This document shows, in pieces, positions 1 to 64,000 of a stretch of 64,000 bases of DNA (position 1 is the first letter of the stretch; each line of letters begins with the position of its first letter). Origin of the DNA: Kaistia geumhonensis. GTDB taxonomy: Bacteria; Pseudomonadota; Alphaproteobacteria; Rhizobiales; Kaistiaceae. The position numbers and the translations under genes were made by a program. The DNA lies in NCBI RefSeq assembly GCF_030815145.1, contig NZ_JAUSWJ010000001.1, positions 1,798,001 through 1,862,000 of the forward strand. The letters run 5' to 3'. A model generated the notes under the pieces. That model was given only the letters and a program-made list of their open reading frames with translations, was not told the DNA's origin and did not search any database.

Positions 1-359
1 CGTTCGAGCGACCAGCCGCCTTTGGCGCCGAGGCGCGCGGCCTGGTCGATGGCGACCTTCAGGTTGTCGTCGACCGACATTCCGGTGAAGAGACGCCGCC
101 CCTCCGGCACGATGGCGACGCCGCGCTTCACCATGCGGTCCGCCGACGTCCCGCCGACCGGCTCGCCGTCGAGGCGGACCATGTCGCGGCCAACGGGCAG
201 AAGGCCCATTACGGCGCGCAGGAAGGTCGACTTGCCGGCGCCGTTGGCGCCGATCAGCGCCACGGCCTCGCCGGCATGGAGCTCGACATCGACGCCATAG
301 AGCGCCTGGAAATCGCCGTAGCGGGCGATCAATCCATGCGTGGACAGGACGGCGCTCAT
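1..359 (-). CDS. livF: LIV-type ABC transporter ATP-binding protein, partial at window edge
   Basis: N-terminal half of a LivF-family ATPase (HAAT family), the subunit that powers uptake through a LivH/LivM membrane pair. The protein begins MSAVLSTHGLIARYGDFQAL and carries a Walker A motif, GANGAGKS, near residue 36, followed by the family's VAIVPEGRRLF stretch. The Walker B and signature motifs lie beyond base 1, so the gene is cut by the window and not broken. Its ATG overlaps the stop of the upstream livG gene by 4 bp (ATGA), so the two are translationally coupled. It is the most downstream gene visible in the large minus-strand aromatic operon. Its matching permeases are not in view and may lie beyond the edge. 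Confidence 0.9.
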   Translation of the reverse strand, partial: MSAVLSTHGLIARYGDFQALYGVDVELHAGEAVALIGANGAGKSTFLRAVMGLLPVGRDMVRLDGEPVGGTSADRMVKRGVAIVPEGRRLFTGMSVDDNLKVAIDQAARLGAKGGWSLE

Positions 360-1084
360 GCCTCGATCCCCATATAGACGCGCTGCACTTCCGGAAGCGC
401 GATGACCTCGGCAGGCGGCCCCTCGGCGATCCGCTCGCCGAAATTGAGAACCATCAGCCGGTCGGCGACGGCGAGCAGCGCGTGCAGGACATGCTCGATC
501 CAGACGATGGTGACGCCGCGGTCGCGGATGCGGCGGACGAGCCCGACCAGAGCCTTCGACTCGTCGTCGGTGAGCCCGCCGGCGATCTCGTCGAGCAGCA
601 GGAGCTTCGGGTCGGAGGCGAGCGCCCGCGCGAGTTCGAGCCGCTTGCGGTCGAGCAGCGTCAGCGCGCCCGCCTGGCGGTTGGCCTTGTCGGCGAGCTC
701 GCACTCCCGAAGCACGGCGGCACAGAAGGCGTAGCTCTCCTTTTCCGAGCGCCCGCCGCCGAACGCCGCGGCGACGAGCAGGTTCTCGAAGGTCGTCATG
801 CCCGAATAGGGGCGCGGGATCTGGTAGGTGCGCCCGATCCCCATCTTGCATCGGCGGAACGTCGGCTCGCCGCGCAGCGCCCGGCCGGCGAGATGGATCT
901 CGCCGCCCGAGACCTTCAGGTCGCCGCTGATCATGTTGAACAGCGTCGTCTTGCCGGCGCCGTTCGGGCCGAGGATGCCGAGCACCTCGCCCCGATTGAC
1001 GTCGAAGCTGACCTCATGCAGGACGCGGACGGCGCCGAAGGACTTCGACACGCCGCGCACCTCGAGAAGGACATTCTTGTCCAT
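356..1084 (-). CDS. livG: LIV-type ABC transporter ATP-binding protein (LivG family)
   Basis: 242-residue cytoplasmic ATPase. Visible motifs are Walker A GPNGAGKT near residue 33, a LivG-style signature LTLLDRKRLELARAL, Walker B LLLLDEIAGGL and the switch histidine in WIEHV. I chose the ATG at 1084 (MDKNVLLEVRG), the usual family start, over longer in-frame extensions into the upstream spacer. It lies 25 bp downstream of a substrate-binding protein gene and overlaps livF by 4 bp. It is close in sequence to the second livG at 8610-9335, so the operon carries two paralogous LIV ATPase pairs. The substrate is inferred from the surrounding ring-cleavage genes to be an aromatic acid or phenol and not an amino acid. 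Confidence 0.9.
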   Translation of the reverse strand: MDKNVLLEVRGVSKSFGAVRVLHEVSFDVNRGEVLGILGPNGAGKTTLFNMISGDLKVSGGEIHLAGRALRGEPTFRRCKMGIGRTYQIPRPYSGMTTFENLLVAAAFGGGRSEKESYAFCAAVLRECELADKANRQAGALTLLDRKRLELARALASDPKLLLLDEIAGGLTDDESKALVGLVRRIRDRGVTIVWIEHVLHALLAVADRLMVLNFGERIAEGPPAEVIALPEVQRVYMGIEA

Positions 1085-1109
1085 CGCTCCCCCCGCGTCC
1101 CGCATCATC

Positions 1110-2417
1110 TCACCAGGCGATCGGAACGATCTTCTGCTCGGGCGTGAAGAGCGTGTTGACCGAGTTGTCGACGATCTTGAGGTCATAGGGCCACTTGGTG
1201 CCCTTCACCCACTGGCCGCCGAAGATCGGGGTCTTGCAGACATTCTTGTGCGGCGAGCCGTCGAACTTGATCGGTCCGACAAGCGACTGCAGATTGGTCG
1301 CGGCGACGGCGTCGCGGTTGGCCTCGCGGGAGAGCGGATCGGACGAGCGCTTCAGCACGTCGATCGCCACCTCGAGCAGCGCATGCGAATAGCCGAGCGG
1401 CTGCGTCCACTGCTTCTTGGTGTCGGCCTCCCACTGGTCGGCGAGCTGGCGGCTGACTTCGCCGGTCAGTGACGACTTGAACGGGAAGGCCGGCGTCCAC
1501 CAGACCTCCGACGACATGCCGTTGCCGAGCGGTCCCATCGCCTCGACGCCGCTCGGAAAGAGCAGCGCCGCTGCGACGGTCACCGCCTTCGGCTTGAAGC
1601 CCTGCTGGTTGCACTGCGTGACGAAGGTCTTCAGATCGTCGGGATAGGTGATGCCGCCGATGATCTCGCAATTGTTCTTCTTGAACTCGGCGATCTGCGC
1701 CGAGAAGTCATTGGTGCGCGGCTGGAAGTAGCCGGGAACGAACACCTCGTAGCCGGCCTTCTTGGTCGGCACCGGCAGGCCGTATTCGTCGTTGCCCCAG
1801 GTCTCGCCGTCGATGTTCTGGGGGAAGAGCATGCCGACCTTCTTGTTGGTCTCCAGCCCGTTCCACAGCCCGACAAAGGTGTTCAGCGCCTCGTCGAGGC
1901 CCCAGAAGAAGTGATAGGTCCAGTTGAACTCCTGCTTGCCGCCGCCACGCGGGAAGACGACGGCCTGCCAAGGCGCGCCCGAGGAGAGGCAAGGCGTCTC
2001 GTAGAGCTCCGCCTGCTCGGCCGCCGGCAGGATCGTGTCGGTGGTCGAGGCCGGCAGCAGCAGGTGAATCTCGTCGTTGAGGATGAGATTGCCGGCGATT
2101 TCGGCCGACTTGTTCGGGTTCGACTGGCTGTCGCGGTCGAGGATCTCGATCTCGTAGGTCTTGCCGTTCGAGGATTCGAGCTTGCCGCCGAGCGCGGCGC
2201 GGATCTTCCCGAGCGTATAGCCGTCGGTCTCGCCGAAAAGCGCCAGCGGGCCCGTGGTCGGGCTGATATAGCCGACCTTGATCTTGCCGGCCGTCTCCGC
2301 CCGAGCATAGCCGGGCAGCGCCAGGCTGGAGGCCGCGGCGCTGGCCGCGAGGCCCTTCAGCACGCTGCGCCGGCTCGGCGCGATGCCCGATCTCAGGATC
2401 CTGTTGTAGTAGGTCAT
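1110..2417 (-). CDS. ABC transporter substrate-binding protein (LIV/HAAT type), Tat-exported
   Basis: 435-residue periplasmic binding protein of the Leu/Ile/Val-binding family. The N-terminus has a twin-arginine signal (PSRRSVLKGL, then a short hydrophobic stretch ending near ARAE), so it is probably exported folded through Tat. The mature part opens with KIKVGYISPTTGPLALFGE, typical of the family. The ATG at 2417 is supported by a GGAGG Shine-Dalgarno about 7 bases upstream; the reading frame runs further upstream but without support. It precedes livG and livF (1-1084). A second binding protein of the same family at 9391-10662 shares the layout and many motifs, for example SSEVWW and WTQP. 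Ligand specificity cannot be read from sequence; an aromatic ligand is inferred from context. Confidence 0.88.
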   Translation of the reverse strand: MTYYNRILRSGIAPSRRSVLKGLAASAAASSLALPGYARAETAGKIKVGYISPTTGPLALFGETDGYTLGKIRAALGGKLESSNGKTYEIEILDRDSQSNPNKSAEIAGNLILNDEIHLLLPASTTDTILPAAEQAELYETPCLSSGAPWQAVVFPRGGGKQEFNWTYHFFWGLDEALNTFVGLWNGLETNKKVGMLFPQNIDGETWGNDEYGLPVPTKKAGYEVFVPGYFQPRTNDFSAQIAEFKKNNCEIIGGITYPDDLKTFVTQCNQQGFKPKAVTVAAALLFPSGVEAMGPLGNGMSSEVWWTPAFPFKSSLTGEVSRQLADQWEADTKKQWTQPLGYSHALLEVAIDVLKRSSDPLSREANRDAVAATNLQSLVGPIKFDGSPHKNVCKTPIFGGQWVKGTKWPYDLKIVDNSVNTLFTPEQKIVPIAW

Positions 2418-2485
2418 TCCGGTATCCTCCCTCTGGATATTCGCTTCCGTCCGGCCCTCCCTGGCCGTCCGGCATTTGGGCGCGC

Positions 2486-3304
2486 TCAGGTCATGCGGGT
2501 CAGCGATCCGCCGTCGATGACGATGAGCGAGCCGGTGAAATAGGCGCCGGCCGGCGAAGCCAGCAGCAGCGCCAGTCCCTTGATGTCCTCCACATCGCCG
2601 ATCCTCCCGATCAGCGACTGGCTCTCGAAGGCGGCGCGGTCTTCCTTGTTGCGCAGCCGTCCGCCGGCGATGTTGGTGATGAAGGGCCCCGGCAGGATGG
2701 CGTTGACGCGGATGCCGTAGGCGCCGAGTTCCATGGCCATGTGGCGGACGAAGTGGTTCACCGCCGCCTTGGCCGGCATGTAGGACGTGCCGACGATGCT
2801 CTCGTTGATGAGCGCGGCGATCGAGGAGGTGACGATGATCTCGCCGCCGCCATGCCCCTTCATGTGGCGGACGGCGTTCTTCACCGTCGTGTAGACCGAG
2901 GTCAGGTTGATCTCGATGCCGCGGTCCCACTGCTCGTCGGGGATGTTCTCGATGGCGCCGGCGGGGTTGCGCTCGCCGGTCGGCGTGTTGAAGCCGGGGC
3001 CGGGATCGATGCCGGCATTGGCGAACACCGTGTCGATGCGGCCGTGGCGGGCGGCGACGAGGTCGAATGCCGCCGCCATGGCCGGCCGGTCGCCGACATC
3101 GACGATCTCGCCCCAGACATCCCAGCCCTTGTCGCCCAGTTCGGCGACGGCCTTCTTCAGCCCGACCGGATCGATGTCGAAGATCGCGACGCGGGCGCCA
3201 TGCTCGGCCATGATCTCCGCATAGGCCTTGCCGATGCCGCTGGCGCCGCCGGTGACGATCACCGACTTGCCGCGGACGTCGAACATTGTCTCGAGAGCAG
3301 CCAT
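2486..3304 (-). CDS. Short-chain dehydrogenase/reductase (SDR)
   Basis: 272-residue classical SDR oxidoreductase. It has the nucleotide-binding glycine motif VTGGASGIGKA near residue 18, the NAG motif (FANAG), and the catalytic Ser plus YxxxK (SYMPAK). It ends with the usual IVIDGGSLTRM tail. It starts at the ATG at 3304, 10 bp downstream of the intradiol dioxygenase stop, inside the aromatic operon. It could oxidise a side-chain alcohol or a dihydrodiol-type intermediate before ring hydroxylation. That role is inference; the family alone does not define the substrate. Confidence 0.85.
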   Translation of the reverse strand: MAALETMFDVRGKSVIVTGGASGIGKAYAEIMAEHGARVAIFDIDPVGLKKAVAELGDKGWDVWGEIVDVGDRPAMAAAFDLVAARHGRIDTVFANAGIDPGPGFNTPTGERNPAGAIENIPDEQWDRGIEINLTSVYTTVKNAVRHMKGHGGGEIIVTSSIAALINESIVGTSYMPAKAAVNHFVRHMAMELGAYGIRVNAILPGPFITNIAGGRLRNKEDRAAFESQSLIGRIGDVEDIKGLALLLASPAGAYFTGSLIVIDGGSLTRMT

Positions 3305-3314
3305 CTCTTTCCCC

Positions 3315-4205
3315 TCAGGCGCCCTTCCGGCGCGCCAGCACGAAATCGAATTCCACGTCGTAATAGGGAGCAGCGAGCCCCACGGTCTTCGCCGCGGCCG
3401 CGTCGTCGATCTTCACGAATTCGGCGAGGAGGCTCTTCTTCACGCCGAAGACGGCGTCCGAATTGATGTAGGGGTCGTCCGGATCGAAGATATGCGTCGT
3501 CAGTGGCTCGAAGCCCTCGGCCGTGATGATGTAGTGGAGATGCGCCGGGCGGTAGGGATGGCGGCCGAGCGCGCCGAGCAGCTTGCCGACAGGGCCGTCG
3601 TCGGGGATCGGGTAGTATTTCGGCTTGACGCCGCGGAACCAGTAGCGGCCGTCGGCGCCGGTACGGAACACGCCGCGCAGGTTGAAGTCTGGCTGGATGC
3701 CCTTCTGCTGGACGTCGTAGAAGCCCTCGTCATTGGCCTGCCAGACATCGATCTTGGCGTTCTCGACCGGGTTGCCCTTCGTGTCGAGGATGTGGCCATG
3801 CACGAACATCGGCTCGCCCTTCTGGTCGAGACAGATGTCGGCGCCCATCGGCAGTTCGGGCGCGTCGTCGACATGGAAGGGGCCGAGCACTGTCGATTCG
3901 GACGCGCCGGAGGGCTTCCGGTTGTTGATGGCGTCGACGAGCATCGACACGCCGAGCACGTCGGAGAGCAGGATGTATTCCTGCCGCCATTCGTTGCAGA
4001 TCTGGCCTGTCTCGGTGAGGAAGAGGATGGCGCGGAACCATTCCTCCTGCGTCGGCTCGACCTCCTTGACCGCCTCGTGCAGCTTGCGCACCAGGACGGC
4101 CATGATCTCCTTCAGCCGCTCGTCCTTGGCATTGGCGTTGCGGGCGATGACGACGTCGGCCGAGTCCTCTTCGGTGAAGTAGCCGTATTCGTGGTCCTGC
4201 GGCAT
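3315..4205 (-). CDS. Intradiol ring-cleavage dioxygenase (hydroxyquinol/catechol 1,2-dioxygenase family)
   Basis: 296-residue non-haem Fe(III) dioxygenase that opens catecholic rings between the two hydroxyls. It has an N-terminal helical dimerisation domain (residues ~20-110) followed by the beta-sandwich catalytic domain. The expected iron ligands are visible: Tyr in DEGFYDVQ, Tyr in KPKYYPIP, and the two histidines of RPAHLHY. With a phenol-type hydroxylase next door (4217-5971) and maleylacetate reductase in the same operon, hydroxyquinol is the likeliest substrate, giving maleylacetate. Starts MPQDHEYGYFTEE at 4205, 11 bp after the monooxygenase stop. A paralogue sits at the promoter-proximal end of the operon (13369-14373). 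Confidence 0.87.
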   Translation of the reverse strand: MPQDHEYGYFTEEDSADVVIARNANAKDERLKEIMAVLVRKLHEAVKEVEPTQEEWFRAILFLTETGQICNEWRQEYILLSDVLGVSMLVDAINNRKPSGASESTVLGPFHVDDAPELPMGADICLDQKGEPMFVHGHILDTKGNPVENAKIDVWQANDEGFYDVQQKGIQPDFNLRGVFRTGADGRYWFRGVKPKYYPIPDDGPVGKLLGALGRHPYRPAHLHYIITAEGFEPLTTHIFDPDDPYINSDAVFGVKKSLLAEFVKIDDAAAAKTVGLAAPYYDVEFDFVLARRKGA

Positions 4206-4216
4206 GACCGTCCTCC

Positions 4217-5971
4217 TCAGCGCGCCAGGATGTGGGTGAGCACGCGGCGAAGCTCGGCCGCCGGGTCGGCGGCGATCGTCTTCGCCCGCCAGGCGACGTG
4301 ATGGTCGGGCCGCACCAGCAGACAACCGCTGTCGCCGATCTCGCTCGCGCGGGCGAAGTCGCCGACATGGTCCTCGAGCGGGCGGCGCGGCCCGATCACA
4401 TGGGCGCGGATCGGCATCCCCAGCTCGGCGGAGAGCTTTTCGGCCGCCTCGACCCAGGCCTCGCCGCCGATGCCGGTCAGGATCGTGAATTCGCCATGGC
4501 CGGTGAGGTCGAGCGTCGAGACCTTGCGGCCGGCGCGGTCGAACACCCAGACATGCGGCAGCCTCGCCCCCGGCCAGGTGGTCGGCTGATAGTGCAGCTC
4601 GGCATCCTTCTCGAAGGGCGGTTCCGCCTCGCCGTCGGTGACCGCGGCGTTCGAGCGGTAGCGCTGGTTCATCTCGACGCCATGCGCGTCGAACTCGTAT
4701 TTCTTGAAGGCGATCGCCTGGCGCAGCGCCTCGCGCTGCTTTTCGGCTGCCGGCGTCGCGTCGGCGCGGGCGTCCATGTTGCGCTGGATCTTCTCGTGAT
4801 CGACGCCGCCATCCATGCCGAGCGCCTCGAAGATCGGCCCGAACTCGGCGATCGACTTGTTGGCGCGGGTCACGATCTGGCGGGCGATCGGCGCCCGCTC
4901 GGCCGAGTAGCTGTCGAGGAGGCCCATGCCGGCCTGGCCCTTCACCACCTTGGCGAGCTTCCAGGCGAGGTTGAAGCCGTCCTGGATCGAGGTGTTGGAG
5001 CCGAGGCCGTTCGACGGCGGATGACGGTGCGCCGCATCGCCCATGATGAAGGCGCGGCCTTTCTGCAGATGGGTCGCGAAGCAGTTGTTGACGGTCCAGG
5101 TATTCGCGCCGAGCAGCTCGATCTCGAGCGAGGGATCGCCGACCAGCTGGCGGGCGACGCCGGTCGCGAATTCCGGCGTCACGTCCGGCGGCGGCTGGTT
5201 GATGTCGTAGCCCCAGACGATGAGCCACTCGTTCCACGGCCGCACCATGCGCACGAGGCCCATGCCGATGCCGCCGACATCGGCGCCGGGCTGCATGACC
5301 CAGTAGAGGACGCTCGGCCGATGCGCGACATAGCGCGAGAGATCGGCGCGGAAGAGGATGTTCATCGAGCCGCCGACGCCCATCTTCCCCTCGAAGGGCA
5401 GGCCGAGATGCTCGGCGACGAGCGAGTTGCCGCCATCGGCGCCGACGAGGAATTTCGAGCGGACGGTCAGGTCCTTGCCCGTCAGGCGGTCGCGCAGCGT
5501 CGTGGTGACGCCGTCGTCGTCCTGAACATGGGAAAGATATTCGGTGCTCATGCGGGACTGCGTGCCGCGGGCGCAGGCCGTCTTGAACAGGATCGGCTCC
5601 ATGAAGGTCTGCGGCAGATCGTTCATGAAGCAGGGCGAGGAGAGCAGATGCTCGGCCTTGGAGAGCGGGTGCGTGCCCCAGCTCTTCATGCGGCCGATCT
5701 CCTCGCCGGCGAGGCTCTCGCAGAACACGTTCTCGCCCATGATCTCCTGGGGCGAGGCATGCATCATCGCCTCGGTCTCGACGTCGGGCCCGAGATCGCG
5801 CAGCACTTCCATGGCGCGCTGGTTGGTGATGTGGGCGCGCGGCGTGTTGGCGAGCCAGCGGTAGCGGTTGACGATGAGATTGGCGACGCCATAGCTCGAG
5901 AGCAGCGCGGCCGTGGCCGAGCCGGCCGGGCCGGTGCCCACGATGAGGACGTCGGTTTCGATATCGGCCAT
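4217..5971 (-). CDS. FAD-dependent aromatic monooxygenase (TfdB / resorcinol hydroxylase-like)
   Basis: 584-residue class A flavoprotein hydroxylase. It has the FAD-binding dinucleotide motif VGTGPAGSA at residues ~11-19, a DG-type motif (GADGGNSLVAEHL) and the GD motif GDAAHRHPPSNGLGSNT, which is characteristic of the phenol/2,4-dichlorophenol hydroxylase branch. It would add a hydroxyl ortho to an existing phenolic OH using NAD(P)H and O2. Followed by an intradiol dioxygenase and with maleylacetate reductase in the operon, conversion of resorcinol or a similar phenol to hydroxyquinol is the best guess. Its ATG shares one base with the livM stop (TGATG), so transport and hydroxylation are translationally coupled. 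Confidence 0.87.
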   Translation of the reverse strand: MADIETDVLIVGTGPAGSATAALLSSYGVANLIVNRYRWLANTPRAHITNQRAMEVLRDLGPDVETEAMMHASPQEIMGENVFCESLAGEEIGRMKSWGTHPLSKAEHLLSSPCFMNDLPQTFMEPILFKTACARGTQSRMSTEYLSHVQDDDGVTTTLRDRLTGKDLTVRSKFLVGADGGNSLVAEHLGLPFEGKMGVGGSMNILFRADLSRYVAHRPSVLYWVMQPGADVGGIGMGLVRMVRPWNEWLIVWGYDINQPPPDVTPEFATGVARQLVGDPSLEIELLGANTWTVNNCFATHLQKGRAFIMGDAAHRHPPSNGLGSNTSIQDGFNLAWKLAKVVKGQAGMGLLDSYSAERAPIARQIVTRANKSIAEFGPIFEALGMDGGVDHEKIQRNMDARADATPAAEKQREALRQAIAFKKYEFDAHGVEMNQRYRSNAAVTDGEAEPPFEKDAELHYQPTTWPGARLPHVWVFDRAGRKVSTLDLTGHGEFTILTGIGGEAWVEAAEKLSAELGMPIRAHVIGPRRPLEDHVGDFARASEIGDSGCLLVRPDHHVAWRAKTIAADPAAELRRVLTHILAR

Positions 5972-7035
5972 CAGGTTCCCCCTTGGATCTTCGGCCCGGA
6001 CAGCCTGCGGCGGACCGGGAACAGGTGCAGGCCGGTGCGGGAGGAGACGAGGCCCCAGAGCCCTTTCGGCGCGAACAGCATGACGGCGATGGCGATGAGC
6101 CCGAGCGTCAGCAGGTACCAGCTGCCATAGTCCGCGAGCGCGGAGCGCAGCAGGAAGAAGACGATCACCCCGACGATCGGACCCTCGATGGTGCCGATGC
6201 CGCCGATGACGACGATGAAGATGACGTAGGCGGTCCAGTCGGTGACCGCGAAGGCGGCACCGGGCGAGATGCGCGCCGTCTGCATGAAGACGAGGCCACC
6301 GACGAGGCCGGTGGCGGCGGCGGCCAGCAGGAACACCGCCCATTTGAGCCGCACCGCGTCGACGCCGACCGACTGCGCCGCATCGATGTTGTCGCGCAGC
6401 GCCGCCAGCGCCAGGCCGAGGCGGTTCCTGAGCAGCCAGTAGATGCCGCCGGTGATCGCGACCGCGAGGATGAGCGCCAGCCAATAAGCGAGGATGTCGC
6501 GCGCCGCCGCCTCGCGCACGCCGAACAGCGCGCGGACGAGATCGACGCCCATGATGTTGCCCGTCGCCTCGCGTGGCAACGAGGTGCCCGTGCCGCCGCC
6601 GAGCGCCTTCCATTGTGCGACGAGGAGGCGCGTCACCTCGGCGATCACCCATGTGCCGATGGCGAAATAGGCGCCCTGCAGGCGGAAGGCGAAGAAGGCG
6701 GTCGGGATCGCGAGGAGCAGCGCCGCGACGCCGCCGGCGAGGATCGCAACGACCGGATTCCAGCCGAGGAGGATGACGGCAGCGAACATCGCATAGGCGC
6801 CGATGCCGACGAAGGCCTGCTGCCCGACCGAGACCAGCCCGCCATAGCCGGCGAGGAGGTTCCACAGCTGCGCCAGCGCCAGCATGGTCAGGATGAAGAA
6901 CAGGTCCTGGATCGTGCTCCGCGAAACGAAGGCCGGCAGCGCGAAGCCGACGGCGATGAGGACAAGCGCGACGAGGCCGGTGATCGTGCCCGCTCTGGTG
7001 CGGGTAGTGAGGCGATAGGCCGTGGGCATGGACAT
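5971..7035 (-). CDS. livM: LIV-type ABC transporter permease (LivM family)
   Basis: 354-residue inner-membrane permease with many hydrophobic segments and the LivM family stretch NLLAGYGGLVSVGQQAFVGIGAYAMF near residues 60-85. It forms the pore with LivH. The start at 7035 is chosen because GAGGAGG lies about 6 bases upstream; a second ATG two codons in is less well placed. It is 10 bp after livH and touches the monooxygenase gene by one base. With livH, livF and livG (7046-9335) and the binding protein at 9391 it makes one complete five-component importer inside the aromatic operon. Confidence 0.9.
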   Translation of the reverse strand: MSMPTAYRLTTRTRAGTITGLVALVLIAVGFALPAFVSRSTIQDLFFILTMLALAQLWNLLAGYGGLVSVGQQAFVGIGAYAMFAAVILLGWNPVVAILAGGVAALLLAIPTAFFAFRLQGAYFAIGTWVIAEVTRLLVAQWKALGGGTGTSLPREATGNIMGVDLVRALFGVREAAARDILAYWLALILAVAITGGIYWLLRNRLGLALAALRDNIDAAQSVGVDAVRLKWAVFLLAAAATGLVGGLVFMQTARISPGAAFAVTDWTAYVIFIVVIGGIGTIEGPIVGVIVFFLLRSALADYGSWYLLTLGLIAIAVMLFAPKGLWGLVSSRTGLHLFPVRRRLSGPKIQGGT

Positions 7036-7045
7036 CGGCGCCTCC

Positions 7046-7909
7046 TCAATCCACCGCGCGCGGGAAGAGCCCGCGCGGCCTGACGAGAAGGACGGCCAGG
7101 AAGGCGAGATGGCCGGCGAGAATCTGCCATTCCGGGTTGATCGCGGCGCCCAGCGTCTGCGCGACGCCGATGATGATGCCGCCGGCCAGTGTCCCCCAGA
7201 GGCTCCCGAGCCCGCCGATGATCACGGCCTCGAAGGCGTAGAGCAGCCGGGCCGGACCGATCGAGGGATCGAAATTGGCGCGCATGCCGAGATAGAGCGC
7301 CGCCACCGTCACCACGACCATCGCGAGGCCGGTCGCGACCGCGAAGACGCGCTTCGGCTCGATGCCCATCAGCGAGGCGGTGACTGGGTCGTCGGAAGTG
7401 GCGCGGAACGCGCGGCCGAGCGCCGTCTGATAGAAGATCGCATTGAGGACGACGATGACGAGGATCGCCGAGCCGAAGGTCAGGAGCGGCATCACGCCGA
7501 CCGTGACGACGCCGAGATCGAGCGAGGCGCCCTCCAGCGTCCCGGCCGGAATGCGGCGGCTGTCGGCCGAGAAGGCCTCGAGCAGGCCGTTCTGCAACGC
7601 GACAGAGAGCCCGAAGGTGACGAGGAGCGGCGGCAGGATGTCCTTGCCGAGCACGCGGTTGAGCACCAGCGATTGCAGCAGCCATCCGGCGAGGAACATC
7701 AGCGGCGCCGCGACGAGGGCGGCGAGAAAGGGCGAGAGCCCCAGCGTGGAGACGCCGAGCAGGATCAGATAGGCCGCGAAGACGATGAGGTCGCCATGCG
7801 CGAGATTGACCAGCCGCATGATCCCGAAGACGAGGCTGAGGCCGGCGGCGAACAGCGCATAGAGGCCGCCGAGCAGGATTCCCTGGACGAGCGTGTCGAC
7901 GATCATCAT
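7046..7909 (-). CDS. livH: LIV-type ABC transporter permease (LivH family)
   Basis: 287-residue membrane permease of the LivH family. It has the conserved opening GILLGGLYALFAAGLSLVFG and IMRLVNLAHGDLIVFAAY in the first 50 residues, and hydrophobic helices throughout. It starts at tandem ATGs (ATGATG) at 7909; the first overlaps the livF stop by 4 bp. It acts with LivM as the translocation channel for the aromatic-operon transporter. Confidence 0.9.
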   Translation of the reverse strand: MMIVDTLVQGILLGGLYALFAAGLSLVFGIMRLVNLAHGDLIVFAAYLILLGVSTLGLSPFLAALVAAPLMFLAGWLLQSLVLNRVLGKDILPPLLVTFGLSVALQNGLLEAFSADSRRIPAGTLEGASLDLGVVTVGVMPLLTFGSAILVIVVLNAIFYQTALGRAFRATSDDPVTASLMGIEPKRVFAVATGLAMVVVTVAALYLGMRANFDPSIGPARLLYAFEAVIIGGLGSLWGTLAGGIIIGVAQTLGAAINPEWQILAGHLAFLAVLLVRPRGLFPRAVD

Positions 7910-8610
7910 GCCGCGGCTCCGAAATAGGCGGCATGGATGGCCTCGCGCGACACCGTGCCGGCCGGCGCCGTGAGCGTCACGCGCCCCTCCATCATGCAGT
8001 AGATGCGATCGGCGACGGCGAGCGCCTTGCCGATATCCTGCTCGACCAGCACGACGGCCGCGCCGCCGGCGCGGATGCGCGGCAGGCTCGCATAGATGTC
8101 GCGGATGACCACCGGCGCGAGGCCGAGGCTGATCTCGTCGCAGAGCAGCAGTTCGGGGTTCGACATCAGCGCGCGGCCGATCGCGACCATCTGCTGCTGG
8201 CCGCCGGAAAGCGCCGTGCCGGGGTTGCGGCGCCTCTCGCGCAGGATCGGGAAGAGATCGTAGATCGCGTCGAGGTTCCAGGGGCCCGCCGCCTTGCGCG
8301 CCCCGGCCCCGATGAGGAGGTTCTCCTCGACCGTCAGCGAGGGAAAGAGCTTCCTCCCCTCCGGCACCATAGCGATGCCCCGCTTCAGGACATCGGCGGC
8401 CGGCAGCGCGCCGATCGGCTCGCCGCGATGCAGCACCATGCCGGGCTCGTTGCGCAGCACGCCGGTGATCGAGCGCATCAGCGTCGACTTGCCGGCGCCA
8501 TTGGCGCCGATGATGGCTACGCATTCGCCGGCATCGACGGCGATGTCGACGCCGAACAGGGCGCGGAACTGGCCGTAGCTTGCGGTGAGGGCGCGGGTCT
8601 CGAGCAGCAT
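7906..8610 (-). CDS. livF: LIV-type ABC transporter ATP-binding protein (LivF family)
   Basis: 234-residue ATPase with Walker A GANGAGKS near residue 35, the LivF stretch IAMVPEGRKLFPSLTVEENL, ABC signature LSGGQQQMVAIGRAL, Walker B LLLCDEISLGLAP and the switch region VLVEQD. Note Cys just before the Walker B aspartate. Starts at ATG 8610, sharing one base with the livG stop (TGATG), and overlaps livH by 4 bp. Second LivF in the operon; the other is cut by base 1. Confidence 0.92.
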   Translation of the reverse strand: MLLETRALTASYGQFRALFGVDIAVDAGECVAIIGANGAGKSTLMRSITGVLRNEPGMVLHRGEPIGALPAADVLKRGIAMVPEGRKLFPSLTVEENLLIGAGARKAAGPWNLDAIYDLFPILRERRRNPGTALSGGQQQMVAIGRALMSNPELLLCDEISLGLAPVVIRDIYASLPRIRAGGAAVVLVEQDIGKALAVADRIYCMMEGRVTLTAPAGTVSREAIHAAYFGAAA

Positions 8611-9335
8611 CAGACCTCGAGCCCCAGATAGATTTCGCGCACTTCCCTGGAGGCCATGATCTCGTCCGGCGCGCCGATGCCGATGACACGGCCGAAATCG
8701 AGCACCAGCAGGCGCTGGACGACCGAAGTCAGCGCGTGCAGCACATGCTCGATCCAGATGATCGTCGTGCCGCCGGCATGGATGCCGCGGATGGTGGCGA
8801 CGAGCGCCGTGCATTCCGCCTCGGTGAGCCCGCCGGCGATCTCGTCGAGGAGCAGCAGCTTCGGTCCCGTCGCCATCGCGCGGGCGAGTTCGAGCCGCTT
8901 GCGGTCGAGCAGGCTGAGGCTGCCTGCGACGGCGTTCGCCTTCCTCAGCAGTTCGGTCTCCTCGAGGATGCGCGCGCAATCCTCCACCATCTCGGCCTCG
9001 CGCCCGCCTCGCCCGAAGGTGGCGGCGGTCAGGAGATTCTCGAACACGGTCAGCCCCTCGAAAGGCTGCGGTATCTGGAAGGAGCGGCCGACGCCCATGC
9101 GCACGCGCTCCATCGCCGGCAGCCGCGTCACGTCGCGTCCCTCGAAGGTGATGTGTCCGCCGCTCGCGAGCAGGTTTCCGGTGATGAGGTTGAACAGCGT
9201 CGACTTGCCGGCGCCGTTCGGGCCGATGATGCCGAGCGCCTCGCCCTTGGGGACAGCAAAGGTCACGCCGTCGGCGACCTTCAGGGCGCCGAAGGATTTG
9301 GACACGCTGTCGAGGCTGAGGATCATCGGTTCCAT
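8610..9335 (-). CDS. livG: LIV-type ABC transporter ATP-binding protein (LivG family)
   Basis: 241-residue ATPase with Walker A GPNGAGKS near residue 39, signature LSLLDRKRLELARAM, Walker B LLLLDEIAGGLTEAE and switch WIEHV. The ATG at 9335 (MEPMILSL) is used; an ATG three codons in is an alternative, since neither has a strong Shine-Dalgarno. It follows the binding-protein gene at 9391 after a 55-bp spacer holding a strong stem-loop. This is the energising pair of the complete LIV-type importer. Confidence 0.91.
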   Translation of the reverse strand: MEPMILSLDSVSKSFGALKVADGVTFAVPKGEALGIIGPNGAGKSTLFNLITGNLLASGGHITFEGRDVTRLPAMERVRMGVGRSFQIPQPFEGLTVFENLLTAATFGRGGREAEMVEDCARILEETELLRKANAVAGSLSLLDRKRLELARAMATGPKLLLLDEIAGGLTEAECTALVATIRGIHAGGTTIIWIEHVLHALTSVVQRLLVLDFGRVIGIGAPDEIMASREVREIYLGLEV

Positions 9336-9354
9336 GCCTTTTCACGGATCGGAA

Positions 9355-9377
9355 GCGGGCGGCTCTGCGCCGCCCGC
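9355..9377 (-). other. GC-rich stem-loop between binding-protein gene and livG
   Basis: A perfect 9-bp stem, GCGGGCGGC with GCCGCCCGC, closes a 5-base loop. It lies in the only sizeable spacer between the binding-protein gene and livG. No T-run follows it on the minus strand, so it is not a classic terminator. It is more likely a processing, stabilising or attenuating hairpin that raises binding-protein mRNA over transporter mRNA. Confidence 0.6.
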
Positions 9378-9390
9378 CGCGCCCGATCGG

Positions 9391-10662
9391 TCAGGACAGG
9401 GGCTCCATCTTGCCGCCGGCCGGGATTTCGGGCGCGTTGGAGTTGTCGACGATCACGAGATCGAAGCCGCCCTCCTTTTTGCGCCACTGGCCGCCGACGA
9501 GCGGCGTCTTGCAGACATTCTTGGCCGCGAAGGGCGGCACGCCCTTGCCGTCCCACACCACCTTGCCGACGATGGTCGACATGTTCGTCGCGGCGATCGC
9601 GGCGGCGACGGCATCGGCATCGGTCGGATCGGACACGCGGCCCATGACATTGGCCGCGACCTCGAACAGCGAGTGCACGAAGCCGATCGGCTGCGTCCAG
9701 GGCCGCTTGGTCTCCGCCTCGAAGGCGGCGGCGAGTTCGGCCGAGCTCTGGCCGGTGACCGACGACTTGAAGGGATGCGAGGCCGACCACCAGACTTCGG
9801 ACGAGAGATTGTTGCCGGCATCGCCCAGCGTCTCGACCGACTGCGGGAACAGGATCGCCTTGGCGACCGTCACCGCCTTCGGCTTCAGGCCCTGCTGCCG
9901 CGCCTGGTTCCAGAAGGTCGTGAAGTCCGGCGGGATGACGACGCCCGTCACGATCTCGACGCCGTCCGACTTGAAGGCGTTGATCTGGGCCGTGAAGTCG
10001 TCGGTGAGGTTCTGGTAGCGGCCGGGATCGACCAGCGAGAAGCCCGCCGCCTCGAGGCCCGGCTTCAGGCCGTTCTTCGGATCGCCCCAGGCGTTGCCGT
10101 CGGCATCGTTCGGGAAGAGGCCGCCGACCTTGCCGTTGGTCGCGAGCTGCTTCCACATCGACGTATAGGTCGCGATGATGTCCTCGAGACCCCAGAAATA
10201 GTGATAGGCGTAGTTGAACGGCTTCCACGACGCCGGGTCGCCGGGATTGCCCTGCTGGCCGATGAACCAGGGCTGCCAGGGCGCCATGGTCGAGACGACC
10301 GGTACGCCTTCCGCCTCGCAGGTGGTGGCGACGGGGTTGGTGTTCTCCGGCGTCGAGCCGACCAGCATCAGGTCGATCTCGCCGTCGACGATCAGTTCCT
10401 TTGCGACCTCGGCGGCGCGGTTCGGGTTGGACTGGCTGTCCTTGGCCAGAACCTCGAAATTCTTGCCGGCATCCGAGGCCAGGAAGGCCTTGATGTTGAA
10501 GGCGTCGCTCTCGGAGAAGCCGGCGAGCGGCCCCGTCTGCGGCGACACGTAGCCGAGCTTGATCTTGGCGCCTTGCGCGATGGCGGGCGCGGCAAGGGCG
10601 GGGACGGCGAGCGCCGCACCGGTCGCCGCGCCGGCTTTCAGGAAATTGCGTCTCGTGATCAT
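9391..10662 (-). CDS. ABC transporter substrate-binding protein (LIV/HAAT type), Tat-exported
   Basis: 423-residue periplasmic binding protein. The N-terminus MITRRNFLKAG is a twin-arginine signal, with a hydrophobic stretch ending PALAAPAIAQG. The mature part starts KIKLGYVSPQTGPLAGFSE. The ATG at 10662 is chosen for its GGGAGGA ribosome site about 6 bases upstream; the open frame extends 18 codons further without support. It is the cognate receptor for the LivGFHM set directly downstream and a paralogue of the binding protein at 1110-2417. Two receptors in one operon suggest two related aromatic ligands. Confidence 0.88.
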   Translation of the reverse strand: MITRRNFLKAGAATGAALAVPALAAPAIAQGAKIKLGYVSPQTGPLAGFSESDAFNIKAFLASDAGKNFEVLAKDSQSNPNRAAEVAKELIVDGEIDLMLVGSTPENTNPVATTCEAEGVPVVSTMAPWQPWFIGQQGNPGDPASWKPFNYAYHYFWGLEDIIATYTSMWKQLATNGKVGGLFPNDADGNAWGDPKNGLKPGLEAAGFSLVDPGRYQNLTDDFTAQINAFKSDGVEIVTGVVIPPDFTTFWNQARQQGLKPKAVTVAKAILFPQSVETLGDAGNNLSSEVWWSASHPFKSSVTGQSSAELAAAFEAETKRPWTQPIGFVHSLFEVAANVMGRVSDPTDADAVAAAIAATNMSTIVGKVVWDGKGVPPFAAKNVCKTPLVGGQWRKKEGGFDLVIVDNSNAPEIPAGGKMEPLS

Positions 10663-10688
10663 CTGTTCCTCCCTCGTTCTTCTCTTCT

Positions 10689-11753
10689 TCAGCGCCCCGG
10701 GCGGCGTCCCTCCCACGCCGCCTGGAGGAGATCCCTGATGGCGGCCCGTTCGAGCGGCCGCGGGTTCTGGTAGGCGTTCTTCACCGCGATCGCCGCGGCC
10801 CGGTCGAGATCGGCTTCCTCGATGCCGATCTCCCCGAGGCTTTGCGGCGCGCCGATGCTCCGGGCGAAATCATAGAGGCCGCCGGCCGCCGACCCGCCGC
10901 CGAAGGCCTCGGCGATCGGTGACAGCAGGTCGGGCACGGCCTCCTCGTTGAAGGCGGTGGTGTAGGGCAGCAGGATCGCGTGCGTCTCGGCATGCGGCGT
11001 GTCGAACGAGCCGCCGAAGACATGGGCGAGCTTGTGATGCAGCGCCATCTGGACATAGCCGAGCGCCGTCGAGCAACACCAGGCGGCGTAGAGCGCGCGC
11101 CCCCGCGCGTCGTGATCATGCGGGCTCGCGATGATGCGCGGAATGCCGTCGCGGAAGGCGGTCATCGCGTCGCGGCACATCAGCTCGATCACCGGATTGC
11201 GGTCCGGCGCGTAGAAGGCCTCCATCGCATGGGCGATGGCGTTCATCGCCGAGGTCACGGTCAGGCCGACCGGCAGCGACAGCGTCAGGTCGACGTCATA
11301 GATCACCGTCTCGGGCCGGATGTCCGGCGAGCGGCGCGTCGTCTTCTCGCCATTGGCCGTCTCGCCGAGGATGTCGGTCATCTCCGAGCCGGCATAGGTG
11401 GTCGGGATCACGACCTGATCGGCGCCGGTGCGAACGGCGATCGCCTTGCCGAGGCCCGTCGTCGAGCCGCCGCCGAGGCTGACGACCGCGCTCGCACCGC
11501 TCGCGCGATAGGCCTCGACCGCCTCCGCGGTGATCTCGACCGGCGTGTGCATGACGGCGCCGGCGAAGACGCCCGCCGCGAGATCGCCAAGGCTTTCCGC
11601 CAGCCGCTCGGCATCCGCCTTCTGGTGCGGCGTGGAGAGCACCAGCGCCCGCTCGTGGCCGAGCCGGCGCACCTCTTCGCCCGCCCGGCTCATGGTGCCG
11701 GAACCGAACACGACACGGGTGGTGAGACCCGGAAAGACGAATTCCTGCATCAT
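10689..11753 (-). CDS. Maleylacetate reductase (iron-type alcohol dehydrogenase family)
   Basis: 354-residue NAD(P)H-dependent reductase that converts maleylacetate to 3-oxoadipate, the last step of hydroxyquinol and chlorocatechol pathways. Family features are the N-terminal FVFPGLTTRVVFG, the nucleotide-binding GGGSTTGLGKAIA, PTTYAGSEMTDILGE, and the histidine-rich C-terminal half (HAMEAFYAP, HHKLAHVFGG). It begins at tandem ATGs at 11753; the first overlaps the esterase stop by 4 bp. Its presence is the clearest evidence that the operon funnels ring-cleavage products through maleylacetate. Confidence 0.9.
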   Translation of the reverse strand: MMQEFVFPGLTTRVVFGSGTMSRAGEEVRRLGHERALVLSTPHQKADAERLAESLGDLAAGVFAGAVMHTPVEITAEAVEAYRASGASAVVSLGGGSTTGLGKAIAVRTGADQVVIPTTYAGSEMTDILGETANGEKTTRRSPDIRPETVIYDVDLTLSLPVGLTVTSAMNAIAHAMEAFYAPDRNPVIELMCRDAMTAFRDGIPRIIASPHDHDARGRALYAAWCCSTALGYVQMALHHKLAHVFGGSFDTPHAETHAILLPYTTAFNEEAVPDLLSPIAEAFGGGSAAGGLYDFARSIGAPQSLGEIGIEEADLDRAAAIAVKNAYQNPRPLERAAIRDLLQAAWEGRRPGR

Positions 11754-12409
11754 CGCGGCGCCTCCATGCGGGGAGTCCGGCCGGCGGCGACATCGTCCAG
11801 CATGCCGCGCAGCATCGCGATCTCGGTATCCGAGACCTCGTGCGGCCGGCCGGGGAAGAGATCGGCGCGCAGCACCGCGCCCTGCCCGGCGAGCGAGCCG
11901 ATGGCGTCGGCCGCCGCCTCGGCCGGGATCCAGGGATCGGCATCGGCGCCGGAGAGATAGACCGGAAGCCCGCGCGGCGCGCCCCTCGCGCGGCCATCGG
12001 CGGGGACGCCCACGCGGCAGCCCGTCAGGGCGGCCAGCGCCTCGGGCGCCGGAAGGCCGGCACAGACATATTCGATGGCGAGGCAGGCGCCCTGCGAGAA
12101 TCCGGCGAGCAGAAGCGGCAGGCCGGGATAGGCCGAGCGCGCCGCCGCCACAGCCGCCGCGAGATGATCGAGCGCCGTCGCCAGCTCGGCCCGGGCGACG
12201 GGCGTGAGCGGATCGACGGCGCGCGCCTGGTACCAGGCCCCCTTGGGTGCGCGCGGCAGCACGAAGGCGATGTCGTCCGCGCCGAGGCGGGCGAGCACAT
12301 GCGCCTCCATGTCTTCCGGCGTCTGGCCGCGGCCGTGGACGAAGACGCAGAGCGCCTTCGCCGACGGACCGGTCGGCCCGATCCTCAGGGGTCCGGGCTC
12401 GGACGTCAT
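11750..12409 (-). CDS. Alpha/beta-hydrolase, carboxylesterase/phospholipase type
   Basis: 219-residue serine hydrolase. It has the oxyanion-hole sequence FVHGRGQTPEDM near residue 23, the nucleophile elbow GFSQG near residue 103, an acid in SGADADPWIP and a histidine in GRPHEV, which together make a Ser-Asp-His triad. No signal peptide is present, so it is cytoplasmic. It overlaps both neighbours by 4 bp. In this operon it may cleave an aromatic ester or hydrolyse a lactone or ring-cleavage product; this is inferred from position only. Confidence 0.82.
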   Translation of the reverse strand: MTSEPGPLRIGPTGPSAKALCVFVHGRGQTPEDMEAHVLARLGADDIAFVLPRAPKGAWYQARAVDPLTPVARAELATALDHLAAAVAAARSAYPGLPLLLAGFSQGACLAIEYVCAGLPAPEALAALTGCRVGVPADGRARGAPRGLPVYLSGADADPWIPAEAAADAIGSLAGQGAVLRADLFPGRPHEVSDTEIAMLRGMLDDVAAGRTPRMEAPR

Positions 12410-13365
12410 GCGAACTCCGCCTGCTCCAGGCCGGCGCGCAGCTCGTCCTCGCGATCCTTGAACCAGGGCGGGAAGACCAGCGTCTTGCCGATCGCGCCCG
12501 GAGGCTCGTCCTTGGCCCAGCCTTCCGGCGTCGTCCAGGCGAGCTCGAACAGCGCGCCGCCGGGCGAACGGACATAGCAGGACTTGAAGTAGTTGCGGTC
12601 CTTCTGCTCGGAGATGTCCGTGAAGCCGAGGCCCTCGATATGGGCGCGCAGCTTCAGCTGGTTCTCTTCGTTGCCGGTGTTGAGCGCCAGGTGATGGATG
12701 GTGCCGCCGGCGAGCGTCCAGGTGCCCTGCGGGCTGTCGCGATCGACGATCACCTCGACGCGCTGCACGACGCCGTTCGCATCCGGCACGCGGAAGACGA
12801 GGCCCTCATGCGTGTCGGCCTCCTTCTCCAGCGGCAGCGCGATGGTGAGGAAATCGTCCATCGCGGTGCGGTCGGTCACCGCGACGGCGCCGCCATAGAT
12901 GCCCTTGATGCCGTGGTCGCGGCCGATGCCCTGCTTCTCGTTGGTGATCGGCTCGCGGCTGTCGCCGTCGCTCTCGACGAGCTCGTGCAGGATGCCGCAG
13001 GGATGGGCGAAGGCGACGCGGTCGGCGCCGAAGCGGGTCAGCTTGGTCGCCTCGATGCCGCGCTTGTTCAGCCGCTCGACCCAGAAATCGGCGGCGCCGA
13101 CGGGGATCGACTGCATGATCGTGCGCGACTGGTTGGTGCCGCGCCGGCCGAACACGCCGGGCTTGCGGAACGGAAAGGTCGTGATGATCGTCGAGGCGTC
13201 GCCGTTCGGCGAGCCGTAGTAAAGGTGATAGACGGGGATCACGCCGTCGAAGAGCACCGTGCGCTTCACCGAGTGCAGGCCGAGCGCCTTGGTATAGAAA
13301 TCGAAGTCTTCCTGCGCGCCATCGGTCGACATCGTCAGATGATGGTATCCGCTGACCTGTGCCAT
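12406..13365 (-). CDS. Ring-cleaving dioxygenase, PcpA-like (hydroquinone 1,2-dioxygenase type)
   Basis: 319-residue two-domain vicinal-oxygen-chelate protein. It resembles PcpA, the Fe(II) 2,6-dichlorohydroquinone 1,2-dioxygenase, with shared stretches such as VKRTVLFDGVIPVYHLYYG and TTFPFRKPGVFGRRGTNQ. Likely metal ligands are a His in GYHHLTM (residues 8-9), a His in GGTIHHLAL and the Glu in ALFELAW. PcpA cleaves hydroquinones to maleylacetate-type products, which the adjacent maleylacetate reductase can use. Thus this operon encodes both extradiol-type and intradiol-type ring opening. An alternative is a MhqO-family quinone-stress dioxygenase. Confidence 0.83.
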   Translation of the reverse strand: MAQVSGYHHLTMSTDGAQEDFDFYTKALGLHSVKRTVLFDGVIPVYHLYYGSPNGDASTIITTFPFRKPGVFGRRGTNQSRTIMQSIPVGAADFWVERLNKRGIEATKLTRFGADRVAFAHPCGILHELVESDGDSREPITNEKQGIGRDHGIKGIYGGAVAVTDRTAMDDFLTIALPLEKEADTHEGLVFRVPDANGVVQRVEVIVDRDSPQGTWTLAGGTIHHLALNTGNEENQLKLRAHIEGLGFTDISEQKDRNYFKSCYVRSPGGALFELAWTTPEGWAKDEPPGAIGKTLVFPPWFKDREDELRAGLEQAEFA

Positions 13366-13368
13366 GCG

Positions 13369-14373
13369 TCATCTCCTCCCGGTTTCTTTCATGCGCTGCG
13401 ACGATTGCGGGCAGAGCACGAGATTCAAGTCGAGTGTGTAGCGGCGCCGCCCCCGCTCGGAGGCGGCCGGCCGGAATTCCGCGACGAGACCCTCGCGGAC
13501 GCCGAAGATGGCGTCGCGGCTGATTGCCGAGTCGCTGCCGTCGAAGATGTGCGTCGTGAGCGTCTCGTGGCCGGGCGACGTCACGCGGAAATGGATATGC
13601 GCCGGCCGCTCGAGCCCGATGCCGAGCGCGGCCATCAGCCGGCCGACCGGCCCGTCGGCGGGCAGGCTGTAGCCCTTCGGCCGCACGGTCGCGAAGTGGA
13701 AGCGCCCCTCGCCGTCGGCGACGAAACGGCCGCGCAGATTGTATTCCGGCTGCCGGTCCGGCTCCTGGTTCTCGTAGAGCCCATCGGCATTCGCCTGCCA
13801 GACCTCGACGCGGGCGCCGGCGAGCGGCGCGCCGTCGAGGCTCGCGACACGTCCGCTGACGAGGAGCGGCTCGCCGCGGCCGTCGCGCGAGATGCTGGCG
13901 CCGAGCGGAAGTTCCGGCACGTCGGGGCGATAGAAGGGACCGGCGAGCGTGTTCGGCGTCGCGCCCTCGGGGCGCGGATGATTGAGGCGCTCGATGAGCG
14001 AGGAGACGCCGATGACATCGGCGAACAGCACCCATTCCTGGCGCCGCGCATCGGCATAGTGGCCGACCTCGGTCAGGAAATCGATGGCGAGGCGGAATTC
14101 CTCGCTGGTCGGCCGCAGCTGGGCGACGAGGGCATGCAGCATGCCGACGCCGGCCGTGGCCGTCTCGGCGAGGCGGAGCGGCGTATCGGGCGCGAGCCGG
14201 GCGAGGAAGGCCTCGGTCGCGAACGCGCCGGCATCGGCCGGCGCCGCGTCGGCGCTGCCCGAACCCTCGGCGGCGGCGAGGTCGGCGTCGGCGGCCCGCC
14301 CGTTGGCGTGGCCGCGTGCGCGCTCCCTCCCCTCAGCGCCTCCCTGTCCCTGGCTCTCGCCCTGGCCGTGCAT
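13369..14373 (-). CDS. Intradiol ring-cleavage dioxygenase with low-complexity N-terminal extension
   Basis: 334-residue intradiol dioxygenase of the hydroxyquinol 1,2-dioxygenase type. The first ~45 residues are Gly/Ala/Asp/Glu-rich low complexity (MHGQGESQGQGGAEG...) and are absent from the paralogue at 3315-4205. After that come the helical domain and the catalytic beta-sandwich with iron ligands Tyr in GLYENQ, Tyr in PKGYSLP and two His in RPAHIHF. The ATG at 14373 has GGGAGG 10 bases upstream, but a start further in cannot be excluded. It is the first gene of the minus-strand operon, 3 bp before the PcpA-like gene, and is divergent from the LysR gene. Confidence 0.84.
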   Translation of the reverse strand: MHGQGESQGQGGAEGRERARGHANGRAADADLAAAEGSGSADAAPADAGAFATEAFLARLAPDTPLRLAETATAGVGMLHALVAQLRPTSEEFRLAIDFLTEVGHYADARRQEWVLFADVIGVSSLIERLNHPRPEGATPNTLAGPFYRPDVPELPLGASISRDGRGEPLLVSGRVASLDGAPLAGARVEVWQANADGLYENQEPDRQPEYNLRGRFVADGEGRFHFATVRPKGYSLPADGPVGRLMAALGIGLERPAHIHFRVTSPGHETLTTHIFDGSDSAISRDAIFGVREGLVAEFRPAASERGRRRYTLDLNLVLCPQSSQRMKETGRR

Positions 14374-14429
14374 TCCCGCGGGGCCTCCCTTCCCCTTGGA
14401 TGAAGGCGTAGCACGCGGTTTGACGAGGC

Positions 14430-14458
14430 TTGATGAGTTGTGGCGCGGTCAATATAGC
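14430..14458 (+). promoter_or_regulatory. Predicted sigma70-type promoter of the LysR gene
   Basis: TTGATG (14430-14435) and TATAGC (14453-14458) are spaced by exactly 17 bases. The predicted transcription start, about 7 bases after the -10 element, falls within one or two bases of the LysR ATG at 14467, and no Shine-Dalgarno precedes that ATG. The mRNA may therefore be leaderless. The same 93-bp gap must also hold the promoter of the minus-strand catabolic operon and the LysR binding site. Confidence 0.5.
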
Positions 14459-14466
14459 ATTTTGGT

Positions 14467-15417
14467 ATGAGGCTGAACGAGCGCCACCTGATGCAGCTCG
14501 CCGCCGTGCTCGATGCCGGCGGCGTCTCGGAAGGGGCCGCCATGCTGGGCCTGACCCAGCCGGCGGTGAGCCGTTCGCTCGCCATGCTGGAAGCCCGCGT
14601 GGGCGAGCCGCTGTTCATGAAGGGCCGGCGGCCGCTCCAGGCGACGCCGCTCGGCGCCCAGCTCGCCGCGCAGGGCCGCGTGATGATCGCCGCCTCGCGC
14701 AAGGCCTCCGACGCCGTGCAGGGCTTCATGAAGGGCACCAAGGGCGTCGTGCGCGTCGGCGGCGTGCCCTTCTTCATGGATGCGATGATCAGCCGGATGA
14801 TCGGCGAGTTCCAGAACCACGAGCCGGAGATCACCATCCAGCAGAGCTATCTCAACCTGCCCGAGATGGTGTCCGCGCTCGAAGGCCGGCAGATCGATCT
14901 CGGCATCGTGCCGATCGGCGTGCTCGATCTCGGGCCGGGCTTCGAGTTCACCGAGATCCTGCCCGGCCGCAACATCGTCGCCTGCCGCCCGCAGCATCCG
15001 CTGCTGCGCAACCGCCGCCTGCGCGCCCACGACTTGACGAGCTTCCCCTGGGTCGCGCCGTTGCCCGGCTCGCCGCTGATGTCCGACCTGCAGATGATCC
15101 TGATGAGCATCGGCATGTCGGATTTGAATGTGCGCTATTCAGGCGGCTCGCTGATGAGCGTCATCAATTATCTGGCCGAGACCGACGCGCTCGCGGTGCT
15201 GCCCTTCTCGGTCGTCTTCGCGCAGAGGAAGGAAAACCGCGTCACGGTCCTCCCCTACGAGATCCCGCAACCCAACCGCTCCCTCGGCATCCTCCGCCGC
15301 ACCGGCGGCCCCCGCTCCGCCGCCGCCGAACGCTTCGCCGGCTACGTCACGGCCGCGTTCGAAGACCTGAAACACATCATCAAGCGCCACGAGAACGCGG
15401 TGGTTTGGGGAAGGTAG
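14467..15417 (+). CDS. LysR-family transcriptional regulator
   Basis: 316-residue regulator. It has an N-terminal winged helix-turn-helix (residues ~1-60, recognition region SEGAAMLGLTQPAVSRSLAMLEAR) and a C-terminal periplasmic-binding-like effector domain (residues ~95-295, beginning VRVGGVPFFMD). It is transcribed away from the aromatic catabolic operon and separated from it by only 93 bp, the classic arrangement for a LysR activator and its target. The likely effector is the aromatic substrate or a ring-cleavage intermediate. The first ATG is used; the short distance to the predicted promoter suggests a leaderless message. Confidence 0.9.
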   Translation: MRLNERHLMQLAAVLDAGGVSEGAAMLGLTQPAVSRSLAMLEARVGEPLFMKGRRPLQATPLGAQLAAQGRVMIAASRKASDAVQGFMKGTKGVVRVGGVPFFMDAMISRMIGEFQNHEPEITIQQSYLNLPEMVSALEGRQIDLGIVPIGVLDLGPGFEFTEILPGRNIVACRPQHPLLRNRRLRAHDLTSFPWVAPLPGSPLMSDLQMILMSIGMSDLNVRYSGGSLMSVINYLAETDALAVLPFSVVFAQRKENRVTVLPYEIPQPNRSLGILRRTGGPRSAAAERFAGYVTAAFEDLKHIIKRHENAVVWGR

Positions 15418-15435
15418 GGCTGAAGGCAGGCTAAA

Positions 15436-15510
<75 letters not shown>

Positions 15511-15724
15511 GCCGGGGCGCGGGAGCGGGGCTCCGGCGCGGACGGCGGCCTATCTGCCACAGAGGTGGCGGGGGATCAAGCCGCCTTCGGACCCCGTCGC
15601 GCGAAAGCCGTCGTTTCCCACCGACTTCGACGCGCGGGCGTCGACCGCTTGGGCCGCCGACCGGGCGCTGCGGCCTCATTCCGCGTGTTCCATCTCGACC
15701 GGATCGCCGCGACCCGTTCCAGGG

Positions 15725-15829
15725 CGTCATGCCCGGGCCTGACCCGGGCATCCACGACTTTCAGCGTGGCGGGCCGGGACGGATGACGCAAGGAAGACGT
15801 GGATGGCCGGGTCGAGCCCGGCCATGACG
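15725..15829. repeat. Inverted pair of palindromic repeat units
   Basis: Two ~32-bp units, 15725-15756 and 15798-15829, are near-exact reverse complements of each other. Each contains its own palindrome: CCCGGGCCTGACCCGGG in the first and GGCCGGGTCGAGCCCGGCC in the second. Sequences of this kind are common dispersed extragenic palindromes in Rhizobiales. The pair could fold into one ~105-nt hairpin downstream of tRNA-Thr. No coding function is seen. Confidence 0.75.
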
Positions 15830-15878
15830 GCTCACCGGATGCTGTCGCTGTCGTAACGGCCGATCCGGAGGAACTCAC

Positions 15879-15968
15879 CCCCTGCCCCTGCCCCTGCCCC
15901 TGCCCCTGCCCCTGCCCCTGCCCCTGCCCCTGCCCCTGCCCCTACTCCGGCTCCGGCTCCGGCTCCGG
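15879..15968. repeat. Two adjacent hexanucleotide tandem repeats
   Basis: CCCCTG is repeated 10 times without error (15879-15938), followed by one CCCCTA variant and then four copies of CTCCGG (15945-15968). The array sits about 50 bp upstream of the small gene at 16015. It lies in the 504-bp spacer 15511-16014, which holds this array, the palindromic pair and no convincing gene. Because units are 6 bp, gain or loss of copies does not shift frame. Confidence 0.9.
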
Positions 15969-16014
15969 ACCATGCCCTCTTGCCAAGCCGGGGCGAAGGC
16001 GGGATTTTCGGCGC

Positions 16015-16224
16015 ATGATGGATCCGAAGGACGAGAAAGTGCGGCCCGGTTCTTCCCCGCGAAGCGAGCCAGGCTCTTCACCGCGGGGCGAGACGGAGCG
16101 GGCGGGGCGCGAGGCGCGGCTCGCCGCGGCGTTGAAGGCCAATCTCATGAAGCGCAAGGCGGCTGCCCGCGCGGCCCTGCCCGGCGCCGACCTCGCAGCG
16201 AACGAGGACGACGAGACGCCCTGA
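16015..16224 (+). CDS. Small conserved charged protein upstream of murA
   Basis: 69-residue protein beginning at tandem ATGs (MMDPKDEKVRPG). The C-terminal part, AREARLAAALKANLMKRKAAARA, is a basic amphipathic helix typical of the small uncharacterised proteins encoded just before murA in many Rhizobiales. The N-terminal part has an 8-residue near-repeat, PGSSPRSE then PGSSPRGE, which may be a local duplication. The open frame continues upstream through the CCCCTG array as Cys-Pro repeats, but I regard that as non-coding. Function unknown. Confidence 0.65.
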   Translation: MMDPKDEKVRPGSSPRSEPGSSPRGETERAGREARLAAALKANLMKRKAAARAALPGADLAANEDDETP

Positions 16225-16400
16225 GGCGCGCCGCGGCGCGTGCCTGCGCGGGACCACGCCGGCTCGCCTCAGGGGCCTGCTGCACCCTTGCCCGCGCCCC
16301 CGCGATCCTTGAGTCGGCCGCAATCGTCAGGTAAACGGCGCCTTCTGAACGTTCGGCGGCTAGACGTCGCGCGCTGATTCGAGAAACGGGGTCCCCCTTC

Positions 16401-17690
16401 ATGGACAAGATTCGCATCGTCGGCGGCGCGCGCCTCAACGGCACGATCCCGATTTCCGGCGCCAAGAACGCCGCCCTGCCGCTGATGATCGCGAGCCTTC
16501 TCACCGACGAGACGCTGACGCTGGCCAATCTGCCGCGCCTCGCCGATGTCGCGCTCCTGAAGCGCATTCTCGGCAATCACGGCGTCGACATGACGATCTC
16601 GGGCAAGCGGATCGGCGATCCGGAGCTTTCCTCCGAGACGGCGCATTTCACGGCGCGCACCATCGTCGACACGACGGCGCCCTATGATCTCGTCTCCAAG
16701 ATGCGCGCCAGCTTCTGGGTGATCGGGCCGCTGCTCGCCCGCGAGGGCTTCGCCAAGGTGTCGCTGCCGGGCGGCTGCGCCATCGGCACGCGCCCGGTCG
16801 ATCTCTTCCTGGAGGCGCTCACCGCGCTCGGCGCCTCGATCGAGATCGATGCCGGCTATGTCATCGCCCGCGCCCCCGAGGGGCTGAAGGGCGGCCGCGT
16901 CGTGTTCCCGAAGGTCACGGTCGGCGCGACGCATGTCACCATGATGGCGGCGACGCTCGCGGACGGCGAGACTACAATCGAGAACGCCGCGCGCGAGCCG
17001 GAGATCGTCGATCTCGCCGACTGCCTCATCAAGATGGGCGCGAAGATCAGCGGCGCCGGCACCTCGACCATCCGCATCGAGGGCGTCAGCCGCCTGCATG
17101 GCGCGCGCCATTCAGTGATGCCGGACCGCATCGAGGCCGGCACCTATGCCATGGCCGTCGCGATGACGGGCGGCGACGTGCTGCTCGAGGGCGCACGCGG
17201 CGATACGCTGGAGCGGCCGCTGGAGATCCTCTCCGAGGTCGGCGCCGAGATCACGGTCACCAATTCCGGCGTCCGCGTCTATCGCAACGGCGCGGATCTG
17301 CGCCCCGTCGACGTGGTCACCGAGCCGTTCCCCGGCTTCCCGACCGATCTGCAGGCGCAGCTGATGGCGCTCGTCTGCCGCGCGCATGGCACCTCGCATA
17401 TCCGCGAGACGATCTTCGAGAACCGCTTCATGCATGTGCAGGAGCTCGCCCGCTTCGGCGCCGAGATCCATCTCGACGGGCAGAACGCGACCATCGTCGG
17501 CGTTCCTGTGCTGAAGGGCGCACCGGTGATGGCGACCGACCTGCGCGCGTCGGTCTCGCTGGTCATCGCGGGCCTCGCCGCCGAGGGCGAGACGATGGTC
17601 AACCGCGTCTATCATCTCGATCGTGGCTTCGAGCGGCTCGAGGACAAGCTTTCGCGCTGCGGCGCGACCATCGAACGCATCAGCGGCTGA
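16401..17690 (+). CDS. murA: UDP-N-acetylglucosamine 1-carboxyvinyltransferase
   Basis: 429 residues, full length for MurA. It catalyses the first committed step of peptidoglycan synthesis, transfer of enolpyruvate from PEP to UDP-GlcNAc, in the cytoplasm. Lys22-Asn23 of [10 protein letters not shown] and Cys126 in the loop [14 protein letters not shown] are the known substrate and catalytic residues. Cys (not Asp) at the loop predicts fosfomycin sensitivity of the enzyme. It opens the conserved murA, DUF2948, hisD run; 110 bp separate it from the next gene. Confidence 0.97.
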
Positions 17691-17801
17691 GTCTTCGCGC
17701 CCTCTTCTTGCGCAATTGCACGGCGCATCCCACCTTGGCGTCAGGTTAGCAGGCCCGGATGACCGGGTTTGACTTGCAGTCACAATCTGGGGTGCGTCAC
17801 G

Positions 17802-18266
17802 ATGGATCGGCTGAAGCTCGTTGCCTTCGACGAGGATGATCTCGCGGTCGTCTCGGCACATGTGCAGGACGCGGTGCTGAAGGTCGGCGACATGACCTTC
17901 CTGCCGCGCGAGCGGCGCTTCGCGGCGGTGATCAACCGCTTCGTCTGGGAAAAACCCGCCGAGGGCACGCTGAAGAAGAGTTGGGAGCGGCGGCGCGCCG
18001 GCTTCCATTTCGACAATGTGCGCGGCGTGCGCTCCTCGGGCATCGATCGCTCCAATCCCGATGCCGTGCTTGATCTTCTGGCCATCGCCTTCGATCCGGC
18101 CGAGGCGCCCGGCGGCACGGTGACGCTGATTTTCGCCGGCGGCGGCGCGATCGCGCTCGATGTCGAATGCATCGAGGCGGCGATCAGCGATTTCGGCCCG
18201 GCCTGGGCCACTGCCTGCTGCCCCAAGCACGATATCGACGCGGCGCCCGAGACGATGAAGGCCTGA
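17802..18266 (+). CDS. DUF2948 family protein
   Basis: 154-residue cytoplasmic protein of unknown function, conserved between murA and hisD in Rhizobiales. It begins MDRLKLVAFDEDDLAVVSAHVQDAVLKVGDM and contains the family stretch RRFAAVINRFVWE. I use the ATG at 17802 and not an in-frame ATG 11 codons earlier, since the family starts at MDxLKL. No catalytic motif is apparent. Confidence 0.85.
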   Translation: MDRLKLVAFDEDDLAVVSAHVQDAVLKVGDMTFLPRERRFAAVINRFVWEKPAEGTLKKSWERRRAGFHFDNVRGVRSSGIDRSNPDAVLDLLAIAFDPAEAPGGTVTLIFAGGGAIALDVECIEAAISDFGPAWATACCPKHDIDAAPETMKA

Positions 18267-18371
18267 GCGCGGGCGTGACCGACTGCCTCCTCCTTGACCT
18301 TTCCCGCAGGAGGCAGAGGCGCTAGACACTCCCGCGTCGCGGCCGCGTGCCGTGCCAGCAGGAGCAGTGCC

Positions 18372-19664
18372 TTGGCCATTCGCCTTCACCAGTCCGACGC
18401 CGATTTCGAAGCGCGCTTCGCCGCGCTTCTCGCCGCCAAGCGCGAGGTGTCCGAGGATGTCGACAGCACGGTGCGCACCATCCTCGCCGATGTGCGCGCC
18501 CGCGGCGACCAGGCGGTCATCGACTACACCGCCCGCTTCGACCGCCTGCCGCTGACGCCCGAGACGCTCGCCGTCGGCGAGGCCGAGTTTGCGGCCGCCG
18601 AGCTCGCCGTCGAGGACAAGACCCGCGCCGCGCTGACGCTGGCACGCGACCGCATCCGCGCCCATCACGAGCGCCAGAAGCCACAGGACGACCGCTATAC
18701 CGATGCGCTCGGCGTCGAGCTCGGCTCGCGCTGGACGGCGATCGAGGCGGTCGGTCTCTATGTGCCGGGCGGCACCGCGTCCTATCCGAGTTCCGTGCTG
18801 ATGAACGCCGTGCCGGCCAAGGTCGCGGGCGTCGACCGCGTCGTCATGGTCGTCCCGACGCCGGACGGCGTCGTCAATCCGCTCGTCCTCGTCGCGGCGA
18901 AGCTCGCCGGCGTCGACGAGCTCTACCGGATCGGCGGGGCGCAGGCGATCGGCGCGCTGGCCTATGGCACGGCCACCATCCCCCCCGTCTACAAGATCGT
19001 GGGCCCCGGCAACGCCTATGTCGCCGCGGCGAAGCGGCAGGTGTTCGGCACGGTCGGCATCGACATGATGGCGGGCCCCTCCGAGGTGCTGATCCTCGCC
19101 GACGGCGCGAACGACCCCGACTGGCTGGCGGCGGACCTGCTGGCGCAGGCCGAGCACGACACGGCCGCGCAGGCCATGATCATGACCGACGACGCGGCGC
19201 TCGCCGATGCCGTCGAGGCGGCCGTCGAGCGGCAGCTGAAGACGCTGCCGCGCGGCGAGACGGCCGCGGCGAGCTGGCGCGACTTCGGCGCGGTGATCGT
19301 GGTGGACGACCTCGAGGCCGCGCTGCCGCTCGCCAACCGCATCGCGCCGGAGCATCTCGAAATCGCCGTCGCCGATCCCGAGCCGCTGCTCGCCGGTGTT
19401 CGCAATGCCGGCGCCATCTTCATCGGCCGCTCGACGCCGGAGGTGATCGGCGACTATGTCGGCGGCTCCAACCACGTGCTGCCGACGGCGCGCTCGGCCC
19501 GGTTCTCGTCGGGCCTGTCGGTGCTCGACTTCATGAAGCGGACCTCGATCCTGCGCACCGGCCCGGAGCAGCTCCGCGCGCTCGGTCCGGCGGCGATCAC
19601 GCTTGCGGAGGCCGAGGGGCTCGGCGCCCATGCCCGCTCGGTGGCGATCCGGCTCAATCTGTAG
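18372..19664 (+). CDS. hisD: Histidinol dehydrogenase
   Basis: 430-residue zinc enzyme that performs the last two oxidations of histidine synthesis, L-histidinol to L-histidine with NAD+. It carries [15 protein letters not shown], the signature [14 protein letters not shown], the Gln/His zinc ligands in LLAQAEHD and the catalytic Glu-His in APEHLEI. The family start MAIRLHQ corresponds here to a TTG at 18372. It is preceded by AGGAG with a 7-base gap, so a TTG start is chosen over the longer ATG frame. Confidence 0.95.
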
Positions 19665-19714
19665 CAGGATCGGCGAGCGGCGCCGGAGAGGCGCGTCCGA
19701 GGGAGCGTCCGGCG

Positions 19715-20203
19715 ATGGCGGAGGACAACGGAGGCGAAGCGGGACGGCTCGTCGCGGTCGAGCTCGACCCGGGCTCCATCGGGCGCTCGACGGCCGATGT
19801 CGAGCATGAGCGGCGCATCGCGATCTACGATCTCGTGGAGGACAACCGCTTCGTCCTGCCCGGCCATGCGGCGGGCGAGTATCGCCTGCATCTCGCCGTG
19901 CGTGACAACCGCCTCGTTTTTGACATCCGCGATGCCGAAGACCGGCCGCTCGTGCTGCACCTCCTGTCGCTGACGCCGCTCCGCCGCATCGTGCGCGACT
20001 ATTTCACGATCTGCGACAGCTACTACGCCGCCATCCGGACCGCGACGCCGAGCCAGATCGAGACGATCGACATGGGCCGGCGCGGCGTCCACGACGAGGG
20101 CTCGAAACTCCTGATGGAGCGGCTCGCCGGCAAGATCATGGTCGATTTCGAGACCGCGCGCCGCCTGTTCACGCTCGTCTGCGCGCTGCACTGGAAAGGC
20201 TGA
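19715..20203 (+). CDS. UPF0262 family protein
   Basis: 162-residue cytoplasmic protein of unknown function, almost always found after hisD in Rhizobiales. Characteristic stretches are [32 protein letters not shown] and [13 protein letters not shown]. Starts at ATG 19715 with GGGAG upstream. It lies 3 bp before the phosphatase gene and is presumably co-transcribed with it. Confidence 0.88.
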
Positions 20204-20206
20204 GGC

Positions 20207-20686
20207 TTGGACGCCGCACCGCCGCCGAGCCCCGACCCCGGCACGGCGGCGCGCCCGCCGCGGTCCGTGCTCTTCATGTGCGGCATGAACAGCGTCCGCT
20301 CGCCGATGGGCGCCGCTTTGATGCGGCGGCTTTTCCCGCGCGGGCTCTATGTCGCCTCGGCGGGCGTGCGCAAGGGTGAGGCCGACCCCTTCACCACCGC
20401 GGTCATGGACGAGCAGGGTATCGATCTCACGCGCCACCGGCCGCAGACGATCGAGGACCTCGAGGACACGAATTTCGACGTCGTGATCACGCTGTCGCCG
20501 GAGGCGCATCACCGGGCGCTGGAACTGACGCGCAGCATGGCGGTCAGCGTCGAATACTGGCCGACCCCCGACCCGACGCTCGTCAGCGGCAGCCGCGAGC
20601 AGATCCTCGAAGCCTATCGCGCGGTGCGCGACCAGCTTGCCGAGCGGATCAAGGCGCGCTTCGGCTGGACGCCGACGGGCAACTGA
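20207..20686 (+). CDS. Low-molecular-weight phosphotyrosine phosphatase family protein
   Basis: 159-residue protein with the CX5R phosphatase loop (C25-GMNSV-R31-S) near the N-terminus and a late acid in PTPDPT, as expected for the LMW-PTP/arsenate-reductase fold. It would dephosphorylate phosphotyrosine or reduce arsenate; the conserved murA-hisD context does not say which. The start is a TTG at 20207 with GGAAAGG 7 bases upstream. The first ~18 residues are Pro/Ala-rich and probably disordered. Confidence 0.85.
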
Positions 20687-20710
20687 GCGCTTCGCAAGCG
20701 GCGCCGACTT

Positions 20711-20988
20711 CTCTGGAGCCTTTCCTGGCTTCCTGGGATCGCTCTGTTTCTCCACTGGCGCGCGCGATCCGCAAGGAGGGTGCCGCAGCCCGATGCCTTT
20801 GCATCGGGCAAGGCAGCCGGCACAGCGGGCGCCCGCCAGCGGAAAACCCGAAGGGCCGTCCTGACCCGGGCCAAATTCTTCGGTCTTCGTCTCGGCCGTA
20901 CCCCGGCTACGGCCGTCGCCAAAGCCCTCGACCTTGGCCCGGATCAGGACGGCAGAGCGCTTCCAGCAAGCCAGGAAAGGCTCTAGAG
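20711..20988. repeat. Three-armed palindromic element (278 bp) in the usual infA position
   Basis: Outer arms 20711-20745 and 20954-20988 are inverted repeats matching at 31 of 35 positions. Inside are two further hairpins. The left one pairs about 20746-20765 with 20829-20847 (16 of 20) around a perfect 8-bp stem CCCGATGC/GCATCGGG at 20789-20808. The right one pairs 20855-20874 with 20934-20953 (19 of 20) around a perfect 8-bp stem CGGCCGTA/TACGGCCG at 20893-20915. The whole folds as a T or cloverleaf. It fills the 314-bp gap between the phosphatase gene and maf; no gene is seen there. It could be a MITE-like element, a structured RNA or a replication-arrest type palindrome. Confidence 0.85.
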
Positions 20989-21000
20989 ACTGTCGGGACC

Positions 21001-21669
21001 ATGTCCGGAACGACCATGACAGTGACGCCCAACGCCTCGAAGCCCAAGGCCCCGACGCCGAAGCTTCTGCTCGCCTCCGCCAGCCCGCGCCGGCTTCAGC
21101 TCCTCGCGCAGGCCGGCATCGAGCCGGACGGGCTGCTGCCGGCCTCGCTCGACGAGACGCCCCTCAAGAACGAACTGCCGCGCAGCCTCGCCAAGCGCCT
21201 CGCGCGGGCAAAGGCCGAGGCGGCTCTGGCGGTCGCGGCGAAGGACCCATCGATGGCCGGCGCCTATCTCCTTGCCGCCGACACGGTGGTCGCGGTCGGC
21301 CGCCGCATCCTGCCCAAGGCCGAGTTCGAGGACGAGGCGGCGGACTGCCTGCTGCTCCTCTCGGGCCGCTCGCACCATGTCTATACGGCGATCGCGCTCG
21401 CGACGCCGAAGGGCACGATCCGCGTGCGGCTGGTCGAGACCAAGGTCCGCTTCAAGCGTCTTTCGCGGGCCGAGGCGGATGCCTATCTGAAGTCGGGGGA
21501 GTGGCGCGGCAAGGCGGGCGGCTATGCCATCCAGGGCCTCGCCGGCGGCTTCGTGGTGAAGCTGGTCGGTTCCTATACGGGCGTGGTCGGCCTGCCGCTC
21601 TTCGAAACCATGACGATGCTCGAGGGAGAGGGGTTCCCGACGCGCAAGGGCTGGATCGATCCGGCCTGA
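21001..21669 (+). CDS. maf: Maf family nucleoside triphosphate pyrophosphatase
   Basis: 222-residue Maf/YhdE-type house-cleaning enzyme that hydrolyses non-canonical or pyrimidine NTPs to NMPs. It carries the signature [14 protein letters not shown] near residue 22, LLAADTVV and [12 protein letters not shown]. The N-terminus has ~20 extra residues if the ATG at 21001 is used; an ATG at 21016 is also possible. It starts 12 bp after the palindromic element, so any promoter must lie within or before that element. Confidence 0.92.
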
Positions 21670-21695
21670 GACGCGACGTTCCCGCTGAAAGCCAT

Positions 21696-21944
21696 ATGAC
21701 CGACGAGACCAAGCCGGCGCGCGCCGCCGAAATCCTCCCGCTCCGGGCCAAGCGCCCCTGTCCGATCTGCGGTCGCGATTCGCAGCGCGACGCCTATCCG
21801 TTCTGCTCGAAGCGCTGCAAGGATGTCGACCTGCACCGCTGGCTGAGCAATTCCTATGCGATCCCCGCCGTGGAGACGGAGGAGAGCGCCTTGGCCTCCG
21901 ACGACGATTCGCCGGCTGACCAGGGCGGCCGCTACGAGAGCTGA
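21696..21944 (+). CDS. yacG: DNA gyrase inhibitor YacG (zinc-binding DUF329)
   Basis: 82-residue protein with the four zinc-ligand cysteines in CPICG and FCSKRCKD (residues ~22-45), followed by [11 protein letters not shown], as in YacG. E. coli YacG binds GyrB and inhibits gyrase. The C-terminal tail is acidic and Ser-rich. Lies 26 bp downstream of maf, in the expected order before tRNA-Phe. Confidence 0.9.
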
Positions 21945-22043
21945 CGCCGCGCCATCCACAGGCCGCTTTCGCCCTCTGGACAGCCCCCGCCGCCTCCCCT
22001 ATAAGGCCGCTGTTCCCGCGGCGCCAAGGCGCTTCGCGCGTGG

Positions 22044-22119
22044 GCCTGGGTAGCTCAGTTGGTAGAGCAGCGGATTGAAAATCCGCGTGTCGGTGGTTCG
22101 ATTCCGCCCCCAGGCACCA
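22044..22119 (+). tRNA. tRNA-Phe (anticodon GAA)
   Basis: 76-nt cloverleaf. Acceptor GCCTGGG pairs with CCCAGGC, D-arm AGCTCAGTTGGTAGAGC, anticodon loop TTGAAAA (GAA) on stem GCGGA/TCCGC, T-arm GGTTCGATTCC, encoded 3' CCA. It closes the conserved murA-yacG run. Confidence 0.96.
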
Positions 22120-22202
22120 CCTATCTCCTCCCGATCCGACGAAAATCAGGCCAGGCTAGCCTCGTGTTCACAGACGCTGGGCGTTGAGCCGTTGTTGCGG
22201 TC

Positions 22203-22358
22203 TCAGCAGGCGTCGATGTCGCGCTTGAAGCCCTTGCCGCAGACATTCGGCTGGTTGTTCATCGTCTGGTAGATGCGCGAGTTCGGGTTGGCGGTGGTGC
22301 AGGCGGCGAGTGTCGGCATCGCGAATGCGAGGGCGCCGAGGAGAAGGACGATCCGCAT
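22203..22358 (-). CDS. Small putative lipoprotein
   Basis: 51-residue protein with a clear type II signal peptide: MRIVLLLGALAFAMPTLAAC, where LAAC is a lipobox. The mature peptide is only ~32 residues and has two more Cys (NVCGKGFKRDIDAC). The ATG at 22358 has GGAGG upstream at good spacing. It resembles the short DUF-less lipoproteins often found in Rhizobiales genomes; function unknown. Confidence 0.65.
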   Translation of the reverse strand: MRIVLLLGALAFAMPTLAACTTANPNSRIYQTMNNQPNVCGKGFKRDIDAC

Positions 22359-22922
22359 GATGGCCTCCGGGTGATGCGGGCGGCGGGGCGATCGCGTCCG
22401 CCTGATCCCGCAACGCGCCAGCCCGTTCTCCGATCCGTGCAGCCTCTGGCGGCGCGCCGATCCGGGGTTCGGCCTGCAGTCGCGGCGGAGCACTCCGCCA
22501 GCGCAACCAGCGAAAGCAGGATCGCGGAGGGGGCGATGCCGGCCGTGACGACGCCGGCGGGCGTCCAGCGCGCCGTCCCCTGCGGTGGGACGGGTCTTAC
22601 CGATCCTCAGGTCCCAGCTCGCCTGCATCTCGTCCGGACGGGAAGGAGGCATCGGCGCTTCCCCGCCTCGCTGGTCCGTGATCGCTGATCCCTCCCTCGA
22701 TCTCGACAAATCCTGACTGAGCCCTGTCCCCGGCGCGAGTGGATCGCCGCACGGGTCCGGACCGCGCCGGATGGTGCCCGCCGGATGCGCTCGCACATGC
22801 CCGGCGATGCGACCTCGCCCTGATCGTCAGTCATCCGTCTCTCAAGCGCCCACCATCGCCGGTGCACGGCGCGCCGCGGCGGGAGAGAGCCTCCCTGCTC
22901 GCTTCGGACACATGACAAGAGA
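22359..22922. other. Long spacer with no supported gene
   Basis: About 560 bp between the small lipoprotein start and the FNR/FixK-type box. Open frames exist on both strands but have Arg/Pro-rich composition typical of GC-rich shadows and no good ribosome site. I see no repeat or RNA gene. Promoters for the two divergent genes must be within or next to it. Confidence 0.5.
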
Positions 22923-22961
22923 TTGATCATGATCAACCCCACATTGCAGTTGCTGTATATT
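22923..22961 (+). promoter_or_regulatory. FNR/FixK-type box and -10 element upstream of the EAL gene
   Basis: TTGATCATGATCAA (22923-22936) is a perfect match to the FNR/FixK consensus TTGAT-N4-ATCAA. A -10-like TATATT follows at 22956-22961. The resulting start near 22968-22971 puts the box centre 38-41 bases upstream, the class II activator position. No -35 hexamer is needed in that layout. The downstream gene starts at 23079, giving a ~110-nt leader. Confidence 0.65.
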
Positions 22962-23078
22962 TCCCTTGCGAGTTCGCGACAGATGTTCGATCGATGGGTC
23001 AAACCTTGCGTGAGATCAAACACGCCTGCGGCTAACCTGCTTGCTTGAGATTTCCTGGCGCGCTCTCAGGAGGAGCAG

Positions 23079-25364
23079 TTGGACGAAGTCCACTTTCATC
23101 TCGTGTTCGATGGGCTGCTCCGCAGCGCAGCGATCTTCGCCGCGCTGATTATCTTTCTAGCTTATATCATCGCCCGGCTCGGTTCACACGACGTTCCCCT
23201 GCAGCGACTTGGGTGTGGTCTTGCCTTCGGGCTGTTCTCGGCTGTCTGCATGGTCTGGCCGATCGGAAGCGAAAACGGCTTCCTGCTCGACGTTCGCGCC
23301 GTGCCGCTGGTGCTGTCGGCGCCTTTCTTCGGGCTTCCGGCCGGGTTGCTCACCCTGGTGATCGCCGCCGGCTCCCGAGTCGCCCTTGGCGGGGCCGGCA
23401 CGGCGCCCGGCGTTGCGGTCATCATCCTCGCCTTCTGCGGCAGCGCCATCGCGGCGCTCTGGCGCGGCTGGGGTCCGTCGGCGGCGTCGGAGCCCCGCAA
23501 GCCAGTCAGCCTCGGCATGGGCGTATTCCTCGCCATCTGGGCAACGGCAAGCATGGCGCTCCCATCGATTGTCAGCAGCCTTGACCAGGCCACCGCCTCA
23601 ATCTCCTTCTTCGCGGCGACGAAGGCTGTCATAGCCGTCATCCCGCTTCTCACTTTCGTCGCCGCGCTCGTCCTCCTCCTCGAAGAGCGCCGGCTTGAGA
23701 TGGAACGATCGATCCGCGAGAGCAACGATCGACTCGCCGGGATCATTGCCAACGTGCCGGGCGTGATCTATCGGCGGGTGTTTGGCGTCGACGGCCTGCC
23801 GCGTTTCCAGCTTGTCGCGGGCCGGGTGGATGAGGTGCTCGGCGTCTCTGCCGACGAGCTCATGAAGGACAGCAACGCCGTCATCACCAGGATCTTGCCG
23901 GATGACGAACCGCGCATCAGGTCGGCGATGGCAATCGCAATTCGGGAGCAGGGACCGTTTGACGAGGAATTCCGCTTTCGGCATCCCGATGGGACCATCC
24001 GCTGGCTACACGCCAAGTCACAGGTGAGGGAAGACCGCGGCGACGGCTCCGCCGACGGCATCTTCATGGACGTGACGCGGCTCCGGAAGGCGGAGGCGGC
24101 GGCGGTCAAGGCCAAGCAGCGCGCCGACTGGATCGCGGATCACGATGCGCTCACCGGTCTCACCGATCGCCTCGCCCTCATCCGCCGCGCGATGCAGGAA
24201 ATGCAGGCCTCGCCGGAAGGGGTCACGCTTGTCCTGCTCGATCTCTCCGGATCGAAGGGCATCAACGAGCGGTTCGGCCATGCGATCGGCGACGCCCGCA
24301 TCCTGATCGCCGCGCGCCGGATCGCCGGCCTGCTGCCGCCGGGCTTCGTCGCGCGCATGGCCGGCGATACATTCGGACTGCTGGTCACCGACGGACGCAG
24401 CGACGACGAGATCGCCAGCTTCGCGCAGCGCGCCCTGATCGTCCTCGGCGGCGCCGCGGAGATCGACGGAGCCGTTGTGCCGCTCGGCGCGCATTGCGGC
24501 TACGCGGTGATCGAAGGGCGGGGCAGTTCGATCGAGACGCTGGTGCGTTCGGCGGAGATCGCGCTCGAGGTCGCCCGCGAGCGCGACGACGGCTCGGCGA
24601 TCCGCTATTCGGCCGCGATCGAGCATGAGCGGACGGAGCGGCAGCGCTTTGTCGACTCGCTGGCGAGCGCGATCGACATCGGCGCATTGACGCTCGTCTG
24701 GCAGCCGATCGTCGCCGCGGCCGATCGGACGATCGTCGGCCGAGAGGCGCTCTGCCGCTGGAACCGCCCCGGCGAGGGACCGGTTTCGCCCGACCGCTTC
24801 GCTGCGGCGGCCGAGCGGAGCGGCCTCTGGCAGCGGCTCGACCAGTATGTGCTGCGCAAGGCCTGCCAGGAAGCGGCGCGGCGGGACGATGGCGGCTGGA
24901 TCTCGGTCAATGTGGCGTCGAGCTGGGTCGGCGAGGGCGATCTCGTCGCGATCGTCGCCGCGGCGCTGGCCGAAAGCCGCCTTCCGGCGGACCGCCTCTG
25001 GCTGGAATTCACGGAGCGGGTGGTCATCGACGAGCCCGATCGCGCCAGCGCGCTGCTCGCCGGGCTGCGCGAACTCGGCGTGCAGGTCGCGATCGACGAC
25101 TTCGGAGCCGTCTATTCGTCCCTCTCCTACCTGCACCGCCTGCCGATCGCCAAGATCAAGCTTGACCGCGGCTTCGTCGAGGATCTGGAAATCGACATGC
25201 GCGCGCGAGCGATCGTCGATGCCGTGCTCGGGCTCTGTGCGCAGCTGTCGATCGACGTCGTCGCCGAGGGCGTCGAGACGGAAGGCCAACTGGCCTGGCT
25301 CAGGGCCCATGGCTGCCGATTCGCACAGGGCTACCTGATCGGCCGCCCCACGCCCGTTCACTAA
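23079..25364 (+). CDS. Membrane PAS-GGDEF-EAL protein, probable c-di-GMP phosphodiesterase
   Basis: 761-residue signalling protein. An N-terminal multi-helix membrane sensor (residues ~1-205) resembles the LytS-type 5TMR domain (LLDVRAVPLVLSAPFFGLPAG). It is followed by a PAS domain (~215-335), a GGDEF domain (~350-500) and an EAL domain (~510-755). The GGDEF active-site motif is degenerate (AGDTF), so cyclase activity is unlikely. The EAL domain looks intact: REAL, NVASS, EFTE, IDDFG, IKLD and VAEGVET are all present, predicting c-di-GMP breakdown to pGpG. The TTG start at 23079 has GGAGGAG just upstream. A perfect FNR/FixK box precedes it, suggesting oxygen-dependent control. Confidence 0.88.
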   Translation: MDEVHFHLVFDGLLRSAAIFAALIIFLAYIIARLGSHDVPLQRLGCGLAFGLFSAVCMVWPIGSENGFLLDVRAVPLVLSAPFFGLPAGLLTLVIAAGSRVALGGAGTAPGVAVIILAFCGSAIAALWRGWGPSAASEPRKPVSLGMGVFLAIWATASMALPSIVSSLDQATASISFFAATKAVIAVIPLLTFVAALVLLLEERRLEMERSIRESNDRLAGIIANVPGVIYRRVFGVDGLPRFQLVAGRVDEVLGVSADELMKDSNAVITRILPDDEPRIRSAMAIAIREQGPFDEEFRFRHPDGTIRWLHAKSQVREDRGDGSADGIFMDVTRLRKAEAAAVKAKQRADWIADHDALTGLTDRLALIRRAMQEMQASPEGVTLVLLDLSGSKGINERFGHAIGDARILIAARRIAGLLPPGFVARMAGDTFGLLVTDGRSDDEIASFAQRALIVLGGAAEIDGAVVPLGAHCGYAVIEGRGSSIETLVRSAEIALEVARERDDGSAIRYSAAIEHERTERQRFVDSLASAIDIGALTLVWQPIVAAADRTIVGREALCRWNRPGEGPVSPDRFAAAAERSGLWQRLDQYVLRKACQEAARRDDGGWISVNVASSWVGEGDLVAIVAAALAESRLPADRLWLEFTERVVIDEPDRASALLAGLRELGVQVAIDDFGAVYSSLSYLHRLPIAKIKLDRGFVEDLEIDMRARAIVDAVLGLCAQLSIDVVAEGVETEGQLAWLRAHGCRFAQGYLIGRPTPVH

Positions 25365-25389
25365 GGCCGCCCCTCCCCTTCGGTCGCTG

Positions 25390-25959
25390 TCAGAGCGCAC
25401 CCTCGTCGGCGAGCGACATCGTCTCCTGCACGACGCCGGAATTCGAGACGAGGCAGCGCCAGGGCGCCTTCTGCGGACCGACGCCGACGGTGACCTCTGA
25501 ATTGGCCTGCGAGAAGATCATCGCGGTGATCGCGACCTGCGTGTTGTTGGTCACCTTGGCGACCGCCTTGAGGCAGGCATTGCGCGCCGCCTTGGGGACG
25601 CTCTGGTCCATGATGGCGCCGTGCGCCGCTTCGGCCGGCGCGGGTCCGCCGCCGGCCGGCGGATAGGCGCGGAATTTCGCGAGCTTGCCCTTCTTGTCGA
25701 AGCGGCACTGGAAGGACGTCACGTTATCGCCCGATGGCGGCGTCTGTCCGGTGACGATGGTCTGGCCCTGATAGGCTTCACCCGGCAGTGTCGTGACGAG
25801 ATTGCGCCCGACCTTGAGACGCGTCGCCGCTTCCTTGGCACAGGCGTCTTCGAGCGAGCCGCCCGACGAAGCGGCGGATGCGACGGTTCCGCAAAGAGCG
25901 GCTGTGGCGGCGGCGACTCCGACAAGAATAGCCGTCACCCGACCTTTGATAGCTCGCAT
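25390..25959 (-). CDS. Secreted protein of unknown function
   Basis: 189-residue protein with a Sec signal peptide (MRAIKGRVTAILVGVAAATAA..., probable cleavage after ASA near residue 29). The mature part has four Cys, in DACAKE, FQCRFD, NACLKAV and PWRCLVSN, that could form two disulphides. It is convergent with the EAL gene, 25 bp away. GGGGGAAA precedes the ATG at 25959. No family assigned; periplasmic location is inferred from the signal and cysteines. Confidence 0.7.
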   Translation of the reverse strand: MRAIKGRVTAILVGVAAATAALCGTVASAASSGGSLEDACAKEAATRLKVGRNLVTTLPGEAYQGQTIVTGQTPPSGDNVTSFQCRFDKKGKLAKFRAYPPAGGGPAPAEAAHGAIMDQSVPKAARNACLKAVAKVTNNTQVAITAMIFSQANSEVTVGVGPQKAPWRCLVSNSGVVQETMSLADEGAL

Positions 25960-26064
25960 GTTCGTTTCCCCCGTTTGGATCGTCCGATCCGGCCCCGGCA
26001 GCTTCCCGCCGGTCGTCAGTCCCCATCCTGATCTAGCTCACGCCCCGCACGCGATCAGGGGGTC

Positions 26065-26108
26065 TTGACACGGAAAGCGGTTGAGCTAGACGTGAGTAAA
26101 CGATAACC
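26065..26108 (+). promoter_or_regulatory. Predicted lacI promoter with overlapping operator
   Basis: A perfect -35 TTGACA at 26065-26070 is followed 16 bases later by a weak -10, TAGACG (26087-26092). The sequence AGTAAACGATAACC (26095-26108), reverse complement GGTTATCGTTTACT, covers the expected transcription start. It matches 13 of 14 bases of the element at 27194-27207 by the start of the transporter operon. This fits autorepression by the LacI protein. Confidence 0.6.
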
Positions 26109-26130
26109 CAACGCGGAAACGCCAATCTCT

Positions 26131-27144
26131 ATGTCTCGCGCCAAGGTCTCCCTGCAGGACATTGCCGGCCGGCTTGGCGTTTCCGTCAAGACCGTTTCCG
26201 GTGCGCTGCATGGCGACGGCTCGATCCGCATGTCGAGCGACACCCGTCAGCGCATCCGCGCGCTCGCCGAGGAGCTCGGCTATGTGCCGAACCTCGTGGC
26301 GCGGGGCATGCGGCGCGGCGTGATGCCGATCATCGGCATCGTCGCCGACGGGCTCATCACCCAGCCCTTCGCGACCGAGATCATGCGCGCCTTCGACAAT
26401 TCCATGCGCGCCGACGGCCTGTCGGTGATCGTGACGTCGACCGGGAGCGGCCGGCCCGTCGAGGCGAGCATCGCCGAACTGCAGCGGCTGATGCCGCAGG
26501 CGATCGCCTACGCCACGATGTATCATCAGGTCGTCGAGCTGCCACCGGCAGCCCGCGACGCCGTCCGCCTGATGATCAACTGCCGCGACACGGAAGACAC
26601 GATCCCCTCGCTGGTCCCGGCCGAGCGCGAGGCGGCGGCGACGATCACGCGCCATCTGATCGCCAGCGGCCGGCGGCGCATCGCCTTCATCAACCTGCCC
26701 GGCCTTCTGGCCGGCGAGCTGCGCGGCGCGGGCTTTCGCGACGCGCATGCGGCCGCGGGCCTCGCGGTCGACGAATCGCTCGTTCGGCCGGCGACGCGCG
26801 GCACCTATTCCGGCCAGGCGCGCAGCCTCGTCTTCGAACATGTCGCCGAGCTTTTCGGCCGGGCCGACCGTCCCGACGCGATCCTTTGCGGCAACGACCG
26901 CGTCGCGCTCGAGGTCTATGGCGCGTTGCGCCGCCACGACCTCGCGATCCCGGACGACGTCGCTGTCGCGAGCTTCGACAATCAGGTGGAGATCGCCGCG
27001 AGGCTCGATCCCCCGCTCACCACGATGGCGCTGCCGCACCGGGCCATGGGCCGGCGCGCCGCCGAGATCCTCGCCGGGCATGAGGCGCCGGCTGAGGCCG
27101 TCGAGGAGATTCCGTTCCGCTTCGTCGAACGCGCTTCGGTGTGA
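26131..27144 (+). CDS. LacI-family transcriptional regulator
   Basis: 337-residue repressor. It has an N-terminal LacI helix-turn-helix (VSLQDIAGRLGVSVKTVSGALHG, residues ~6-28), a hinge near residue 55, and a periplasmic-binding-like effector domain (residues ~65-330). It is 37 bp upstream of the sugar transporter and fructosidase genes on the same strand and is probably their local repressor, responding to a fructose-containing sugar. Shared operator-like sequences lie in front of lacI and at the start of the first transporter gene. Confidence 0.92.
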   Translation: MSRAKVSLQDIAGRLGVSVKTVSGALHGDGSIRMSSDTRQRIRALAEELGYVPNLVARGMRRGVMPIIGIVADGLITQPFATEIMRAFDNSMRADGLSVIVTSTGSGRPVEASIAELQRLMPQAIAYATMYHQVVELPPAARDAVRLMINCRDTEDTIPSLVPAEREAAATITRHLIASGRRRIAFINLPGLLAGELRGAGFRDAHAAAGLAVDESLVRPATRGTYSGQARSLVFEHVAELFGRADRPDAILCGNDRVALEVYGALRRHDLAIPDDVAVASFDNQVEIAARLDPPLTTMALPHRAMGRRAAEILAGHEAPAEAVEEIPFRFVERASV

Positions 27145-27181
27145 AGCGCCGCGGACCGGCTGCATGAGGGAGAGGAAGTCA

Positions 27182-28486
27182 ATGTCACGGATGGGTAATC
27201 GTTTACTGCGCCTGACGGCGCTCACCACGGCGCTCGGCGCCGGCCTCGCCGGCCTTTCGGCGGCCGAGGCGGCCACCCTGAAGCTCATGTTCCAGGGCGA
27301 CCCCTATGAGGTGAAGATCATCACCGACACGGCGAAGAAGTTCGAGGCGGCCAATCCCGGCACGACCATCGAGCTGATCAACACGCCGCACGACGCCTAT
27401 AACGAGAAGGTCGGCGCGGCGGTCTCCGCCAATGCCCTGCCCGACATCATGGAGCTCGATGCGCCGTTCCTGGCCAATTATGTCTGGTCCGGATTCATCC
27501 AGCCGATCGCTCCCTTCATCGACAAGGCGGTGCTCGACGACATGACGGCGTCGAACGTCTCGCAGGGGACCTATCCGGTCGACAAGCAGCTCTATGCCGT
27601 CGCGCTCGTCGATTCGACCGTCGCGCTCTATGCGAGCCGCAAGCAGCTGACCGACCTCGGCGTCCGCATCCCGACCTCGGTCGAGGACGCCTGGACCAAG
27701 GACGAGTTCGAAGCGCTGCTCGAGAAGCTCTCGACGACACCGGGCGTGAAGTGGCCGATCGACCTTTTCCGCTCCTACGGCACCAAGACCGAATGGATCA
27801 CCTATGCCTATGAGCCGGTGCTCGAATCCTTCGGCTGCGACCTGATCGACCGCACGACCTGGAAGGCCGAGGGTACGCTCGACGGCGATACCTGCGTCGA
27901 GGCTGCGAAGATGATGCAGAGCTGGGTGCAGAAGGGCTGGGTCGTGCCGCAGTCGGCGGGCGGCAACCAGTTCTATGCCGAAGGCCGGCCGGCCGCGCTC
28001 GCCTGGGGCGGGCACTGGTTCTATGCCGAAGCGAAGGCCCAGATGGGCGACGACGTCGTCGTGGTGCCGCTGCCGAAATTCGGCGAGAAGAGCGCCAGCC
28101 CGAACGGCACCTGGATCTACGCGATCACCAAGAACGCCTCGGATCCGGCGCTGGCCGGCAAGTTCCTGTCCTTCATGCTGCAGGACCCCGACTATCGCGC
28201 CGCCTATCGCGAGCATGCCGGCTTCCCGGGCCTGAAATCCTTCGCGGCGGATTCGCCCCTCTATGCGCCGGGCGGCGCCATGGCGCTCGCCTTCGAGCAG
28301 GCCTCGAAGAGCGCCGTGCCGCGTCCTCCGCATCCGGCCTATCCGACCATCACCCTCGCCTTCCAGAAGGCGATGAACAACATCTTCGACGGCGCCGACG
28401 CCAAGGACGAGCTCTCCAAGGCCGCCAAGGAAATCGACGCCGATATCGAGGACAATGACGGCTATCCGCCCTTCGGCGGCAACTGA
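27182..28486 (+). CDS. CUT1 sugar ABC transporter substrate-binding protein
   Basis: 434-residue extracellular solute-binding protein family 1 member. The signal peptide MSRMGNRLLRLTALTTALGA ends near SAAEAA; the mature protein begins TLKLMFQGDPYEVKII and shows the family's ANPGTTIELI pattern. It delivers an oligosaccharide to the permeases encoded downstream. Context (GH32 gene, LacI) suggests sucrose or fructo-oligosaccharide. The ATG at 27182 has AGGAAG upstream; a LacI-operator-like sequence overlaps codons 5-9. A strong stem-loop follows the stop codon. Confidence 0.9.
   Translation: MSRMGNRLLRLTALTTALGAGLAGLSAAEAATLKLMFQGDPYEVKIITDTAKKFEAANPGTTIELINTPHDAYNEKVGAAVSANALPDIMELDAPFLANYVWSGFIQPIAPFIDKAVLDDMTASNVSQGTYPVDKQLYAVALVDSTVALYASRKQLTDLGVRIPTSVEDAWTKDEFEALLEKLSTTPGVKWPIDLFRSYGTKTEWITYAYEPVLESFGCDLIDRTTWKAEGTLDGDTCVEAAKMMQSWVQKGWVVPQSAGGNQFYAEGRPAALAWGGHWFYAEAKAQMGDDVVVVPLPKFGEKSASPNGTWIYAITKNASDPALAGKFLSFMLQDPDYRAAYREHAGFPGLKSFAADSPLYAPGGAMALAFEQASKSAVPRPPHPAYPTITLAFQKAMNNIFDGADAKDELSKAAKEIDADIEDNDGYPPFGGN
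27194..27207 (+). promoter_or_regulatory. LacI-operator-like sequence inside the 5' end of the transporter gene
   Basis: GGTAATCGTTTACT is an imperfect palindrome centred on CG, as in LacI/GalR operators, and differs at one base from the element in front of lacI. It lies 12 bases inside the first coding region, so it could act as an auxiliary or roadblock operator. Confidence 0.5.
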
Positions 28487-28497
28487 GCCTGACGAGC

Positions 28498-28525
28498 GGG
28501 CCGCGCCGGCGCCTCGGCGCGGCCC
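28498..28525 (+). other. Stem-loop between binding-protein and permease genes
   Basis: Perfect 10-bp stem GGGCCGCGCC/GGCGCGGCCC with an 8-base loop, placed 11 bp after the binding-protein stop. No T-run follows. Likely attenuates or protects upstream mRNA so that binding protein exceeds permease, as known for maltose-type operons. Confidence 0.6.
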
Positions 28526-28546
28526 ATTCCAAACCGGGAGGAATCC

Positions 28547-29470
28547 ATGTCGATCGATGCGGTGCCCGCCGGTGGCGCGGGCCGGCGCGGCGCGCTGTTC
28601 GGCGGACGGGTGCAGGAAGCGGCGATGCTGCTGCCGGCGCTCGCACTCATCGCCGTCTTCCTGCTGCTGCCCTTCCTGTCCTCGTTCCGGATCGCGCTCA
28701 CCAATGAGCGGTTGATCCCGCGGCCGGTGCCGCCGCGCTTCGTCGGGCTCGACAATTTCCAGAATATCCTGTCCGACCACGAGTTCTGGGTCGCGCTCTG
28801 GAACGTTGCCCGCTTCACCTTGATGGTTCTGCCGGTGCAATGCGGCTTCGCGCTCGCCGTGGCGCTGATCCTCAACACCAAGCTGCCGTTCCGCAACGTC
28901 TTCCGCGGCCTGTTCTTCCTGCCGGCGATCACCTCGATGGTCGTCGTCTGCGTCATCTGGGCGACGCTGTTCCAGTATCCGACCGGTCCCTTCAACCAGA
29001 TCCTCTCGGTGCTCTCCTTCGGCATGGCCGGCCCGATCGACTGGCTGGGCGATCCGCGCTTCGCGATGCCGGCGCTGGTGCTTCTTTCGGCCTGGCAGGC
29101 CTACGGATTCCAGATGATCGTCTATCTGGCGGGGCTCCAGGGCATTCCGGAATCGCTCTACGAGGCGGCCGAACTCGACGGCGCCAATCGCTGGCAGCGC
29201 TTCTGGCACGTCACCATGCCCTCGCTTCGCCAGACGCATATCTTCGTGCTCATCATCACGACCATCCAGGCGTTCAAGCTGTTCACGCAGGTGAACATCC
29301 TGACCCAGGGGGGCCCGCGCGGCACGACGGACACCGTGGTCCACTACATGTTCACGGCCGGCTTCGTGAACCAGCGGCTCGGCCTCGCCTCCGCCGTCGC
29401 CATCATCCTCTTCTTCATCGTTCTCATCGTCTCGCTGGTGCAGCGCTTCGTGGTGAGGGACCGCAAATGA
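28547..29470 (+). CDS. CUT1 sugar ABC transporter permease (MalF/UgpA type)
   Basis: 307-residue inner-membrane permease with about six helices. The EAA loop is visible as YEAAELDGANRWQRFWHVTMPSL (near residues 203-225), which contacts the ATPase. Preceded by GGGAGGA. Its stop overlaps the next permease start by 4 bp. No ATPase gene is present in this operon. Confidence 0.92.
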   Translation: MSIDAVPAGGAGRRGALFGGRVQEAAMLLPALALIAVFLLLPFLSSFRIALTNERLIPRPVPPRFVGLDNFQNILSDHEFWVALWNVARFTLMVLPVQCGFALAVALILNTKLPFRNVFRGLFFLPAITSMVVVCVIWATLFQYPTGPFNQILSVLSFGMAGPIDWLGDPRFAMPALVLLSAWQAYGFQMIVYLAGLQGIPESLYEAAELDGANRWQRFWHVTMPSLRQTHIFVLIITTIQAFKLFTQVNILTQGGPRGTTDTVVHYMFTAGFVNQRLGLASAVAIILFFIVLIVSLVQRFVVRDRK

Positions 29471-30360
29471 CCTCGATCTCGCATCCCGCCACCCTCGCCC
29501 CGGCTCCTTCGCGGCCCGTGCCGCGCGACTGGAGCCGCGTCATCGCGGTCGTCGCGGTCTCCATCCTCGCCCTCGTCGTCATCTCGCCGCTGTTCCTGCT
29601 GGCGGTGGCGAGCCTGAAGCCGGACCGCTTCCAGATCCTCGCCGACATGGGCTCGTTCCGCGCCTTCTGGGTCTCCGATCCGTCGCTGCAGAATTTCCGC
29701 GACGTCTGGACCTTCTCCGGCGCCCTGCCTTTCGGCCGCTACCTGCTGAATTCTCTGATCATCCTGTTCGTGACCGTGCTGGGCGGCGTGTTCCTGAACT
29801 CGATGGCCGCCTTCGTGCTAGCCTGGGGGCGGTTGCCCGGCCGCGCGGTGATCCTGACGGCGCTCATCGCGCTCTATATCGTCCCGCAGGAATCGATCGT
29901 CCTGCCGCTGCTCACCATCGTGAACCGCGTCGGGCTCTCCGACAGCTTCGCGGCGCAGATCCTGCCGTTCATGGCGAGCCCGCTCTACATCTTCCTGATC
30001 TACCAGTTCTTCATCCAGGTGCCGCGCGACATCTACGACGCGGCGACCGTCGACGGCGCGGGGCCGTTCCGCATCTACTGGTCGGTGTTCCTGCCCATCA
30101 GCCTGCCGGTCCTCGCGACCGTCGCGATCCTGCTCGGCATCGAGACGTGGAACCAGTATCTGTGGCCGCTGATGGTGACGCAGACCGATCGCGCGCGGCC
30201 GATCTCGGTCGGCATCGCCTCGTTCTTCGGCCATGACAGCGTCTACTGGAACAGCGCCATGGCCGCCTCGGTCATGATGATGATCCCGGTCCTCATCTTC
30301 TATCTGGCGTTCCAGCGTTGGTTCGTCAGCTCCTTCATCTCCTCGGCCGTCAAGGGCTGA
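29467..30360 (+). CDS. CUT1 sugar ABC transporter permease (MalG/UgpE type)
   Basis: 297-residue inner-membrane permease. The EAA loop is DIYDAATVDGAGPFRIYWSVFLPI. The protein ends SFISSAVKG, the usual MalG-type tail. Starts at ATG 29467 overlapping the upstream stop (ATGA). Partner of the permease at 28547; together they form the pore for a fructose-containing sugar, inferred from the GH32 gene that follows. Confidence 0.92.
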   Translation: MTSISHPATLAPAPSRPVPRDWSRVIAVVAVSILALVVISPLFLLAVASLKPDRFQILADMGSFRAFWVSDPSLQNFRDVWTFSGALPFGRYLLNSLIILFVTVLGGVFLNSMAAFVLAWGRLPGRAVILTALIALYIVPQESIVLPLLTIVNRVGLSDSFAAQILPFMASPLYIFLIYQFFIQVPRDIYDAATVDGAGPFRIYWSVFLPISLPVLATVAILLGIETWNQYLWPLMVTQTDRARPISVGIASFFGHDSVYWNSAMAASVMMMIPVLIFYLAFQRWFVSSFISSAVKG

Positions 30361-30383
30361 TGCCGCAACAAGGGACGACGTCC

Positions 30384-32048
30384 ATGAAGATCGATCTCGC
30401 CGTCCGCCAGGGCGAAACCCTGCATGTCTTCCAGAAGCCCCTCGGCGCGGCGGCCGCCTCGCGCGTGACGCTGACGACGGCCGGCGGCGGGACGATCGTC
30501 CTCGCCGGCCCGCGCTCGGACGACTTCACGCGCAGCGAGGCGGCGGACCTCGCGGATGGCCCCGCGGTTCTGGAATTCGACGAGGCAGCGACGGCGGTGT
30601 CGCTCGTCTATGCCTTCGATCCGGCGCGCGTCATCGACGAAGGCATCCGCACGCTCTTCACCACGGAGCGCAACCGCCAGGTCTCGCCCCGCTACCGGCT
30701 GCATCTCGCGCCGCCCTTCGGCTGGATGAACGATCCGAACGGCCTCTCCGAGGTCGGCGGGCGCATGCACCTCTTCTACCAGCACTATCCGCACAGCCTG
30801 CGTTGGAACACGATGCACTGGGGCCATGCGGCGTCGCGCAACGGCATCCACTGGGCCGACCAGCCGATCTTCCTGCTGCCGCGGGCCGAGCTTCTCGCCT
30901 CCGACGCCAAGGTCGGCGGCGTCTTCTCCGGCTCGGCCGTGCCGGCGGCGGACGGCTCGCTGCGCGTCTTCTACACCGACCGCGAGGACGACCGCACGCC
31001 GAACTGGGAATGGCAAATGACCGCCGTCTCGACCGATCTCCTCGCGCCGGGTGCGGCCACGGCGGTGGTGACGGAAACGCCCGACCTTCCCGGATACCGC
31101 AAGGATTTCCGCGACCCCTATGTCTTCAAGGGACCGGACGGCCGCTGGAAGATGCTGCTCGGCGGCGGCGACGACCAGGCCGCGCTGGTGCTGCTCTATG
31201 AAAGCGACAGTGCCGACGGCGCCGAGGGCTGGCGCTTCGTGGGCGTGTTGCACAGCGAGCCGACCACGCAGAAGCTGCCCGCGGAATGCCCCTGCATGGT
31301 GGCGCTCGACGGCGAGGGCGACGGTCTCTTCGTGCTGATCTTCGGCATGCTCGGCTCGCGCGACGAGGTGAGCCGCCGCCGCAACATGACCATCGCGCTC
31401 ACCGGCCGCTTCGACGGCGCGCGCTTCACGCCGATCCGCCGCGACGAACTCGACCACGGCACCGACTGCTACGCCTTCCAGGGCATCGCCGGCGCCAATG
31501 GTCCATTCGGCATCTCATGGGCGGCCAACTGGACCGACGTGTTCAAGGAGCACGACTTCCCGAGCTGCATGACCTTCCCGCGCCGGCTCGTCTGGCAGGA
31601 GGGGGCGCTGTCGACGCCGCCCATCGAAGCGGTCGCCGAGCTGCGCCTGCCGCAGCCGCCTCGCCCGCTGACCGCCGATGGAAGCGCGATGCCGCTCGCC
31701 GATGGGCTCGGCGAGATCGAAATCGAAATCGGCGAACCCGGCGCACCCTTCCGCCTCGCCTTCGACCATCCGACGTTCGGCGTCGCGCTCGATTATGACG
31801 GCGACAAGCTGGAGCTCGACTTCGTGCCGCCGGGCAAGCGCCCCTCGCCGCGCTATTTCGTCGAGGACGTCCGCCCGACGACGCTGCGAATGTTCGTCGA
31901 TGTCGGATTGATCGAGATTTATGTTGATAATGGTCGGTTTTGTTTCACCAAACGCATCGACAGCGACGAGCCCGTTTCCGCGATCCGCCTGGACGCGCCG
32001 GTCGCCGCGGCGACCGGCCGGCTGTACGATCTGAGGCCGCTTCGCTGA
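30384..32048 (+). CDS. Glycoside hydrolase family 32 (beta-fructosidase)
   Basis: 554-residue enzyme that splits terminal beta-fructose from sucrose, levan or inulin-type oligosaccharides. The five-bladed catalytic domain starts at WMNDPNG (residues 114-120), with Asp117 as nucleophile. The transition-state Asp is in FRDPYVF and the acid/base Glu in AECPC. The C-terminal ~170 residues form the GH32 beta-sandwich. About 100 N-terminal residues precede the catalytic domain, longer than in invertases. No signal peptide is seen, so it probably acts in the cytoplasm on imported sugar. ATG 30384 is used; an ATG at 30360 overlapping the permease stop would add 8 residues. Confidence 0.9.
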   Translation: MKIDLAVRQGETLHVFQKPLGAAAASRVTLTTAGGGTIVLAGPRSDDFTRSEAADLADGPAVLEFDEAATAVSLVYAFDPARVIDEGIRTLFTTERNRQVSPRYRLHLAPPFGWMNDPNGLSEVGGRMHLFYQHYPHSLRWNTMHWGHAASRNGIHWADQPIFLLPRAELLASDAKVGGVFSGSAVPAADGSLRVFYTDREDDRTPNWEWQMTAVSTDLLAPGAATAVVTETPDLPGYRKDFRDPYVFKGPDGRWKMLLGGGDDQAALVLLYESDSADGAEGWRFVGVLHSEPTTQKLPAECPCMVALDGEGDGLFVLIFGMLGSRDEVSRRRNMTIALTGRFDGARFTPIRRDELDHGTDCYAFQGIAGANGPFGISWAANWTDVFKEHDFPSCMTFPRRLVWQEGALSTPPIEAVAELRLPQPPRPLTADGSAMPLADGLGEIEIEIGEPGAPFRLAFDHPTFGVALDYDGDKLELDFVPPGKRPSPRYFVEDVRPTTLRMFVDVGLIEIYVDNGRFCFTKRIDSDEPVSAIRLDAPVAAATGRLYDLRPLR

Positions 32049-32091
32049 AGCAAGGGCCACTCTCAGGCTCGGCCCCTGCTGCCGGCGACAG

Positions 32092-33786
32092 TTACGCCGG
32101 CTTGCGCCTTCGCTTGAAGCGCGCGGTGATCCGAGCCGTGACCTCGGCCAATTCCTTGAGGCCGAACAGCCGGGCCAGCAGCGCATAGAAAGCGATGCCG
32201 GCAAGGGAGAGCATGGCGCCGCGCAGCAGGACGACGCCGATTCCGAGCCCCGGCAGCCAGTCGACGAGAACCGTCCTGAAGGCAAGGCCCGCGGCGATCG
32301 CGATCGCCGCGGCCGCGCCGGCGCGGGCCGCGCCGTCGAGCATGCCGGCCTCCTTCGGCAGCACCTGGCCGCGCGCCCTCGCCTCGCGCTCGAAGCGGCG
32401 GCGCTGCATGAAGCCGAGCACCAGCACATAGGCGAGAATCGCCACGGAACTGGCGATCGCGAGCCCGACCGCGCCGGCCTGCTGGCGAAGGACGACATAG
32501 AGCGGGATCAACACGATCGTCGCGATGGTGCCGATGATCGTCGGCATCCAGGTGCTGCCGAGGGCGTAGAAGCCGCGGCCGATCAGCGTCTGCGCCGCCC
32601 AGCCGCACAGGCCGATCGACATGAAAGAGAGCACGGTCGCCGTGGCGGCGGCGTCGGTAGGCGTGAAGCGGCTCGCGAAGGCGCCCCATATCAGATAGAC
32701 GGCCTCGAAGCCCGCGAGCGTGATCGCCACCTCGGCCGCGAAGGTCGCGACCAGCATGAGGCGAACCGCATGGACGAGCACGCCATAGGCCTCGTCGATG
32801 CGGCCGCTGGCGACCGTACGCGACAGCGTCGGATAGGAGGCGACGCCGAGCGCCATCCCGAAGACGCCGATCGGTACATTCATCAGCGTGCGCGCATATT
32901 GCAGATAGGAGAGGTCGCCCGCCGGCAGGAAAGACGCCTGGTTCTTGATGATCCACTGGTCGACGAGGACGATCGAGAAGCCGAGCATGATCGGCAGCGA
33001 CAGGAAGAGGTAGCGGCCGAGATCGGGATTGCGGAACGACAGCGTCGGATGCCAGCGCATGCCATGGCGGAGGCAGCCATAGAGCGGCATGCCGAATGGC
33101 CCGACGATCGAGCCGACCAGCACGCCCCAGGCGAAGCCGTCGGCGCCCAAGCCGAACGTGGCGCCGAGCAGTCCGCCGAGGATGATGCCGACCGAATAGA
33201 CCAGCGGCGCGGTTGCCGGCAGCGCATGGCGGTCCTGCGCCTGCAGCGTCGCCGAGAGAAGGCCGCCGACGATGTGGAAGAACTGTGCCGGCAGGATGAT
33301 GCGCATGAGGCGCACCAGCGTGTCGATCTCCCCCGCCTCGGTGAAGCCCGGCGCGACGATGCCGGCGAGCGGCCGCGCGAACACCATCATCAGCACGATG
33401 CCAAGAGTCCCGACAACGGCGATGAAGTTGGCGATGACGCTGAAGGCACGCCAGCCGCCGTCCTCGTCGCCCTTCTGCAGGTGCTCGAGAAAAATCGGAA
33501 TGAAGACGATCGAGAGCGCGCCGGCGGCGAGCAGGTAGTTGAGGAAGTCCGGCAACGTGAAGGAGGCGAAATAGAGATCCGCCTCGCGGCTCGCGCCGAG
33601 CGTTCGTCCGACGATCTGCTCGCGGACGAGGCCGATGATGCGCGACAGGAAGATCGAGGCGCCCCAGATCGCCGACGCGATGGCGATCGTGCGGTTGCGG
33701 CTGTTGGCGGCGGGCGGCGAATCGGCCAATCGGTGAACCCCGGCGAGATGTCGGGGTCTTTTCCGGTCGCCGACAGGCAAAAGCAA
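32092..33786 (-). CDS. MurJ/MviN-family lipid II flippase-like protein
   Basis: Polytopic membrane protein of the MOP superfamily, up to 564 residues with about 14 hydrophobic segments. Family features are IWGASIFLSRIIGLVREQIVGRTLG near the N-terminus, ADLYFASFTLPDFLNYLLAAGALS and ERGLFALGS-like RGFYALGSTWMP near residue 395. MurJ flips lipid II across the inner membrane. The start is uncertain: the longest frame begins at a TTG (33786) without a good ribosome site, and a TTG near 33734 behind GGGG would remove 17 residues. Rhizobiales may also carry MurJ paralogues for exopolysaccharide export, so I do not assign the symbol. Convergent with the GH32 gene. Confidence 0.82.
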   Translation of the reverse strand: MLLPVGDRKRPRHLAGVHRLADSPPAANSRNRTIAIASAIWGASIFLSRIIGLVREQIVGRTLGASREADLYFASFTLPDFLNYLLAAGALSIVFIPIFLEHLQKGDEDGGWRAFSVIANFIAVVGTLGIVLMMVFARPLAGIVAPGFTEAGEIDTLVRLMRIILPAQFFHIVGGLLSATLQAQDRHALPATAPLVYSVGIILGGLLGATFGLGADGFAWGVLVGSIVGPFGMPLYGCLRHGMRWHPTLSFRNPDLGRYLFLSLPIMLGFSIVLVDQWIIKNQASFLPAGDLSYLQYARTLMNVPIGVFGMALGVASYPTLSRTVASGRIDEAYGVLVHAVRLMLVATFAAEVAITLAGFEAVYLIWGAFASRFTPTDAAATATVLSFMSIGLCGWAAQTLIGRGFYALGSTWMPTIIGTIATIVLIPLYVVLRQQAGAVGLAIASSVAILAYVLVLGFMQRRRFEREARARGQVLPKEAGMLDGAARAGAAAAIAIAAGLAFRTVLVDWLPGLGIGVVLLRGAMLSLAGIAFYALLARLFGLKELAEVTARITARFKRRRKPA

Positions 33787-33872
33787 GGCCGCCGACCGTC
33801 ACAGGGTTGACGTGGCCCGGCTGGGCCGGCCTGTCTGCCGCCGGGTGGCGTCGCGCTCCCGCGCCATCTCGC

Positions 33873-34121
33873 TCAGCCCTTGGACAGGCGGCGGGCATTG
33901 GCGCGCACACGGCGGCGATAGCCGCGCACCACAGCCAGCTGCGATTGACCCATCATCAGTGCGGCCATGGCCTGCTCGGCGGCGTCAACCTTCTCGAAGA
34001 CCATCCGACGCGCCTCGGTCATGGCACCGGCATCGCTGCGTGCGAGCCGGGCGGTCCGCAACATGATCACCTCCTGCGACTCGAGGGCGAGGAGCGTCCA
34101 CTGCTGGAAGATGGAGAACAT
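33873..34121 (-). CDS. Small phasin-like helical protein
   Basis: 82-residue protein, MFSIFQQWTLLALESQEVIM followed by LRTARLARSDAGAMTEARRMVFEKVDAAEQAMAALM-type amphipathic helix. The QEVIMLRTARLA pattern recurs in small uncharacterised alphaproteobacterial proteins related to phasins. The ATG at 34121 has AAAGGA upstream; longer frames lack support. Possibly associated with storage granules, but this is only a guess from composition. Confidence 0.65.
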   Translation of the reverse strand: MFSIFQQWTLLALESQEVIMLRTARLARSDAGAMTEARRMVFEKVDAAEQAMAALMMGQSQLAVVRGYRRRVRANARRLSKG

Positions 34122-34325
34122 ATGGTCCTTTCGCGCCCCGTGATCGGAGCAGCCGGGCAACGCCCGAGCCTCCGCCCGGTTGCAGGATGACGGCGAAGGC
34201 GGGGACGCGCGCGAGCCACCCATCCGGCGAACCGGACCCCCGAGACGGCCGCGCTGCGTCCCCGCGCAATTCCATATCAGGCTTCGCAGAGGGCTGTTTG
34301 TCCTTTTGCGACAGCGCGATGCGCT

Positions 34326-34628
34326 TCAACCCCCGAGAACGGCAGCCAGCAGCGAGAGGAACGAGGCGACAAGGAACAGGGCCGCGAGTGCGATCATCAA
34401 TGCGACCGATACCCTGGGCGCCATGCGGTCGAAATCGCTGAGACCTTCATCGACAGCGTCGTCGAACCCGGCGGCGAGACGGGGCCGAAAGCGGCGTGGG
34501 ATGTCCGCCCTCTCCCCGTCCCGCCGCCGGATGTCCGCCTGGCGACGCACGGCGGAAAGTGGAGGCGAGGCTTCGATCTCCACCCCGCCGCACCAGGCGA
34601 ACCCCCGAGTTCTTCCGATGTCGAGCAT
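34326..34628 (-). CDS. Small protein with one C-terminal membrane helix
   Basis: 100 residues from the ATG at 34628, which has GGAG 7 bases upstream; a GTG six codons earlier is an alternative. The N-terminal ~70 residues are hydrophilic and Arg-rich. The last ~28 (VSVALMIALAALFLVASFLS...) form one hydrophobic helix, suggesting a tail-anchored inner-membrane protein. No family recognised; it could be a spurious frame, though codon use and ribosome site favour a gene. Confidence 0.45.
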   Translation of the reverse strand: MLDIGRTRGFAWCGGVEIEASPPLSAVRRQADIRRRDGERADIPRRFRPRLAAGFDDAVDEGLSDFDRMAPRVSVALMIALAALFLVASFLSLLAAVLGG

Positions 34629-34781
34629 GTCGACGCTCCACTTCACTCAAGCCGGCCAATGCCGTCACATCCTTATGTGTGGGAATTTTTCCCACGTCAA
34701 GTAGAGCGATAAAAGCAGTCGCCCGCCGCTGGAAGGCGGCGGGCGACGCGAACCGTCAGGCGCAAGGGGCTTGAGGAGGGA

Positions 34782-35609
34782 TCAGCCCTTCACAGCGCCG
34801 GCGGTCATTCCGACCACGATCTGGCGGTTGAAGAACAGGAAGACGATCAGCGGCGGGATCGTGATGATCAGGATGTTCATGAAGAGCAGATTGTAGGACG
34901 TATCGAACATGCTCTGGAAATTGTAGAGCGTCAGCTGAACGGTGACGTTCTGCTTGCCGGGCAGATAGTAGAGCGGGTTGGTGAAGTCGTTGAAGATCGC
35001 CACGGACTGCACGACGATGACGGTGATGATGACCGGCTTCAGAAGCGGCAGAATTATGCGGAAGAAGAGATCGAGCGGCCCGGCACCGTCGATGATCGCC
35101 GCCTCGTCGATCTCGCGCGGGATCGTGGAGACGAAGGCGCGGAAGAGCAGCACGCTGAAGGCGAGACCGTAGGCGACCTCGATCAGGATCATGCCGTGCA
35201 GCGTCTTGAAAAGGCCAAGCCCCTGCAGCGTCCAGATCGTCGGAACGACGGCCGGCGGCATGATGAGGCCGGCGAGAACCAGGAAATTGGCGACGCCGGT
35301 CCAGACCGAGGGCCGGCGCTGCATGACGAAGCCCACCATCGCGCCCAGCACGACCAGCAAGGTCACGCTCGCCACCGTCAGGATGGTCGAGTTGATGAGC
35401 GCGGTGATCAGCATGTAGTCGCGCGCCTTTACCACCTCGACCAGATTGCTCCAGAAGTGGAAGGAAGTCGGCCAGGAGAAGTCGCGCAGCGAGGCCTGCT
35501 GCTTGTCCTTCAGGGCCGTGATCAGGATGAAGGCGAAGGGCACGATGAAGATGACGATCGAGCCGAGGATCGCCGCCGCGCCGATCAGCGTTCCGCCGCG
35601 GTTCCTCAT
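34782..35609 (-). CDS. CUT1 sugar ABC transporter permease (MalG/UgpE type)
   Basis: 275-residue permease with six predicted helices and EAA loop REIDEAAIIDGAGPLDLFFRIILPL. Ends VGMTAGAVKG. Starts at ATG 35609 overlapping the upstream permease stop by 4 bp. Last gene of the rhamnosidase operon; no ATPase gene follows. Confidence 0.92.
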   Translation of the reverse strand: MRNRGGTLIGAAAILGSIVIFIVPFAFILITALKDKQQASLRDFSWPTSFHFWSNLVEVVKARDYMLITALINSTILTVASVTLLVVLGAMVGFVMQRRPSVWTGVANFLVLAGLIMPPAVVPTIWTLQGLGLFKTLHGMILIEVAYGLAFSVLLFRAFVSTIPREIDEAAIIDGAGPLDLFFRIILPLLKPVIITVIVVQSVAIFNDFTNPLYYLPGKQNVTVQLTLYNFQSMFDTSYNLLFMNILIITIPPLIVFLFFNRQIVVGMTAGAVKG

Positions 35610-36517
35610 CGGGCAACCTCCCTGCGATTGAGCACGGCCGAGAGCGGCACGACGATGAGCGCGACAAGGACGAACAGCACGACGTTGCCGGCGGTGGAGA
35701 GGCCATAGAAGCCGGCTTGGTACTGCTTGTAGATCACCGAGGCGATGACGTCGGAGGTGAAGCCGGGTCCGCCGCGCGTCATCGACCAGATGAGATCGAA
35801 GGAGCGCAGGCCGCCGATCAGCGACAGGATCACGACGGTGACGGTCGCCGGGCGCGCCAGCGGCAGCGTCACGTTCCAGAAGCGCTGGAACGCCCCGGCA
35901 CCGTCGATCAGCGCCGCTTCGTAATAGTCGCGCGGGATCGAGACGATGCCAGCGATATAGATGACCGTCGCGAGGCCGACGCCTTTCCAGACATCGACCA
36001 GAGCCACCGAGAGCAGCGCAAAGCGCGGATCCGTCAGCCAGCCTGGCCCCTCGATGCCGATGGCCGCCAGCGACTGGTTGATGAGGCCGCCGGTGGGGTG
36101 CATCAGCACGGTGAAGGTGATGCCGACGCCGACCGTGGAAACGAGCACCGGAAAGAACACGACCGAACGCAGATAGTCGCGGCCGATGATCTCGGAGGTG
36201 AGCAGGACGCCGAGCAGCAGCCCGAGCACCACCTTCAGCCCCGACGTCACCACCGCATAGATCAGCGTGTTGACGAGGCCCTGGATGAGGAAGGGCTCGC
36301 GGAAGAACTGGCGGAAATTGTCGAGGCCGATGAAGGTCGCTTCGGATAGCGTCCAGCGCGTCAGGCTGAAGAACAGCGATGCGATGGTCGGAAACAGGAA
36401 CAGCACCGCATAGATGACGGCGGCCGGAAGGTAGAACCAGTTCGGATAGACCGTCCGGACGGCGCGTCGACGGACACGGTCGGCGCCGATCGCGGGGCTG
36501 GCGGCAAGGCTGGTCAT
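35606..36517 (-). CDS. CUT1 sugar ABC transporter permease (MalF/UgpA type)
   Basis: 303-residue permease. EAA loop is DYYEAALIDGAGAFQRFWNVTLPL. The start at 36517 (MTSLAASPAIG) follows GGGAGGA at good spacing; the frame is open further upstream through the stem-loop spacer. Pairs with the permease at 34782 to import the substrate of the neighbouring alpha-L-rhamnosidase. Confidence 0.92.
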   Translation of the reverse strand: MTSLAASPAIGADRVRRRAVRTVYPNWFYLPAAVIYAVLFLFPTIASLFFSLTRWTLSEATFIGLDNFRQFFREPFLIQGLVNTLIYAVVTSGLKVVLGLLLGVLLTSEIIGRDYLRSVVFFPVLVSTVGVGITFTVLMHPTGGLINQSLAAIGIEGPGWLTDPRFALLSVALVDVWKGVGLATVIYIAGIVSIPRDYYEAALIDGAGAFQRFWNVTLPLARPATVTVVILSLIGGLRSFDLIWSMTRGGPGFTSDVIASVIYKQYQAGFYGLSTAGNVVLFVLVALIVVPLSAVLNRREVAR

Positions 36518-36543
36518 TGTCGACGCTCCTCCCGGCGGGATGG

Positions 36544-36565
36544 GGCCGGCGCATGCGCGCCGGCC
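36544..36565 (-). other. Stem-loop between binding-protein and permease genes
   Basis: Perfect 9-bp stem GGCCGGCGC/GCGCCGGCC with a 4-base loop in the 70-bp spacer after the binding-protein gene. Equivalent in position to the hairpins at 28498 and 47213. Confidence 0.6.
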
Positions 36566-36587
36566 TTTGTTAGGCGTCAGGAACGGC

Positions 36588-37883
36588 CTACCAGCCGGGC
36601 AGGCCGAGCTGCTGCGCCTGCTTCTTGACGTCCTCGTCATAGAGCGCCGCGCCCTCGGCCGGCGAGCGGATGCCCGAGCCGACCTCGACCGTGATCTGCT
36701 CGAGCGAAGGCCCCTTGACCGGCGAAACGAATTCGAGCGCCGGAGCGGCTGCGCCCGCCTTGTCGAAATAGGCCTGGAGGTCGGACACCATGGGCGGCAC
36801 GTCGGCCGGCAGCGCGCAGGACTTCACGAGATAGGGCCCCGTGGCGCCGACCGCCGCGGTCTGCAGGTCGCACGCCTCCTTCGAGGCGATGAAGGCGACG
36901 AGCTTCTTGGCCGCGTCGACATGCTCGCTCTCGTTGGAGATGTAGATGCCCGGCGGCATCCAGGCGGTGAGGCCGTTCTTCGCGGCGTCGTCGCCCGGCA
37001 GGGCGAAGAAGCCGATATCCTTGACCGCGTCGGGATTGGCCGTCTGGATCGCGCCGAGCGCGAAGGTCAGCATCGGGTAGTGGGCGCCCTCGCCCGAGGC
37101 GAGCATTCTGAGGCCGTCGTCGAAGGTCGCGGCGCCGAAATCCTTGTTGAGATGGCCGGCCTTGAAGACCTCCGCCTGATGCTCGAAGCCTTTCAGCGCC
37201 GCCGGTGTCGTCGCGAACTTCGCCTTGTTGGCCGTGTAGTCCTCGGCGAAGCTCGGCACAGCCGCCTGGACGTTGAAGAAGTCGCCGAGCACGAAGAGCT
37301 GGCTGGTCCAGGTATCCTTGAAGGTCTGGATCACCGGCACCTTGCCGGCCGCCTTGATCTTCTCGTTGTTGGCCATGAACTCGGCCCAGGTCTTCGGCAC
37401 CTGGAGCCCGAGATCGGCATAGAGCTTCTTGTTGTAGAGGACGCCGCCGCCCATCGCGGTCTGGAACGGCGCGCCATAGAGCTTGCCGCCGGCCGTGACG
37501 ACGTTCTGGAACGCCGGCTGGATGTCGGCCTGCCAGGGCTCGGCGGTCAGGTCGACCATGTATTTCTGCGGATTGATCTGCTGGAACAGCGATCCCGAAT
37601 TGTAGAGGAAGACATCGCCGATCTCGCCGGTCGAAAGGCGGGTCTTGACGATGTTGTCACCGTCACCGCCGCCGGGGCGAGTCTCGATATCGACCTTGAT
37701 GTCAGGATTGGCCGCCATGAAGGCCTCGACGACCTTCTCGGCCGCCGCGACCGTCTGCGGACCGTTGTCAATGAGGAAGCTCAGCGTCACCTCCTCGGCG
37801 AGCGCGGGCCCAGACACCATGGCGGCAAGCGCAAGACCGGCGCCGGCCGAGAGCGCCGCAAGGCGCATCCTGTGAGCAGTCAT
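36588..37883 (-). CDS. CUT1 sugar ABC transporter substrate-binding protein
   Basis: 431-residue extracellular binding protein with a Sec signal peptide (MTAHRMRLAALSAGAGLALA..., ending near ALAEE). The mature part begins VTLSFLIDNGPQTVAAAEKV and shows FMAANPDIKVDIET. The ATG at 37883 has GGAGGAGG upstream and is preferred over a longer frame. Between the GH78 gene and its permeases, it probably binds a rhamnose-containing oligosaccharide or rhamnose released outside. Confidence 0.9.
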   Translation of the reverse strand: MTAHRMRLAALSAGAGLALAAMVSGPALAEEVTLSFLIDNGPQTVAAAEKVVEAFMAANPDIKVDIETRPGGGDGDNIVKTRLSTGEIGDVFLYNSGSLFQQINPQKYMVDLTAEPWQADIQPAFQNVVTAGGKLYGAPFQTAMGGGVLYNKKLYADLGLQVPKTWAEFMANNEKIKAAGKVPVIQTFKDTWTSQLFVLGDFFNVQAAVPSFAEDYTANKAKFATTPAALKGFEHQAEVFKAGHLNKDFGAATFDDGLRMLASGEGAHYPMLTFALGAIQTANPDAVKDIGFFALPGDDAAKNGLTAWMPPGIYISNESEHVDAAKKLVAFIASKEACDLQTAAVGATGPYLVKSCALPADVPPMVSDLQAYFDKAGAAAPALEFVSPVKGPSLEQITVEVGSGIRSPAEGAALYDEDVKKQAQQLGLPGW

Positions 37884-37963
37884 CACGTTTCCTCCTCCTT
37901 GCGCCCGCGTTTCGCGAGGCGCTCCTCCTCGTTCCCGCCGGCGCCTCCCCGCGCCGGCGAACC

Positions 37964-40321
37964 TCATGCGATGCGGAACGTCACCTCATGCGTTCCTGCG
38001 GCGAGCGGCACCCGTGCGCCCTCCTCCGGCGTCGCGACCGATGCGCCGTCCACGGCGGCATCGCGATAGCCGGGCCGCAGCACCAGCGTCGCCTCCGCGC
38101 CGGACGGCACGGTGACGCGATAGCGGACCCGATCGCCCTCGACCGACCAGCCGGCCTCGATGCGGCCGGCGGCGGAATCGTGCTGCGCGCTGACGGGGCC
38201 GAGGCGCGGCCAGACGAGCGGCTCGAAGACGATGTGGCGGAAGCCGGGCTTCTCGGGATCGGGCCTGAAGCCGGCGGCCTGCTCGAACAGGAACTGGCAG
38301 ACGGCGCCATAGGCGTAGTGGTTGTAGGAGTTCATCGCCGGGTCGAAGGGCGTGCCGTCCTCGCGGATCGCATCCCATCGCTCCCAGATCGTGGTGGCCC
38401 CGTTCTTCACCTGGTAGAGCCAGCCCGGAACGCCTTCCTGAAGGAAGACTTCTTCCGCAAGCGCCGCCTCGCCGGCCTTGACGAGAGCGGGGAGCAGGGC
38501 CGGCGTGCCGATGAAGCCGGTGCCGATCCGACCGCCCGCCCGGGCGATCGTCGCCTTGAAATAGTCGATCGCCGCAGGAAGCTGCGCCTCGGGAATGAGG
38601 TCGTGCAGGATCGCCAGAGCATAGGAGGTCTGGTCGTCATAGACGAGGCGACCGGACGGCGCGATGAACTCCGTGGCGAAAGCCGCCTTCACCGCGTCGG
38701 CCATTGCCGACATCCGCGCCTCGACGGCGGTATCGCCGACGACGCGGGCGACGCGGGCCGTCAGGCGCGACGAGATATAGAGATAGATCGTCGCCGCGGC
38801 GTCGTCGCCGATGGTCGGCAACGGCTTCTCGCTCGGCCCCTTCGGCTGCAGCCAGTCACCGAAGGTGAAGCCCCGAGAACCCCAGGGCCGCGGCGGCCTG
38901 ACGATGGGCGCATTGCTGATCGACCAGATGAAATCGACCCATTTCACCATGGCCGGCAGCGTCTCGGCGAGGATATCGCGGTCGCCGTAGTGCTCGTAGA
39001 GCGTCCATGGCACGATGCAGATGGCGTCGCCCCATCCCGTCGAGCCGAAGAAGCCGGGATAGGCGTCGGGCCGCATCCGCGTCGGATCGGGCACGACATG
39101 GGCGATCGCGCCATCCTCGCGCTGGTCGGCCATGACGTCGCGCAGCCACTTCACCCAGAAGCTGTGGCTCTCATGGAGATAGCAGGCGGTGGGGGCGAAG
39201 ACCTGCGCGTCGCCCGTCCAGCCGAGGCGTTCGTCGCGCTGCGGGCAGTCGGTCGGCACCTCGATGAAGTTGGAGCGCTGCGACCAGATCGTGTTCTGGA
39301 CGAGGCGGCTCACCAGCGGATTGCCGCTGGTGAAATCGCCCGCTGGCGTCACGGCCGAGGTGATCGGCACCGAGACGATCTCGAGGATCTCGGCATGACC
39401 CGCGACCGTCACGCGGGCATAGCGGAAGCCCTGGAAGGTGAAGATCGGCCGATAGCTCTCCTCGCCCTCGCCCTTCAGCACATATTCGACGCGGGCCGGC
39501 GCGCTGCGATAGTTGGTATTGTCGAGATTGCGCTTCTGATCGAGAATCTCGGCATGCTCGACGATGATCTCGGCGCCGCGTTCGCCGCGCACGCGGAAGG
39601 CGACGTAGCCGCCGCAATTCTGGCCGAAATCGTAGAGGCGCCGGCCCTCGGCGTCCTCCCAGGCATCGACCGGCGACAGGGGCGCGAGCTCGCGGACGCC
39701 GCCGGTCTCGTAGGCGACGAGGCGGGCGGCATCGAAGGGAAGCGCCGCGCTGCCCGAGATCGCCTTCAGCTCGTCGAGGCGGGCGTCGTAGATCTCGCCG
39801 AAATAGATGCCGCTCTTGAGCACCGGCAGGAGGCCGCTCTCCCAGGTGGCGTCGGTCGCGAGCAGCAGCGGCGCATCGCCGCCGGGCCCGGCCCGGAGCT
39901 CGGCAATGGCGGCGATCCGGTCGCCCCAGGTGTTGTAGAGCGCATGCTGCTTTGCCCACATCATCTGCGAGCGATACCAACCATCGGCGAGCCAGATGTC
40001 GATGACGTTCTCGCCGGCGACGAGAAGATCGGCGACGTCGTAGGACTGGTAGGAGAGCCGCTTGTCATAGGCGGTCCAGCCCGGCGTCAGCAGGTCCTCG
40101 CCCACCCGATTGCCGTTGATGAAGGCGCGGTAGAGCCCCAGGGCGCTGATATGGAGCGTCTCGCCGCCGCCGACGCCGGACAGCGTGAAGCGCCGGCGCA
40201 GGAAGGACGCCTGCGTGCCGACGCCGGCATCGGTGAGCGGGCGGATCATCTGCGCCGTCCAGCGGATCGCGTCCGGACGGGCAGCCTCTATCGCCGCATG
40301 CGGGGGCATGGCGTCGTGCAT
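37964..40321 (-). CDS. Alpha-L-rhamnosidase (glycoside hydrolase family 78)
   Basis: 785-residue enzyme that removes terminal alpha-L-rhamnose from plant glycosides or pectin fragments. The N-terminal beta-sandwich domains (residues ~20-330) include LHISALGLYRAFINGNRVGEDLLTPGWT. The (alpha/alpha)6 catalytic domain (~340-690) has the signature DCPQRDERLGWTGDAQ with its acidic residues, and a late Glu in GATTIWERWDA. The C-terminal domain is a beta-sandwich. No signal peptide is seen, so it is probably cytoplasmic. The ATG at 40321 has GGGAGGA upstream. First gene of the operon, divergent from a LacI gene. Confidence 0.92.
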   Translation of the reverse strand: MHDAMPPHAAIEAARPDAIRWTAQMIRPLTDAGVGTQASFLRRRFTLSGVGGGETLHISALGLYRAFINGNRVGEDLLTPGWTAYDKRLSYQSYDVADLLVAGENVIDIWLADGWYRSQMMWAKQHALYNTWGDRIAAIAELRAGPGGDAPLLLATDATWESGLLPVLKSGIYFGEIYDARLDELKAISGSAALPFDAARLVAYETGGVRELAPLSPVDAWEDAEGRRLYDFGQNCGGYVAFRVRGERGAEIIVEHAEILDQKRNLDNTNYRSAPARVEYVLKGEGEESYRPIFTFQGFRYARVTVAGHAEILEIVSVPITSAVTPAGDFTSGNPLVSRLVQNTIWSQRSNFIEVPTDCPQRDERLGWTGDAQVFAPTACYLHESHSFWVKWLRDVMADQREDGAIAHVVPDPTRMRPDAYPGFFGSTGWGDAICIVPWTLYEHYGDRDILAETLPAMVKWVDFIWSISNAPIVRPPRPWGSRGFTFGDWLQPKGPSEKPLPTIGDDAAATIYLYISSRLTARVARVVGDTAVEARMSAMADAVKAAFATEFIAPSGRLVYDDQTSYALAILHDLIPEAQLPAAIDYFKATIARAGGRIGTGFIGTPALLPALVKAGEAALAEEVFLQEGVPGWLYQVKNGATTIWERWDAIREDGTPFDPAMNSYNHYAYGAVCQFLFEQAAGFRPDPEKPGFRHIVFEPLVWPRLGPVSAQHDSAAGRIEAGWSVEGDRVRYRVTVPSGAEATLVLRPGYRDAAVDGASVATPEEGARVPLAAGTHEVTFRIA

Positions 40322-40387
40322 CTCTTCCTCCCTTGCCGGGCCGTCATCGGCAATGCCGTTCCTCACGCGACCCGTAGACCGTTATAC

Positions 40388-40401
40388 GTAAATCGTTCTA
40401 C
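40388..40401. promoter_or_regulatory. LacI-operator-like palindrome in the divergent rhamnosidase/lacI spacer
   Basis: GTAAATCGTTCTAC is an imperfect palindrome centred on CG (5 of 7 positions symmetric). It lies in the 154-bp spacer between the divergent rhamnosidase and LacI genes, close to a minus-strand TTGACT at 40409-40414. A LacI protein bound here could repress the rhamnosidase operon. Confidence 0.5.
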
Positions 40402-40475
40402 ACGTCAGAGTCAAGCGGGGCTGCCAGTTCCGCGCCGCGCGGCGTCCTGCTAGAGGAGCGATCTGGAGGGACGAG

Positions 40476-41519
40476 ATGGCACCGAGAAAACCGAGCGCGC
40501 GCGTGACGATCCGGACGGTGGCCGCGGATGCGGGCGTGTCCGTGGCGGCGGTGTCCAAGGTGCTGCGCAACGCCTATGGCGTCAGCGACGCGCTGCGGGC
40601 AAAGGTGCAGGAGTCGATCACGCGGCTCGGCTACCGGCCCCATGCCGCGGCGCGCGGCATGCGCGGGCAGAGCTATACGCTCGGCGTGATCCTGCCCGAT
40701 CTCACCAATCCGTTCTTCGCCGACATCATGGCCGGCATCGACGCGGCGCTGGAGCGCACGGAATACCAGCCGCTGCTGGGCGTCGGTCAATCCTCGCCGG
40801 CCGTCGAGCTCGAACTCGTCGACGCGATGCTGGACCGGCAGATGGATGGACTGATCCTGCTCGGGCCGCGGATGACCATCGACCGCGTCGCGGCCATCGC
40901 AGAGCGCGCACCGACCGTCGTCATGGCGCATCACCCGGTCGGCCCCACGCGGTTCGACACCGTCAACGACGATGACCAGCTCGGCGCCCGGCTGATCGTC
41001 CAGCATCTCGCAGGCATGGGCTATCGCTCGATCGTCTATTTCAGCCAGGACCTGCAGTTCAACGAGAGCCAGGTCACTTATCACCGCGAGATCGGCTATC
41101 GCGCCGCGATGACCGAGGCCGGCCTCGGCCGCTACATTTCGGTCGTGATGGCGGAGCAGGCGCCGCGCGAAGTCCGAACGCTCGTGCGCCAGCTGCTGCA
41201 GGGTCGCCCGCGCCCGGAGGCCATCTTCTGCTGGACGGATTTCATCGCCTTCGAGGCGCTCTCGGTCGCCCGCGAGCTCGGCCTTTCGGTTCCCGACGAC
41301 GTCGCCATCGTCGGCTATGACAACACCCGCTACTGCGACCTCGCCCAGAACGCGCTCACCTCGATCGACCAGTCGGGTCAGTTGCTCGGGCTGCAGGCGG
41401 CGCGACTTCTCGTCGAGCGCATCAAGGGCCGCGAGGAGGCCGAGCACCTCGTGATCACCCCGCGCCTCGTCGTGCGCGCCAGCACGGTGCGCAAGAACGC
41501 CGTGTCGACCGGCAACTAG
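40476..41519 (+). CDS. LacI-family transcriptional regulator
   Basis: 347-residue repressor. Helix-turn-helix VTIRTVAADAGVSVAAVSKVLRN at residues ~8-30, hinge GYRPHAAARGMR, effector domain ~65-335 with LGVILPDLTNPFFADIM. Divergent from the rhamnosidase operon and the likely repressor of it. Preceded by GAGGGACGAG. A different LacI from that at 26131; both sit beside their own glycosidase gene. Confidence 0.92.
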   Translation: MAPRKPSARVTIRTVAADAGVSVAAVSKVLRNAYGVSDALRAKVQESITRLGYRPHAAARGMRGQSYTLGVILPDLTNPFFADIMAGIDAALERTEYQPLLGVGQSSPAVELELVDAMLDRQMDGLILLGPRMTIDRVAAIAERAPTVVMAHHPVGPTRFDTVNDDDQLGARLIVQHLAGMGYRSIVYFSQDLQFNESQVTYHREIGYRAAMTEAGLGRYISVVMAEQAPREVRTLVRQLLQGRPRPEAIFCWTDFIAFEALSVARELGLSVPDDVAIVGYDNTRYCDLAQNALTSIDQSGQLLGLQAARLLVERIKGREEAEHLVITPRLVVRASTVRKNAVSTGN

Positions 41520-41540
41520 GCCAAATCGGTACCAATGGGC

Positions 41541-41555
41541 TCAAAAAAGTACAGG
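41541..41555 (+). promoter_or_regulatory. Shared motif upstream of the polyol dehydrogenase operon
   Basis: TCAAAAAAGTACAGG occurs 98 bp before the start of the zinc dehydrogenase gene. A 13-of-15 match lies at 45497-45511 before the polyol transporter operon. The only AraC gene in the window lies between the two, so both may be its binding sites. Confidence 0.4.
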
Positions 41556-41652
41556 TTCGGGGGCAATTGATCGTGGCCGCGACGATGGCCCGCTCCTAGA
41601 CTTCGCGCCTTGTCCCGACAAAGCCGCGGAGGAGCGGCCGGGAGGGGGAGCG

Positions 41653-42747
41653 ATGACGAGACTGGACAGGACGATGACGGCCGTGGTCTGCCACGGCCCC
41701 CGCGATTATCGCGTCGAGCGGGTGGGCATGCCCGAGGCGGGCCCGCGCGAGATCGTGGTGCGGGTCGATGCCTGCGGCATCTGCGCTGGCGACTGCAAAT
41801 GCTGGGCCGGCGCGCCGATGTTCTGGGGCGGCGACAACCCTTACGTGAAGCCGCCGGTCATTCCAGGCCATGAGTTCTTCGGCACGGTCGAGGAGCTCGG
41901 CCCCGGTGCCGGTGAATACCACGGGGTCGCGATCGGTGACCGCGTGATCGCCGAGCAGATCGTGCCCTGCGACCGCTGCCGTTTCTGCCGCTCCGGGCAG
42001 TACTGGATGTGCGAGGTGCACAACATCTTCGGATTCCAGCGGCAGGTCGCCGACGGCGGCATCGCCGAATACATGCTCTATCCGGCCACGTCCCGCGTTC
42101 ACAAGATCCCGGCCGAGATGCCGCTCGAGGACGCGGCGATCATCGAGCCGCTGTCCTGCGCCATCCACACGGTCAATCGCGGCGACATCCAGCTCGACGA
42201 CGTCGTCGTCATCGCCGGCGCCGGTCCGCTCGGCCTTCTCATGACGCAGGTGGCGCGGCTCAAGACACCCAGGAAACTCGTCGTCATCGACATGGTCGAC
42301 GAGCGCCTCGCGCTCGCGCGCCGCTACGGCGCCGAGGTGACGATCAATCCGGGCCGCGAGGATGCCGAGGCGATCGTGCGCTCCCTCACCGGTGGCTATG
42401 GCTGCGACGTCTATATCGAGAATACCGGCCACCCCTCGGGCGTCACGCAGGGCCTGAAGATCATCCGCAAGCTCGGGCGCTTCGTCGAGTTCTCGGTATT
42501 CGGGTCGGAGACGACCGCCGACTGGTCGATCATCGGCGACCGCAAGGAGCTCGATATCCGCGGCGCCCATCTCGGCCCCTACTGCTATCCGATCGCGATC
42601 GACCTCCTGTCGCGCGGCCTCGTCACCTCGGATGGCGTCGTCACCCATTCCTACGCCCTGGAGGACTGGGACGAGGCGCTGAAGATGGCGATCTCGCTCG
42701 ATTCCATCAAAGTGCTGATGCGTCCGGGCTACCGGGCCAATCGATGA
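41653..42747 (+). CDS. eltD: Zinc-dependent alcohol dehydrogenase, erythritol/L-threitol dehydrogenase-like
   Basis: 364-residue medium-chain dehydrogenase. Catalytic zinc residues are in CGICAGDCKCW and PGHEFFG. The structural zinc lobe PCDRCRFCRSGQYWMC is complete. The Rossmann motif is IAGAGPLGLLM. Stretches such as GYGCDVYIENTGHPSGVTQGL, EFSVFG and GDRKELDIRGAHLGPYCYP resemble the EltD erythritol/L-threitol dehydrogenase group as I remember it; the symbol is tentative. It would oxidise a C4 (or C5) polyol to the ketose with NAD+. GGAGGGGGAG precedes the ATG. It overlaps the GMC gene by 4 bp. Confidence 0.75.
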   Translation: MTRLDRTMTAVVCHGPRDYRVERVGMPEAGPREIVVRVDACGICAGDCKCWAGAPMFWGGDNPYVKPPVIPGHEFFGTVEELGPGAGEYHGVAIGDRVIAEQIVPCDRCRFCRSGQYWMCEVHNIFGFQRQVADGGIAEYMLYPATSRVHKIPAEMPLEDAAIIEPLSCAIHTVNRGDIQLDDVVVIAGAGPLGLLMTQVARLKTPRKLVVIDMVDERLALARRYGAEVTINPGREDAEAIVRSLTGGYGCDVYIENTGHPSGVTQGLKIIRKLGRFVEFSVFGSETTADWSIIGDRKELDIRGAHLGPYCYPIAIDLLSRGLVTSDGVVTHSYALEDWDEALKMAISLDSIKVLMRPGYRANR

Positions 42748-44375
42748 GCGGCCGCTACGACTACATCATCGCGGGCGGAGGTTCGGCGGCCTGCGTTGCC
42801 GCCATGCGTCTCGTCCGCGAGCATGGCTTCCGGGTGCTGATCGTCGAGCGCGGGCCGGAAAAGACGGCGCGCGTCATGCGGATGCCGGCCGGTTACATGA
42901 AGTATCTCGGTCGCGAGGACTATCTCGAGATGCACCACACGGTCGCCCAGCCGCGGCTGGGCGGTCGCGCGCCGATCGTTCCGCAGGCGAAGGCGCTCGG
43001 CGGCGGCAGCGCGGTCAACGCGATGGTCTATATGCGCGGCCAGCGCGAGGACTATGACGGCTGGGACGCGATGCTCGGCGGGGGTTCCGGCTGGTCCTAT
43101 GCCGATCTCCTGCCGCATTTCCGGGCGCTGGAACGCAATTCCAAGTTCAACGACGCCTATCACGGCATCTCGGGCGGACTGCACGTCTCCGACCCGGGCA
43201 GCCTCTGCGACACGACGCAGGACTATATCCTGACCGCGCAGGGCGCTGGCATCCCGTACAATCCCGACTTCAACGGCGCCCGCCAGGCCGGCGTCGGCGT
43301 GATGCAGCACACGATGGGCCTCATCAACGGCCGCATGGAGCGATGCGACGCCGTCACCGCCTTCCTCGCCCCTCTGCGCAGCGACCCGCGCCTCACCATC
43401 GTCACCGATGCCCGCGTCGACCGCATCACGATGGAGAACGGCCGCGCGACGGGCATCGTCTGGCGAACGCCGACCGGCGAGGGTTCGGCCATCGCCGAGC
43501 GTGAGGTGCTGGTCGCTGCCGGAACCTACAACACCGCCAAGCTCCTGATGCTGTCGGGCATCGGGCCGGCCGCGCATCTCAAGGAATTCGGACTGCCGGT
43601 CGTTGCCGATCTCCCCGTGGGCGCCATGCTGCAGGATCACCACGAGGTCCCGGTCATCGCGACGACACGCGGCCCGAGCGGCTATTTCGGCCAGGACCGC
43701 GGCTGGAACATGATCCGCAACGGCCTGCAATATCTTCTCTTCAACACCGGCCCTGTGACGACGACGGGCATCGAATCCTGCCTCTTCTACGATCCGGACG
43801 GCGGCGAGCGGCCAACGATCCAGCTCTATTGCGCGCCGATCGTCTATCTCGACCGCGACGTGTCGAGCGCCGAGCCGACCTATGGTGTGACGCTCACCTC
43901 CTGCCTGCTGCGCCCGAAGGCGCGCGGCAGCGTCCGCCTCCGTTCGGCCGACCCGGCGGCGATGCCGCTGGTCGACGCGAATTTCTTCGGCGATCCGGAA
44001 GATCTGCACCTCACCATCGCCTCGCTGCGCTTCGCGCGGACGCTCCTCGCAACGGAGCCGCTTGCTGCCAAGATCGGCACGGAATTGCTGCCCGGCGCGG
44101 CGCTCGAGGACGACGCAGCCCTCGCCGCCTATTGCGGCAAGACGGTCAAGACCAACTACCACCCGATCGGAACAGCCCGCATGGGGTCCGACGGCGACGC
44201 GTCGGCGGTGCTCGACACGCGCCTCAGGGTGCGCGGCGTCGCCGGGCTGCGCGTCATCGACTGCGCTGCCATGCCGGCCATCCCCTCGGGCAACACCAAT
44301 GCGCCCGTCATGGCACTGGCGAGCCGCGCGGTGGACTTCATCGCCGCCGATGCCGCCCTCGCGAGCGTGGCCTGA
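42744..44375 (+). CDS. GMC-family FAD oxidoreductase (choline dehydrogenase-like)
   Basis: 543-residue flavoprotein. FAD-binding motif [17 protein letters not shown] at the N-terminus, GMC signature 1 region [17 protein letters not shown], and the C-terminal catalytic His-Asn region [10 protein letters not shown] followed by [15 protein letters not shown]. Family members oxidise alcohols or sugars. In the dinucleotide motif AGGGSAACV the usual last Gly is Ala-Cys, a mild departure. Start overlaps the dehydrogenase stop by 4 bp, so both likely act on the same polyol route. The substrate is not determinable from sequence. Confidence 0.87.
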
Positions 44376-44545
44376 TGCCGAAGACGTGAGGATGGTGTAG
44401 GTTCGCCTTGTTGCAGACGTGAATTCGGGAGTTCTGGAGGCCGACGATCCTGGCGAAGACCGGGACGCGGTGAGGAGGAGACCAGCGCAGGTTCACCGGG
44501 ACGACAGTCGCGGTCAGGCCGGCGCTTGCCAGGGGAAGGATGACC

Positions 44546-45469
44546 ATGGGCTTCGAGCGCAGAATCGTTCCTGATTTTGAAGTCATCGTGTGCGCGCCGG
44601 AGGAATCGTTCCGCTGGAACGTGCACGATTACCCGCACCATCTCGCCAAGTGGCATTATCATCCCGAGTTCGAGCTGCACCTCATCCAGGCCAGCGCCGG
44701 CGAGATGATGATCGGCGACTATGTCGGCGCCTTCGAGGCCGGCAGCCTGGTGCTGACCGGTTCTGGCGTTCCGCATAACTGGGTGAGCCGCATCCAGCCG
44801 GGCGAGCGGGTCCCCAATCGCGACATGCTGATCCAGTTCAGCCCCGACTTCGCCGAGAAGGTCGCCGGGCTCTGCCCGGAATTCGACGCGGTCGGCGAAC
44901 TCTTCGAGGATGCGAAGCGCGGCATCGAGTTCTCCGGCGCCACCGCCGAGGCGGGGCGGCGCCTGCTCCGTTCGATCGGCGCCGCGCGCGGCGCGCAGCG
45001 GCTTCTGATGTTCCTCGAGCTGATGACGGTGCTCGCCCGCAATCCGTCCGAGCGGCGCACGCTCTCGCGTGCCGCGCCCTCGCCCGGCCAGCAGACGCGC
45101 TCTTCGGAGAAGATCGAGACCGCGATCAGCTACATCCTCGAGCATTCCGCGCAGCCGATCCGCCTGACCCAGCTCTCGGCGCTCTGCGGCATGGAGGCGA
45201 CGGCCTTCTCGCGCTTCTTCAAGAAGCAGACGGGCCACACCTTCGCGCGCTACGTGAACTGCATGCGGGTCCACGCGGCGTGCAACCTGCTCGCCAATTC
45301 CGACATGCCGATCACCGATATCTGCTTCGAGGTCGGCTTCAACAACATCGCCAATTTCAACCGGCAGTTCGTCAAGATCTGCGGCCGCTCCCCTTCGGCC
45401 TATCGTCGCGACGCCCGCCGGATCGGCACGACGACGCGTATCGAGGTGCTGGCGGAGGCGCGCCTCTGA
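44546..45469 (+). CDS. AraC-family transcriptional regulator
   Basis: 307-residue regulator with an N-terminal cupin sensor domain (WHYHPEFELHLIQ, GSLVLTGSGVPHNW) and a C-terminal double helix-turn-helix (residues ~200-300: IRLTQLSALCGMEATAFSRFFKKQTG and ITDICFEVGFNNIANFNRQF). The ATG at 44546 has GAAGGA 5 bases upstream and is preferred to one at 44540 that abuts it. It sits between two polyol operons on the same strand and is their likely activator. Confidence 0.9.
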   Translation: MGFERRIVPDFEVIVCAPEESFRWNVHDYPHHLAKWHYHPEFELHLIQASAGEMMIGDYVGAFEAGSLVLTGSGVPHNWVSRIQPGERVPNRDMLIQFSPDFAEKVAGLCPEFDAVGELFEDAKRGIEFSGATAEAGRRLLRSIGAARGAQRLLMFLELMTVLARNPSERRTLSRAAPSPGQQTRSSEKIETAISYILEHSAQPIRLTQLSALCGMEATAFSRFFKKQTGHTFARYVNCMRVHAACNLLANSDMPITDICFEVGFNNIANFNRQFVKICGRSPSAYRRDARRIGTTTRIEVLAEARL

Positions 45470-45766
45470 CCCGCCGCCGCTTTGTCGGTGATGCGATCAA
45501 AATTGTACAGGAGAGACCTGGAATCCGCGTAGTGAGACGGCAACCCGTCTTCTAGAGTCTTCATCGAGCGTTCGGGTATCGGCAAAGGCCAGGGCTTGGA
45601 GGAAGTCAAGCCGTTCGCTCTATGCTCAACTGGGGAATGTCCCCGATCATCGGGGATCTGAGACAGCACGATCCGACGTTGCTTCGGAAGGCGAAGACAT
45701 CGCCGTTCCGTCGTCAGCCGGATTCTGCCCGTATCACCCCGCGACATTCTATGGGAGGCAAGAGGA
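45470..45766 (+). promoter_or_regulatory. Long leader of the polyol transporter operon
   Basis: 297 bp without a supported gene. It holds the motif TCAAAATTGTACAGG at 45497-45511, shared with the region before the dehydrogenase gene. It also has a short stem AGACGG/CCGTCT near 45536-45551 and a perfect 8-bp hairpin TCCCCGAT/ATCGGGGA at 45640-45656 with a single-base loop. The transporter's ribosome site (GGAGG, AGAGGA) is at the end. The hairpins may be part of a structured 5' leader. Confidence 0.45.
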
Positions 45767-47200
45767 ATGTCAGGACTGAAACGCATGATGTTCGGCGCCG
45801 CGGTCGCCGGACTGCTGGTCGGCGCCGGCGAGGCGCGGGCCGATTTCTGGTCGGATGCCGCCAAGGGTCTCGAGGGCACGACCATTCACGGCGTGTCGGA
45901 GAGCACCCCGCCGTCGAACTACGTCAAGGACGTGCTGGCTCCGGAATTCACCAAGAAGACCGGCATCAAGGTCGAGTTCGAGGCCACGTCCTGGGACCAG
46001 ATGTACGACAAGGCGATCAAGGACATGGAGGCCAATACCGGCATCTATGACTTCGTCTATATCGAGCAGGACATCGTCTATTCCTACCTCGCCCGCAACT
46101 TCCTGGTCGACATCACCAAGTCGCTGGCCGAGAAGCCCAACCTGAAGTCGCCCGATTTCGACCCAGCGATGTTCACCACCTTCGTCAACTACTTCAAGAA
46201 CGAAGGCGGCGACATCTTCGGCGTGCCGATGGAAGCCTTCATCAAGGTCTATCTCTATCGCAAGGACCTTTTCGAGGACGCCAAGGTCAAGGACGCCTTC
46301 AAGGCCAAGTACGGCTATGACCTCGCTCCGGCGAAGACGCATCAGCAGTACAAGGACATCGCCGACTTCTTCACGGCGTGGGGCAAGGACAATGGCGGCG
46401 AGTTCTGGGGCTCGACGGTCCAGGCGCATACCGGCCATCCGGCCTCCTGGTACGAGTTCTTCGAAAGCGTCGCGCCGACCTTCGGCGTCTACAACTGGGG
46501 CATCGATCCCTCGAAGAACTATGCCGCCTCCGTCGCCAATGGCGGCTCGATGAACAGCCCCGAGTCCAAGAAGGCGCTGGAATGGTGGCTGAGCCTGCTG
46601 CCCGACGCACCGCCGGAGTCGACGGCCTCGACCTGGGACGAAGTCGCGGCGACCTTCGCCGCCGGCCGCACCGCTCAGGGTCTCGTCTATGGCGAGAACG
46701 CCGCCTGGATCGCCACCAACGACACCAAGTCGAAGGTCGTGGGCAAGGTCGGCGTGGCTCTGCCGCCGCTCGAGCCGGGCGTGCTCGAGGCGGCCGAGTC
46801 CGGCAAGGGCTATATCGGCTACTATGACGGCGGTGCCTTCGGCATCCCGCACTCCTCGAAGAACAAGGACGCCGCGCTGCTGTTCCTCGAGTTCATCGCT
46901 CAGCCTTCGGTGCAGGCCGACTGGGCGGTTGCGGGCTCGCGCATCACGCATCAGGCGACCTATGACGATCCGAAGGTCGTTGCGCAGGACGCCAAGACGG
47001 ACGGCTACTACTCGCTGATGAAGAATGACGGCCGTCTCTTCGCCGGCGCCCCGCCCTATCCGTTCCACGCGCAGGTCCGCGAGGCGACCGCCCCGTTCTT
47101 CTACCAGGCGATCACGGGCGAGCTCTCGGCCTCCGACGCCCTGGACCAGATGGCGGCTGCTGCCGAGCAGGAACTGACCAAGCTCGGCTATCGCAAGTAA
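45767..47200 (+). CDS. CUT1-type ABC transporter substrate-binding protein (polyol)
   Basis: 477-residue extracellular binding protein with signal peptide [20 protein letters not shown], cleaved near EARAD. The mature part, [20 protein letters not shown], and the Gly/Trp-rich body ([17 protein letters not shown]) fit the sorbitol/mannitol-type group. Preceded by GGGAGGCAAGAGGA. Downstream xylitol- and xylulose-type dehydrogenases indicate a sugar alcohol ligand, probably a pentitol or tetritol. Confidence 0.88.
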
Positions 47201-47212
47201 CCAGCGACACGG

Positions 47213-47273
47213 CCGGCGCGGTCCTTCGGGGATCGCGCCGGTCCGGCGCGGGCCGCTCCCTGTCGGCCCGCGC
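47213..47273 (+). other. Two tandem stem-loops between binding-protein and permease genes
   Basis: First, a 12-bp stem (47213-47224 with 47229-47241, one bulged G) capped by a TTCG tetraloop. Second, a perfect 10-bp stem GCGCGGGCCG/CGGCCCGCGC with an 8-base loop (47246-47273). Neither has a T-run. Same position as hairpins in the other two CUT1 operons. Confidence 0.65.
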
Positions 47274-47308
47274 AAGCTTCAGGCAGGCCGTCCCCGGAGA
47301 TCGAGCCC

Positions 47309-48190
47309 ATGCGCCCCCAATCCGTCGGCTGGCTGTTTCTGGCGCCGACCCTGTTCATTCTCTTCGTGTTCGGCGTTCTGCCGTTCATCTATGTGCTGGT
47401 CGTCGGCTTCTTCGACTGGAATTCGTTCGCGGCCGATCCGACGCCGCGCTTCTCGGGCGTCAACAACTACCGCGAGCTGGTCTTCGATACCGGCTATCTG
47501 ATGTCGCTCTGGAACACGCTGCGCTTCGGCGTCTTCGCGGTGGTGAGCGAGATCATCCTCGGCTACGCGCTCGCCCAGCTCTTCATGCGCAACTTCCCGC
47601 TGAAGGGCTTCTTCCGCACCATCCACACGCTGCCGCTGATGATCGCCCCGGTCGCGGTCGGCGCCACCTGGCGGCTGATGACGGTGCCGGGACTCGGGCC
47701 CATCCCCTATTATCTCGACAAGTGGTTCGGCATCGATTTCCTGATCAGCCGCTACCCTCAGCAGGCCTTCTTCACCACCGTGGTGATGGATGTCTGGCAC
47801 TGGACGCCGCTCGTCACGCTGACGCTGCTGGCCGCCCTGTCCTCGATGCCGAAAGAGCCCTTCGAGCAGGCCCAGATCGACGGCGCCAACCGCTTCCAGA
47901 CCTTCTGGTACGTCACGTTGCCGATGCTGAAGCCGGCCATTCTCTCGGCCGTGTTCATCCGCCTCATGGATGCCATGCGCACCGTCGACGAGGTCTGGAT
48001 GCTCACCGGCGGCGGTCCCGGCGCGGCCACGCGCTATGTCGGCCTCTATATCTGGCGCGTCGTCTTCCCGAAGACCGATTACGGCTACGGCTCGGCGATG
48101 TCGCTGATCACCCTCTATCTCACCATCGTGCTGTGCTGGCTGCTCTATGCCGGCCTCGTCGCCCGCCGCGACCTGAGGAGGACCGAATGA
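47309..48190 (+). CDS. CUT1-type ABC transporter permease (MalF type)
   Basis: 293-residue inner-membrane permease with about six helices. EAA-type loop is [30 protein letters not shown] precedes the ATG. Overlaps the next permease by 4 bp. Part of the polyol importer. Confidence 0.92.
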
Positions 48191-49023
48191 AGCGCGACCG
48201 TCCCGCCCTTTCGCTGGCGTTCTGGGTGTTCTCGAGCCTGATCACCCTCTTCCCGATCTACTGGATGTTCGTCGTCTCGGCCAAGAGCCGTGTGGAGCTG
48301 TTCGGCGCGCCGAGCTTCATCATCAAGAGCTTCTTCTCGGAGAACTACTGGGCGACGATCACCAACACGACCTATCAGGGCTTCATGTTCAATTCGATCG
48401 TCATCGCGACGTCGAATGCCCTCCTGGTCACGACGCTGGCGCTGTTCGCCACCTATGCGCTGTCGCGCTATCCGCTGGTCGGCAAGGAGAACGTCTTCTT
48501 CTGGACGATCACCAACCGCATGGCGCCGCCGGCGGCCTTCCTGCTGCCGCTCTTCCTGCTCTACACGCAGGTCTTCGTCGTCGGCGACTGGAAGATGTTC
48601 GACACGCGCATCGGCCTCATCCTGCTCTACTGCGTCTTCAACCTGCCCTTCGCCATCTGGACCATGCGCGGCGTGATCGACGCCATCCCGCATGAGCTCG
48701 ACGAGGCGGCCTATGTGGACGGCGCCAAGACCTGGCAGGTTCTCTTCCACGTCATCACGCCACTGGCGCGGCCGGGCCTCGCGGTGACCGCGATCCTGAC
48801 CTGGGTCTTCGCCTGGAACGAGTATCTCTTCGCCGCGACGCTGACATCGGTGCATGCCCGCACCATCACCACGGGCCTCGCCGAATTCGTCACCGTGACC
48901 GGCACGAACTGGGGCCAGATGGCGGCGACCGCCATGCTGACGCTGATCCCGGCCGTGCTGTTCCTCGCGCTGGTGCAGAAGCACATCGTGGCGGGCCTCA
49001 CCTTCGGCGCCGTCAAGGGTTGA
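48187..49023 (+). CDS. CUT1-type ABC transporter permease (MalG type)
   Basis: 278-residue permease. EAA loop is [25 protein letters not shown]; ends GLTFGAVKG. The stretch [19 protein letters not shown] is typical of sorbitol/mannitol-type permeases. No ATPase gene is found in this operon. Start overlaps the upstream stop (ATGA). Confidence 0.92.
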
Positions 49024-49042
49024 ACGGCAAGGAGCCACTGAC

Positions 49043-49252
49043 ATGAGCGATCTGCCGCCTGCCACCACTGCCAAGAAGCCGGAGGGCTTCCTGCCGATCC
49101 ATACGAATGCGTTCGATCGCGTGTTCATCGCGGTGGTCGTGTTTGTCGCAATCCATCTGTTCTGGATGCGCTTTGTCGAACAGGACCTTTCGCTGTATGT
49201 GGCCACGGTGATCTCCGTGATCGTCGGAGCCCTCATTATCGCCCGTGGCTGA
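49043..49252 (+). CDS. Small two-helix membrane protein of a polyol transporter operon
   Basis: 69-residue protein. A hydrophilic N-terminus (MSDLPPATTAKKPEGFLPI) is followed by two hydrophobic helices (FIAVVVFVAIHLFWM and SLYVATVISVIVGALIIA). AAGGAG precedes the ATG. It sits 19 bp after the MalG-type permease and before the dehydrogenase. Short membrane proteins in this position occur in other polyol/glycerol-type ABC operons, suggesting an accessory subunit; this is inference and no family is assigned. Confidence 0.7.
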   Translation: MSDLPPATTAKKPEGFLPIHTNAFDRVFIAVVVFVAIHLFWMRFVEQDLSLYVATVISVIVGALIIARG

Positions 49253-49342
49253 CCGCTCCCCGGCGGCCACGGCCCATCCTCGACGCAACCCCTCGCGGCC
49301 GCGCGCTCGGCGCCGCGCCGCGTCCAAGCTGGAGTGACGACC

Positions 49343-50380
49343 TTGCAGGCGCTCGTTCTGGAAGAGAAGAACCGTCTTTCGCTGCGCGACTTCCCGATCG
49401 AGGAGACGCTGGGTCCGCGCGACGTCCGCATCCGCCTGAAGACGGTCGGCATCTGCGGCAGCGACGTCCACTACTATACGCATGGTGCCATCGGCCCCTT
49501 CGTCGTGCGCGAGCCGATGATCCTCGGCCATGAGGCTTCGGGGATCATCGAGGAGGTCGGCAGCGCCGTCACCGAGCTCGCGGTGGGCGACCGAGTCTGC
49601 ATGGAGCCGGGCCTGCCCGATCCCGCCTCGCGCGCGACCCGTCTCGGCCTCTACAATCTCGATCCGGCCGTGCGCTTCTGGGCGACGCCGCCGATCCATG
49701 GCGTGCTGCGGCCGAGCGTCGTCCACCCGGCCGACTTCACCTTCAAGCTGCCCGACAACGTCTCCTATGCGGCCGGCGCGATGGTCGAGCCGCTCGCGGT
49801 CGGCGTCCATGGCGCCACCAAGGCGCGGGTTAAGCCCGGCGACATCGCGGTCGTGATCGGCGCAGGGCCGATCGGCCTCGTCACCGTGCTCGCAGCGCTG
49901 GCGGCCGGCTGCGCCCGCGTCATCGTCAGCGATGTCGACGACACCAAGCTCGCGATCGCCAGGAAGCTCGGCGCTGTCGATGCGGTGAACGTCGCCAAGC
50001 AGTCGCTGGTCGATTTCGTCCGCGCGGAGACCGCCGGCTGGGGCGCCGACATCGTCTTCGAATGCTCGGGCAACACCCGCGCCGCGGCCGGCGTGTTCGA
50101 GCCGCTTGCTCCGGGCGGCACCGTCGTCTTCATCGGCATCCCGCTCGAACCGGTGCCTTATGACGTCGCCGCCGGCCAGATCAAGGAAGCCCGCGTCGAG
50201 CATATCTTCCGCTACGCCCACGTCTATCCGCGCTGCGTCGCGATGCTCGCTTCGGGCGCGATCGATGTCTCGCCGCTGATCACCCGGACGTTCCCCTTTG
50301 CCCAGAGCGTCGAGGCGTTCGAATATGCCGCTCAGTCCCCGGCAGGCGAGGTCAAGATCCAGATCGAGATGCCGGACTGA
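49343..50380 (+). CDS. Zinc-dependent polyol dehydrogenase (xylitol/sorbitol type)
   Basis: 345-residue medium-chain dehydrogenase. Catalytic zinc residues are in [13 protein letters not shown] and LGHEASG, with a Glu in [10 protein letters not shown]. The structural zinc cysteines are replaced by the sequence [15 protein letters not shown], as in bacterial xylitol dehydrogenases. Rossmann motif [10 protein letters not shown]. It oxidises a pentitol such as xylitol to the ketose with NAD+. Start: TTG at 49343 with GGAG 8 bases upstream gives the family start MQALVLEEK; a GTG at 49334 overlaps that ribosome site and is less likely. Confidence 0.85.
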
Positions 50381-50413
50381 CATCGGTCGGCGGATCGCCT
50401 TGGGAGGGGCGGG

Positions 50414-51187
50414 ATGTATCTCGAAAAGCTGAGACTCGACGGCCGCGTCGCCATCGTGACGGGCGCGGCGCGCGGCATCGGCCTCGCGATCACGGAAGCT
50501 CTGTCCGAGGCCGGCGCGCATGTCGTGATCGCGGATCTCGACCCTGAAGCCGGCGCCGAGGCGCTGGCGGCGCTGCGCGGCAAGGGCGTCGAGGCGGAAT
50601 TCGCCAGCCTCGACGTCACCCGTTCGGCCGAGGTCACCGCGCTTGCCGATGCGCTCGCCACCCGGCTCGGACGGATCGACATCCTCGTCGCCAATGCTGG
50701 CATCGCGCGGTCGGGCGTCGCCGCCGAGGACACGACCGACGAGCACTGGCTCAACGTCATCGACGTCAATCTCAACGGCGTCTTCTGGTGCAACCGCGCC
50801 TTCGGGCGCCACATGATCGCGGCCGGACGCGGGTCGATCGTCAATATCGGTTCGATGTCCGGCTTCATCGTCAACCGGCCGCAGAAGCAGGCCTTCTACA
50901 ACGCCTCCAAGGCGGCCGTGCATCACCTGACGAAGTCGCTCGCCACCGAATGGGCGCCGCACGGCATCCGCGTCAACGCCGTGGCGCCGACCTATATCGA
51001 GACGCCGCTGACGAAATTCGCCTACGAGATTCCGGGCATGGTCGAGGCCTGGCTTCGCGATACACCGATGGGGCGGCTCGGGCGGCCAGACGAGATCGCA
51101 TCCGTCGTGCATTTCCTCGCCTCGGACGCAGCCAGCCTGATGACGGGCTCGATCGTGCAGGCGGATGCCGGCTTTACCGCCTGGTAG
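50414..51187 (+). CDS. SDR-family polyol dehydrogenase
   Basis: 257-residue SDR. Cofactor motif VTGAARGIGLA near residue 18, NAG motif VANAGIA, catalytic Ser-Tyr-Lys in GSMSGFIVNRPQKQAFYNASK. C-terminus GSIVQADAGFTAW. Families nearby are D-arabinitol, D-threitol and xylitol dehydrogenases; I cannot separate them. It follows the xylitol-type dehydrogenase by 33 bp and likely oxidises another polyol taken in by the same transporter. Confidence 0.83.
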   Translation: MYLEKLRLDGRVAIVTGAARGIGLAITEALSEAGAHVVIADLDPEAGAEALAALRGKGVEAEFASLDVTRSAEVTALADALATRLGRIDILVANAGIARSGVAAEDTTDEHWLNVIDVNLNGVFWCNRAFGRHMIAAGRGSIVNIGSMSGFIVNRPQKQAFYNASKAAVHHLTKSLATEWAPHGIRVNAVAPTYIETPLTKFAYEIPGMVEAWLRDTPMGRLGRPDEIASVVHFLASDAASLMTGSIVQADAGFTAW

Positions 51188-51214
51188 GCGCCAACCAATC
51201 AAGGGAGAAGACAC

Positions 51215-51940
51215 ATGGATTTCAGCGGCAAGCGCGTTCTGGTGACCGGCGCCGGCAAGGGCATCGGCCGCGCGACGGCGAAGATGCTGGCGGCGCGCGG
51301 GGCCGAGGTGGTCGCGATCTCGCGCTCGCAGGCCGATCTCGACAGCCTCGCCGAAGAGATCGGCGCGCGCGGCATCGCGGTCGACCTCGCCGATGCCGAG
51401 GCGACCCGCCGGGCCGCACTCGAGGCGCTGCCGGCGGATTTCCTCGTCAACAACGCCGGCACGACGGCCCTCGCCTCTTTCCTCGACCTGCCGGTCGAGG
51501 ATTTCGACATGCTCTATGCCGTGAACGCGCGCGCGCCGATGATCGTGGCGCAGGAATATGCGCGCGACCGCGTCAAGAAGGGCCTGCCGGGCGCCATCGT
51601 CAATGTCTCGTCGATCTCGTCCTGGATCGGCTTCGCGGACCACACCGCCTACTGCGCTTCCAAGGGTGCCATGGATGCCATGACGCGCGCGATGGCCAAC
51701 GAGCTCGGCCGCATGGGCATCCGCGTCAACGCCGTCAATCCGACGGTGACGCTGACGCCGATGGCCGTGAAGGCCTGGAGCGATCCGGCCAAGTCCGACC
51801 CGATGATGAAGCGTATTCCCGTCGGCCATTTCGCCGATCCCGACGAGGTCGCCGAAGTGATCCTCTTCCTGCTCTCTGACCGCGCCTCGATGATCAACGG
51901 CATCACGATGCCGGTCGACGGCGGCTTCATGGTCAACTGA
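51215..51940 (+). CDS. L-xylulose reductase-like SDR (DCXR type)
   Basis: 241-residue SDR with strong resemblance to dicarbonyl/L-xylulose reductase: KRVLVTGAGKGIGRATAKML, VVAISRSQADLDSL, the coenzyme-binding NNAG, YCASKGAMD and NAVNPTVTLTPM, ILFLLSDRASMINGITMPV. DCXR interconverts L-xylulose and xylitol with NADP(H). With the xylitol dehydrogenase two genes upstream it would link L-xylulose and xylitol to D-xylulose. GGGAGAAG precedes the ATG. Confidence 0.82.
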   Translation: MDFSGKRVLVTGAGKGIGRATAKMLAARGAEVVAISRSQADLDSLAEEIGARGIAVDLADAEATRRAALEALPADFLVNNAGTTALASFLDLPVEDFDMLYAVNARAPMIVAQEYARDRVKKGLPGAIVNVSSISSWIGFADHTAYCASKGAMDAMTRAMANELGRMGIRVNAVNPTVTLTPMAVKAWSDPAKSDPMMKRIPVGHFADPDEVAEVILFLLSDRASMINGITMPVDGGFMVN

Positions 51941-52151
51941 TCGGGCGGCGTCGACGCGACGCGGCCGGGCGGCGGCTCTCCGCCGCTCGGAACCATCCGC
52001 TCTTCCTGCGGTTGTCAGGGTGGATGGAAGCGCGTCAACCGGACGCGGCGGTAACGGGGAACGGGGTGATTTTTCCGGTTTCTCACCTCGGCCAACGAAA
52101 CGGCAGCCGAGCCCCTGTCCCGCCCGCTTCCGTCCATCGCCTGCCCGATTG

Positions 52152-53153
52152 ATGGACATTATCAGGATCGATGATATCAATCCTACAGATATCCTCGTCC
52201 GGATCCCGTCCTTGAAGCGAAACTTCCTCACGCTCCGAGCCGCCGACAGCCATGCCGTCCTGCGGTCCCTCGCCTCCCCCGCGCGGATCGACATCCTGCG
52301 GCTGCTGAGTGCAAAGGGGCCGATGAACGTGAACGAAATCAGCGCCGCGTTGTCGCTGCCGCAGTCGACCGTGGCGACGAGCGTGCTGGCGCTGGAGGAG
52401 GCCGCGCTCATCGAGACGCGCACCGTGAAGGCGCGCAAGGGCCACCAGAAGATCTGCTCGGCGCGCTATGACGAGATCGCGATCCGCTTCGACCTCGAGA
52501 GCGAGGCGCCGGTCGACGACGTCATCGAGGTGGCGATGCCGATCGGCCTCTACACCAGCTGCGCCGTCGAGGCCCCCTGCGGGCTCTGCTCGGCGGAGGG
52601 CATCATCGGCCTCCTTGACGTGCCGAACTTCTTCCTCGATCCGCGGCGCATGCAGGCGGGCCTCGTCTGGTTCCGCCGCGGCTATGTCGAATACAAATTT
52701 CCCAACAATGCCAGGATCTTGAACGAGACGATCGACGCGATCGACTTCACGATGGAGCTCTCATCCGAGGTCCCAGGCACCAACCCGGACTGGCCCTCCG
52801 ACATCACGCTCTGGGTCAACAACGTCGCCATCGGCACATGGACCTCGCCGGGGGACTTCGGCGACAAGCGCGGGCTCTTCACGCCGCGCTGGTGGAAGCT
52901 CGAAGGCTCGCAGTACGGCAAGCTGAAGACCTGGACCGTCTCGGATCGCGGGGCCTTCATCGATGGCGAGCGGGTGTCGGACGTGACGCTGGCCGATCTC
53001 GACATCGAGGGCCACCACTCGATCCGGCTTCGGATCGGCATCGCGGAAAATGCAATCCACCCCGGTGGAGTCAACATTTTCGGACGTGGTTTCGGCAATT
53101 TCGACCAGGATATTGTCATGCGGCTGCACCGCGACGGCGCCCGGCGCGATTGA
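52152..53153 (+). CDS. ArsR-type winged-helix regulator with large C-terminal domain
   Basis: 333-residue protein. A winged helix-turn-helix lies at residues ~30-110 (LRSLASPARIDILRLLSAKGPMNVNEISAALSLPQSTVATSVLALEEAALI). It is followed by ~220 residues with no HTH, containing a Cys cluster (SCAVEAPCGLC) and repeated Trp/Gly beta-type stretches (DWPSDITLWVNNVAIGTW). Simple ArsR proteins are ~100 residues, so this is a fusion-like architecture, possibly sugar-sensing. The ATG at 52152 lacks a clear Shine-Dalgarno; the longer upstream frame looks non-coding. Only 85 bp precede the arabinofuranosidase gene, the likely target. Confidence 0.82.
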   Translation: MDIIRIDDINPTDILVRIPSLKRNFLTLRAADSHAVLRSLASPARIDILRLLSAKGPMNVNEISAALSLPQSTVATSVLALEEAALIETRTVKARKGHQKICSARYDEIAIRFDLESEAPVDDVIEVAMPIGLYTSCAVEAPCGLCSAEGIIGLLDVPNFFLDPRRMQAGLVWFRRGYVEYKFPNNARILNETIDAIDFTMELSSEVPGTNPDWPSDITLWVNNVAIGTWTSPGDFGDKRGLFTPRWWKLEGSQYGKLKTWTVSDRGAFIDGERVSDVTLADLDIEGHHSIRLRIGIAENAIHPGGVNIFGRGFGNFDQDIVMRLHRDGARRD

Positions 53154-53177
53154 CAGACGTCGCGATACGGACCATAG

Positions 53178-53197
53178 TTTCCGGTATATATCGGAAA
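53178..53197 (+). promoter_or_regulatory. AT-rich palindrome in front of the arabinofuranosidase gene
   Basis: TTTCCG at 53178-53183 and CGGAAA at 53192-53197 flank GTATATAT, followed by TTGATATATAAA. It is the most AT-rich spot in this GC-rich region and lies 42 bp before the GTG start. A good candidate operator for the ArsR-type regulator. Confidence 0.5.
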
Positions 53198-53238
53198 ACT
53201 TGATATATAAATCCGGGAAAACGCACAGCGAGGTTGCC

Positions 53239-54747
53239 GTGAAAGCGAACGTGATCGTCCATAAGGACTTCGCGCTCTCCGCGATCGATGATCGCATCTA
53301 CAGCTCGTTCCTCGAGCATCTGGGGCGCGCGATCTATACGGGCATCTACGAGCCCGGCCATCCGACCGCCGATGCCGACGGCTTCCGGGGTGACGTGATC
53401 GACCTCGTCCGCGCCATCAACACACCCTATGTGCGTTATCCCGGCGGCAATTTCGTCTCCGCCTACAACTGGGAAGACGGCATAGGCCCGCGCGAGGATC
53501 GCCCGACCCGGCTCGATCTCGCCTGGAAGACGCGCGACAACAATGCCGTCGGCGTCAACGAATTCGTCGACTGGTGCAAGAAGGCCGGCACCAACCCGAT
53601 GCTGGCCATCAATCTCGGCTCGCGCGGCCTCGATGCGGCGCGCAATTTCGTCGAATACTGCAACCATCCCGGCGGCTCCTACTGGAGCGACCTGCGCCGC
53701 AAGCATGGCTGGGCCGACCCGCACAACGTCAAGCTCTGGTGCCTCGGCAACGAGATGGACGGCCCCTGGCAGGTCGGGCACAAGACGGCCGACGAATATG
53801 GCCGCCTCGCCAACGAGACCGCCAAGGCGCTGCGCCTGTTCGACCGCTCGCTGGAGCTGATCGTCTGCGGCTCGTCGAACTCCGACATGCCGACCTATCC
53901 GCAGTGGGAAGCGACCGTCCTCGAGCACACCTACGATTCGGTCGACCACATCTCGCTGCACATGTATTTCGCCAATGTCGAGCATGACACGCTCGGCTAT
54001 CTGGCCAAGGCCGAGAAGCTCGACCGCTATATCGGCACGATTGCCGGCGTGATCGACTTCATCAAGGCGAAGAAGCGTTCCAAGCGGAACGTCACGATCT
54101 CCTTCGACGAGTGGAACGTCTGGTATCACAGCCGCGAAGCCGACAAGAAGATCCTGGAGGGCGACGTCTGGCCGGACGAGCCGCATCTCCTCGAGGACAT
54201 CTACAATTTCGAGGACGTGCTGCAGGTCGGCGGCATCCTCAACACCTTCATCCGCCGCGCCGACCGGGTGAAGATCGCCTGCATCGCGCAGCTCGTGAAC
54301 GTGATCGCGCCGATCATGACCGAGAAGGGCGGCCCGGCCTGGAAGCAGACGATCTACTATCCGTTCCTCTATGCCTCGCTCTATGGCCGCGGCACGGCGC
54401 TCAACGCCGTCGTCGACGGACCGACCTATGACAGCGCCTTCGGCGACGACATCCCCTATCTCGATCTCTCGGCGGTGCGCTCGACCGCGGGCGACGCGCT
54501 GACCTTCTTCGTGGTCAACCGCCACCTGACGGACAGTCTCGATCTCTCGGCCTCGCTGCAGGGCTTTGCCGGGGCGCGGGTCGTCGAGCACATCCAGATG
54601 ACGCATCCGGACCTGCGCGCAGTCAACACGGCCGCCAATCCGGACAATGTCGCGCCGAAAACGGTGTCCGGCACGATCGTGGAAGACGGCACGCTGAAGT
54701 CCAAGCTGCCGCCGCTCTCCTACAACGTCATCCGCCTCGCGCTCTGA
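53239..54747 (+). CDS. Alpha-L-arabinofuranosidase (glycoside hydrolase family 51)
   Basis: 502-residue enzyme that removes alpha-L-arabinofuranose from arabinan, arabinoxylan or their oligosaccharides. The (beta/alpha)8 catalytic core has the acid/base Glu in KLWCLGNEMDGPW and the nucleophile Glu in TISFDEWNVWY. RYPGGNFVSAYNWEDGIGP is the GH51 signature. C-terminal ~120 residues are the beta-sandwich. No signal peptide, so intracellular. Start: GTG at 53239 with GCGAGG 5 bases upstream. Confidence 0.94.
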   Translation: MKANVIVHKDFALSAIDDRIYSSFLEHLGRAIYTGIYEPGHPTADADGFRGDVIDLVRAINTPYVRYPGGNFVSAYNWEDGIGPREDRPTRLDLAWKTRDNNAVGVNEFVDWCKKAGTNPMLAINLGSRGLDAARNFVEYCNHPGGSYWSDLRRKHGWADPHNVKLWCLGNEMDGPWQVGHKTADEYGRLANETAKALRLFDRSLELIVCGSSNSDMPTYPQWEATVLEHTYDSVDHISLHMYFANVEHDTLGYLAKAEKLDRYIGTIAGVIDFIKAKKRSKRNVTISFDEWNVWYHSREADKKILEGDVWPDEPHLLEDIYNFEDVLQVGGILNTFIRRADRVKIACIAQLVNVIAPIMTEKGGPAWKQTIYYPFLYASLYGRGTALNAVVDGPTYDSAFGDDIPYLDLSAVRSTAGDALTFFVVNRHLTDSLDLSASLQGFAGARVVEHIQMTHPDLRAVNTAANPDNVAPKTVSGTIVEDGTLKSKLPPLSYNVIRLAL

Positions 54748-54904
54748 GCGCTGGGGCTTTCGGAAGCTGACGGCGGCCCGCTCACCGCGGGCCGCCGCTC
54801 AATCTGCGCGAACTGCGACCGCTTGCGGGGACTGGCCGGACCGGATTTCGGCCTTGCGTCTTCCCATTCGCACCCGCATCTGGGATGTTGCGCAGCAACA
54901 GACC

Positions 54905-55915
54905 ATGAGCCCCTCGATGTGGAATGCCCCCGCCGCGCCGGCCGACGAGGCCGAGCGGCTGAACGAACTCTACAGCTACGCCATTCTCGACACGCCAGCC
55001 GAGGAGCGGTTCGACCGCATCACGCGCATCGCATCGCGGGTCTATGGCGCGGATGCGGCTTACATGAGCTTCGTCGACGCCGACCAGCAATGGCTGAAGG
55101 CTCAGAGCGGCCGACGCCTGCCTGACATGCTGCCGCGCTCCGAAAGCCTTTGCACGCTGGTGATCGCCACGGATGCCGAGGTCGTCATCAACGATCTCAG
55201 GGCTGTGCCGGCCCTCGCCGGTCACCCGGTCGTCGAGGCCGGCACCTGGGGCTTCTATGCCGGCGTGCCGCTCAGGGGCGAGCACGGCCATGTCATCGGC
55301 ACGCTCTGCATTGTCAATGCCCGCGCGGGCGCGCCGGACGGCTTCAGCACCGACGTTCTTCACGACCTCGCGGCGATCTCCAGCCACGAACTGATCCTCG
55401 CGCAGCGCAATTCCGAACTCTACCGGCTGACCAATACCGACGCGCTCACCGGCCTCGCCAATCGCCGGATGTTCGATTCCGAGCTGACGCGCACGCTGCG
55501 CCGCAGCCGCCGTACCGGTAGCGAAGCCTCGCTGCTCGTCATCGACCTCGACCACTTCAAGGAGGTCAACGACGCCGCAGGGCATGCCGCGGGCGATGCG
55601 GCGCTCGCCGACTTCGCAGCGGTGCTGAGGGGGGTCGCCCGGCGGCCCGACGATCTCGCGGCCCGCATCGGCGGCGAGGAGTTCGCGCTGATCCTGGGGG
55701 GTACGGACGGTGCCGGCGCCCTGACCGTCGCGGCATCGCTGCTGGAAGCGCTGGCGGCGGCGGGCATCGAGCATCCGAAGCGCGGCCGGCTCACCACCAG
55801 CATCGGCGCCGCGACCCTCGAGGCCGACGACGACGCCAGGGCATGGTTCGCACGGGCCGATCGCGCGCTCTACGCGGCCAAGGCGGGCGGCCGCGCCACC
55901 GTCAGGACGAGCTGA
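54905..55915 (+). CDS. GAF-GGDEF diguanylate cyclase
   Basis: 336 residues from the ATG at 54905; a TTG at 54854 would add 17 residues and neither has a clear ribosome site. GAF domain at ~20-165 (LNELYSYAILDTPAEERFDRITRIASRVYG). GGDEF domain ~175-335 with an intact active-site motif GGEEF and an RxxD product-inhibition site (RPDD) five residues before it. It makes c-di-GMP from two GTP, in the cytoplasm, and is likely feedback-inhibited. Convergent with the acetate kinase gene, 3 bp apart. Confidence 0.9.
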   Translation: MSPSMWNAPAAPADEAERLNELYSYAILDTPAEERFDRITRIASRVYGADAAYMSFVDADQQWLKAQSGRRLPDMLPRSESLCTLVIATDAEVVINDLRAVPALAGHPVVEAGTWGFYAGVPLRGEHGHVIGTLCIVNARAGAPDGFSTDVLHDLAAISSHELILAQRNSELYRLTNTDALTGLANRRMFDSELTRTLRRSRRTGSEASLLVIDLDHFKEVNDAAGHAAGDAALADFAAVLRGVARRPDDLAARIGGEEFALILGGTDGAGALTVAASLLEALAAAGIEHPKRGRLTTSIGAATLEADDDARAWFARADRALYAAKAGGRATVRTS

Positions 55916-55918
55916 GGC

Positions 55919-57118
55919 TCAGCCGCCTTCGCCTGCCGCGAGCAACAGGGCCCGCGTGTGACGCGCGATCATGCGCTCCTCGTCGGTCGGCACCACGAGG
56001 ATGGCGACGGGGCTGCCCTTCGTCTCGACATGGAGATCGGATCGCGCATTGGCCTCGGCATCGAGCGCGAGGCCGGCGAAGGCGAGCGCCTCGACGACGC
56101 GCCGGCGGATGTCCGGTGCATTTTCGCCGATGCCGGCGGTGAAGACGAGCGCATCGAGACCGCCGATGGAGACGGCGAGCGAGGCCACCGCCTGGGCGAC
56201 GCGGCGGGAGAAGAAATCGAGCGCCATCGCCGCGCGCGGATCGTCGCTTTCGAGCAGCGTCCGCACATCGTTGCTGATCCCGGAGAGGCCGAGCAGCCCG
56301 CTCTCGCGATAGAGCATGGTGCCGATATCGTGCGCCGTCATGCCTTTCTGCTCGATGAGATGCAGGATGACGCCGGGATCGACCGCGCCGGACCGGGTTC
56401 CCATCGGGATCCCGTCGAGCGCCGTGAAGCTCATGGTCGTCTCGATGCTCCGGCCCCCCTGGAGCGCGCAGAGCGAGGCGCCGGAGCCGAGATGGGCGAT
56501 GACGACGCGGCGATCCGCAATCTCGGGCGCCAGGCGTCGCAGGGCGCCGCCGACATATTCATAGGAGAGCCCGTGGAAGCCGTAGCGGCGCACGCCTTCG
56601 TCATAGAGCGCGCGCGGCAGCGCGAAGCGGTCCGAAAGCTCCGGATGATCGCGATGGAAGGCGGTGTCGAAGCAGGCGACCTGCGGCAGGCCGGGATGCT
56701 CCTTCATCAGGAGGCGGATCGGATCGAGATTGCCGAGCTGGTGCAGCGGCGCCAGCGGGATGAAGCTCTCCAGCGTCTTCATGACCTCACCGTCGACCAC
56801 GACCGGATGCGTGAAGGTGGGACCGCCATGCACGACGCGATGGCCGACGCCGATCATCTCGTGGCCGCCGAGTCGATCCTCCAGCCAGTCCATGACGATC
56901 TTCTGCGCGGCTCCGGAATCGGCGGCGGCGCCCTTGTCGAGGCTCCGTTCGTCCAGCGGCCTGCCATCGCCGTCCTTCGCTTTCAGCCGCGCGTCTCCGC
57001 CGATGCCGTCGAGCACGCCGGAAAAGACGGTATCGAGCGCCTCGCCCGCCCCGAGCGCGTAGAGCTTGAACTTGATGCTCGAGCTTCCGGCATTGATTAC
57101 GAGGATGGCGTCGCTCAT
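55919..57118 (-). CDS. ackA: Acetate/propionate kinase
   Basis: 399-residue ASKHA-fold kinase making acetyl phosphate from acetate and ATP (reversible). Signatures are VINAGSSSIKFKLY at residue ~6 and VACFDTAFHRDHP and YGFHGLSYEYV in mid-protein, with GHRVVHGG before them. The ATG at 57118 has GGAGGAAC upstream. No phosphotransacetylase gene is adjacent, so the partner is elsewhere; a propionate kinase role is possible. Confidence 0.93.
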   Translation of the reverse strand: MSDAILVINAGSSSIKFKLYALGAGEALDTVFSGVLDGIGGDARLKAKDGDGRPLDERSLDKGAAADSGAAQKIVMDWLEDRLGGHEMIGVGHRVVHGGPTFTHPVVVDGEVMKTLESFIPLAPLHQLGNLDPIRLLMKEHPGLPQVACFDTAFHRDHPELSDRFALPRALYDEGVRRYGFHGLSYEYVGGALRRLAPEIADRRVVIAHLGSGASLCALQGGRSIETTMSFTALDGIPMGTRSGAVDPGVILHLIEQKGMTAHDIGTMLYRESGLLGLSGISNDVRTLLESDDPRAAMALDFFSRRVAQAVASLAVSIGGLDALVFTAGIGENAPDIRRRVVEALAFAGLALDAEANARSDLHVETKGSPVAILVVPTDEERMIARHTRALLLAAGEGG

Positions 57119-57216
57119 CGTTCCTCCAGTGAAGTGGCGGCTCGGAGCCGTCGCGGACGGGTCCGCCACCGTGCCGGCTCCCTCGCACGACTATAGCCCC
57201 CGAAGGAGGACGGAGC

Positions 57217-57651
57217 ATGACTGGCGACAAGGAGGCTCGCGCGACCACCGCCGATACGGCCGACACCAACGCGGCCTCGGCCGAGATCGATGCGCGGATC
57301 GCCGCGCTCGGCGACTGGCGCGGGCCAGTGCTCTCGCGGCTGCGCGCGATCATCCGCGGCGCCGATCCCGCGATCGTCGAGGAGGTGAAGTGGCGCGGCG
57401 TCCCCGTCTGGTCGCGCGGCGGAATCATCTGCACCGGCGAGACCTACAAGGCCGTGGTCAAGCTGACCTTCGCCAAAGGCGCCGCGCTGCCCGACCCCGC
57501 GGGGCTCTTCAATGCCAGCCTCGAGGGCAATACCCGCCGCGCGATCGACATCCGCGAAAGCGGGGCGATCGACGCGGATGCGCTGACGGCACTCGTCCAG
57601 GCGGCAATCGCGCGTAACCTCGAAACCGGCACAAAGAAGCGGAAAGCCTGA
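57217..57651 (+). CDS. DUF1801 (YdhG-like) domain protein
   Basis: 144-residue cytoplasmic protein. DUF1801 signature region spans LSRLRAIIRGADPAIVEEVKWRGVPVW and ETYKAVVKLTFAKGA. An Ala/Thr-rich N-terminus (~25 residues) looks disordered. GGAGGACGGAGC precedes the ATG. Function unknown. It lies between acetate kinase (divergent) and the GntR gene. Confidence 0.85.
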   Translation: MTGDKEARATTADTADTNAASAEIDARIAALGDWRGPVLSRLRAIIRGADPAIVEEVKWRGVPVWSRGGIICTGETYKAVVKLTFAKGAALPDPAGLFNASLEGNTRRAIDIRESGAIDADALTALVQAAIARNLETGTKKRKA

Positions 57652-57702
57652 GAGCCGCGGCAGGCCGGTGCTTGCCAAGCCGCCGGCTTCGGCGGATGAT
57701 AC

Positions 57703-57713
57703 TGGTATGACCA
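57703..57713 (+). promoter_or_regulatory. GntR-operator-like palindrome over the gntR start codon
   Basis: TGGTATGACCA has TGGT and ACCA arms around three bases, the pattern bound by FCD-type GntR regulators such as NanR and LldR. It covers the ATG at 57707, consistent with self-repression. A second copy with 3 of 4 arm matches is at 58720-58730. Confidence 0.55.
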
Positions 57714-58438
57714 CTGAACATGATCCGATCAAGCGCCGGAAGCTCTCGGACGAGGTGCAGCAGCGGCTGCTCGCGATCATCGAGACCGAGCGCCTCGGGC
57801 CCGGCGACGCGCTGCCCTCGGAGCGCGACCTGATGACGGCCTTCGGCGTCGGCCGTCCGGCGATCCGCGAGGCGATGCAGAGCCTGCAGCGCATGGGGCT
57901 GGTCGAGATCCGCCATGGCGAGCGGGCGCGCATCGCCGAGCCCTCCTTCGGCCGCATGGTCGAGCAGATGTCGGAATCGATGCGCCACATCCTGTCGCAT
58001 TCGCCGGCCAGCCTCGCCCATCTCAAAGAGGCACGCGCGACCTTCGAGATGGAGATGGCACGGATCGCGGCGCAGCGAGCCAAGCCCGCCGATGTCGCCC
58101 GCCTCAAGCGCACCATCGATGCGCAGGAGGCGCAGAGCCACAACCCGGCCGTCTTCCTGCAGCTGGATGCGCGTTTCCATCGGGAGATCGCGGCCATCAG
58201 CGGCAATCCCATCTTCACCTCGCTGAGCGAGGCGCTGCTGCGATGGCTGCAGAGCTTCCATGTCGACCTGTTGCGCGTGCCAGGCCTCGAGAAGCTGACG
58301 CTCGCCGAGCACCGTCAGATCGTCGAGGAAATCGCCGCCGGCAATGTCGCCGGGGCAGCCAAGGCGATGAGCGACCATCTGTATCGCGCCAACGACCTTT
58401 ATCATCAGGACAATTTCGCCCGCCCCTCCGAAACCTGA
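57707..58438 (+). CDS. GntR/FadR-family regulator (FCD type, NanR-like)
   Basis: 243-residue regulator. Winged helix-turn-helix at residues ~10-75 (LPSERDLMTAFGVGRPAIREAMQSLQRMGLVEI) and an all-helical FCD ligand domain (~95-235), with the metal-binding Asp/His pattern DARFHREIAAISGNP and HL. It resembles NanR in ELGERARV-like HGERARIAEPS. The ATG at 57707 (MTTEHDPIKRRK) is used; an upstream frame start at 57668 is possible. It is 327 bp upstream of the apiose-type operon and shares an operator-like sequence with that operon's promoter. Confidence 0.9.
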   Translation: MTTEHDPIKRRKLSDEVQQRLLAIIETERLGPGDALPSERDLMTAFGVGRPAIREAMQSLQRMGLVEIRHGERARIAEPSFGRMVEQMSESMRHILSHSPASLAHLKEARATFEMEMARIAAQRAKPADVARLKRTIDAQEAQSHNPAVFLQLDARFHREIAAISGNPIFTSLSEALLRWLQSFHVDLLRVPGLEKLTLAEHRQIVEEIAAGNVAGAAKAMSDHLYRANDLYHQDNFARPSET

Positions 58439-58719
58439 GAGGGCGCCGGGAAACGCGCGGCGGCATCATTCGTGGTCGCAGCCGGAACAGATGCGGCCCG
58501 TCATGACGGTCTGTGCGCGCCTGAGCTTCACAGCCTCGATCTGATCTTGGCGTCGCCGCCTCGTCACGAAGCGGGGCGAGCGGCTGAGCATGGCGGCTCG
58601 GCCAACCGGCTCCCCGTTGCCGGCCCTTCCCTTTCTCGCTCCTTTGCTGGCTCTCTCCCGGCCTCTGCCCGCTCGCCGCGTCGATGCCGTCAGCAAGGCG
58701 CTTGTGACGACTCGTCTTC
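58439..58719. other. Spacer between gntR and the apiose-type operon, no supported gene
   Basis: 281 bp without a convincing frame on either strand. Short frames here are Arg/Ser-rich shadows. The downstream 50 bp carry the operon promoter. Confidence 0.5.
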
Positions 58720-58730
58720 TGGTATAATCA
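58720..58730 (+). promoter_or_regulatory. Operator-like palindrome with embedded -10 TATAAT
   Basis: TGGTATAATCA combines a perfect -10 hexamer (TATAAT, 58723-58728) with a TGGT-N3-ATCA operator-like palindrome. It lies 36 bp before the first gene of the operon. The upstream -35 is weak (CTTGTG at 58701-58706, 16-base spacing). GntR bound here would block RNA polymerase directly. Confidence 0.6.
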
Positions 58731-58765
58731 CTGTTCCATCATAAGATCGCGCCGCGGGGAGGACC

Positions 58766-60667
58766 ATGGGCGACGCTCGATCCCGGCCTCTTGCATCGGA
58801 TCAGGATGCCGACGGCGCAGCCGCGCGCCGGCTTTCGGCCGGCCCGCTCACGGTCGAGATCGACGACGGCATGCTGCGCGGCGTCCGCTGGCATGGCGTC
58901 GAGGTCGTCCGCGGCATCAACTGCCTGGTGCGCGACGCGCATTGGGGAACGCTGGCGGCGACGGCGGGCGACGAGCACTTCGACGAGAGCGGGCAGGCGT
59001 TTCGCTACGAGCGCCGCTTCGTGCTGGAGGACGGCAGCGCGACGATCGTGCTGACGGCGGCAGGCGCCTCGGACGGCAGCCTCGCCGTCACCGCCGCCAT
59101 CACCGCCGTCCGGGATATCGCGACGAACCGCGCCGGGCTGACGCTGCTGCATCCCATCGCCGGCGTCGCCGGGACGACGCTCGCGATCCGGCATGGCGAC
59201 GGCAGCGTCGAGCAGGCCAGCTTTCCGGCGCTGATCCAGCCGGCCCAGCCGGCTTTCGACATCGCGGGCCTCCGACACGAGATCGGCGGCATCGGCGTCG
59301 AGATCGCCTTCGAGGGCGAGGTCTTCGAAATGGAGGACCAGCGCAACTGGTCGGACGCCTCGTTCAAGACCTATTGCCGGCCGCTTGCGTTGCCGACGCC
59401 CTACACGATCGAGACCGGCACCACGGTCGCCCAGCGCATCGCGATCCGCTGCACGGGCGCGCCAAAGGCGGCGGGCGGCACCGCAGCCGCGCAACCGCTG
59501 GCGCTCGGGCCGGAGATCGGCCGCCTGCCGGAGGTCACGCTCGCCGTCGATGCCGACGCTGTCGCCGGGGCCGAGGCGATGGCGCTCCTCGCCGGAGCCG
59601 GCATCGGCCGGTTGTCGCTGCGCGTTTCCACGGATGTGGCGGCCGAACGGCTCTCCGCCCTGGCAACGATCTGCGGCGGACGGGGCGTCGACCTCGAGGC
59701 CGTCGTCGTCGGCCGCGATCCTCTCGAAGCGCTGGGACGGCTGAGAGGCGCGCTTGACGCCGCCGGCATCGCCCCGGAGCGGGTTCTGGCGCTGCCGGAG
59801 GCGTATCTTTCCTCCTACCAGCCTTCCGGCCCCTGGCCGGACGGGCCGCGGCCCGAGGCGGCGATCGCGGCCGCTCGCGCCGTGTTCCCGGCCGCGCGGA
59901 TCGGCGGCGGCATGCTGACGAGCTTCACCGAGTTCAACCGCTGCCGGCCGCCGGCGGATCTGGTCGACTATGTCGGTCACGGCACGACGGCGATCGTGCA
60001 TGCCGCCGACGACCGGTCGGTGATGGAGACGCTGGAGGCGCTGCCGGCGATCTTCGCGAGCGCCGCGGCGATCGGACAAGGCAGGCCCTACCGGCTCGGC
60101 CTCGTCTCGATCGGCATGCGGTCGAACGCCTATGGACCGGAGCGCGCGCCGGACCCGGCGGCCCGGCCCCTGGCCATGGCCAAGGCCGATCCGCGACGGG
60201 CGACGCTCTTCGCCGCCGCCTTCGCGGTCGGCGCCGTCGCGGCGACGGAAGGGTCCGCCGTCGAGGCGCTCGCGCTCGGCTCGCCGACCGGCGCCTTCGG
60301 CATCGTGCGCGAGGAAACGGCCGAGCCCTGGCCGGCGCTGACGGAGGGGATGCGCGTCTTCCCGCTCTATCATGTGGTGCGCTGGCTGGCGGAACGCTCC
60401 GGCCCGCCGCGGCGGAGCCTCTCCGGCCTGCCGGCGCATGTCATGGGCATCGCCAGCGGACGCGAGGCGGTGATCGCCAATTGTGGCCTCCGGCCCGTGA
60501 CGATCGCGCTCGCTTCTCCCGCCGCCTGCCTGATGCTCGACGAAGAGAGCCGCCCCGCCGCCGCGCTCGACGCGAACTTCCTGGATCGTCCGGCCGCAGT
60601 CGTCGATAGGATGACGCTTGCACCCTCGTCCACGGCCTTCCTGGCCTTCACCGGAGATCTCTCATGA
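58766..60667 (+). CDS. apnL: Probable D-apionolactone hydrolase (D-apionate lactonase)
   Basis: 633-residue protein without a common named domain that I recognise from sequence. It has an N-terminal beta-rich half (LTVEIDDGMLRGVRWHGVEVVRGINCLVRDAHWGTL) and a C-terminal barrel-like half (residues ~270-530). Its length and its position directly before a Gfo/Idh dehydrogenase, a RuBisCO-like protein and a DUF1537 kinase fit ApnL, the lactonase of the D-apiose pathway described in Rhizobium-type bacteria. It would open D-apionolactone to D-apionate. GGGGAGGA lies immediately before the ATG. The call rests mainly on context and memory of the family. Confidence 0.65.
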   Translation: MGDARSRPLASDQDADGAAARRLSAGPLTVEIDDGMLRGVRWHGVEVVRGINCLVRDAHWGTLAATAGDEHFDESGQAFRYERRFVLEDGSATIVLTAAGASDGSLAVTAAITAVRDIATNRAGLTLLHPIAGVAGTTLAIRHGDGSVEQASFPALIQPAQPAFDIAGLRHEIGGIGVEIAFEGEVFEMEDQRNWSDASFKTYCRPLALPTPYTIETGTTVAQRIAIRCTGAPKAAGGTAAAQPLALGPEIGRLPEVTLAVDADAVAGAEAMALLAGAGIGRLSLRVSTDVAAERLSALATICGGRGVDLEAVVVGRDPLEALGRLRGALDAAGIAPERVLALPEAYLSSYQPSGPWPDGPRPEAAIAAARAVFPAARIGGGMLTSFTEFNRCRPPADLVDYVGHGTTAIVHAADDRSVMETLEALPAIFASAAAIGQGRPYRLGLVSIGMRSNAYGPERAPDPAARPLAMAKADPRRATLFAAAFAVGAVAATEGSAVEALALGSPTGAFGIVREETAEPWPALTEGMRVFPLYHVVRWLAERSGPPRRSLSGLPAHVMGIASGREAVIANCGLRPVTIALASPAACLMLDEESRPAAALDANFLDRPAAVVDRMTLAPSSTAFLAFTGDLS

Positions 60668-61710
60668 CTGTCCGTCGCGGCGCCCTCATCGGATGCGGCT
60701 TCTTCGCGCGTAATCACATGCATGGCTGGGCCGAAGTCGAGGGCGCGGAAATCGTCGCCGTCTGCGACCGCGACACGGCCAAGGCCGAGCGCATGCGGGC
60801 CGATTTCGGCGTGCCGCATGCCTATGGCGACGCCGAGGAGATGCTGCGCACCGAGAAGCTCGACTTCGTCGATGTCGTCACCACCTCGCCCTTCCACAAA
60901 CAACTCGTCGAGCTCGCGGCCCGGCATGGCGTCGCCGCCATCTGCCAGAAGCCGTTCGCCGACACCTATGCCGATGCGGAGGCCATGGTGCGGGCCTGCG
61001 AGGCGGCCGGCGTGCCGCTCGCCGTGCACGAGAATTTCCGCTGGCAGCGGCCCTTCGTGGAACTCGGCGAGCGGATCGCGGCGGGCCGCATCGGCAAGCC
61101 CGTCTATGCGCGCATCTCGTTCCGCCACGCCTTCGACTACTACGCCAACCAGCCTTATCTCACCGAGGTCGAGCGCCTCAGCCTGATGGATATCGGGCTG
61201 CATCTCTACGATCTCGCCCGCTATCTCGTCGGCGAGGTCGAGACGCTCGCCTGCCGCACGCAGCGCATCAATCCGATCGTGCGCGGAGAGGACTCGTTCA
61301 CCTCGCTGCTCGGCCATGTCGGGGGCGCGACCTCGGTGGTCGAGTGCTCCGCCTTCGCGAAATACGACCCCGATCCGTTCCCGGAGACGACCGCCGTCGT
61401 CGAGGGCACCGAGGGCACGCTGGAGCTGCTGCGTGGCTATCGGCTCATCGAGCATCACGCCGGATCGAGCTTCGAGACCAATGTCGATGTCGAGGTGCCG
61501 GCCTGGGGCGCCAAGCCCTGGCAGGTCGTGCAGCGCAGCGTCGCGGCGTTCAACCGCCACTTCGTCGACGTGCTGAACGGCAAGGCCGAGGCGCAGCCCT
61601 CCGGCGCGCACAATCTCGGCACCATGGCGCTGGCGCTCGCCTCCTACGATTCCGCCGCGAGCGGCAGCGTGATCCGCATGAGCGAATGGCGAGAGACGGG
61701 ACATGGTTGA
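60664..61710 (+). CDS. apsD: Gfo/Idh/MocA oxidoreductase, probable D-apiose dehydrogenase
   Basis: 348-residue NAD(P)-dependent dehydrogenase. N-terminal Rossmann motif GALIGCGFFARNH, the lysine motif CQKPFADT and the catalytic Asp-His region SLMDIGLHLYDLARYL. In the D-apiose pathway ApsD oxidises D-apiose to D-apionolactone. Assignment comes from the operon: lactonase before, RuBisCO-like decarboxylase and DUF1537 kinase after. ATG overlaps the lactonase stop by 4 bp; its own end overlaps the next gene by 8 bp. Family membership is certain, the substrate is inferred. Confidence 0.75.
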   Translation: MTVRRGALIGCGFFARNHMHGWAEVEGAEIVAVCDRDTAKAERMRADFGVPHAYGDAEEMLRTEKLDFVDVVTTSPFHKQLVELAARHGVAAICQKPFADTYADAEAMVRACEAAGVPLAVHENFRWQRPFVELGERIAAGRIGKPVYARISFRHAFDYYANQPYLTEVERLSLMDIGLHLYDLARYLVGEVETLACRTQRINPIVRGEDSFTSLLGHVGGATSVVECSAFAKYDPDPFPETTAVVEGTEGTLELLRGYRLIEHHAGSSFETNVDVEVPAWGAKPWQVVQRSVAAFNRHFVDVLNGKAEAQPSGAHNLGTMALALASYDSAASGSVIRMSEWRETGHG

Positions 61711-62953
61711 ACGCATCGAGGCCGATTATCTCGTCGAGACGGCGCATGATCCGCGCGTCGCCGTCGAGGTCATGGCCGGAGAGCAGTCGTCGGGCACCTT
61801 CGTTCCGGTGCCCGGCGAGACGCCCGAGCTCAAGGAGCGCTCGGCTGCGCGCATCGAGGCGCTGGAGATCGTCGGGGAGCGGGCCGAGCCCAGCCTTCCC
61901 GGCGCCAGCCATCCGGACGGCCGGCGCATCCTGCTGGCGCGGGCGACGCTTTCCTGGCCGCTCGCCAATATGGGGCCCTCGCTGCCGAACCTGATGGCGA
62001 CGGTCGCCGGAAATCTCTTCGAGCTGAAGCAGTTCTCCGGCCTGCGCCTCCTCGACATCCGCCTCCCCGCCGCCTTCGCCGCCGCCTATCCGGGGCCGAA
62101 ATTCGGCATCGAGGGCACGCGGCGCCTCGCCGGCGTCGAAGGACGGCCGCTGATCGGCACCATCGTCAAGCCGAGCGTCGGCTTCTCGCCGGCCGAGACC
62201 GCCGACCTCGTGCGCCTCCTCGCGGAGGCCGGGATCGACTTCGTCAAGGACGACGAGTTGCAGGCCGACGGCCTGCATTGCCCGTTCGACGAGCGGGTGC
62301 GCGCCGTGATGCGGGTGGTCAACGACCATGCCGACCGCTCCGGCAAGAAGGTGATGTTCGCCTTCAACCTCTCCGGCGAGATCGACGAGATGCGGCGGCG
62401 CCACGATCTCGTGCTCGCCGAAGGCGGCACCTGCGTGATGGCCTCGATCAACGCGGTCGGCCTTTCCGGCATGATCGCGCTCGGCCGCCACAGCGAACTG
62501 CCGATCCATGCCCATCGCAACGGCTGGGGCGCATTGTCCCGCGCTCCAGCGCTCGGCTTCTCCTATGTCGCCTTCCAGAAGTTCTGGCGGCTGGCCGGCG
62601 CCGACCACATGCATGTCAACGGCCTCGCCAACAAGTTCGCCGAAAGCGACGAGAGCGTCATCGCCTCGGCACGCGCATGCCTGACGCCGATGTTCGCCGA
62701 CAAGCCCTGCATCGCCATGCCTGTCTTCTCCTCGGGTCAGACGGTGCGGCAGCCGCCGGCGACTTTCGCAGCGCTCGGCAGCACCGACCTCATCTATGCG
62801 GCCGGCGGCGGCATCATGGCTCATCCCGACGGCCCGGCCGCCGGCGTCGAGAGCCTCAGGCAATCCTGGGCCGCCGCCATGGCGGGCATCCCGCTCGAGA
62901 CCCATGCGCGCGACCACGCCGCGCTCGCGGCGGCGCTCGGAGGCCGGTCATGA
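61703..62953 (+). CDS. oiaX: RuBisCO-like protein, probable 3-oxo-isoapionate-4-phosphate decarboxylase
   Basis: 416-residue form IV RuBisCO-like protein. The metal-site triad is present: Lys182-Asp-Asp184-Glu185 (DFVKDDE, the carbamylated lysine and its acidic partners). The loop Lys156 is kept in GTIVKPSVG, but the second lysine of the RuBisCO KPK motif is Ser, so it cannot be a true CO2-fixing enzyme. His271-Arg272 (IHAHRNGWG) match RuBisCO His294-Arg295. Next to a DUF1537 kinase and apiose-type dehydrogenase it fits OiaX, which decarboxylates 3-oxo-isoapionate 4-phosphate to L-erythrulose 1-phosphate. The transcarboxylase/hydrolase relative OiaT is the alternative. Confidence 0.78.
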   Translation: MVERIEADYLVETAHDPRVAVEVMAGEQSSGTFVPVPGETPELKERSAARIEALEIVGERAEPSLPGASHPDGRRILLARATLSWPLANMGPSLPNLMATVAGNLFELKQFSGLRLLDIRLPAAFAAAYPGPKFGIEGTRRLAGVEGRPLIGTIVKPSVGFSPAETADLVRLLAEAGIDFVKDDELQADGLHCPFDERVRAVMRVVNDHADRSGKKVMFAFNLSGEIDEMRRRHDLVLAEGGTCVMASINAVGLSGMIALGRHSELPIHAHRNGWGALSRAPALGFSYVAFQKFWRLAGADHMHVNGLANKFAESDESVIASARACLTPMFADKPCIAMPVFSSGQTVRQPPATFAALGSTDLIYAAGGGIMAHPDGPAAGVESLRQSWAAAMAGIPLETHARDHAALAAALGGRS

Positions 62954-64000
62954 CGGCGCCTGCGGACCAGTTGCCGGAGGGTGTCCTCGTAGCCTGGTAT
63001 GGCGACGACTTCACCGGCTCGGCCGCGACCATGGAAGTGCTGGCCTTTGCCGGCCTCGCCTCGGTGCTCTTTCTCGACATTCCGACCGCCGAGGACCTCG
63101 CCCGCTTTCCCGGCGCGCGCGGCATCGGCATCGCCGGCATCGCCCGCTCCAAGCCGCCCGCCTGGATGGACGAGAACCTGCCGCCGGTCTTCTCGGCGCT
63201 CGCGGGGATCGGCGCGCCGGTCAGCCATTACAAGATCTGCTCGACGCTCGATTCCGCGCCGCATGTCGGCTCCATCGGCCGCGCCGTCGATCTCGCCGCG
63301 CCCATCCTCGGCGGCGCATGGCATCCGCTGGTCGTGGCGGCGCCGCCGATCGGCCGCTACCAGGCCTTCGGTACGCTCTTCGCCCTCTATGACGGCGCGG
63401 TCTACCGGCTCGACCGGCATCCGACCATGAGCCGCCACCCCGTGACCCCGATGCACGAGGCGGATGTCCGCCGCCATCTCGGTTTGCAGACCACGCGGCC
63501 AATCGGCCTCGTCGATCGGCTCGGCCTTCATCGCGATGCCGGCGCGGCGCTCGCCGCCGCGCGCGACGGTGGGGCGGACATCGTCGCCATCGACGTCATG
63601 GACGACGAGGATCTCGCTTGCGCCGGCCGCCTCGTCTGGGAGAACCGCGGCGAGCGGCTGCTTGCGATCGGCTCGCAGGGGATCGAATATGCGCTGGTGG
63701 CCCATTGGCGCGAGGCCGGACTGATCGATGCCGCGCCGGCCGCGCCCTCGGCCGGTCCGGCGGAACGGATGGCCGTCGTCTCCGGCTCCTGCGCGCCGCA
63801 GACCGCGGCGCAGATCGCCCATGCTGCCGCCGCAGGTTTCGAGATCGTCCGGCTCGACGCCAGCCGCGCCGTTAACGCAGCGGCGTGGCAGGCGGAACTC
63901 GGCCGCGTGGAGGCGGCGGCACTCGCCGCGCTCGGCCGCGGTCGCGCGCCGATCGTCGCGACGGCCGAGGGGCCGGACGATCCGGCCGTGGCGGAAGTCA
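62950..64000 (+). CDS. oiaK: DUF1537-family acid-sugar kinase, probable 3-oxo-isoapionate kinase (partial)
   Basis: At least 350 residues of a four-carbon acid sugar kinase family protein, cut by the window end. The N-terminal domain has AWYGDDFTGSAATMEVLA (substrate-site Asp) and YKICSTLDSAPHVGSIGRA; the middle shows AIGSQGIEYAL and VVSGSCAPQTAAQI, which starts the nucleotide-binding domain. In the D-apiose pathway OiaK phosphorylates 3-oxo-isoapionate for the RuBisCO-like decarboxylase encoded just before it. Start overlaps the oiaX stop by 4 bp. An oxidoisomerase gene (apnO) would be expected beyond base 64000. Confidence 0.75.
   Translation, partial: MTAPADQLPEGVLVAWYGDDFTGSAATMEVLAFAGLASVLFLDIPTAEDLARFPGARGIGIAGIARSKPPAWMDENLPPVFSALAGIGAPVSHYKICSTLDSAPHVGSIGRAVDLAAPILGGAWHPLVVAAPPIGRYQAFGTLFALYDGAVYRLDRHPTMSRHPVTPMHEADVRRHLGLQTTRPIGLVDRLGLHRDAGAALAAARDGGADIVAIDVMDDEDLACAGRLVWENRGERLLAIGSQGIEYALVAHWREAGLIDAAPAAPSAGPAERMAVVSGSCAPQTAAQIAHAAAAGFEIVRLDASRAVNAAAWQAELGRVEAAALAALGRGRAPIVATAEGPDDPAVAEV

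What the first reader, a model, noticed from the sequence alone, without database searches (positions are those of the whole stretch)
57703..64000. D-apiose-type catabolic operon centred on a RuBisCO-like protein
Four translationally coupled genes (lactonase-like, Gfo/Idh dehydrogenase, RuBisCO-like protein, DUF1537 kinase) match in family and order the D-apiose to L-erythrulose 1-phosphate route described for Rhizobium-type bacteria. Apiose is a branched plant sugar, fitting the arabinosidase and rhamnosidase genes nearby. Lys182/Asp184/Glu185 and His271-Arg272 of the RuBisCO metal site are kept while one loop lysine is Ser, as expected for a decarboxylase-type relative. The pathway is known; its GntR control and its setting here look undescribed.
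Basis: partly seen in the sequence, partly recalled or inferred. Interest (0 to 1): 0.75.

Follow-up and report, generated by a model that had tools for sequence, protein, structure and literature searches.

The report
Apiose operon with a RuBisCO-like enzyme
A bacterium of the genus Kaistia carries a complete gene set for eating the branched plant sugar apiose; its RuBisCO-like enzyme most likely cuts the sugar acid into phosphoglycerate and glycolate, as RuBisCO would, instead of simply removing carbon dioxide as first proposed.

Summary
The operon is real and complete: NanR-subfamily GntR regulator, then overlapping apnL-like, Gfo/Idh (apsD-like), RuBisCO-like protein (RLP) and DUF1537 kinase (oiaK-like) genes. 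The fifth gene, an apnO-like PGDH_C oxidoisomerase, starts 347 bases beyond the window edge. The D-apiose/D-apionate reading stands; the decarboxylase (OiaX) assignment does not. The 30 OiaX sequences over the NCBIfam cut-off that I aligned (of 45) all have E60D, N123G, H327Q. The window RLP and the RLP of Xanthobacter autotrophicus Py2 (reported transcarboxylase/hydrolase, OiaT) keep E60, N123 and H327. Identity is 61% to the Py2 RLP, 41-47% to OiaX-type rows. The RpiB family (DerI-type isomerase) is in 44 of 44 OiaX genomes tested; this complete genome has none, and one TIM, but has glcDEF. Best reading: apiose to 3-phosphoglycerate + glycolate, not L-erythrulose 1-phosphate. The tree puts the RLP in neither characterised clade, so residues and genome content carry the argument. 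The word TGGTATAA, here an extended -10 box before apnL, occurs in 50 of 64 RLP loci with a NanR-like gene and 6 of 56 without: a probable operator. New member of a known kind.

The parts
57668..58438 (+). NanR-subfamily GntR/FCD regulator
   Evidence: NCBIfam NF003011 294.2 bits, cut-off 260; Pfam GntR + FCD
58702..58728 (+). predicted promoter/operator: TTGTGA (58702-58707), 15 nt, extended -10 TGGTATAAT (58720-58728), 37 bases before the apnL-like start
   Evidence: sequence checked; TGGTATAA in 50 of 64 RLP loci with a NanR-like gene, 6 of 56 without (Fisher). The consensus promoter scan found no site here; it asks for a 16-18 nt spacer
58766..60667 (+). apnL-like D-apionate lactonase, divergent
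   Evidence: NCBIfam ApnL 434.8 bits, E 5e-130, cut-off 750 not reached
60664..61710 (+). apsD-like Gfo/Idh/MocA dehydrogenase (D-apiose to D-apionolactone, inferred)
   Evidence: Pfam; 48% identical to the Gfo/Idh gene of the R. leguminosarum OiaX locus
61703..62953 (+). RuBisCO-like protein, OiaT-type by residues
62950..64000 (+). oiaK-like DUF1537 kinase; runs on to 64350 beyond the window (L002 5951-7351). Next gene, also beyond the window: apnO-like PGDH_C oxidoisomerase at 64347-65195 (L002 7348-8196)
   Evidence: NCBIfam OiaK 552.6 bits, E 6e-166, cut-off 700 not reached; coordinates from L002. apnO-like: Pfam PGDH_C 193.6 bits, 54% identical to the gene beside the Py2 RLP

Best explanation
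A NanR-subfamily-controlled operon for D-apiose (or D-apionate). The Gfo/Idh enzyme oxidises D-apiose to the lactone, the apnL-like enzyme opens it to D-apionate, the PGDH_C enzyme oxidises and rearranges it to 3-oxo-isoapionate, and the DUF1537 kinase makes the 4-phosphate. This substrate is a 2-carboxy-3-keto sugar phosphate, like RuBisCO's own intermediate. The RLP then most likely acts as OiaT: it moves the carboxyl group within the enediol intermediate and hydrolyses the C-C bond as RuBisCO does, giving 3-phosphoglycerate and glycolate; glycolate oxidase (GlcDEF) can take the glycolate. Shown by sequence: gene set, residues, genome content. Inferred: every reaction, the substrate and the operator's function. 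The reaction scheme is recalled from Carter et al. 2018, which I could not read.
For: 1) Residues: 30 of 30 aligned OiaX sequences over cut-off (of 45) have D/G/Q at E60/N123/H327; query and Py2 RLP have E/N/H. Of 139 RLP rows 122 have E..N..H of this family's pattern, 9 D..G..Q, the other 8 are outgroups or a broken row. 2) Identity 61% to the Py2 RLP, 41-47% to 9 OiaX-type rows (7 named); of 54 columns fixed within each group but different, the query matches the Py2 group (5 rows) in 37, OiaX in 6, neither in 11. 3) The Py2 RLP, whose strain is reported to have the transcarboxylase/hydrolase (PMC6302742, passage), scores 430.9 on the OiaX model, like the query (454.5); OiaX scores are 730.6-797.4 and nothing lies between 480.0 and 730.6. 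The query's kinase scores higher on OiaK (552.6) than the kinase of an OiaX locus (484.1). 4) Own genome: no RpiB family, one TIM; glcD, glcE and glcF side by side, glcF over its cut-off, glcE just below and glcD below. RpiB family in 44 of 44 OiaX genomes against 9 of 26 other-RLP genomes of Rhizobiaceae. A TIM gene in 4 of 8 OiaX-type loci against 0 of 98 query-type loci. 5) Pyruvate kinase in 6 of 98 query-type, 0 of 8 OiaX-type loci. 6) On a quick tree query, K. soli RLP and Py2 group are together on one side against 13 others including OiaX, support 97; query and Py2 lie on the same side of a 92/99 branch that cuts off OiaX.
Against: The careful trees do not put the query in the Py2 clade; it lies on an unresolved short-branched trunk, and one AU test on a quick tree did not reject grouping it with OiaX (p 0.77). 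ApnL, OiaX and OiaK models are all below cut-off. OiaX is one clade, so the residue and genome contrasts rest on few evolutionary changes. RpiB is also present in 17 of 36 other genomes with a query-type RLP (one of them, G468, has an OiaX as well), and one query-type locus (L022) has an RpiB-like gene nearby. The TIM and RpiB references came from two of the eight OiaX-type loci. Pyruvate kinase occurs only in loci of another layout. No rhizobial-type apiose transporter was found (no DUF2291).
Confidence: 0.7

Rival explanations
1. The RLP is an OiaX-type decarboxylase that makes L-erythrulose 1-phosphate; the residue changes of the OiaX clade came after the function.
For: NCBIfam's best match is OiaX at 3e-136; same gene set as the R. 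leguminosarum OiaX locus; the AU test on the quick tree did not reject query with OiaX.
Against: 454.5 of 700 bits; E60, N123, H327 kept; genome lacks the RpiB family and a second TIM, whereas 44 of 44 OiaX genomes have RpiB.
Confidence: 0.17
2. The operon serves another branched sugar or sugar acid with the same chemistry, for example D-hamamelose, for which an RLP of Ochrobactrum anthropi is described.
For: All three NCBIfam models stay below cut-off, ApnL most clearly (434.8 against 1051.1 and 770.4 in two other loci). PMC8914248 (passages) cites an RLP in hamamelose use ending in 3-phosphoglycerate and glycolate.
Against: An apnO-like step is needed where the carboxyl group must migrate, as in apionate; hamamelonate already has the branched alpha carbon (inference). 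The query-type RLP stands with an apnO-like gene in 80 of 98 loci.
Confidence: 0.1
3. The trunk-type RLP is a third activity on the same substrate family, neither OiaX nor OiaT.
For: Unresolved trunk position; near relatives are paired with SDR/TRAP/pyruvate kinase or VOC/TRAP genes instead of ApnO.
Against: RuBisCO residues and ApnO/OiaK partners as in the Py2 locus.
Confidence: 0.06

Closest known systems
OiaT route of Xanthobacter autotrophicus Py2 (Carter et al. 2018, recalled; its RLP seen only in a passage of PMC6302742)
   Same: RLP, OiaK and PGDH_C ApnO-like gene in one cluster; E60/N123/H327 kept; RLP 61% identical
   Different: In G224 the cluster has an MFS transporter and a LysR-type gene, and no ApnL or Gfo/Idh match in the 20 kb read; here NanR, apnL-like and apsD-like genes are in the operon
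OiaX route of rhizobia (annotated loci of R. leguminosarum WSM1325, R. esperanzae N561, Rhizobium sp. C104)
   Same: NanR, RLP, kinase, PGDH_C, Gfo/Idh, ApnL-like gene; same TGGTATAAT box before the WSM1325 RLP
   Different: RLP named OiaX, with D/G/Q residues; ABC transporter with DUF2291; TIM and RpiB isomerases in the latter two loci
D-hamamelose RLP of Ochrobactrum anthropi (Kim et al. 2018, not seen; cited in PMC8914248)
   Same: RLP in branched-sugar use, end products given as 3-phosphoglycerate and glycolate
   Different: sequence not compared here; partner genes not seen
3NWR, RLP crystal structure
   Same: nearest solved structure by sequence, E 8e-134
   Different: Asn in place of Ser at the K177 position in the printed alignment, like the VOC/TRAP-type group

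Membership tests
OiaX (3-oxo-isoapionate-4-phosphate decarboxylase) | NCBIfam NF042437 over cut-off 700 | tested here: not met
   454.5 bits; scores leave a gap from 480.0 to 730.6 bits
OiaX (3-oxo-isoapionate-4-phosphate decarboxylase) | D/G/Q at E60/N123/H327 (a feature found here, not a published definition) | tested here: not met
   query E/N/H; OiaX 30 of 30 aligned D/G/Q
OiaX (3-oxo-isoapionate-4-phosphate decarboxylase) | inside the OiaX clade | tested here: not met
   OiaX one side of a branch, 100/100, without the query
OiaX (3-oxo-isoapionate-4-phosphate decarboxylase) | outlet for L-erythrulose 1-phosphate (second TIM and RpiB family) | tested here: not met
   no RpiB, one TIM in the genome
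OiaT (transcarboxylase/hydrolase) | RuBisCO residues E60, N123, H327, K334 with OiaK and ApnO partners | tested here: met
OiaT (transcarboxylase/hydrolase) | inside the clade of the Py2 enzyme | tested here: inconclusive
   Py2 clade 100/100 without the query; trunk unresolved
OiaT (transcarboxylase/hydrolase) | activity on 3-oxo-isoapionate 4-phosphate | not testable with these tools
   needs an enzyme assay
D-apiose oxidative pathway (Carter 2018) | ApsD, ApnL, ApnO, OiaK and an RLP together | tested here: met
   five overlapping genes; ApnL and OiaK models below equivalog cut-offs, ApsD and ApnO by Pfam and similarity only
D-apiose oxidative pathway (Carter 2018) | ABC transporter of the rhizobial type (DUF2291) | tested here: not met
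   no DUF2291 in the genome; other transporters not excluded
MtnW / RuBisCO forms I-III | family models over cut-off | tested here: not met
   MtnW 142.1 of 513.6 and 170.1 of 409, rubisco_III 240.5 of 497.45
NanR subfamily regulator | NCBIfam NF003011 over cut-off 260 | tested here: met
   294.2 bits

The most novel reading that the evidence does not exclude
The trunk-type RLP is close to the ancestral enzyme of the apiose RLPs: of the twelve RuBisCO active-site residues checked it keeps all but K177. With its kinase it forms a two-gene core that takes different feeder modules (ApnO; SDR with TRAP and pyruvate kinase; VOC with TRAP) for different branched sugar acids, some of them undescribed. 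It could capture outside CO2 on an enediol tetrose phosphate under some conditions.
Probability: 0.12. Interest if true: 0.75.

Novelty: new member of a known kind. Interest (0 to 1): 0.42.

Why it matters
Many RLPs of this type are annotated only as 'ribulose-bisphosphate carboxylase large subunit family protein'. A three-residue test (E60, N123, H327), backed by isomerase content, sorts them into likely decarboxylases and likely RuBisCO-style carboxyl-transfer/hydrolysis enzymes, so that carbon flow from plant apiose can be predicted. The second kind would be a close functional analogue of RuBisCO's late steps, useful for studying how carboxylation chemistry was kept or lost. The shared operator box would let the apiose regulon, with its unknown transporters and hydrolases, be found by sequence.

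Tried and rejected
Rejected: MtnW and RuBisCO forms I-III; OiaX membership (membership table); a DUF2291 transporter in the genome. Inconclusive: the AU test on the quick tree (p 0.77, the free search had missed a better tree); two later one-clade calls were trivial because the Py2 group is by itself one side of a branch. A Py2 plasmid accession recalled by me was not in the collection, and the taxonomy look-up found no such name. The paper search for OiaT/OiaX gave no relevant paper among the 20 listed of 23. The consensus promoter scan gave no site. In one search the columns marked S379, G380 and G381 are one column off (one search shows the region again), so they are not used. A structure prediction was not run: 3NWR is near by sequence. 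Papers of which I saw passages that added nothing decisive: PMC10176493, PMC10103415, PMC8319343, PMC10173188, PMC12663927. Rows dropped: L067 (RLP read out of frame, branch length 10) and the later trees; nine rows in all from the tree; 30 of 75 rows from that. Some loci were fetched twice under two ids (L005/L262, L013/L211, L011/L214, L063/L162), so counts hold a few repeats.
Full report
What is there. The window is bases 1798001-1862000 of a single-contig 4.59 Mb genome. It belongs to the genus of Kaistia soli: G001, listed as same genus, has its RLP at the same contig position as G064, the genome of the K. soli locus L006. The RLP is the only PF00016 match in the genome. In the genus it is patchy: 4 of 14 genomes, own included. 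The five-gene operon and its overlaps were read directly. The fifth gene, an apnO-like PGDH_C protein, lies just outside the window (64347-65195 in window counting); a convergent glutaminase gene ends 12 bases after its stop, so the operon ends there.

Pathway. NCBIfam matches are ApnL (E 5e-130), OiaX (3e-136) and OiaK (6e-166), all below the equivalog cut-offs; PGDH_C and Gfo/Idh by Pfam. Calibration: the Py2 RLP scores 430.9 on OiaX and its kinase 810.7 on OiaK; the R. leguminosarum WSM1325 RLP 785.4, kinase 484.1, ApnL 1051.1. So a low OiaX score is what a non-OiaX apiose RLP gives, and OiaK below cut-off also occurs beside a named OiaX. PMC11747546 (passages) reports growth on D-apiose of a marine strain with the five enzyme names of this pathway, its RLP there called decarboxylase.

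OiaX or OiaT. Its one RLP with E <= 1e-70 on the OiaX model lies between oiaK (over cut-off) and an apnO-like gene. Active-site positions follow the list in PMC5786004 (passage); 12 of its 14 residues were mapped, and the query keeps 11, K177 being Ser. OiaX-type sequences have E60D, N123G and H327Q in 9 of 9 (7 named, 2 in their clade) and in 30 of 30 over cut-off. The Py2 RLP and four relatives (5 of 5) and the query keep E, N and H, and so do 30 of 30 sub-cut-off Xanthobacteraceae sequences. Chemically this fits: a decarboxylase needs only the enediolate, whereas a transcarboxylase/hydrolase must re-form and cleave a RuBisCO-like carboxylated intermediate (inference from a recalled mechanism).

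Genome context. OiaX loci of R. esperanzae, Rhizobium sp. C104 and R. gallicum carry a TIM and an RpiB-family gene; these would be LerI and DerI (names recalled; PMC10190533, passages, gives eryH and eryI among the five genes that take erythritol to erythrose 4-phosphate). Over eight OiaX-type loci TIM is in 4 and RpiB in 4; over 98 query-type loci 0 and 1; over 13 Asn-177 loci none (Fisher p 1.4e-5 for TIM). The references came from two of the eight. Over genomes, the RpiB family is in 44 of 44 OiaX, 9 of 26 other-RLP and 3 of 10 RLP-free Rhizobiaceae (Fisher p 4e-10 for the first two), in 17 of 36 named genomes with a query-type RLP (G468 among them has both types), and absent here. OiaX is one clade and genomes are related, so the p-values overstate the evidence. 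The genome has glcD (449.4 of 567.9 bits), glcE (274.4 of 284) and glcF (469.9, cut-off 333) side by side, so glycolate can probably be used. Pyruvate kinase genes stand in six query-type loci, all in an SDR/LysR/TRAP setting; this suits 3-phosphoglycerate as product but is not this operon's setting.

Tree. Two careful trees (75 and 45 rows) give OiaX as one clade (100/100) on a long branch and the Py2 group as another (100/100). The query pairs with K. soli on a trunk of short, weakly supported branches. In one search query and Py2 lie on the same side of a 92/99 branch that cuts off OiaX. On a quick tree (66 rows) path length from the query is 1.62 to the Py2 RLP and 3.3-3.4 to OiaX, and query with Py2 group is one side against 13 others (support 97); the same call's AU test did not reject query with OiaX (p 0.77). 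So the trees exclude membership in the OiaX clade but do not show membership in the Py2 clade.

Control. The regulator is NanR-subfamily. Upstream of pathway genes in loci with a NanR-like gene, GGTATA or its complement gave 55 hits in 54 of 127 regions, against a mean of 9.2 (most 19) in mononucleotide shuffles. Over 120 loci, TGGTATAA anywhere in the locus is found in 50 of 64 with a NanR-like gene (E <= 1e-20) and 6 of 56 without (Fisher p 2.5e-14). Some of its 75 sites lie inside genes, and other words of the same composition are more frequent (top 203), so the contrast between loci, not the raw count, is the evidence. Here the box forms an extended -10 (TGGTATAAT) 37 bases before the apnL-like start; a repressor there would block the promoter (inference). 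It was the only copy in the 115 kb around the operon and in the 14 kb glc stretch. Searches for apiose with NanR and for Kaistia with apiose found no paper in the held library.

Uptake and feeders. No DUF2291, the mark of the rhizobial transporter, is in the genome. A gene with alpha-L-rhamnosidase domains and one with an alpha-L-arabinofuranosidase C-terminal domain lie 18-21 and 4-6 kb upstream, but nothing ties them to the operon. Near 80 of 98 query-type RLPs is an apnO-like gene; 12 have SDR, LysR and TRAP genes without it, 1 VOC and TRAP, 5 none of these. All 13 loci of the related Asn-177 group have VOC and TRAP genes.

Verdict. Known pathway, new member, with the enzyme assignment corrected from decarboxylase to probable transcarboxylase/hydrolase, and a predicted operator. 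Confidence 0.7 for the OiaT-type reading, about 0.85 for apiose or apionate use in general.

Noticed in passing
L261 (closest relative G013), 11804-11977: Between regulator and Gfo/Idh gene only the C-terminal 58 residues of the apnL-like protein are left (50% identity, E 4e-10), while the other genes stay under selection: the lactonase has been lost there.
   Followed up: yes
L006 12552-18407, L005 (= L262); L150, L050, L028: A nucleoside-hydrolase-family gene and an ABC solute-binding protein near the RLP operon in K. soli, Mesorhizobium sp. BR1-1-16 and Microvirga; in the first two the binding-protein gene has its own TGGTATAAT box. Possible apioside hydrolase and transporter.
   Followed up: partly
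L171, L228, L213, L162, L042, L046, L083: RLP and kinase with SDR, LysR and TRAP genes, six of these seven with pyruvate kinase, no apnO-like gene: a probable different sugar acid feeding the same core.
   Followed up: partly
L151-L156, L161, L165, L166, L169, L212, L226, L227: RLP group with Asn at K177, in 13 of 13 loci with VOC, kinase and TRAP genes, no apnO-like gene: an RLP pathway for which I saw no description, though I made no paper search for it.
   Followed up: partly
L168 (Halalkalicoccus plasmid), L222 (Rufibacter plasmid): RLP and kinase pairs in a haloarchaeon (with PGDH_C and GntP permease) and in a Bacteroidota (with a pectinesterase gene near).
   Followed up: no
L163 and L164 (genome G018): One genome of the same family has both types: the D/G/Q type with TIM, RpiB and DhaKL beside it, the E/N/H type with NanR, apnO-like and oiaK-like genes.
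   Followed up: no
L148 against window RLP, residues 341-346: At the column of RuBisCO S379 the WSM1325 OiaX has Gly, while query and Py2 RLP keep Ser: possibly a fourth marker, seen in one OiaX only.
   Followed up: no
window 55919-57169, 37967-40366, 53050-54744: Acetate kinase just upstream on the other strand; genes with alpha-L-rhamnosidase and alpha-L-arabinofuranosidase domains.
   Followed up: no
PMC8914248 (passages): The paper links a rhizobial RLP of CIAT652 to CO2 fixation; an RLP on a CIAT652 plasmid is 46% identical to the query, in the range of named OiaX (H88). Its residues and its identity with the paper's gene were not checked.
   Followed up: no
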